DNA of 33,940 nucleotides from Mariprofundaceae bacterium. GTDB lineage: Bacteria > Pseudomonadota > Zetaproteobacteria > Mariprofundales > Mariprofundaceae. Below the pieces are notes generated by a model. It did not search any database and was not told where the DNA came from. It saw nothing but the letters and a program-made list of their open reading frames with translations. The stretch covers positions 1 to 33,940 of the forward strand of contig WFNX01000027.1 of NCBI GenBank assembly GCA_015488375.1, read 5' to 3'. Of the stretch, positions 1-33,940 are shown piece by piece; the first letter of the stretch is position 1; the number at the start of each line of letters is the position of its first letter. Both the position numbers and the translations under genes were made by a program.

Positions 1-267
1 CTGTCGGAAACTGAACGGACAAAGTGCCCGACAGGTCGGTTCGTTAGTGTTTAACTCCATTGCCACGAGCCTCGAGCATCCGGAGCGATCCCATCTTGAT
101 GTCCCTGTTCAGCCAGTCGATGGGCGGGCTGTCCGACAGGGTAACTTACGCAGCGTAAGCTAGTTCTACGTCATCGTTGGCAGTTAATGCCGTTGGCCTT
201 TTTAACGAGAGTGCCATCCCGACATGCCCCACAGGGTTCAGCATCTCCGTCGAAACCGGTCGCCCCC
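1..267 (-). ncRNA. ssrA: tmRNA (one-piece), 3' end cut by the window edge
   Basis: Transfer-messenger RNA rescues stalled ribosomes by adding a degradation tag to the nascent protein, acting with SmpB. Reading the minus strand, the RNA begins GGGGGCGACCGGTTTCGACG, the canonical tmRNA 5' end. About 85 bases later comes GCC AAC GAT GAC GTA, opening a short frame that ends in TAA and encodes ANDDVELAYAA. The stop codon lies in a strong hairpin (CTTACGC/GCGTAAG), as expected of helix 5. The following bases can hold the pseudoknots. The T arm and CCA end are not present, so roughly the last quarter lies left of position 1. The tag is odd: most proteobacterial tags end in ALAA, this one in AYAA. 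The two ORF-track entries here are shadows. Confidence 0.93.
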
Positions 268-280
268 TGCTGATACAGGT

Positions 281-309
281 ATTCTACGATGTTTTACTCA
301 GCCAAACAA
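281..309 (-). promoter_or_regulatory. Candidate sigma70 promoter for ssrA
   Basis: On the minus strand a TTGTTT -35 element and a TAGAAT -10 element are separated by exactly 17 bases. The predicted start is a few bases before the mature tmRNA 5' end at 267, leaving a short leader for RNase P to remove. The promoter sits at and inside the 3' end of ubiA, whose stop is at 298-300. Confidence 0.6.
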
Positions 310-1170
310 GCCCTGCAGTAAAAATCCCAGCATATACAACAGACCGACCCGATGCGAACGCAGGAAAAACGCAAAACCCTCCGCCTCGCCCTGCCGGTAC
401 AAACGCATGCTTAACGCTAACTGCAACAGCACGGCGGCGAACCAGCCCGCCCAGACCCACAGGCTGTGCTGCAACCAGGCCACCAGCCCCAGCAATAGCA
501 TACAGGCCAGCCCCATGGCGATAATGGCCGGCACGGCTCGCTCGCCGAACCAGATGGCCGTCGATTTCACGCCGATATGCAGATCATCCTCGCGATCCGC
601 CAGCGCATAGGCCGTATCGTAACAGAGCGACCACATCACATTGGCGAAAAACAGCAGCCAGGGCACCGGCGAATCCAGCACCGATCCGGTCTCCGCCGCC
701 CAGGCCATGACCGCGCCCCAGCCAAAGGCCATACCCAGCCAGGCCTGCGGAAAATGCGTATAGCGCTTCAGAAACGGATACAGGGCTGCTAGCAGCGCGC
801 CGATCACGGCAAGGCCGATCACCAGCGGCGAGAGCTGCGCCACCAGCAACAGGGCCAGCAACAACATCAGCACAAAACCGGCCAGGGCCGCGCCCGGTGC
901 AATACGCCCGGCGGCAACGGGCCGATCCCTGGTCCGCTCAACATGCGGATCAAATTCGCGATCGGCGAAATCATTGATCACACAGCCGGCCGAACGCATC
1001 AGCAACACGCCGAACACAAAAATAATAAAATGTCGAAAATCAGGATGCCCGCCGGAAGCCGCCAGCAGCCCCCACAGGGTCGGCCACAGCAACAGCCAGT
1101 AACCGACCGGGCGATCAATGCGCAGCAGGGCAATCCAGTCGCCCGGGCCACCAACCGGCCGAAAATTCAT
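298..1170 (-). CDS. ubiA: 4-hydroxybenzoate polyprenyltransferase UbiA
   Basis: This inner-membrane enzyme attaches the polyprenyl tail to 4-hydroxybenzoate, the second step of ubiquinone synthesis after UbiC. The 290-residue protein has the usual length and many hydrophobic segments. Both aspartate-rich motifs that bind Mg-diphosphate are visible: NDFADREFD at residues 66-74 and DREDD at 192-196, the latter followed by GVKST, typical of UbiA. The ATG overlaps the UbiC stop codon by four bases (ATGA), so the two genes are probably translationally coupled and co-transcribed. The 3' end contains the likely ssrA promoter. The call is secure from the motifs and from the ubiC neighbour. Confidence 0.96.
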   Translation of the reverse strand: MNFRPVGGPGDWIALLRIDRPVGYWLLLWPTLWGLLAASGGHPDFRHFIIFVFGVLLMRSAGCVINDFADREFDPHVERTRDRPVAAGRIAPGAALAGFVLMLLLALLLVAQLSPLVIGLAVIGALLAALYPFLKRYTHFPQAWLGMAFGWGAVMAWAAETGSVLDSPVPWLLFFANVMWSLCYDTAYALADREDDLHIGVKSTAIWFGERAVPAIIAMGLACMLLLGLVAWLQHSLWVWAGWFAAVLLQLALSMRLYRQGEAEGFAFFLRSHRVGLLYMLGFLLQGLFG

Positions 1171-1730
1171 ACGCCGTAACGACGGCTCGCACCGGCAATG
1201 CGCCGCCAGGTTTCCGGATGAAAGACTTCGACGACCAGCGCCCGCGTCCCCGACGGCGACCTGAGCACTGAACGCCTGCCCCAGCGGCCATTGAACATAT
1301 CATCCGTTTGCAACTGCACCACGCTTAAATCGGAGCGCGCCAGAGACAGCCCGCGATCAAGCAACAGATTACCCAGTGGCCGCCTGCCTTCCTGCAATTG
1401 CTCCATCAGGTCTGCCGGCAGATCGGCCAACGGCAATACCGATTCGGCATCAAAAAGAATCACGCCGCGATGCAGCAGCGATACCCGCCGGCGCAGGGCC
1501 GAGTCCTGGGCCTCACAGCCCAGCAGCCGGGCCTCATCCCGGCGCACGGTATCCACAAACTGATCATGCAGGCGCACTTCCAGGCGCATGCCGTAATGCC
1601 GCTCCAGAAAGCGGGTCAGCGAACCTGTTACCGTCAGCACGGCCGCCATTTCGCGACCGATGCCGGCATCATCCGCGCGCCATTGCCGTACAGGTATCCA
1701 TGCCTGCTCATCCAGGGAACCAAAAAACAT
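1167..1730 (-). CDS. ubiC: Chorismate lyase (chorismate--pyruvate lyase) UbiC
   Basis: UbiC converts chorismate to 4-hydroxybenzoate and pyruvate in the cytoplasm, feeding UbiA. The 187-residue product matches the family in length and pattern: a TGSLTRFLE segment near residues 35-43, an arginine-rich RRRVSLLHRG strand at 80-89, PLGNLL near 118-123, WGRRSVL at 150-156 and a C-terminal EVFHPE whose Glu168 fits the conserved catalytic acid. Sequence conservation in this family is low, so the adjacent ubiA is important support. No strong ribosome binding site precedes the ATG, so the exact start is only probable. The gene is divergent from rsmE across 73 bases. Confidence 0.9.
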   Translation of the reverse strand: MFFGSLDEQAWIPVRQWRADDAGIGREMAAVLTVTGSLTRFLERHYGMRLEVRLHDQFVDTVRRDEARLLGCEAQDSALRRRVSLLHRGVILFDAESVLPLADLPADLMEQLQEGRRPLGNLLLDRGLSLARSDLSVVQLQTDDMFNGRWGRRSVLRSPSGTRALVVEVFHPETWRRIAGASRRYGV

Positions 1731-1803
1731 GCGCGCATCATGGCTGAAGCGGTGCGGCGGTCAAGGACTTGCACATTCCGCACCGTTCAGGCATCATCCG
1801 CCG

Positions 1804-2535
1804 ATGATCCCGCGTCTGTATATGGAAATGCCGCTGCAATGTGGCGAAACACTCATGCTGGATAGCCACAGCGCCCACTATCTGCGCACGGTGCTGCGTC
1901 GCAATGCGGGCGATCATGTCATTGTGTTCAATGGCCAGGGCGGCGAATACCAGGCCGAGATCATATGCCTGACGCGCTCGGACGCCACCCTGCGCATCCA
2001 TCGCCATGATGATGTCAGCCGCGAAATTACGCCTGCCATTCACATTATTCAGGCCGCCTGCCGCAATGAAAAAATCGAACATGTATTGCAAAAATGCGTG
2101 GAACTGGGCGCGGCCTCGCTGCACATCGTACGCAGTGAACGCGCATCGCTGAAGCTGGATGAACACAAACGCGAAAAACGCATGCAACGCTGGCGAAAAA
2201 TCATCATTGAAGCCGCAGAACAAAGCGGGCGCACGGCGATTCCGGCGCTGCACTGGCATCCCGGACTGGCCCATATCCATGCCACAGGCCTGAAATTCAC
2301 CCTGCATCCGGAAGCCTCCCTAAGCTGGAGCCGGGCACGCGAGCATCTGCAGCACCGTACGGACATTACGCTGGCTATTGGCCCGGAAGGTGGCTGGAGT
2401 GCTGCGGATTTACAGGCTTTGGACAAGCTCGGCTTTGCCACACTCCGCTTCGGCCCGCGTATCATGCGCACCGAAACAGCCGCCCCGGCCCTGCTGGCCG
2501 CCATTCAGGCCGTACTGCCGGCGGAAAATTGCTGA
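1804..2535 (+). CDS. rsmE: 16S rRNA (uracil1498-N3)-methyltransferase RsmE
   Basis: RsmE is a SPOUT-class methyltransferase that uses S-adenosylmethionine to methylate U1498 of 16S rRNA in the small subunit. The ORF track begins at 1660, but its first 48 codons are antisense to ubiC and unlike the family. The ATG at 1804 gives MIPRLYME, the expected N-terminus, and 243 residues, the normal length. Family motifs are KCVELG at residues 97-102, EAAEQSGR at 137-143, GPEGG at 193-197 and FGPRIMRTETA at 216-226, the last two forming the knotted cofactor site. No clear Shine-Dalgarno is seen before the start. A tRNA gene follows closely. Confidence 0.94.
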   Translation: MIPRLYMEMPLQCGETLMLDSHSAHYLRTVLRRNAGDHVIVFNGQGGEYQAEIICLTRSDATLRIHRHDDVSREITPAIHIIQAACRNEKIEHVLQKCVELGAASLHIVRSERASLKLDEHKREKRMQRWRKIIIEAAEQSGRTAIPALHWHPGLAHIHATGLKFTLHPEASLSWSRAREHLQHRTDITLAIGPEGGWSAADLQALDKLGFATLRFGPRIMRTETAAPALLAAIQAVLPAENC

Positions 2536-2563
2536 TTGTGCATTTGAATGCAGACGATAAAAT
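2536..2563 (+). promoter_or_regulatory. Candidate promoter for tRNA-Thr
   Basis: A TTGTGC -35 element and a TAAAAT -10 element are 16 bases apart, starting directly after the rsmE stop codon. The following GCGCACC is a GC-rich discriminator of the kind found at stringently controlled stable-RNA promoters. The tRNA begins 20 bases after the -10 box. Confidence 0.5.
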
Positions 2564-2583
2564 GCGCACCCCGTACAGGGAAA

Positions 2584-2659
2584 GCCGATGTAGCTCAGCT
2601 GGTAGAGCAGCTCACTCGTAATGAGCAGGTCGTCCGTTCGAGTCGGATCATCGGCTCCA
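2584..2659 (+). tRNA. tRNA-Thr (anticodon CGT)
   Basis: The 76-base gene folds as a full cloverleaf. The acceptor stem is GCCGATG pairing with CATCGGC, the D arm is GCTC/GAGC, and the anticodon stem GCTCA/TGAGC closes the loop CTCGTAA, giving anticodon CGT, which reads ACG (threonine). The T arm GTCCG-TTCGAGT-CGGAT includes one G-T pair. The 3' CCA is encoded. Confidence 0.95.
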
Positions 2660-2663
2660 GTTC

Positions 2664-2704
2664 AAACAGGCATTTGCATGATATGCAGATGCCTGTTTTT
2701 ATTT
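2664..2704 (+). terminator. Rho-independent terminator after tRNA-Thr
   Basis: The sequence AACAGGCAT pairs with ATGCCTGTT, with an inner TGCA/TGCA extension, and is followed by a T-rich run (TTTTTATTT). It lies just after the tRNA CCA and ends against the stop of the small lipoprotein gene on the other strand, so it may also limit transcription from that side, though the opposite T tract is weak. Confidence 0.8.
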
Positions 2705-2843
2705 AATCCCGTTCGTGGTGCCCCTCACCGCCATGGTGATGTTCTCCATGCTGTGCCCGCTCGCCGCTATCGGCCGCCGGGGTGACCTTGACCGCACATG
2801 CCGCCAAGGACATGGTCAGAAACAGTAAAATAATCCATCGCAT
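2703..2843 (-). CDS. Small His-rich lipoprotein (not in ORF track)
   Basis: This 46-residue ORF is not listed in the track, which shows a different frame here. It starts at the second of three overlapping ATGs, seven bases after a good AAGGAG ribosome binding site. The N-terminus MRWIILLFLTMSLAAC is a clear lipoprotein signal with lipobox LAAC, so the mature protein would be only about 31 residues anchored by its acylated cysteine. The C-terminal tail HGEHHHGGEGHHERD holds six histidines and several acids and could bind metal ions; that is inference. I do not recognise a family. The first ATG stops after ten codons and the third gives a 50-codon frame without a signal, so the middle start is favoured. 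Confidence 0.68.
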   Translation of the reverse strand: MRWIILLFLTMSLAACAVKVTPAADSGERAQHGEHHHGGEGHHERD

Positions 2844-2942
2844 CGCATCTCTCCTTATTACTGCAGTATAGCAGCAAAAAACCTGCGCGGCAGAGGCTTA
2901 TCTGCGACTGGAAATTTGCCCGCGAAGCGCAATGATGCCCCC

Positions 2943-3839
2943 ATGTTCTTTGTGATGCCGCATTACCGTACAAACGATACACAAAACGCGCGCTACTTTC
3001 GCGACGCCCTGCAAGGACTGTTCGCCCAGACCGATCCGGACTGGCAACTTATCATTGTGGACGACGCCTCACCCGCACCCGTACGCCGGCAATTGCAGCA
3101 ACTGGCCGAACGGCATCAGGGCAAGATCCATGTAATGTTCGAAGATCGCAACCGTGGCGCAGGTCATTGCCGCAATATCGGTATTCGCGCGGCGGCGGAA
3201 CATGGCGCAAAAATCATTCTGTTCCATGATGCCGATGATATTTCGCACCCCGAACGGGTGGCGCGAACGCGGGAGATTTTTACATCCCGCCCCGACGTTG
3301 ACGTCGTTTATGCGCCGTTCGATGTTATTGATGAACAGGGATGTCCTGTGCCGATGACACAGCTGACGCCATCAATCCGGCAAATTCTCGATGTCTATCA
3401 ACAGCCGCCGCAAGGGCATGATGTCTGGGTGGATATGGGCACGCGTAGCGGCTATATCAACCTGACATCGGCCACCTCCGTGCGCCTCACACTGGCACTG
3501 CGGCAGCCTTTCCCCGAACAGCGCGTTTCCGAAGATTTCCACACCTGGATGCGCTATGCCGCCGATGGCGGATATTTCTGTTTCGAGCCCTCGATCCCGA
3601 CCCGTTATCGCATTCCCCGCCATCAGGCCGGCTCTCATTCCAGGGCGCGCATGGGCCGCGACTTTTATCTTCACAAGGCCGCCGTGGACAGCGATGGCTT
3701 TGAGCAGGCCATGCGCATCGCCCTGCAACGCGGGCGCATTCCTGAGCACCGCATCCCCTTATTGCGTCAGGCGTTTCGCCGGAAACTGCAACAACTGCTG
3801 GCCGAGGAGGGCATCACCCTGCCGGAAGATGGCGCATAA
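2943..3839 (+). CDS. Family 2 glycosyltransferase
   Basis: The product resembles GT-A fold, family 2 inverting glycosyltransferases, which transfer a sugar from a nucleotide sugar. Counting from the ATG at 2943 (298 residues), a beta-strand MFFVMPHYR opens the fold, IIVDDAS at 37-43 gives the nucleotide-binding aspartates, RGAGHCRNIGI at 71-81 matches the family, HDADD at 95-99 is the metal-binding DXD-type motif, and SEDFHTW at 196-202 supplies the likely catalytic base. There is no transmembrane segment. The track start is a TTG at 2916; neither start has a convincing ribosome binding site. The gene stands alone, divergent from the small lipoprotein and convergent with recQ, so its acceptor cannot be guessed. 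Confidence 0.85.
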   Translation: MFFVMPHYRTNDTQNARYFRDALQGLFAQTDPDWQLIIVDDASPAPVRRQLQQLAERHQGKIHVMFEDRNRGAGHCRNIGIRAAAEHGAKIILFHDADDISHPERVARTREIFTSRPDVDVVYAPFDVIDEQGCPVPMTQLTPSIRQILDVYQQPPQGHDVWVDMGTRSGYINLTSATSVRLTLALRQPFPEQRVSEDFHTWMRYAADGGYFCFEPSIPTRYRIPRHQAGSHSRARMGRDFYLHKAAVDSDGFEQAMRIALQRGRIPEHRIPLLRQAFRRKLQQLLAEEGITLPEDGA

Positions 3840-3851
3840 GCCCGGGCATCA

Positions 3852-6017
3852 TCAGGCCACGCCGATCGCCTCGCGCCAGGCCATGAGCAGGCGGAATTCC
3901 TCGTTACTGGTCTCAATCGACAAATCGCGTTTGATTTCCGACAGCGATGCATAGGGATCGGCATCGTCCAGTTCCTGCATCAGCGTATCAAATTTGTCAC
4001 CGAAATACGCCGGCACATCGATAAAATGAGCCGCCCGGATCAGTGCGATATAATGATTGAGCACCGTCGATTCACTGATTCCCTGATGCGCGGCATTTTC
4101 CTGCACGCTCATCCCTTTCTTGTACAGGGAATAGGTATAGGACTGGTTATCATTAACCGGCGGACCCTTGGCAATCAGCTTCGGAATATCGCTTTTTGCC
4201 CCGGATTCGGCATCCGGCGCGGCGGCCAGATGTTCGCGAATCACCTCCAGCAGGCGCTCGCCGTAGGCATCCAGCTTGTGCTGCCCCATGCCACTGATAC
4301 GGGACAAGCCGTCTTCATCCTGCGGCTTGATCCGGCTTAGTTCCGTCAAGGTCACATCGCTGAACACGGCATGCGGCGCCATATCCTCGTCATCCGCCAG
4401 TTGCTGCCGGAGTTCAACCAGCTTGTTATACAGCACCTCATCCTTGGCGGCGCCGAAACGCTTCAACTGCCGACGGATGCCGGGCTTGTAGCGCGCCAGC
4501 ATGATCGGCTCACCGGAAACACCGATTTTCTCCGCCTTGCGCGTCGCCTTCATGGCCGCACGGCGGGAAATATCCTGAACGAAATAGCCATGGTGCACCA
4601 GCTGACGCAGAATGGACATCCATTCATCCGCATTGATATCGGCGCCCTTGCCATAGCTTTTGAGCTGGTCATGCCCATGCTCGCGGATGCGTGCATTCTT
4701 CGAGCCGCGCAGCACATCAATGACATAACCCATGCCGAAATCTCCGTTCAGCTCACGCACACAGGAGAGCGCCAGCTCGGCCAGCTCCGTGGCATCATAG
4801 GTTTCCGGCGGATCAAGACATACATCGCAATTGCCGCATGGCTCTTCCAGTTCCTCGCCGAAATAGCCCAGCAGAACCTTGCGGCGACAGGTCAACGCCT
4901 CGGCAAAACCAATCATGCCATTAAGTTTGTGTACCTCGACACGCCGCTGTTCCGGATTCTCGACATTTTCAATCAGGCGACGCACCAGATTCACATCGCC
5001 GGAGCCGTACAGCATCAATGCCTCGGACTCCAGCCCGTCACGACCTGCGCGGCCGGTCTCCTGATAATAGGACTCGATGCTCTTCGGCAAATCGTGATGA
5101 ATCACAAAGCGCACATTGGGTTTATCCACGCCCATGCCGAACGCAATCGTGGCCACAATCACCTTGATGCGGTCGCGCAGGAACTCATCCTGCACCTTGT
5201 CGCGCGTTCGTCCGGGCATACCGGCATGATAGGCCGCCGCCCGAATACCATGCCGTTGCAGATTCACGGCCAGATCCTCCACGCGTTTGCGCGACAGGCA
5301 GTAAATCACGCCCGATGCATTCGGCCAGCATTCGAGAAACTGCAGAATCTGGGTCAATGGCTGCCGCTTTTCGGCCACCAGATAACGAATATTCGGACGA
5401 TCGAAACTGGCCACAAAGCATTCGGCCTCTTCCAGCTTCAGACGCTTGGTGACATCTTCCCTGGTATGTTCATCCGCCGTCGCCGTCAATGCCAGCATCG
5501 GCACATCCGGGAACATCTCGCGCAATTCGCCCAGCCGCACGTATTCCGGGCGGAAATCATGCCCCCATTGCGAAACACAGTGCGCCTCATCGATAGCGAA
5601 CATGCCGATTTTGACCGACTCAAGCTTTTGCATGAACGACTTGGACAGCAAACGCTCCGGTGCCACATACAGCAAATCCAGTTCACCGGAAGCAAAGCTG
5701 GCCAGCACTTCCTTGGCCTGTGCCGCCTTCAGCGAAGAATTATAATACGCCGCCCTGACGCCGCAGGCCGTCAGGCTGTCCACCTGATCCTTCATCAGGG
5801 AGATCAGCGGGGACACTACAATCCCCGTGCCCTCGCGCAAAATCGCGGGAATCTGATAGCAGATTGATTTACCGCCGCCGGTAGGCATCAGGACAAAGGC
5901 ATCCTTGCCTTCGAGCAGGGAAAGAATGATATCCTCCTGCATGGGGCGAAATTCACTGTAGCCGAAAATATCATGCAGGGCCTTGTATGCCTGTTCTTTG
6001 TATTGTTCCGTTATCAT
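3852..6017 (-). CDS. recQ: ATP-dependent DNA helicase RecQ
   Basis: RecQ is a 3'-5' helicase for recombination and fork repair. The 721-residue protein shows the N-terminal FRPMQ motif (23-27), Walker A MPTGGGKS (44-51), DEAH box (143-146) followed by the aromatic-rich loop CVSQWGHDFR, helicase motif VI QETGRAGRDG (319-328), a zinc site from Cys377, 394, 397 and 400, a winged-helix region, and an HRDC domain around 528-598. About 100 further residues (from GPPVNDNQSYTYSLY) resemble the extra helix-turn-helix domain found at the end of long RecQ proteins; E. coli RecQ, about 609 residues, lacks it. An AAAGGA site precedes the ATG. It is convergent with the glycosyltransferase, 12 bases apart, and no terminator is evident between them. 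Confidence 0.97.
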   Translation of the reverse strand: MITEQYKEQAYKALHDIFGYSEFRPMQEDIILSLLEGKDAFVLMPTGGGKSICYQIPAILREGTGIVVSPLISLMKDQVDSLTACGVRAAYYNSSLKAAQAKEVLASFASGELDLLYVAPERLLSKSFMQKLESVKIGMFAIDEAHCVSQWGHDFRPEYVRLGELREMFPDVPMLALTATADEHTREDVTKRLKLEEAECFVASFDRPNIRYLVAEKRQPLTQILQFLECWPNASGVIYCLSRKRVEDLAVNLQRHGIRAAAYHAGMPGRTRDKVQDEFLRDRIKVIVATIAFGMGVDKPNVRFVIHHDLPKSIESYYQETGRAGRDGLESEALMLYGSGDVNLVRRLIENVENPEQRRVEVHKLNGMIGFAEALTCRRKVLLGYFGEELEEPCGNCDVCLDPPETYDATELAELALSCVRELNGDFGMGYVIDVLRGSKNARIREHGHDQLKSYGKGADINADEWMSILRQLVHHGYFVQDISRRAAMKATRKAEKIGVSGEPIMLARYKPGIRRQLKRFGAAKDEVLYNKLVELRQQLADDEDMAPHAVFSDVTLTELSRIKPQDEDGLSRISGMGQHKLDAYGERLLEVIREHLAAAPDAESGAKSDIPKLIAKGPPVNDNQSYTYSLYKKGMSVQENAAHQGISESTVLNHYIALIRAAHFIDVPAYFGDKFDTLMQELDDADPYASLSEIKRDLSIETSNEEFRLLMAWREAIGVA

Positions 6018-6257
6018 AATCGCTCGTCAGTTCCTTTTACCAATGGTTATCCCTGACTGATCCGCACATGCATGGACGATCAGCCATACCGGGAGCCTGC
6101 CTGCAGTGCCGAATGCCGTCAGCGACCCTGCCGCCGTTGTTCACTGGCACCACCGCAAACCCTGTTTGTCACCGGTATATAAATATCACACCATGGATAA
6201 CAGCAAAATGCAAGCTTTTCATTGGCATCCCCTGTTTTTACGCGCAGCATCCCTGCC

Positions 6258-7034
6258 ATGAACCAGGCAGAAGCCAACGCCGGACTGGCACAGAAAAGCA
6301 TTCTGATCACCCGCAGCCGCCAGCAGCAGGATGAGCTGGCCGGCATGATCCGCCAACGTGGCGGCGTACCGTTTTCCTTTCCCTGTCTGGAAATCGAACC
6401 CCTGCTCGACAACATACGCCGGGGCATCAATATGCTGCGTCCCGGTGATGATGTCCTGTTTACCAGCAGCAATGGCGTCCATTGCTTCTCCCGCGCAGCC
6501 CGCCAGTTGCCGCACAGGATTCTGGCCGACTGCCGGGTCGCCGCCGTCGGCAAAAAAACCGCAGCCGCTCTGCGACAAATGGATATCGAACCGGCCCTGA
6601 TCGCCGACCCGCCATCACAGCAGGGGCTGATCGAATGCTACCAACAGGCAGGCCTGCCCAAACGGCTGATTTTCTTCCGTGCCGAACAGGGCAGCGAGAA
6701 ACTGGGCGAATTTCTGCGCGAACATCATTGCCAGGTCCAGACCATTCATGCCTACCGTATGCGCTGCCCGAACGGAAACAGCAGCGTGATGCAGCAAATG
6801 CTGGCCAATCATGAGATTGATGCGGTATTGCTCGGCAGTGCGCAAACCGCGCGCCATTATGTGCAGCGCATCGGCAATGCCGCACTGGCCAATACGCCGG
6901 TCATCGCCGTGCTCAGCGAGCAGGTAGCGCAAGCCGCCCGGCAGCAGGGACTGGACGTGCAGGTTGTCGCGAAAAATGCTAGTTTTGACTCCCTGCTTGA
7001 TGATCTGGCACAATATTTCTCACAGGAGGACTGA
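6258..7034 (+). CDS. hemD: Uroporphyrinogen-III synthase HemD
   Basis: HemD closes and inverts ring D of hydroxymethylbilane to form uroporphyrinogen III for heme and related tetrapyrroles. From the ATG at 6258 the protein has 258 residues: [15 protein letters not shown] opens the first domain, [11 protein letters not shown] and [12 protein letters not shown] are typical of the family, and [12 protein letters not shown] plus [14 protein letters not shown] match the second domain. Families of HemD diverge strongly, so the heme context counts. The track start is a TTG at 6222; neither start has a good ribosome binding site. hemC is not adjacent. The 240 bases between recQ and this gene hold no gene I can support. 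Confidence 0.88.
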
Positions 7035-7039
7035 AATCC

Positions 7040-8020
7040 ATGTCGCTTCCGGACCTGACTGTTCGCCCGCGCCGCCTGCGCCGTAATCCCGCTATCCGCC
7101 GCATGGTGCGGGAAACCTCGCTGTCTGCAGCGGATCTCATTTATCCGGTTTTTGTTGATGAAACGATCAGCGAGGCCGTTCCCGTCGCCAGCATGCCCGG
7201 CGTATCGCGCATTCCGCTCTCCGACGTGGCAAGCGTAACGCAGCAGGCCATGGAGCTGGGTATCCCCGGTCTGATTCTGTTCGGTATTCCGGCGCACAAG
7301 GACGCCACAGGCTCCGCCGGCTGGGATGATCAGGGTATTGTGCAACAGGCCATTCGGGCGGCCAAGCAGGCATGCCCGGAAGCCTATATCATCGCCGATA
7401 CCTGTTTCTGCGAATATACCGACCATGGTCATTGCGGCGTTCTCGATGGCGAGCATGTCCACAATGATGCGACACTGCAGAACCTGCAACGCGAAGCCGT
7501 TTCCTATGCCCGGGCAGGCGTGGATATGGTTGCGCCCTCCGGCATGATGGACGGCATGATCGGCGCCATTCGCAGCGGCCTGGACGATGCGGGATTCACG
7601 GAGTTGCCGATCATGTCCTATGCCGTCAAATATGCCTCCGCCTATTTCGGCCCTTTCCGCGATGCCGCCGACTCCACACCGACATTCGGCGACCGCGCCA
7701 GCTACCAGATGGACCCGGCCAACCGGCGCGAGGCGCTGAAAGAAGCGCAACTGGATGTTGCCGAAGGCGCGGACATCCTGATGGTCAAACCCGCACTGGC
7801 CTATATGGACATTATCCGTGAGGTTAAAGATGCGACCGACCTGCCCATGGCCGTTTACAATGTGTCCGGCGAATATGCGATGATCAAGGCCGCCGCGGAA
7901 AAAGGATGGATTGATGAACGCCGTGTGGTCATGGAAACCATGATGTCGTTCAAGCGCGCAGGCGCCGATCTTATTCTGACCTATCATGCCATGGATATTG
8001 CCCGCTGGCTGCAGGACTGA
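7040..8020 (+). CDS. hemB: Delta-aminolevulinic acid dehydratase (porphobilinogen synthase)
   Basis: HemB condenses two 5-aminolevulinate molecules to porphobilinogen, an early step of heme synthesis. The 326-residue protein carries both active-site lysines, Lys197 in [15 protein letters not shown] and Lys250 in [10 protein letters not shown]. The triad Cys122, Cys124 and Cys132 in [14 protein letters not shown] marks the zinc-dependent class, unlike the magnesium-type enzyme of Pseudomonas. An AGGAGG site within the end of hemD precedes the ATG, five bases after the hemD stop. The stop overlaps the hemX start in TGATG. Identification is secure. Confidence 0.98.
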
Positions 8021-9000
8021 TGTCGATGAGCAAGGCCGAAGACAAAACACCTGATACCGACGAACAGGGTACGGCACCGGCCGCGCCGCGCCGTAAACGC
8101 CGCTGGCCGGCACTGCTGGCATTGTTGCTGGCCCTGGTCGCCATTGCCGGCGCCCTGCTGCTGGGCGGACAACTGGATCAGTATCTTCCGGCCGGCCTGC
8201 GACACTCCGCTCCCGCAGACATCACCAGAACCGCGCCGGTACAGCGCCCTGCCCCCAGGGCAGCAGTACAGCCAGCACCGGCTGCACAACCCGTTCGGAC
8301 GCCTCCGCGCACCGAGGTAACGCCGCCTCCGGCCCCACGCCACCCGCCCATGAGCAGCGATGAAGCCAGGGCATTAATGCAAAGCATCGACGGCCTCAAC
8401 CGCAGCATTCGTTCATTGCAGCAACAGCAGCAAGCCCTGCAGAACGCGCTGGAAAAACAACAGCAGATGCAGCTGACCATCCGCCTGCGCTGGATCACCG
8501 CAGAGGACAGCAAGCTGCCGCAAATCGCCATGGCCTGGGAAGAAATCTATCTGCTGCCGGAACTCAGCGAGGAACAACGCGCACAGGCAGAAACAATGCT
8601 GCGCCTGGCCAACCGTGACCTGATGCAACTCCGGCGCTGGCAGACAACGCTTGAACACTGGGCTACGCATCTGGCCGCGCCGCGCCAGCCTGACATCATC
8701 CCGCACCCCGAACATCCGTGGCTGGCATGGATCGCCTCACAGTTCCATCTGCGCAAGGCGCCTGCGGCGGATGTCGCGCAACTGGACGAACTCAGCCATC
8801 AGTTGCTGGCCGTCGCACAGTCCCTGCATATGGAGCAGTGGCCGGATGAACAGCAATGGAAACAGTTGCGCGCCCGGCTGATATTGCTGGCGGAAGAACA
8901 ACAGATGAATTTGAACCTGCCGGAAAGCTTCCGGGCCATCGCCGCCGACAAGGCCACCCTGCAAGCCACGGCCAAAGCCTGGCTGGAAGGAGATCGCTGA
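8020..9000 (+). CDS. hemX: HemX-like membrane protein
   Basis: The 326-residue product has a basic, disordered N-terminus (PRRKRRW), one membrane segment near residues 30-50, a long proline/alanine-rich linker (about 62-108), then a glutamine-rich coiled coil (LQQQQQALQNALEKQQQ) and a helical domain. This layout matches the HemX family found beside hemD and hemY, sometimes labelled uroporphyrinogen-III methyltransferase although no methyltransferase motifs are present. Its function is not established; a role in organising heme enzymes at the membrane is only suggested by context. Start and stop codons overlap hemB and hemY as TGATG on both sides, implying coupled translation. Confidence 0.82.
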   Translation: MSMSKAEDKTPDTDEQGTAPAAPRRKRRWPALLALLLALVAIAGALLLGGQLDQYLPAGLRHSAPADITRTAPVQRPAPRAAVQPAPAAQPVRTPPRTEVTPPPAPRHPPMSSDEARALMQSIDGLNRSIRSLQQQQQALQNALEKQQQMQLTIRLRWITAEDSKLPQIAMAWEEIYLLPELSEEQRAQAETMLRLANRDLMQLRRWQTTLEHWATHLAAPRQPDIIPHPEHPWLAWIASQFHLRKAPAADVAQLDELSHQLLAVAQSLHMEQWPDEQQWKQLRARLILLAEEQQMNLNLPESFRAIAADKATLQATAKAWLEGDR

Positions 9001-10127
9001 TGCGTTTTTCACTGCTGTTACTGCTTGCGCTGATTGCCACCGTACTGCTGACACTGTTTCCGGAAACAGCGCAACAAACATTGCGCGTGGAAGCCTTCGG
9101 CTGGGTTTTCGAAACCAAACAGGGGGCTTTCACCGTGGCCCTGCTGGTGTTGCTGTTTGCCGCTTGGCTGTTGCGGATCATCATCGGCGCTCTGCTGGCC
9201 GGCCCCGGCCAGATGTGGCGTTCGATAACCCTGAACAGCAAAAAACGGGAAGAACAGCGCCTGCAAAAAGCCCTGGCCGATATGATCAATATGCATGGCG
9301 ATCTCGGACGCAAGGCCCTGCAACGCAAATATCGCATCGTGCCCAGCTGGCTCGGCACCCTGCTGGCCACGCTGGCCACCGAAGCGGCCGATCAGCGCCT
9401 GGAAAGGGACAAGGACACGCCCCTGCGCATCGCCCTGGCCGCCCGCCTGGCCACCTCGCCGCATGCCGCACGACGCGCCCCGCCGGAGCAGCGCAAGCTG
9501 TTGCTACAGGCATGGCTGGACGCATTTCCACAATCCCCGCTTGCCCGCATGCGCATGGCGGAAATGCTTGAGGAGGAAGGTCAGTGGAAAGCCGCCGCCG
9601 AACTCTGGGAAGCCCTGGATAAGGAAGGGTTGCTGTCATCCGAACGCAGTCATGCACGGCTTGCACAGGTCTGGCTGCAACTGGCTGAAACGGAGCCGGA
9701 CTATGCCTCACTCTATCTGCAAAAGGCATTCCGCCTGCAACCTGAACGACTGGATCTGGCGCTGCGCCTTGGGCGCGCCCTGATTGCGGAACAGGAACGT
9801 CAGGCCGCCATCAAACTGTGGTGGAAAGTGTTGGAAACACATGCCGACATGGCTGTTGCCGGCGCCCTGCTCGAACAACTGGCGGATGAGCCGTTGCAGC
9901 ATTACAAAAAACTGGACCGTCGTCCCCGCCATAAATGCAATACGGCGCATTTATGGCTGAAAGCGGAACTGGCTCATCGGGCCGGCCTGGATGGCCTGGC
10001 CAGGGATCAGATTCAGGTACTGACCGAAGAAGCCGACTGTCGCGAAGCATGGCTCAGCCTGGCGCGCTGGCACATGGAGGCCGGAAACTTCGACCAGGCA
10101 TGTCAGTGTTTCAACCGGGTGCTTTGA
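9000..10127 (+). CDS. hemY: HemY-like TPR membrane protein
   Basis: The ORF track begins at 8856, but the ATG at 9000 overlaps the hemX stop (TGATG) and yields MRFSLLLLLAL, the expected membrane start. The 375-residue protein has two transmembrane segments (about 2-20 and 44-66), then alpha-helical TPR-like repeats, for example near 190-290 (LARMRMAEMLEEEGQWKAA, LARVWLQLAE-like units) and at the C-terminus (AWLSLARWHMEAGNFDQA). This is the HemY N-domain plus TPR family of proteobacteria, which is not the protoporphyrinogen oxidase also named HemY in Gram-positives. The biochemical role is unknown; it closes the heme operon. Confidence 0.86.
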   Translation: MRFSLLLLLALIATVLLTLFPETAQQTLRVEAFGWVFETKQGAFTVALLVLLFAAWLLRIIIGALLAGPGQMWRSITLNSKKREEQRLQKALADMINMHGDLGRKALQRKYRIVPSWLGTLLATLATEAADQRLERDKDTPLRIALAARLATSPHAARRAPPEQRKLLLQAWLDAFPQSPLARMRMAEMLEEEGQWKAAAELWEALDKEGLLSSERSHARLAQVWLQLAETEPDYASLYLQKAFRLQPERLDLALRLGRALIAEQERQAAIKLWWKVLETHADMAVAGALLEQLADEPLQHYKKLDRRPRHKCNTAHLWLKAELAHRAGLDGLARDQIQVLTEEADCREAWLSLARWHMEAGNFDQACQCFNRVL

Positions 10128-10213
10128 TCAGGCGGACAAGCGAACGCTGGACAACCGCCACGATCATTGCTTGACTAGGGATAGGGATGGTCTATTCCTG
10201 TAAGGAGGTTGCA

Positions 10214-10429
10214 ATGTTTCTCAAAAACAAAAAATCCGGTGATCTTGCCCACGTCGAGGCCCTGCTGGAACTGGTGGACCCGCATGAAGACAGTGTGACC
10301 GTACGCTATCAGGCTGGCGAAGAGGTCGGCGAACCGGTACGGGAAAGCAAGAGCATGCTTGTTTTTCCATCGGATGAGGCACTTCCCCGTTGCTGGCTTG
10401 ATCCCCATTACAGAGTAACTTTCGAATAA
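10214..10429 (+). CDS. Conserved small protein of unknown function
   Basis: The start at 10214 follows an excellent TAAGGAGGT ribosome binding site by five bases, whereas the track start at 10187 has none. The 71-residue soluble protein begins MFLKNKKSGDLAHVEAL and ends FPSDEALPRCWLDPHYRV, a pattern I associate with small conserved proteins of proteobacteria that are sometimes mislabelled acetyltransferase. It is rich in acidic residues and has a single cysteine and no membrane segment. It lies 86 bases after hemY and is followed by its own terminator, so it may be a separate unit. No function is proposed. Confidence 0.82.
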   Translation: MFLKNKKSGDLAHVEALLELVDPHEDSVTVRYQAGEEVGEPVRESKSMLVFPSDEALPRCWLDPHYRVTFE

Positions 10430-10445
10430 CGCACATCGGTGCCTG

Positions 10446-10475
10446 AATGCCACCCGACATCGGGTGGCATTTTAT
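10446..10475 (+). terminator. Rho-independent terminator after the small protein gene
   Basis: AATGCCACCCGA pairs perfectly with TCGGGTGGCATT around a very short loop and is followed by TTTATT. It lies 17 bases after the stop codon of the 71-residue protein and immediately upstream of the tRNA-Phe promoter. Confidence 0.85.
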
Positions 10476-10478
10476 TGC

Positions 10479-10507
10479 TTGCATCGCACGCGGTTTATCA
10501 GAATAAT
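10479..10507 (+). promoter_or_regulatory. Candidate promoter for tRNA-Phe
   Basis: TTGCAT (-35) and AATAAT (-10) are separated by 17 bases, followed by the GC-rich discriminator CCGCGC typical of stable-RNA promoters under stringent control. The tRNA starts 27 bases after the -10 box, and a terminator sits just upstream. Confidence 0.62.
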
Positions 10508-10533
10508 CCGCGCTCCCGCAAGCAGCGCCTTAA

Positions 10534-10609
<76 letters not shown>

Positions 10610-10618
10610 CTCTTTTAT

Positions 10619-10651
10619 ACAGGGGAGCCATTCGGCTCCCCTGTCTTTTTT
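10619..10651 (+). terminator. Rho-independent terminator after tRNA-Phe
   Basis: ACAGGGGAGCC and GGCTCCCCTGT form an 11-bp perfect stem around ATTC, followed by CTTTTTT. It ends 10 bases after the tRNA CCA. The convergent kinase gene stops 15 bases further on. Confidence 0.9.
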
Positions 10652-10666
10652 CTGTCGCACCCATTT

Positions 10667-11764
10667 TCATTTCCCTGCCGGGCCCGTCACATATTCAACC
10701 TCAAGCACGGTAGCCATGGCCGCCTGTTCAATTTCCTCTCGTGTATATGCCGTGCCACTGCCGGTTTGATGTTCGCCGACAATATAGCAAGCATCTCCCT
10801 CTACCCGGACCCGAACCACGCCGGCTGCCTGAACCGCATAAAAATCAGCAACAGCCATCGCTAGCATGCCTGGCTCCCGTCCTTTGGCCCATCGCCACAA
10901 AGATTGTTTCCGTACACGGGTGATGCGCTGCGCTGCATCCAGTGTAAGCACAATATCCGCGCCATGCGGCAACTGCCGCATGGCATGCAGGGTCAGGCGT
11001 TCAAAATGCTGCATGAAGCCCTGCAACTGCACGGGCGTCATGCGTCTGTCAGGAGGCAGTTGCTGCTCCTGACGCAGACGCCAGCGAAAAGCGTCCTGCA
11101 TGGAGGGAACCTGCAAATACAGCAACATATCCAGGCAGGAAAACCAGTGCTGATAATCCGTCGCCAGTCGCCGGTTCACATAGGCGCGCCAGCGACCATG
11201 GCGATCCTGTTCGGCTTCCAGTGCATTCACCGGTTGCTGTAATTCCGCCTCCGGCTGTGCCGGCGTGCCCACGCACCAGCCTTCAAAAATCAGCACATCG
11301 ACCTTCCCTTGCCACAGTGGCCGGCTCGTCTCATCACAAGGCTCATCGCGGCCCTTGTCGAAACGAGGCAGACGAATGCAGTCTGTTGCTCCCATGCGCC
11401 CCAGCCGGAGAAACAGGCGTTCACCCTGTTGCACATCATGTGTGCCCGGTACGCCACGGGTTCGCAGCAGCGGGTGAACCCCGGCCGCCAGGGACGCGCG
11501 CGCCCGGCCCGGCAAATAAAAATCATCCAGTGACAATACGGCAGCATGCAGACCGTATTGCCGCAGCAGACAGGCCAATACGCGCGCCAGTGTCGATTTC
11601 CCGCTTCCCTGTGCGCCATTAATCCCGACGACCCACATGCGGTCGCCACATCGCGCGGCAATCTGTGCCGCCAGCGGCTGCAGATACCGATCCGCCTGCT
11701 CCCTGTACCCGGCAGGCAGATGCAGCGCCTGAATCAGCGCACGCAGTGAATCGTGATGCGGCAT
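10667..11764 (-). CDS. P-loop kinase of the D-glycerate 3-kinase type with C-terminal extension
   Basis: The product resembles the plant-type D-glycerate 3-kinase/phosphoribulokinase-like family. Counting from the ATG at 11764 (365 residues), the P-loop is GINGAQGSGKSTL (47-59), then LSLDDFYL (77-84), RGVPGTHD (103-110), RFDKGRDEP (134-142) and FEGWCVG (160-166), all family hallmarks. The kinase domain should end near residue 285. About 80 residues follow (from RKQSLWRWAKG to VTGPAGK) that I cannot assign; they look like a small alpha/beta domain. The track start at 11836 would overlap the divergent promoter, so it is not favoured, but no good ribosome binding site supports either start. D-glycerate is the likely substrate by family only. 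Confidence 0.8.
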   Translation of the reverse strand: MPHHDSLRALIQALHLPAGYREQADRYLQPLAAQIAARCGDRMWVVGINGAQGSGKSTLARVLACLLRQYGLHAAVLSLDDFYLPGRARASLAAGVHPLLRTRGVPGTHDVQQGERLFLRLGRMGATDCIRLPRFDKGRDEPCDETSRPLWQGKVDVLIFEGWCVGTPAQPEAELQQPVNALEAEQDRHGRWRAYVNRRLATDYQHWFSCLDMLLYLQVPSMQDAFRWRLRQEQQLPPDRRMTPVQLQGFMQHFERLTLHAMRQLPHGADIVLTLDAAQRITRVRKQSLWRWAKGREPGMLAMAVADFYAVQAAGVVRVRVEGDACYIVGEHQTGSGTAYTREEIEQAAMATVLEVEYVTGPAGK

Positions 11765-11806
11765 AGGCTGACATCGTAATCGCACGAACAGCGGAAAGCA
11801 CCCTGT

Positions 11807-11814
11807 GCTATACT
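11807..11814 (+). promoter_or_regulatory. Candidate extended -10 promoter
   Basis: TGCTATACT contains a good -10 box (TATACT) preceded by the TGn extended motif. No good -35 hexamer is present at the usual distance, which an extended -10 element can compensate for. It lies 33 bases before the start codon of the phospholipase C-like gene. Confidence 0.5.
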
Positions 11815-11847
11815 GTCGATAGCATTCGCGAACCATGGAGGGGAAAC

Positions 11848-12735
11848 ATGAAACCAGGCGACCATCAAAAAATCACCCGTAAAGCCGTGCAACTGTTCAT
11901 CGCACACAGCCCCGGCAACTTTTCCGCATTACTGCAGGACTATCTCGACGACATCGTTGACGGCTCGAAAGATGCCGATACCAAACCTTTGCATATCCGC
12001 TCAACCAACTGGCATTTTTATCGCGCCAATGACCTGCTGCAACCCATACAGATTAAAATCCTCGGCCTGATGCCGTTGACCATTTATCCCACCTCCGATC
12101 ATATTCTGAAACTGCGTATCGAACAGCTGCATAAGGAATGCCGCAAAGGCGCATCGGATGATTTATTCAATCTGGTCGGCCGGGTTCTGCATCATACGCA
12201 GGATATGAGCACACCGGCGCATGTCGTGCCGGTCTATCATGGCTTGGATGTGCTGGATCTGGTCGAGGACGCCCTCAATGTGCGTGACAGTTTCGAGGAT
12301 CACTCCGAAACCGTCAGCGAACAGACTCTGGCCGACATGAACATCGACAGCGAACGCTTCAGCGAGATTACGGCCAGCCCGTGCGACCTGTTCAGCAATT
12401 ACGATAGCGCCGCCCGACGCACGCTGCAACTGCTCTATGGGGGCAGCACATCCACCTTTTCAGCCACCGTCAACGGCGAGGAAAAACAGCTATCCTGGTC
12501 GCTGTTCTGGCAGCAATGGACACCCGACCTGCATGACGATGCCAGCCTGCACGGCTTCGGCCAGTACGGCATACTGGGCCGGCATTTCGGCCAGCCGGAC
12601 ATCCGGGTCGATAACGATCATTATCATATATCGGCAGATGTTTATGATGCCTTTTATCGCCAGCAGATTGGCAAAATGCTGGAAGACAGCATCCGCGCCC
12701 TGGCCCGGGTCCGCGGGTTAATGGCCACCGGCTGA
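11848..12735 (+). CDS. Zinc-dependent phospholipase C / P1 nuclease-like protein, no signal peptide
   Basis: The 295-residue protein starts nine bases after a GGAGGGG site. The pattern H6-x-x-IT-x-x-A, NWHFY (54-58) and HHTQDMSTPAHVVPVYH (115-131), with its His/Asp spacing, matches the trinuclear-zinc site of the bacterial phospholipase C/P1 nuclease fold, in which histidines and aspartates along a helical bundle hold zinc. Known members are usually secreted, but this one begins MKPGDHQKITRK, with no signal peptide or membrane anchor visible. The substrate could be a phospholipid, a nucleic acid or something else. The gene has its own likely promoter, stands alone, and converges on ligA with a one-base gap. 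Confidence 0.72.
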   Translation: MKPGDHQKITRKAVQLFIAHSPGNFSALLQDYLDDIVDGSKDADTKPLHIRSTNWHFYRANDLLQPIQIKILGLMPLTIYPTSDHILKLRIEQLHKECRKGASDDLFNLVGRVLHHTQDMSTPAHVVPVYHGLDVLDLVEDALNVRDSFEDHSETVSEQTLADMNIDSERFSEITASPCDLFSNYDSAARRTLQLLYGGSTSTFSATVNGEEKQLSWSLFWQQWTPDLHDDASLHGFGQYGILGRHFGQPDIRVDNDHYHISADVYDAFYRQQIGKMLEDSIRALARVRGLMATG

Positions 12736-12736
12736 A

Positions 12737-15259
<2,523 letters not shown>

Positions 15260-15266
<7 letters not shown>

Positions 15267-15517
15267 GCCGTTTCCGCCTGCTGCAGGGCCGTCGCCAGTT
15301 CCTCTCTGTCCACGCGGTGTTTGAACAATACGCGATCATTGAGCACCAGCACCGGCACATCCATGCCGTAACGTATCAGCAGGCCCTTGTCACAATCCAC
15401 ATTGACCTCTTCCCAGGTGCACAGGCCATCAGCCGCAGCCGCTTTCAGCACTGCTTTCGCATCATCACACAGACAGCATGCCTGCCGGCTCATCAAACGG
15501 ATATGCGGCAACATCAT
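15260..15517 (-). CDS. Glutaredoxin-like protein
   Basis: An 85-residue protein with a thioredoxin fold of the glutaredoxin-like DUF836 type. The N-terminal strand RLMSRQACCLCDDAKAVL has a CCLC motif (Cys14, 15 and 17), and VPVLVLND supplies the cis-proline after the central strand. It is cytoplasmic as far as the sequence shows. It overlaps the upstream protease gene by ATGA and the downstream TlpA-like gene by seven bases, so the three are surely co-translated. Its substrate is unknown. Confidence 0.88.
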
Positions 15518-16917
15518 GGCTTCGGAGGCTCGGGCAATTTCACCAGTGCGAACACCTGATCGCCATGGCGGTCCAGCATAACCCGCAGCACATCTCCCGG
15601 CTTGAAACCCTCCAGCATCTTCTTGAACGAGGCAGCATCCTTCACCACCCGGCCATTAATGCGATAAATGATATCGCCCCGGCCAATCCCGGCCCGTGCC
15701 GCAGGAGAACCGCGTAACACCTGACGGATCACCACGCCCTTGTCCACGCGCGCCTGCAACTGCTTGGCCCGCTCCGGCGTCAGATCCTCAACCACCACGC
15801 CCAAGCGCACCCGTTTCGTCGCTGATGCCGCCTTGCCATGTGTGCTTTCATCGTCCGGCATCTCTTCGACGGTGACGATGATTTCCTTCGGCTTGCCATT
15901 ACGAATGACGCGAACCTTGACCTTGTCGCCCGGACGATGACGCGCCACCCGAATCGGCAGATCGTGGGCGTTTTTGATCAACTCACCGTCCAGCGCCACG
16001 ATCACATCACCGGCCCGTATGCCGGCCTTGTCCGCTGCCGAACCCGCCTGTACCTGCGGCACCAGTGCGCCATGACGGTTGGGCAGACCCAGTGCCTTCA
16101 TGGTTTCCTTGTCAACATCGGCAATGAAAACGCCCAGCCGTGCGCGCGTGACATGACCGGTCTTTTTCAGCTCATTGATGACCGATTTGGCCAGATTGAT
16201 CGGAATGGCAAAGCCGATGCCGTTATTACCGCCACTGCGGGAATAAATCGCAGTATTGATACCGACAACCTCGCCGCGAACATTGAACAGCGGCCCGCCG
16301 GAATTACCCGGATTAATCGCGGCATCGGTCTGGATAAAATCATCATACGGACCGGAACCAATCACACGCCCCTTGGCCGAAACGATACCGGCGGTCACCG
16401 TCTGCTCCAGGCCAAACGGATTGCCGATGGCAACCACCCAGTCCCCCACACGCAGTTTGTCCGAATTGCCCAGACGCACCTTTTTCAGATGACGGGCCTT
16501 GATCTTCAGCAACGCAATATCGAGTTTGGGATCGGTACCGATGATCTCGGCCTCATGCTCCTTGCCATCCCGCGTCTTGACGATGACCTCATCCGCACTG
16601 TCCACGACATGGTTATTGGTCACGATATAGCCATCAGTGGAAATGATAAACCCGGTTCCCAGCGCATGCCGTTCCTGCGGTGGCATATTCTGGAAAAAAT
16701 CCTTGAAAAAATCCTCGAACGGAGAGCCCGGCGGCAAGCCGAATCCCGGCGGCATCCCCGGCTGACCATTGCTGCGGACAATTTTCGTCGTGCTGATATT
16801 CACCACCGCATCGGCCTGACTCTCAGCCAGATCGGCAAAGCTGTCGGGAAGTGCATAGGCTGCCTGGCTGAACATCATGATCAGGCCGGCAAAGAGGAAA
16901 TGCTGGAATCGCGTCAA
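15514..16917 (-). CDS. mucD: Periplasmic serine endoprotease DegP/MucD-like
   Basis: An HtrA-family protease and chaperone that removes misfolded envelope proteins. The 467-residue precursor has a Sec signal peptide (FLFAGLIMMFSQAAYA, cut near residue 22). The catalytic triad is His103 (TNNHVV), Asp133 (KLDIALL) and Ser206 in GNSGGPL, and two PDZ domains follow (about 255-345 and 370-460, with GIRAGDVIVALDG and GIGRGDIIYRING). AAGGAG precedes the ATG. It lies 78 bases after rseC on the same strand, as mucD follows mucC in Pseudomonas. DegP, DegQ and MucD cannot be separated by sequence alone; the symbol reflects context. Confidence 0.93.
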   Translation of the reverse strand: MTRFQHFLFAGLIMMFSQAAYALPDSFADLAESQADAVVNISTTKIVRSNGQPGMPPGFGLPPGSPFEDFFKDFFQNMPPQERHALGTGFIISTDGYIVTNNHVVDSADEVIVKTRDGKEHEAEIIGTDPKLDIALLKIKARHLKKVRLGNSDKLRVGDWVVAIGNPFGLEQTVTAGIVSAKGRVIGSGPYDDFIQTDAAINPGNSGGPLFNVRGEVVGINTAIYSRSGGNNGIGFAIPINLAKSVINELKKTGHVTRARLGVFIADVDKETMKALGLPNRHGALVPQVQAGSAADKAGIRAGDVIVALDGELIKNAHDLPIRVARHRPGDKVKVRVIRNGKPKEIIVTVEEMPDDESTHGKAASATKRVRLGVVVEDLTPERAKQLQARVDKGVVIRQVLRGSPAARAGIGRGDIIYRINGRVVKDAASFKKMLEGFKPGDVLRVMLDRHGDQVFALVKLPEPPKP

Positions 16918-16995
16918 TCGAATCTCCTTATTTAGTTAGATAGAACCGGATGGCAATTTTTTATGTTCCTAGATGAACAGAACATGAAAAAATGA

Positions 16996-17448
16996 CTAAA
17001 CAGGACGCAAAGGAATCACCTGCCCCTGCTGCACACGGATAATCTCACCCTTGCCGAGATGCTGCAAGGGTCGCCGCTTCATCACCCAGAGCCAGGCCAG
17101 CAACACGCCAAGCAGGGCGCCGGCCACGCTCCACAGTTCACCCTGCGCCGCCACGGCTGCGGCCAGAAGCTGCCCTGTCACGCCACCGATCACGAAGGCC
17201 AGCATCGGCAGACCGTAAAGCACGGCTGTCACTTTCAGCAAGGCTCCGTCAGCGATGCGAATGGTCACCGTATCGCCCACCCGGGCGCCGAGCCGGTTAT
17301 GCACATCCATTTCGGCAAATCGCCGGGTCCATGCGCCCAGCGTACCGCAGGCAGCCTGACCGGCACAATGACCGCAGGCACTGGCCCGGGCGCCACGTAC
17401 GCGCGCCGTGTCACCGCTGACTTCCATGACAATCGCCTGTTGTTCCAA
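16996..17448 (-). CDS. rseC: RseC/MucC-family membrane protein
   Basis: RseC-family proteins are small inner-membrane proteins linked to the SoxR-reducing system and to sigma-E control. The track start at 17529 overlaps the divergent nadB start; a TTG at 17448, six bases after CAGGAG, gives LEQQAIVMEVSGDTARVRG, the usual N-terminus, and 150 residues. The cysteine cluster CGHCAGQAACG could hold an iron-sulfur or redox site, followed by two membrane helices (about residues 75-122) and a basic tail. It lies next to nadB and upstream of the mucD-like gene, the same order as in gammaproteobacteria, but the sigma factor and anti-sigma genes that normally separate it from nadB are absent. Confidence 0.85.
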   Translation of the reverse strand: MEQQAIVMEVSGDTARVRGARASACGHCAGQAACGTLGAWTRRFAEMDVHNRLGARVGDTVTIRIADGALLKVTAVLYGLPMLAFVIGGVTGQLLAAAVAAQGELWSVAGALLGVLLAWLWVMKRRPLQHLGKGEIIRVQQGQVIPLRPV

Positions 17449-17475
17449 TATTGACTCCTGTGCACAGGCTGTGCG

Positions 17476-17506
17476 CCTGCATTCCCGGCTTGCCGGAGCA
17501 TGCAGG
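17476..17506. repeat. Imperfect inverted repeat between rseC and nadB
   Basis: CCTGCAT and ATGCAGG form the outer arms and CCGGC and GCCGG the inner arms of a 31-base inverted repeat centred in the 79-base divergent gap. It could be an operator or a hairpin in the nadB leader. I see no matching copy elsewhere in the window. Confidence 0.5.
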
Positions 17507-17527
17507 GCATCATAGCCTGAGCTATTC

Positions 17528-19126
17528 ATGGACGCAAAGAAACAACCATCTCTGCAGGTTGACTACCTGATTATCGGCCGGGGCGCAGCGGGCCTGCTGG
17601 CCGCGGCACGCCTGCAGGCATATGGCAAGGTAGCCATCGTCAGCAAGGGCGGCAGCAATGATTCCAACACCTGGGTTGCCCAGGGGGGTATTGCCGGCGT
17701 GCTGTCTGACGATGACTCTATCGAGGCGCATGTGCAGGATACCCTGGCCGCCGGCGCAGGCCTGTGTCGCGAAGCGGTAGTGCGCGAGGTTATCGGCCGG
17801 GGCAGCAAGATTATCCGCGAACTGATCGAAATCGGCGCCTCATTCGATACGCATCGTGGCGAACTGCATCTGACCCGTGAAGGCGGGCACAGCCGGCGTC
17901 GTATCGCCCATGCGCAGGATGCAACCGGCCGGGCCATTGCCGAGGCCCTGCAACTGCAACTGCAGGGCGACATTATTCACCTGGCCGATCATGCCGCCAT
18001 TGATCTGATTACCAATTATCATATTGGCGATTACTCCGGCTCCAACCGCTGCCTGGGCGCCTACCTGCTGAATAACGAAGGTCAGGTTCTTACCGTTGCC
18101 GCACGCTTCACGATTCTGGCCACCGGCGGTGCCGGCAAGGTCTATATGTACACCTCCAATCCGCACGGCGCCAGCGGTGATGGCATCGCCATGGCCTGGC
18201 GCGCCGGTTGTCCGATTGCGAACATGGAATTTATCCAGTTTCATCCCACCTGCCTGTTTCACCGCGACGGCTCCAATCTGTTGCTCAGCGAAGCGCTGCG
18301 CGGTGAAGGCGCATACATCACCGATGCCCGGGGGCGGCGCTTTACTTTTGACTATGATACGCGCGGCGAACTGGCCCCGCGCGACATCGTGGCCCGCGCG
18401 ATTGATCATGAAATGAAAAAGCAGGGCGTGGACTGCATGTATCTGGATGCCCGGCATCTGGGCGCGGACAAAATCCGGCGCCAGTTCCCCAATATTCAGC
18501 AACGCCTGCAACAGCTCAATCTCGATCTGCTCCATATGCCCATTCCGATCGTCCCTGCCGCCCATTACACCTGTGGCGGCATCAATACCGATGTTGCCGG
18601 CCGCACCGCCATCGAACACCTCTATGCCATCGGTGAAACCGCATGTTCAGGATTGCACGGCGCCAACCGGCTGGCCAGCAATTCACTGCTGGAATGTCTG
18701 GTCATGGCCGACTGCTGCGCGCGGCGCATTCTGGCGCAAACACCACCGGCATTGCGCCCGCTGCCGACCTGGGATGACAGCGGAGTGGAACCCGAAACCG
18801 AACGCATTCCGATTAAACAAAACTGGGACGAAATTCGCGCCATCATGTCACACTATGTCGGCATTGTGCGCTCCAACGAACGACTGCGCCGGGCCAGGCG
18901 CCGGCTGTTCGTTATCCAGCAGGAAATTGCTGATTATTTCTGGAAATACCCGGTATCCAGGGATCTGATCGAACTGCGCAACCTGGCCCATGTGGCCGAA
19001 CTGATTATCCGCTCCGCCCAGCAACGGCACGAATCCCGCGGCCTGCATTTTTCAACCGACTACCCCGAGCGCCTGCCCCGGGCGGAAGACACCATCCTCT
19101 ATCCCTCGCAAAGCGATGGACCATAA
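17528..19126 (+). CDS. nadB: L-aspartate oxidase NadB
   Basis: NadB oxidises L-aspartate to iminoaspartate with FAD, the first step of de novo NAD synthesis; NadA, not seen here, takes the next step. The 532-residue protein has the FAD-binding start VDYLIIGRGAAGLLAA (about 11-26), NTWVAQGGIAG, the REGGHSRRRIAHAQDATG segment, the conserved FIQFHPTCLF and SEALRGEGAYI regions, and the C-terminal flavoprotein domain with RNLAHVAELIIRSA. Length and motif order fit NadB rather than fumarate or succinate reductase, which would have different C-termini and partner genes. The ribosome binding site is weak. acyP overlaps its last 11 bases. Confidence 0.96.
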   Translation: MDAKKQPSLQVDYLIIGRGAAGLLAAARLQAYGKVAIVSKGGSNDSNTWVAQGGIAGVLSDDDSIEAHVQDTLAAGAGLCREAVVREVIGRGSKIIRELIEIGASFDTHRGELHLTREGGHSRRRIAHAQDATGRAIAEALQLQLQGDIIHLADHAAIDLITNYHIGDYSGSNRCLGAYLLNNEGQVLTVAARFTILATGGAGKVYMYTSNPHGASGDGIAMAWRAGCPIANMEFIQFHPTCLFHRDGSNLLLSEALRGEGAYITDARGRRFTFDYDTRGELAPRDIVARAIDHEMKKQGVDCMYLDARHLGADKIRRQFPNIQQRLQQLNLDLLHMPIPIVPAAHYTCGGINTDVAGRTAIEHLYAIGETACSGLHGANRLASNSLLECLVMADCCARRILAQTPPALRPLPTWDDSGVEPETERIPIKQNWDEIRAIMSHYVGIVRSNERLRRARRRLFVIQQEIADYFWKYPVSRDLIELRNLAHVAELIIRSAQQRHESRGLHFSTDYPERLPRAEDTILYPSQSDGP

Positions 19127-19397
19127 ACGGAACCTGATCATTGATATCTCCGGCCGCGTGCAGGGCGTCGGCTTCCGCTATCATACCTGCCGCAAGGCCA
19201 ATGCCCTGGGACTGTGCGGCAAGGTCTGCAATCTGCCTGATGGCCGCGTACGCGTCTGGCTCGGCGGCGATGCCACAGCCGTTGAACAAATGATTGCCTG
19301 GCTGCGCCACGGGCCCGATCATGCCCGCGTGGAGCATATTGCCATCCGCCCGCATGCGCAGCCCGTGGAACAACGACCCTTTATCATCAGCACATAA
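19116..19397 (+). CDS. acyP: Acylphosphatase
   Basis: A small cytoplasmic enzyme that hydrolyses acyl phosphates. The 93-residue protein has the signature GRVQGVGFRYHT with catalytic Arg21, and the water-positioning Asn39 in VCNLPDGRV, both at the usual spacing. It overlaps the end of nadB by 11 bases in another frame and is probably co-transcribed with it. No terminator with a T tract on this strand follows. Confidence 0.95.
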   Translation: MDHKRNLIIDISGRVQGVGFRYHTCRKANALGLCGKVCNLPDGRVRVWLGGDATAVEQMIAWLRHGPDHARVEHIAIRPHAQPVEQRPFIIST

Positions 19398-19406
19398 GCA
19401 TCAGCA

Positions 19407-19439
19407 ATAAAAAAGGGGCCGCCCGAAAGGCAGCCCCCG
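19407..19439 (-). terminator. Rho-independent terminator of the ribosomal protein operon
   Basis: Reading the minus strand, a GC-rich hairpin (GGGGCTGCC/GGCGGCCCC with one mismatch, loop TTTCG) is followed by TTTTTTATT. It lies 20 bases after the rplQ stop and ends the long minus-strand run that includes tuf through rplQ. Confidence 0.88.
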
Positions 19440-19459
19440 TGATCCCGTTTCCGAGAAAC

Positions 19460-19849
19460 TCAGCTTTCCGCTTCGTCCGTTTCCCCACCGGCCGGCGTTT
19501 CAACCAGCTCGATCACTGCCATCGGCGCCGCATCACCGGCCCGGAAGCCTGTCTTGATAATGCGCGTATAGCCACCCGGACGATCGGCAAAGGCCGGTGC
19601 CACATCGGCAAACAGATGATCAACGATCGGGCGATAACGCAGTTTGGCCAGCGCCTGACGACGGGCATGCAAATCACCGCGTTTGCCAAGCGTAATGAGT
19701 TTTTCAACATAAGGACGAACGGCACGTGCCTTGGCAGCCGTCGTTTCAATACGTCCATGTTCCAGCAATGCCGTGGCCAGGTTGGCCAGTACAGCACGAC
19801 GATGTCCGGTGGGCAGCCCCAGCGATCCGCGATGCTTACGGTGTCTCAT
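19460..19849 (-). CDS. rplQ: 50S ribosomal protein L17
   Basis: L17 is a large-subunit protein near the exit tunnel. The 129-residue protein begins [11 protein letters not shown] and continues [26 protein letters not shown], a standard L17, with a short acidic tail. Its own ATG at 19849 has a good AGGAG site six bases upstream. In this sequence the upstream rpoA frame runs into it without a stop, so L17 could be made both separately and as the tail of an alpha fusion. Confidence 0.96.
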
Positions 19850-19872
19850 GTTATCTCCTCTTAATCCTCGGC

Positions 19873-20836
19873 TCAGCCTTCCGCTTCTTCCTGCGGCGGC
19901 CAGTTCTCCAGTTCCATGCTGAAGATTCATCTTCTCAAGCACTTCCTTGATTTCAGTCAGCGATTTGCGGCCGAAATTCGGCGTACGCAGCATTTCCTGT
20001 TCGGTGCGCTGAACCAGATCGCCGACGCGGAAAATATCATCACTCTTCAGGCAGTTCATCGAACGTACCGACAGATCCAGGTGATCGATCGGCTGTGCCA
20101 GCAGTTCTTCCAGCTCGTGATTATCTTCCTCAACCACTTCGCCTTCATCCACGGCCGTGAAATCGGCAAAGACCACCAGCTGTTCCTTGATAATGCGCGC
20201 CGCCTCGCCAATGGCTTCTTCCGGCGTCAGTGAGCCGTCTGTCTCAATTTCCATGATCAGCTTGTCATAGTTCGTCTTCTGGCCGACTCGCGCCTGCTCA
20301 ACACGCGTGGCAACACGGTGTACCGGCGAGAAGGATGCATCCAGCAACAAGGTCCCCACCGGACGCTCATCCTGTTCACGCTCGGTTGCGGGCACATAGC
20401 CGCGGCCCTTTTTAAGGGTCGCCTCGAACTTCAGCGCGCCGTCTTCGTTCAGATGCGCCAGCACCATATCCGGGTTCAAAACCTGCACGCCGGCCGGACA
20501 CTGGATATCACCGGCCGTCACAATGGCAGGGCCCTTAACGTCCAGCTGAACCTGTGCTTCATCATTGTTTTCCATGCGGAACGACACTTCCTTGAGCACC
20601 AGCATGATATCCAGCACATCCTCGCGGACGCCCTTGATGGTATCGAACTCGTGCATCACGCCGTCGAACTTGACGGAAGTGATGGCCGCGCCGGTCAGCG
20701 ATGACAGCAGCATCCGCCGCAGGCTGTTACCGATGGTCGTGCCATGGCCGCGTTCCAGCGGCTCGAAAGTGATCTTTGCAGAACGACCCGGGATTTTTTC
20801 CTCAATGGTAATGCTACGTGGCTTGATAAGATTCAT
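19873..20836 (-). CDS. rpoA: DNA-directed RNA polymerase subunit alpha, frame disrupted near its C-terminus
   Basis: Alpha dimerises to start core polymerase assembly, and its C-terminal domain binds UP elements and activators. The N-terminal domain is complete ([33 protein letters not shown]). The C-terminal domain has [11 protein letters not shown], where Arg258 matches E. coli Arg265 that contacts DNA, and [17 protein letters not shown]. The frame then shifts after Gln306, just before the conserved LGMxLENWPP tail, which is found out of frame. The end given here is the TGA of that out-of-frame tail; read straight through, the ORF continues into rplQ. The residues affected correspond to part of the E. 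coli 287 determinant (Gly315, Arg317). Confidence 0.9.
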
Positions 20837-20852
20837 CGCTGCCCTCTGTCAG

Positions 20853-21482
20853 TTATTTGGAGTACAATTCAACGATCAGCTGTTCGCGAATATTCGGATC
20901 CAGCTGGTCGCGTGCAGGCAGTTCGCGGAATACGCCCTGCTTGCTGGTCAGATCAACATCAATCCATTCAGCCGTACCGCGATCTGCAGCCGCTTCGGCA
21001 GCAGCCTTGACGCGCAGGTGCTCCCTGGCTTCCTCAACCAGTTCAATGCGCGCACCAACCGGCACACGGCAGGACGGAATATTCACAACCCGACCATCCA
21101 TTTTAACCAGCTTATGGCGTACGATCTGACGCGCCTCGGTTCGGGAACTGGCCAGACCCATGCGATAAACCACATTATCCAGACGCGATTCCAGCAGATG
21201 CAACAGATTCAGACCGGTAACACCGGGCATACGGTCGGCATCCGAGAAATAGCGGACAAACTGCTTTTCCTGCAGGCCGTAAATACGCTTGACCTTCTGC
21301 TTCTCACGCAGCTGCAGGCCGTAGTCAGAGGTCTTGGAACGACGGTTCTGACCATGCATACCCGGCGCAAACGGACGACGTTCCATCGCACATTTGGCGG
21401 AGTAGCACTTGCTGCCCTTCAGATAAAGTTTTTCGCCTTCACGTCGACACAGACGACATTTGGCTTCGAGATAACGTGCCAT
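20853..21482 (-). CDS. rpsD: 30S ribosomal protein S4
   Basis: S4 starts assembly of the 30S body by binding 16S rRNA and in many bacteria represses its own operon. The ATG at 21482, after TAGGAG, gives MARYLEAKCRLCRREG and 209 residues; the track start adds 14 residues that overlap rpsK and is rejected. The S4 RNA-binding domain is seen in RLDNVVYRMGLASSRTEARQIV. Cys9, 12, 26 and 31 form the zinc site of the C+ type of S4, which E. coli S4 lacks. Confidence 0.97.
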   Translation of the reverse strand: MARYLEAKCRLCRREGEKLYLKGSKCYSAKCAMERRPFAPGMHGQNRRSKTSDYGLQLREKQKVKRIYGLQEKQFVRYFSDADRMPGVTGLNLLHLLESRLDNVVYRMGLASSRTEARQIVRHKLVKMDGRVVNIPSCRVPVGARIELVEEAREHLRVKAAAEAAADRGTAEWIDVDLTSKQGVFRELPARDQLDPNIREQLIVELYSK

Positions 21483-21493
21483 GTATGATTCTC

Positions 21494-21880
21494 CTAAACG
21501 CGGCGCCGTTTCGGCGGACGGCATCCATTGTGCGGAATCGGGGTAACGTCGCGAATCGACGTGACGTTAATGCCCGCTGCGGCAATGGCGCGCAGGGCTG
21601 ATTCGCGACCGGAACCCGGACCCTTAACCAGCACGGCTGCATTTTTCACGCCATGCTCAAGAGCCTTCTGCGCGGCCTTTTCTGCAGCCATCTGTGCAGC
21701 AAACGGCGTGCTTTTACGCGAACCGCGGAAATCCGCGCCGCTGGTCGCCCAGCAAATCGCATTGCCGGCTTCATCCGTAAAGGTAATGATCGTATTGTTA
21801 AACGTAGCCTGAATATGTGCCACCGCATTGGCAACATTCTTGCGGGCACGTTTCTTAGCCGAAGCTTTTGGTGCAGCCAT
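21494..21880 (-). CDS. rpsK: 30S ribosomal protein S11
   Basis: S11 is part of the 30S platform near the mRNA exit. The 128-residue protein shows the standard core [44 protein letters not shown] and the end [14 protein letters not shown]. It is 11 bases upstream of the chosen rpsD start and 15 bases downstream of rpsM. Confidence 0.98.
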
Positions 21881-21895
21881 ATCAACTAACCCCTA

Positions 21896-22264
21896 TTATT
21901 TCTTCTTGCCGGCAACAGTGCGGCGAGGGCCCTTGCGTGTACGGGCATTGGTTTTACTGCGCTGACCACGCACCGGCAATCCGCGACGGTGACGCAGTCC
22001 GCGATAGCAGCCCAAGTCGGTCAGGCGCTTGATATTCATCGTTACTTCACGACGCAAATCACCCTCAACGGTCATATCTTCGTTGATAATCGCACGAATG
22101 CTGTCCACTTCCGCATCGCTCAGATCCTTGACGCGCGTATCCGGGTTAACCTTGGCCGCTGCCAGAATCTTTCGCGAACTGGTCAGGCCAATGCCATAGA
22201 TATACGTCAATGCAATCTCTACACGCTTCTGCGTCGGAATATTTACTCCGGCTATACGAGCCAC
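21896..22264 (-). CDS. rpsM: 30S ribosomal protein S13
   Basis: S13 sits in the 30S head and contacts tRNA and the 50S subunit. The 122-residue protein starts [22 protein letters not shown] with a GTG codon six bases after AAGGAGG. It has the [25 protein letters not shown] segment and a basic tail typical of S13. A 67-base gap to rpmJ holds no further gene. Confidence 0.98.
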
Positions 22265-22332
22265 TTCAAGCCTCCTTGAGCCTCATGAAAAAGGGCGCGA
22301 AGATTAGCCATACAGGCCTCTTCACGCAACCA

Positions 22333-22446
22333 TTATCCTTGGCGCTGTTTGTGACGGGGGTTTTCGCAAATAATACGAACCACGCCCTTGCGTCGAATCA
22401 CGCGACACTTGTTACACATTTTCTTTACTGATGCACGGACTTTCAC
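22333..22446 (-). CDS. rpmJ: 50S ribosomal protein L36 (below ORF-track size)
   Basis: This 37-codon gene is absent from the track. It starts with GTG after TAAGGAG and encodes [19 protein letters not shown] followed by [18 protein letters not shown]. Cys11, Cys14, Cys27 and His32 form the zinc ribbon of the ordinary 37-residue L36. Its place between infA and rpsM is the expected one. Confidence 0.96.
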
Positions 22447-22476
22447 GTCTGCACTCCTTAAGCAATCTTGCGTCGT

Positions 22477-22695
22477 CTACTTTTCGCGGTAGCTGATGCG
22501 ACCGCGGGACAGGTCATAGGGTGAAATTTCCACCGTTACCTTATCCCCGGGCAAAATACGAATATAATATTTACGCATCTTGCCTGAAATGGTGCACAAT
22601 AATTCGTGCCCGTTTTCGAGTTTCACCTTAAACATGGCATTGGGAAGTTTCTCCACAACCTCGCCGGTCATTTCAATAATATCTTCCTTGGCCAT
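22477..22695 (-). CDS. infA: Translation initiation factor IF-1
   Basis: IF-1 binds the ribosomal A site during initiation. The 72-residue protein is a single S1-type OB fold, [20 protein letters not shown] through [18 protein letters not shown] to [13 protein letters not shown], the standard length and sequence. Its start is one base after the adk stop codon, so the two are closely coupled. Confidence 0.98.
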
Positions 22696-22696
22696 A

Positions 22697-23338
22697 TCAG
22701 TCGTTTACCACCCGCTTCAACTTTTCCAAAACCTCATCCATTGCCCCCGATGCATCAATCCTGGCAAAACCTTCCTGTTGTTCGTAAAACGATAACAACG
22801 GCCGGGTCTGCTCATGATAGACATGCAAACGATCGGCAATGACATCCTCGCGATCATCCTCGCGCTGATAGAGTTCGCCACCGCAACGGTCGCACACCCC
22901 TTCTTTTTGGGGTGGCGAATAATGCCGATGAAATCCAAAACCGCAAGCCCTGCAGATAATTCTTCCGCTCAGGCGCTTCAGCAGTTCCTCTTCCGGCGCA
23001 TCCATGAAGACAATATGGTCAAGATGCAGGCCATGACGTTGCAACATCAGTTGCAATGCCTCGGCCTGAGCCACATTGCGCGGAAAGCCGTCGAGCAGAA
23101 AACCGCTTTCGCGATCCTGCAGAATGCGCTCCTCAATCATGCTGACGACAACATCATCCGGCACCAGCTTGCCGGCATCCATATAGCCCTTGGCCTTGTT
23201 GCCGGATTCCGTGCCTTCACGCACGGCCGTGCGCAAAATATCGCCCATGGCCAGATGCGCGATATTCAGCTCCTCGGCCAGACGCACACCCTGCGTGCCC
23301 TTGCCGACACCCGGCGGGCCAAACAGCAACAGATTCAT
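22697..23338 (-). CDS. adk: Adenylate kinase
   Basis: Adenylate kinase interconverts ATP plus AMP and two ADP. The 213-residue long-form enzyme has P-loop GPPGVGKGT (7-15), LLDGFPRN (81-88) for AMP binding and a lid domain with Cys129, 132, 149 and 152, the zinc-bearing lid common in Gram-positives but absent from E. coli Adk. The ATG shares one base with the secY stop (TGATG). Sitting between secY and infA is common in Gram-positives and some proteobacteria, not in enterics. Confidence 0.97.
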
Positions 23339-24669
23339 CAGCGTGTTTTCAGTCGTGCCTGTTTCATCAGGCCTTCATACTGATGACTCAGCAGATGCGC
23401 CTGAATCTGACCCATCGTGTCCATGGTCACGACCACAACGATCAGCAGGCTGGTACCGCCGAAATAGAACGGCACTGACAGCTCGGAAATCAGCCATTGC
23501 GGCAGCAGGCACACCAGCGACACATACACGGCTCCGACCACGGTGATGCGCGTCAGCACGCCGTCAACATATTCCGCCGTTTTCTGGCCCGGACGAATGC
23601 CCGGAATAAAGCCGCCATGCTTCTTCAGATTATCGGCCGTGTCCTTCGGATTGAACACAATGGCCGTATAGAAAAAGCAGAAAAACACAATCAGCGCCGT
23701 AAACAGCAGCAGGTACAGCCAGCCACCCGGATTCAGCGCGGCGGAAATATCCGCCAGCCAGCCGAAACCTTCAGCACCCTTGGTGAACTGCGCAAACGTT
23801 GCCGGCAGCAGAATCAATGAAGAGGCGAAAATCGGCGGAATCACGCCTGCGGTATTGACCTTCAGCGGCAAAAACGAGGCCTTGCCACCATACAGGCGAT
23901 TACCCACCTGACGCTTGGCATACTGGATCGGAATGCGCCGCTGCGCACGTTCAAACCAGACCACGACAGCCGTCACAATCAATGCCAGCGCAAACAGGCC
24001 AAGCACGGTAAAGGCCGTATATTCACCCGTGCGTGCCAGCTCCAGCGTGCCGCCGACAGCCGATGGCAGGCCGGCCACAATACCACCGAAAATAATCAGC
24101 GAAATGCCGTTGCCGATGCCGCGCTCGGTAATCTGCTCACCAATCCACATCAGGAAAATCGTGCCTGAAACCAGCGTAATCACGGTCATGGCCTTGAACG
24201 CCAGGCCCGGCTCGATCACCACCGGCATGCCGTTAACGGAAAATGTCTCCAGGCCGACGGAAATGCCAATCGCCTGGAAGAAGGCCAGGAACACGGTGCC
24301 GTAACGGGTATATTCCGTAATCTTGCGCCGTCCGGCTTCACCTTCCTTTTTCAGCTGTTCCAGTTTCGGCGAAACCACCGTCATCAGCTGGATAATAATC
24401 GCCGCGGAAATATACGGCATAATTCCCAGCGCAAAAATCGTCAGACGCGACAGCGCGCCACCGGAAAACATGTCGAACATGCCGAGCAGACTGCCCTGTG
24501 CCTGGTTGAAGAACTGGGCCAGCACCTCGGCATCCATGCCGGGCACCGGAATATGGGCACCGATACGATATACGATCAGCATCCCCAGCGTGAACAGAAT
24601 CCTGGACTTCAGCTCAGGAATCTTACCCACATTTCCCAAGGCTCCCAGTTGCGCAGCCTGCGTTGACAT
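23338..24669 (-). CDS. secY: Protein translocase subunit SecY
   Basis: SecY is the channel of the general secretion system in the inner membrane, working with SecE, SecG and SecA. The 443-residue protein has about ten membrane helices and the standard landmarks: [25 protein letters not shown] at the start, the plug-region [33 protein letters not shown] in a cytoplasmic loop, and [19 protein letters not shown] near the end. It starts two bases after the rplO stop. Confidence 0.98.
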
Positions 24670-24671
24670 AA

Positions 24672-25118
24672 TCAGGCGTCTCCGGTCAGCGTCAATGAAC
24701 CGCCGGCAGCTTCCAGCTTGGCTTTGGCACTGGCCGATGCGGCAGCAACCGAAAGATTCACCTTCTTGTTCAGTTCACCATTGGCCAGCAGTTTGATCGG
24801 GTCCACGGCATTACGTACCAGGCCCGCCTCAAACAGTGCCGCTGCATCCACATTGGCGCCGTCATCAAACTTGTCGAGCTGACCGATATTGACCAGCTGA
24901 TAGCCCTTGGCCATGGAGGTAAAACCACGCTTTGGCAGACGACGAATCAACGGCATCTGGCCGCCTTCGAAACCACGCGCCACCTTGCCGCCGGAGCGGG
25001 ACTTCTGGCCCTTATGGCCGCGTCCTGCGGTCTTGCCATGGCCGGAGCCGATACCACAACCCAGACGTTTGCGACCCTTGCGCGAGCCGGCTGTTGCTTT
25101 CAGATCATTCAACTTCAT
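24672..25118 (-). CDS. rplO: 50S ribosomal protein L15
   Basis: L15 is a large-subunit assembly protein. The 148-residue protein begins [20 protein letters not shown] and has the glycine-rich [21 protein letters not shown] run typical of L15, then [18 protein letters not shown]. It starts two bases after the rpmD stop. The C-terminal half is rich in alanine. Confidence 0.97.
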
Positions 25119-25120
25119 GT

Positions 25121-25312
25121 TTATTCTCCAGACTCAATGCGTACGAGATGACGAACCTTGTTCACCATACCGCGAACTGCCGGGGTATCCTCCAGCTCAA
25201 CGAGCTGATTCAGACGGCGAAAGCCCAACCCTTTCAAGGTTGCCTTCTGGTCGCTGGAATAACCGATACCGCTCTTAATCTGGCGGATGGCAATGGTTTT
25301 CTTACTGGCCAT
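25121..25312 (-). CDS. rpmD: 50S ribosomal protein L30
   Basis: A 63-residue protein with the L30 pattern [30 protein letters not shown] and the end [15 protein letters not shown]. It lies between rpsE and rplO, as in other bacteria that retain L30. It is slightly longer than the E. coli protein of 59 residues, through the N-terminus. Confidence 0.97.
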
Positions 25313-25336
25313 GATCTATCTCCCTGCCTGCGGATC

Positions 25337-25813
25337 TCAGTTTTTGTTACGACGAGCAGCAACCTGCTCCGGGCTTTCAAGCGACTGCAGACCATTGAAT
25401 GTCGCCCGCACGAGGTTCAGCGGATTACGCGAACCCAGGCTCTTGGTCAGCACATCACGCACGCCCACGGCATCGAGCACCGCACGCACGGCGGAGCCTG
25501 CAATCACACCGGTACCTTCACTGGCCGGCTTGAGCAGGACGCGCGTGGCATCCTGTTTACCTGTAATCTGATAATGAATCGTACCGTTTTTGCGCGGCAC
25601 ATAAATCAGTGACTTGCGCGCAATTTCCGTGGCCTTGCGAATGGCTTCGGGAACTTCCTTGGCCTTGGCATGGCCGAAACCGACATGACCATTGCCATCG
25701 CCGACGACCATCAATGCCGAAAAGCCCATCCGGCGGCCGCCGGCAACGGTTTTCGCAACACGGTTAATATGAATAAGCTTTTCAGTCAGCTCCAATTCTT
25801 CTGCATTGATCAT
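25337..25813 (-). CDS. rpsE: 30S ribosomal protein S5
   Basis: S5 lines the mRNA entry tunnel and influences decoding accuracy. The 158-residue protein has [28 protein letters not shown], the conserved N-terminal loop where spectinomycin and accuracy mutations fall, then [17 protein letters not shown]. Order and spacing in the spc operon are normal. Confidence 0.98.
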
Positions 25814-25823
25814 TTATGCTCTC

Positions 25824-26177
25824 CTAGAACTTCAATCCGCCGGCGCGAGCGCCTTCTGCCAGTGCCTTGACACGTCCGTGGTACGGATAGCGACCACGAT
25901 CAAACGCCACCTCGGTCACGCCGGCAGCGATTGCGCGTTCCGCGATCAGCCGGCCCACTTCTTCGGCGCCTTCCCTGTTGCCACCCTTGTTCACTGCCGC
26001 TTCCAGGCTGGAAGCCGCTGCCAGGGTACGACCACTGGCATCGTCGATCAGCTGGGCATAGACATGACGCGCCGAACGAAACACGCTCAGGCGGATACGA
26101 CCGCTGGCCTTGATGCGGGCACGCACACGACGTGTTCTCCGAATCGCACTGTTGTTTTCATAACGCTTTGCAGACAT
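25824..26177 (-). CDS. rplR: 50S ribosomal protein L18
   Basis: L18 binds 5S rRNA in the central protuberance. The 117-residue protein has the basic start [23 protein letters not shown], followed by [17 protein letters not shown] and the end [22 protein letters not shown], all typical. It is 10 bases before rpsE. Confidence 0.98.
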
Positions 26178-26213
26178 CGATTAATCTCCTGCTTTATCAG
26201 GCTCAAGCCGGGC

Positions 26214-26747
26214 TTAAGCCTTCTTACCTTCTTTCATTGCAACATATTCGCCGACATAACGTACGCCCTTGCCCTTATATGGCTCCGGCGGACGGAAGGC
26301 ACGGATCTCAGCCGCCACCTGGCCCACGCGCTGCTTGTCGATACCGCTCAGGGTAATCTTCGTTTGTTCAACCTTGGCTTCCACGCCTTCCGGCAACTCA
26401 TATTCCACCGGATGCGAAAATCCCAGCGACAGGTTCAGCTTTTTGCCCTGCGCCTGGGCTCGATAACCCACACCGCGCAACTCAAGCGTTTTTTCAAAAC
26501 CCTTGCTGACGCCGGTGACGTTGTTGGCAATCAGCGCCCGACACAGGCCGAAGAAGGACTTCAGCTTCTTGTTGCCCATATTCGCACAGCTCAGCTGCAG
26601 CTGGTTATCCTCCTGCACAACGGTAATACCGTCGTACAGCGGCGAGGAAAGCTCGCCCTTCGGGCCTTTGACCGTAACCTCGTTCTTGCTGATCCGTACT
26701 TCAACTCCGGCTGGAATGGAAATCGGTTGTAGACCAATTCGTGACAT
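26214..26747 (-). CDS. rplF: 50S ribosomal protein L6
   Basis: L6 lies near the factor-binding site. The 177-residue protein shows [27 protein letters not shown] and the C-terminal signature [17 protein letters not shown] 36-base gap, the largest between ribosomal genes in the spc section apart from rpmJ-rpsM, separates it from rplR, with no terminator in it. Confidence 0.98.
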
Positions 26748-26758
26748 GATTTCTTACC

Positions 26759-27154
26759 TCAGAATACTGTGCAAAGCACTTCGCCGCCGATATTGGCGCG
26801 ACGAGCGTTTTTGTCAGTCATGATTCCCTGCGACGTGCTCACAATGGCCACGCCATAGCCGTTCTTCACGCGCGGCAGCTCATCGGCACCGGCATAGTAA
26901 CGACGGCCCGGACGCGAAACACGCTTGATTTCGCGAATCACCGGCGCGCCCTCATCGTCATAACGCAGGGTCAGACGCAGATAGCGATGCCCTTTGTGAT
27001 TGTACGATTTGACCGCCGCGATATAGCCCTCTTCCTTAAGCAGCTCGGCAATCGCTTCCAGCGTTTTGCTGGCCGGCATCTCAATCTTTTCTATGTTTGC
27101 CTGCTGCGCATTACGAATACGCGTCAGCATGTCGGCAATTCTGTCCATCATCAT
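26759..27154 (-). CDS. rpsH: 30S ribosomal protein S8
   Basis: S8 binds helix 21 of 16S rRNA and in E. coli represses the spc operon. The 131-residue protein starts at a run of three ATG codons (MMMDRIADMLTRIRNAQQ), so the exact first residue is uncertain. The end NGYGVAIVSTSQGIMTDKNARR is the usual S8 C-terminus. Confidence 0.97.
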   Translation of the reverse strand: MMMDRIADMLTRIRNAQQANIEKIEMPASKTLEAIAELLKEEGYIAAVKSYNHKGHRYLRLTLRYDDEGAPVIREIKRVSRPGRRYYAGADELPRVKNGYGVAIVSTSQGIMTDKNARRANIGGEVLCTVF

Positions 27155-27175
27155 GGCAATAACCCCTTTGACCGA

Positions 27176-27361
27176 TTACCAGCTTGATTTAACCATGCCC
27201 GGAATTTCTCCGGCCAGGGCGTGTTTCCTCAGGCACACACGACACATACCCAGTTTGCGATACACCGAATGAGGGCGCCCGCACAACTGGCAACGCGTAT
27301 AGGCACGCACCTTGAATTTCGGCTTGCGATTGCATTTTGCGATCATTCTCTTGGAAGCCAT
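27176..27361 (-). CDS. rpsN: 30S ribosomal protein S14, short zinc type
   Basis: The track start at 27424 includes 21 foreign residues that overlap rplE. The ATG at 27361 gives [18 protein letters not shown] and 61 residues, with Cys24, 27, 40 and 43 in CQLCGRP and CRVC forming the zinc site. This is the short zinc-binding S14 (often called type Z), whereas enterics carry a 101-residue S14 without these cysteines at this position. Confidence 0.96.
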
Positions 27362-27371
27362 TAAACTCTCC

Positions 27372-27911
27372 TCAATTCCTGAAAGGCATGCTGAACTGCC
27401 TGAGCAGCGCGCGACCTTCGTCATCGGTCTTTGCCGTTGTTACAATGGTGATATCCATGCCACGCACGCGATCCACCTTGTCATAATCAATTTCCGGGAA
27501 AATGATTTGTTCCTTCACACCCAGTGTGTAATTACCGCGTCCGTCAAAGGACTTCGGTGAAACACCCTTGAAGTCCCGGATACGCGGCAGCGCCACATTG
27601 ACCAGGCGATCAAGGAATTCCCACATGCGCTCTCCGCGCAGGGTCACACTGCAACCGACCGGCATGCCGTCACGCAACTTGAAGTTGGCGATCGACTTGC
27701 GCGCCCGGGTCACCACCGGCTTCTGGCCGGTAATCGTGGCCATATCCGTCAGCGCGCCGTCCAGCAACTTCGAGTTCTGGGCAGCTTCGCCCACGCCCAT
27801 ATTCACCACAATCTTGCTAATGGACGGAACCTGCATCGGGTTCTTGTAGGAGAACTCCTTGATCAGCGCCGGTGCAACCTTTTCTTTATAAAACGTTTTC
27901 AAACGAGCCAT
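27372..27911 (-). CDS. rplE: 50S ribosomal protein L5
   Basis: L5 binds 5S rRNA and contacts P-site tRNA. The 179-residue protein has the conserved [43 protein letters not shown], and the end [21 protein letters not shown]. It is followed 10 bases later by rpsN. Confidence 0.98.
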
Positions 27912-27922
27912 GTCTGCTACTC

Positions 27923-28249
27923 CTAGCGATCAAGCACTTCACCGCATTTGCGGCAAGTACGTACCTTGCGACCGTCTTCCAGCGCCTTTACGCCCAGACG
28001 AACGCCGGTTTTACATTTCGGGCAGAAATACTGAACATTGGAAATCGCCAGTGGCGCTTCCTTCTCAATAATGCCGCCCGAACTGTTCTGGGTCTGGCGC
28101 GTATGGCGCTTGATCATATTCACCTTGGACACCAGCACACGACCTTCGGCCGGCAATACACGGATTACCTTGCCACGGGCGCCACGATCACGTCCGGCGA
28201 TCACGATTACTTCATCATCCCTGCGGATGCGCGTTTTTACACTCATCAT
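27923..28249 (-). CDS. rplX: 50S ribosomal protein L24
   Basis: L24 initiates assembly of the large subunit. The track starts at a GTG three codons upstream; an ATG at 28249, eight bases after AAGG, gives [21 protein letters not shown] and 108 residues. The KOW motif ([13 protein letters not shown]) is clear. The C-terminal half has CPKC and CRKC, a four-cysteine pattern found in many bacterial L24 proteins. Confidence 0.95.
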
Positions 28250-28263
28250 CTTGCTCACCTTCG

Positions 28264-28632
28264 TTACAGCACTTCAGGTGCAAGGGAAATAATCTTCATA
28301 TAACCCTTGGCACGTAATTCACGGGTCACCGGGCCAAAGATACGGGTGCCGATCGGCTCATTCTGCTTGGACAGCAGTACCGCGGCATTTTCGTCAAAGC
28401 GGATGGAGCTGCCATCGCTGCGACGAAATTCCTTGGCCGTACGCACCACAACAGCGCGCTGCACATCGCCCTTCTTGACCTTGCCGCCAGGTGCGGCTTC
28501 CTTGACCGCTACGACGATAATATCGCCGACGCGGGCATAACGCCGCTTGGAACCACCGAGCACCTTGATGCAAGCCACCTTGCGGGCACCGGAATTGTCA
28601 GCGACTTCAAGAACTGTTTCATTCTGAATCAT
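28264..28632 (-). CDS. rplN: 50S ribosomal protein L14
   Basis: L14 sits at the subunit interface. The 122-residue protein is standard: [47 protein letters not shown] and [14 protein letters not shown]. It lies 14 bases from each neighbour. Confidence 0.98.
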
Positions 28633-28646
28633 TTTCTACTCCTGGC

Positions 28647-28913
28647 TTACAGCTGTTCGACACGCGTCAGCACTTCGTCCATCACCCAGCACTTGTGGCG
28701 GGAAATGGGGGCCGACTCGATAATGCGAACGCGATCACCGATATTGCAGGTGTTTTCAGCATCATGCGCCATATACTTCTTGTGCGAACGTACCGTCTTG
28801 CGGTAACGCGGGTGCAGAAACTTGCGCTCGACTTCCACAACAATGGTCTTGTCGCCCTTGTTGCTGACTACCACGCCTTCAAGCGTACGTTTGTTGCTTT
28901 TCTGTTCAGACAT
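28647..28913 (-). CDS. rpsQ: 30S ribosomal protein S17
   Basis: S17 is an early-binding OB-fold protein of the 30S body. The 88-residue protein contains TLEGVVVSNKGDKTIVVEVER, HPRYRKTVRSHKKYMAHD and NIGDRVRIIESAPISRHKCW, which match the S17 signature. Confidence 0.98.
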   Translation of the reverse strand: MSEQKSNKRTLEGVVVSNKGDKTIVVEVERKFLHPRYRKTVRSHKKYMAHDAENTCNIGDRVRIIESAPISRHKCWVMDEVLTRVEQL

Positions 28914-28924
28914 TCAAATACCCC

Positions 28925-29122
28925 TTACGCCCGTTCGCCCAGGACAGTCTTGATACGCGCGATCTCACGGCGCACCTGTCCGATACGTGCAGGATTGTTC
29001 AGCTGCATCGTGGCTTTCTGGAAACGCAGTTTCATATGCTCCGCCGCCAGATCATCCATACGTTCCTTCAGCTCTGCATCCGACAGCTTCCGCAGATCTC
29101 CGGCCTTCTTGATATCACTCAT
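28925..29122 (-). CDS. rpmC: 50S ribosomal protein L29
   Basis: A 65-residue helical hairpin protein located at the tunnel exit. [30 protein letters not shown] carries the L29 signature. Its ATG overlaps the rplP stop by four bases (ATGA), implying coupled translation. Confidence 0.97.
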
Positions 29123-29541
29123 CGTCCAACTCCACGCACAACAATCTTGGTGCGAATCGGCAGCTTCGCGCTGGCGCGTTCCAGAGCCCCGCGTGCCAGT
29201 TCTTCATCAACACCTGACATTTCATACAGAATACGACCGGCCTTGACTGCCGCCACCCAGTATTCCGGTGAACCCTTGCCGCTGCCCATACGCACTTCAG
29301 CAGGCTTCTTCGATACCGGCAGATCCGGGAACATGCGAATCCAGACGCGACCCTGACGCTTGATATGACGCGTGATCGCAATACGTGCGGCCTCAATCTG
29401 ACGCGCGGTAATACGACCCGGCTCCATGGCCTTCAGGCCGATATCGCCGAAGTTCAGGCTGGCGCCGCGCTCGCTCTTGCCGCGAATGCGCTGCAATTCC
29501 TTATGATGCTTACGCCAACGGATTTTCTTTGGTTGCAACAT
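29119..29541 (-). CDS. rplP: 50S ribosomal protein L16
   Basis: L16 shapes the A-site region of the large subunit. The 140-residue protein shows [62 protein letters not shown] in standard order. Several overlapping track ORFs are shadows. Confidence 0.98.
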
Positions 29542-29553
29542 GATTAAACCCTC

Positions 29554-30204
29554 TTACGCGTTGTCGTCGGCTGCCGTGCCGCCCAGCTTCTCGCCGTTGA
29601 AGACCCATACCTTTACGCCAATAACGCCATAGGTGGTATGCGCTTCAGCAAAACCGTAATCGATATCCGCACGCAGCGTATGCAACGGCACGCGGCCCTC
29701 GCGATAGCCCTCGGTACGGGCGATTTCCGCACCGCCCAGACGACCGGAACACTGTACCTTGATACCTTTTGCTCCCATGCGCAGCGCGCCCTGCATGGCC
29801 CGCTTCATGGCGCGACGGAAAGCGATACGCTTTTCCAGCTGGAAGGCGATATTCTCGGCCACCAGCTGCGCTTCGGCCTCAGGCCGGCGAACCTCGACAA
29901 TGTTCACCTGAACATTCTTGCCATAACGCTTCTGCAGTTCGCGGCGTACCGATTCAATCTCCGAACCCTTCTTGCCGATCACCACGCCGGGACGCGACGT
30001 ATGCACGGTCACCTTGATGGTCTCGGCCGGGCGCTCGATGATGATGCGCGAAATGCCGGCGTGCATCAGGCGCTTTTTCAGATACTTGCGCAGGTTGATA
30101 TCCTCGCGCAACTGTTCGCCGAAGTTTTTATTGGCATACCAGATTGATTCCCAATTGCGGATAATCCCTACACGAAAACCAACCGGATTTACTTTCTGAC
30201 CCAT
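29554..30204 (-). CDS. rpsC: 30S ribosomal protein S3
   Basis: S3 lies at the mRNA entry site and shares in the helicase activity of the ribosome. The 216-residue protein has [14 protein letters not shown] at the start, the KH-domain loop [13 protein letters not shown], and the C-domain [31 protein letters not shown]. The C-terminal tail is somewhat shorter than in E. coli. Confidence 0.98.
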
Positions 30205-30216
30205 GCGATAACCCCT

Positions 30217-30558
30217 TTAACCGCGCTCGACCACAGACACGTGCAAGTGACTGTGCCGATGGAAACGCTTGCGCATACGACCCATTCCCTTGGGGCGATA
30301 ACGCTTCAATGTCATGCCTTCATCCACCCGTGCGGCAGAAACAACCAGATTATCAACATCCAGGCCATGATTCTGCTCCGCATTGGCAATCGCGGACTTG
30401 AGCACTTTTTCAAACAGGCGCGCCGATTTCTTTGGTGACAACGCCAACACGGCCAGGGCGCGTTGAACGGTCAAACCGCGGATGGCATCAGCCATAAGAC
30501 GGGCTTTCTGTGGGCTGATCTGGCTGTTTTTCGCCAGCGCACGTACCTCTTCCGACAT
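30217..30558 (-). CDS. rplV: 50S ribosomal protein L22
   Basis: L22 reaches into the nascent-chain tunnel. The 113-residue protein includes ISPQKARLMADAIRGLTVQRAL, KSAIANAEQNHGLDVDNLVV and the beta-hairpin tip KRYRPKGMGRMRKR, where macrolide-resistance changes are known in the family; the tip looks normal here. Confidence 0.98.
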   Translation of the reverse strand: MSEEVRALAKNSQISPQKARLMADAIRGLTVQRALAVLALSPKKSARLFEKVLKSAIANAEQNHGLDVDNLVVSAARVDEGMTLKRYRPKGMGRMRKRFHRHSHLHVSVVERG

Positions 30559-30564
30559 CGCTAA

Positions 30565-30843
30565 TTACCTCTTCCTAGCCTTTTTATCGGCACCATGGCC
30601 GTAATAGGTGCGGGTAGGTGCAAATTCACCCAGCTTGTGCCCGACCATATTCTCAGTGACGTACACCGGCACAAACTTGTTGCCGTTGTGTACTGCAAAA
30701 TTCAATCCCACGAAATCCGGTGAAATCGTTGAACGGCGGGACCAGGTCTTGATCACACCCTTGAGTTCGCCGGAACGAGCCGCATCTACCTTCTTCTGAA
30801 GCGAAGACTGGATATATGGGCCTTTTTTCAATGAACGCGCCAT
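30565..30843 (-). CDS. rpsS: 30S ribosomal protein S19
   Basis: S19 is in the 30S head with S13. The 92-residue protein is standard: [36 protein letters not shown], and the signature [16 protein letters not shown]. It lies eight bases after rplB. Confidence 0.98.
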
Positions 30844-30851
30844 GATTTACC

Positions 30852-31682
30852 TCACTTCTGATTGCGACGACGCACGATATCGCGGCTCGACGCCTTGTTC
30901 TTGTTACGGGTCCTGTGCCCCTTGGTCGGCACGCCCCACGGCGTAACCGGATGACGACCACCGGACGTACGCCCTTCACCACCACCATGCGGGTGGTCCA
31001 CCGGGTTCATGGCCACACCACGAACATTCGGACGAATCCCCAGCCAGCGCGAACGTCCGGCCTTGCCGATCTTGCGGTTGGCATGGTCGGCATTGCCCAT
31101 CACGCCAATACTGGCCAGGCAACGCACATCAACGCGGCGGAATTCACCGGACGGCAGCTTCAATACCGCGCGTCCGCCTTCCTTACCCATCAGCTGGACG
31201 GAAGCACCGGCACTGCGTGCCATCTGCCCGCCCTTGCCGGGTTTCATTTCAACATTGTGCAACAGCGTACCCACGCGAATGCTTGCCAGCGGCAAGGCAT
31301 TGCCCGGACGGATATCGGCATCCTTGCCAGACATCACCACATCTCCCGGGCGCAGGCCCTGCGGAGCGAGGATGTAGCGCTTGTCGCCATTGGCAAAATG
31401 TACCAGGGCAATATGCGCCGTCCGGTTCGGATCGTATTCGATGCGCGCAACTTTACCTTCAATGCCGAAGTTGTCACGTTTGAAATCAACCAGACGATAC
31501 AGACGCTTGTGACCGCCGCCACGATGCGCCGAGGTCACGCGCCCCTTGTTGTTGCGACCGCCCTTCTTGCTCAGACCCTCGGTCAGGCTTTTTTCCGGCG
31601 CACCGCGATACAGTGACTTGTCCACAACGCCGACGCGGCCACGCGCTCCGTTGGTTATCGGCTTCAATACTTTCAGTGCCAT
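30852..31682 (-). CDS. rplB: 50S ribosomal protein L2
   Basis: L2 is central to subunit association and the peptidyl transferase region. The 276-residue protein has [22 protein letters not shown] near the start and [25 protein letters not shown] near the end, including the conserved histidine of the HPHGGG loop. It starts three bases before the rplW stop region, with normal operon spacing. Confidence 0.98.
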
Positions 31683-31685
31683 GAT

Positions 31686-31985
31686 TTATGCCTCTTCTGC
31701 CACGTCCAGCGTTTCGCCTTCGGCCAGTCGAACAACGGCCTTGCGATAACCGGAACGGGTTCCTGTATGAAATCCACGACGCTTCGGCTTGCCAGGCAGG
31801 TTAAGCACCTGAACCTTTTCCACCTTCACTTCAAAAATCGCCTCAACGGCAGCCTTGACCTGTGCCTTCGTGGCATCACGCGCCACACGAAAGGTGTACT
31901 GGTTGGCGGCACCGGTTGCCGTGTAGCTCTTTTCGGTCACTACCGGCTGGCGGAGAATATTAAAATGGTTGATATTCGCACTCAT
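31686..31985 (-). CDS. rplW: 50S ribosomal protein L23
   Basis: L23 docks trigger factor and SRP at the tunnel exit. The 99-residue protein shows ILRQPVVTEKSYTA, YTFRVARDATKAQVKAAVEAIFEVKVEKVQVLN, typical of L23. Its ATG overlaps the rplD stop by four bases. Confidence 0.97.
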   Translation of the reverse strand: MSANINHFNILRQPVVTEKSYTATGAANQYTFRVARDATKAQVKAAVEAIFEVKVEKVQVLNLPGKPKRRGFHTGTRSGYRKAVVRLAEGETLDVAEEA

Positions 31986-32605
31986 GCCAGACGCTCCTCA
32001 AGTTTGTCTACCGCTGCTTCCGTCATGATCACACGATCACACTTGAGCAAATCAAACAGATTGACCTGGGCATCCAGTACGATGCGGGTGTTCGGCACGT
32101 TGCGGCCGGAAAGCTGCACCGTACGATCCTCTTCACCCAGCACAAGCAACGGCTTCGTCGCGCCCAGCTTGTCCATTACCTCAACAAATGCCTTGGTCTT
32201 CACTTCCGGCAGCTCAATCTTGTTGAGTACCACCAGACGGCCGTCACGCACCGCATCGGAAAGCACCAGGCACAATGCACGCTGACGCTCCTTGCGATTT
32301 ACGCGGCTGCTGAAATCAGATGCCGCTTTCGGGCCATGCGCCACACCACCATGCCGCCACTGTGCTGCACGGGTCGAACCCTGACGCGCACGTCCGGTTC
32401 CCTTCTGCTTCCACGGCTTTTTGCCGCCACCGGAAACTTCCGCCCGCGTTTTCGTTGAGCGGGTACCGGCACGCTGCGCCGATGCCAGCGAGGTGAACAC
32501 GCGATGCACAAAACCCGTGTCTTCTTCCAGGCCGAACACAGCCGGATTCAGTTCACGCTTGCCAACTTCCTGATTGGCCTGATCAACTACCGTAATCTGT
32601 GCCAT
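31982..32605 (-). CDS. rplD: 50S ribosomal protein L4
   Basis: L4 lines the exit tunnel and in E. coli represses the S10 operon. The 207-residue protein carries the tunnel loop AGTRSTKTRAEVSGGGKKPWKQKGTGRARQGSTRAAQWRHGGVAHGP, the most conserved part, and the C-terminal NVPNTRIVLDAQVNLFDLLKCD. The S10 leader that L4 acts on in E. coli is not apparent, because tuf directly precedes rpsJ. Confidence 0.98.
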   Translation of the reverse strand: MAQITVVDQANQEVGKRELNPAVFGLEEDTGFVHRVFTSLASAQRAGTRSTKTRAEVSGGGKKPWKQKGTGRARQGSTRAAQWRHGGVAHGPKAASDFSSRVNRKERQRALCLVLSDAVRDGRLVVLNKIELPEVKTKAFVEVMDKLGATKPLLVLGEEDRTVQLSGRNVPNTRIVLDAQVNLFDLLKCDRVIMTEAAVDKLEERLA

Positions 32606-32606
32606 C

Positions 32607-33239
32607 TTATGCTCCCTTTACGGCCGGGCGAACTTCCACCAGCCCTCCGCGAGGGCCGGGTACTGCACCCTTGACCAGAATTCGGTTTGCTTCCTCATCC
32701 ACGCGAACCACTTCCAGATTCTGCGTGGTCTTGCGCACATTGCCGTAATGACCCGGCATCTTCTTGCCCGGGAATACACGGCCGGGCCACTGACACTGAC
32801 CGGTCGAACCCATCTGGCGATGAACCTTTTCCGCACCATGCGAAGCACGTCCGCCACCAAAGTTGTAGCGCTTCATTACACCGGCGAAACCACGACCCTT
32901 GGAGGTGCCGGAAACGTCGATCTTCTGACCCACTTCAAACAGCGTCGCTTTCAGTTCCTGGCCCAGCTCGAACTCATCATCGGCAGCCACACGGAATTCC
33001 TTGAGACCACCCATCACTTCCTGACCCTGCCTGGCATAATGACCCTGCACGGCACGGGATTCGCCTTTCTTGGGCGCGCCATAACCGATCTGCACGGCAT
33101 CATAGCCATCCTTTTCCGCCGTACGGCGTGCAATTACACGGCAGTCCTCAACATTCAGTACGGTAACCGGTACGGCCGATCCGTCTTCTGCGAAAATCTG
33201 CGTCATGCCCGCTTTCCGGGCGATCAATCCAACACTCAT
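32607..33239 (-). CDS. rplC: 50S ribosomal protein L3
   Basis: L3 reaches close to the peptidyl transferase centre and starts subunit assembly. The 210-residue protein starts [16 protein letters not shown] and contains [16 protein letters not shown] and [23 protein letters not shown], the loop that carries the methylated glutamine in E. coli L3. It is one base from rplD. Confidence 0.98.
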
Positions 33240-33251
33240 CTTTCGCCCCTC

Positions 33252-33560
33252 TTACAGTTTGATTTCAACGTCAACACCGGACGGCAAATCAAGTTTCATC
33301 AATGCATCCACGGTCTGCGGTGTCGGCTTGTCGATATCCAGCAGACGCTTGTGCGTGCGGATCTCAAACTGTTCGCGTGAATCCTTGTATTTATGCGGTG
33401 AACGAATCACGCAGAACTTCCGGATCCGGGTCGGAATCGGAATCGGTCCGCGCACTTCTGCACCGGTTCGTTTTGCTGTCGCCACAATGTCCGCCGCACT
33501 CTTGTCCAGAATACGATGATCAAATGCCTTGAGGCGAATGCGAATGCTCTGAGCTGCCAC
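33252..33560 (-). CDS. rpsJ: 30S ribosomal protein S10
   Basis: S10 is a 30S head protein that also acts as NusE in transcription antitermination. The 102-residue protein has [40 protein letters not shown], the standard sequence. Only 17 bases separate it from tuf, so there is no room for a separate S10 promoter and leader; it is probably read from upstream. Confidence 0.98.
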
Positions 33561-33577
33561 TTGCGGCCCCCTTTCGA

Positions 33578-33940
33578 TTACTTAATGATCTCGGTAACGA
33601 CGCCAGCGCCGACCGTACGGCCACCTTCGCGAATCGCGAAACGCAGCTCCTTGTCCATGGCGATCGGCGTGATCAGCTCGACTTCCATCGAGATGTTATC
33701 GCCAGGCATCACCATCTCCGTGCCTTCCGGCAACGTCACCGAACCCGTTACGTCCGTCGTACGGAAGTAAAACTGCGGACGATAGCCGTTGAAAAACGGC
33801 GTATGACGACCACCTTCTTCCTTCGTCAGAATGTACGCCTCAGCCTTGAAGTTCGTGTGCGGCGTAATCGATCCCGGCTTGGCCAGTACCTGACCACGCT
33901 CAACGTCCTCACGCTTCAGACCACGTACCAGTACGCCCAC
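33578..33940 (-). CDS. tuf: Elongation factor Tu, C-terminal part, cut by the window edge
   Basis: EF-Tu brings aminoacyl-tRNA to the ribosome. Only the last 120 codons are present: domain II remnants ([23 protein letters not shown]) and domain III ([21 protein letters not shown], and the end [21 protein letters not shown]). The M at the start of the track entry is an internal GTG valine at the edge, not a start codon. Its place before rpsJ is typical of a str-S10 arrangement. Confidence 0.98.

Follow-up and report, generated by a model that had tools for sequence, protein, structure and literature searches.

The RNA polymerase alpha-subunit gene (rpoA) in the window, by which we mean the whole 33,940-nt stretch of DNA that was analyzed, carried a frame-breaking 5-nt gap near its end that was private to this sequence and that left alpha and ribosomal protein L17 (rplQ) in a single open reading frame (ORF). 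We consider it highly probable (about 0.85) that the gap stems from a fault in consensus or assembly, or else from a mutation of very recent origin that has not been selected, and that the fusion is incidental. Our judgement leans toward an error in the consensus or assembly of the draft genome; a true deletion that arose very recently in the cells sampled, free of selection, seems to us rather unlikely.

The window is one contig of a draft genome from an uncultured member of the Mariprofundaceae (Zetaproteobacteria) related to iron bacteria, of 1.78 Mb in 157 contigs (the window being contig C27), with an estimated contamination of 2.97%, and its nearest relatives among named records were Zetaproteobacteria and Mariprofundaceae MAGs. 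Alpha, the alpha C-terminal domain (CTD) and L17 were each present in one copy, and a second alpha, CTD or L17 able to compensate was not found in this assembly (estimated completeness 86.8%). The gene order was that of the ordinary alpha operon (rpsM-rpsK-rpsD-rpoA-rplQ), and the alpha N-terminal domain (NTD), the CTD core and L17 all matched Pfam; unlike the ordinary operon, the window had the 5-nt gap, which shifts the alpha tail and its stop and places alpha and L17 in one ORF. Between adk and rpsM, short ORFs resembling rpmJ (L36) and infA (IF-1) were located at 22333-22446 and 22477-22695.

The fused frame was as the sequence-only reading had described it, with rpoA running in frame into rplQ: alpha reads to EVLEKMNLQ, is followed by the linker, and gives way to L17 from MRHRKHRG (Table). 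In the resulting ORF, three alpha domains were complete and above cut-off, PF01193 (residues 25-220), PF01000 (55-170) and PF03118 (237-302), and L17 was full-length (PF01196, residues 350-445, model positions 2-97 of 97). The same reading had placed the end of the alpha tail in the neighboring frame, at a TGA 23 bases before the L17 start, and this was also the case (TGA at 19875..19873, with the rplQ ATG 23 nt downstream).

Table. Features of the rpoA-rplQ region in the window
Feature	Position	Strand	Basis
Single ORF of alpha, linker and L17, 458 aa	19460..20836	-	ORF translation, Pfam; stop-to-stop frame 462 aa
rpoA, frame undisturbed as far as CAG (aligned E. coli residue 313)	19919..20836	-	NTD and Pfam CTD complete
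AAT (Asn) at near-invariant Gly codon (E. coli G311), near the gap	19925..19927	-	sequence; relatives' tails
Junction lacking 5 nt that same-genus relatives have	19919..19920	-	window compared with L003, L004, L008
Linker, 23 residues (69 nt)	19850..19918	-	ORF translation; open in 39% of shuffles
Alpha tail, intact but out of frame (14 residues and stop)	19873..19917	-	sequence; relative comparison
rplQ Shine-Dalgarno AGGAG, 5 nt before ATG	19855..19859	-	direct sequence reading
rplQ (L17) with its own ATG (19849..19847)	19460..19849	-	ORF translation, Pfam
Probable intrinsic terminator 3' of rplQ (GC-rich stem, then T run)	19410..19438	-	direct sequence reading

The five missing bases fell between CTTCA and GCATGG: where the window read CTTCAGCATGG, relatives from its genus had CTTCATCTCGGCATG or CTTCATCTTGGAATG, longer by 5 bases, and the alignment therefore bore out the earlier claim that five bases were missing between CAG and ATG. 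For comparison with the displaced tail of the window, the tail of the same-genus locus L008 was MKLDNWPPQEDAEA, followed by its stop. In ungapped alignment to the E. coli chain of 329 residues (10ma_G, 242-315), NLQHG of the window was matched to GLSLG, the last residue of which is number 315, such that G315, R317 and all later positions are replaced, and the numbering in the earlier statement that positions matching Gly315 and Arg317 would be lost was thus correct. Close to the gap, the codon equivalent to that of Gly311 was almost always Gly across the 48 distinct tails from relatives, with Asn in L029 and Asp in L031. Two unusual changes, the 5-nt gap and the Gly-to-Asn change, were therefore located within about 10 bases, which is compatible with a local consensus fault or with a single complex mutation; Asn or Asp at this position was also seen in relatives with intact alpha. 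A 6-bp perfect inverted repeat (GAAGAT-GA-ATCTTC, window 19916-19935) abutted the gap, and equally good repeats occurred in 4.5% of 30-nt windows here; as a weak clue, the repeat could have favored a deletion or a hairpin artefact.

Comparison of rpoA across relatives, which had been proposed as a check, found intact genes throughout and the gap in the window alone. The comparison set consisted of 48 distinct zetaproteobacterial rpoA tails located by motif, and in all of these, as in the same-genus genomes G001-G003, the alpha tail was in frame and its stop preceded rplQ; L014 and L035, two loci from one genome, were missed by the motif script, and their tail, read from the alignment, also ended in a stop. 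In the window, the conserved post-domain tail and stop were there but out of frame. The L17 frame was open back to the LGM codon in none of the 48 relative tails, their linkers being closed, and, of 70 zetaproteobacterial genomes in which L17 was matched, the window alone had an L17-containing open frame of 462 aa, against 55-198 aa in all the others. Among the matches listed from a sample of 200 genomes of the phylum, a single further long frame over L17 appeared, in G203 (563 aa; L252, 822..2513, minus strand). This was a shadow frame that ran through rpoA into rplQ while alpha was intact in its own frame, and G203 was rejected as a second alpha-L17 fusion. A fusion common to any independent relative was consequently not found among the 48 tails, the 70 zetaproteobacterial genomes and the phylum-sample matches listed. 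In the collection of papers searched, none dealt with an rpoA-rplQ fusion; the two genes have been grouped by neighborhood (PMC9514032).

The frequency of other frame breaks in the assembly was gauged by a census of genes from congener G002 against 0.66 Mb of the source assembly, giving 359 comparisons. Fifteen were flagged as frameshift candidates and none resembled a true internal shift, in a census that is blind to shifts in approximately the last 20 codons and would therefore have missed the rpoA gap itself. Inspected by eye, the flagged cases seemed to be of two kinds, shadow frames on the antisense strand and gene starts within stop-to-stop ORFs; in the one examined in detail (L147/L232) the break lay exactly at the gene start. 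We therefore rejected the notion of an indel-ridden assembly, no convincing other internal frameshift having emerged from the comparisons with G002, and take the rpoA gap to be an isolated event. The otherwise clean assembly counts against our preferred explanation, as does the gap itself, which at 5 nt is unlike the usual single-base error. Separately, one 3.1-kb contig of the source assembly (L113; G000:C2, 1592-3038) encoded proteins with 95-100% identity to those of G002 (L139), compared with about 85% for alpha; this contig may be mis-binned or reflect a recent transfer.

With respect to the age of the gap, alpha upstream of it is, as judged from its codons, under normal purifying selection, with identities to congeners of 0.89-0.91, 0.92 and 0.44-0.48 at codon positions 1, 2 and 3, respectively. 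Despite third-position identity of only 44-48%, the displaced tail still matched relatives and had not decayed, from which it follows that the gap is either very recent or not real. An evolved fusion would be expected to show a decayed tail or to have lost the start signals downstream, and here the tail, the AGGAG and the rplQ ATG were all intact. The comparisons with relatives support the earlier suggestion that the sequence either changed very recently or is in error. When the 69-nt linker was shuffled with its own base composition kept, 39% of the shuffled versions stayed open; hence a gap at this site would fairly often yield an in-frame fusion, and the open frame can be explained without selection.

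Our preferred explanation would thus run as follows: the gap shifts alpha into the frame of rplQ, in which by chance no stop falls within the next 23 codons, and an incidental alpha-L17 ORF results. Should the deletion be real, ribosomes translating alpha would be expected to pass the rplQ start and produce some alpha-L17, while free L17 would still be made from the Shine-Dalgarno and ATG of rplQ, and alpha would retain the NTD and the core of the CTD as modelled by Pfam and lose approximately residues 314-329 (E. coli numbering). A further point against our preferred explanation is that every Pfam-modelled domain is kept, so that a viable cell with this allele is conceivable.

That the deletion is real and also fixed in the species, with the tail lost and alpha-L17 tolerated (neutral or mildly harmful) while free L17 is still made, is in our view unlikely. 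It accords with the single copies of alpha and L17, the lack of another convincing internal frameshift in the compared stretches, and the completeness of the NTD, CTD core and L17, and laboratory-evolved E. coli has acquired changes at R317 of alpha (PMC6389913), which indicates that the region can change; against this, the deletion was absent from every relative compared, the alpha tail is conserved across the class, and the displaced tail lacks decay. Restoration of that tail by programmed +1 ribosomal frameshifting, which would produce a near-normal alpha two residues short, draws on the correct tail and stop still being encoded in the shifted frame. However, a zero-frame pause stop and a prfB-like site were absent, with no slippery or pause site at 19910-19935, RNA structure was ordinary (fold z-score -0.63), and relatives offered no counterpart, such that we rejected this candidate and assign it almost no probability.

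The sequence-only reading had also raised the prospect that the fusion tethers a ribosomal protein to polymerase, and this part was not supported. We regard it as very unlikely that alpha-L17 truly exists as a biologically significant protein, and likewise that alpha and L17 are truly one protein, giving a polymerase with a ribosomal protein attached to its CTD and without the tail that activators contact in E. coli. A fusion selected for covalent coupling of RNA polymerase and ribosome via L17 would account for the open frame and for a complete L17 and an alpha complete except for its tail, and is nevertheless highly improbable, because a single draft genome alone carries it, its displaced tail is undecayed, the rplQ start signals are retained, and the linker would be open by chance as often as in the shuffles above. 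The stoichiometry is also awkward, as there is one L17 per ribosome and two alphas per polymerase.

Natural fusions of RNA polymerase subunits exist, for example rpoB-rpoC in Helicobacter and Wolbachia, which are clade-wide and join two polymerase subunits. These and the window are alike in that adjacent machinery genes lie in one ORF; unlike them, the arrangement in the window is private, has a ribosomal protein as the partner of the polymerase subunit, and retains the displaced tail in undecayed form. Shadow frames such as that of G203 would mislead automatic frame-length screens for fusions, and the present case illustrates how two essential genes can look cleanly fused because of one small gap in draft sequence. 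If the fusion were true, polymerase and ribosome would be linked covalently, and the role of the alpha tail in activation would have been put to a natural test.
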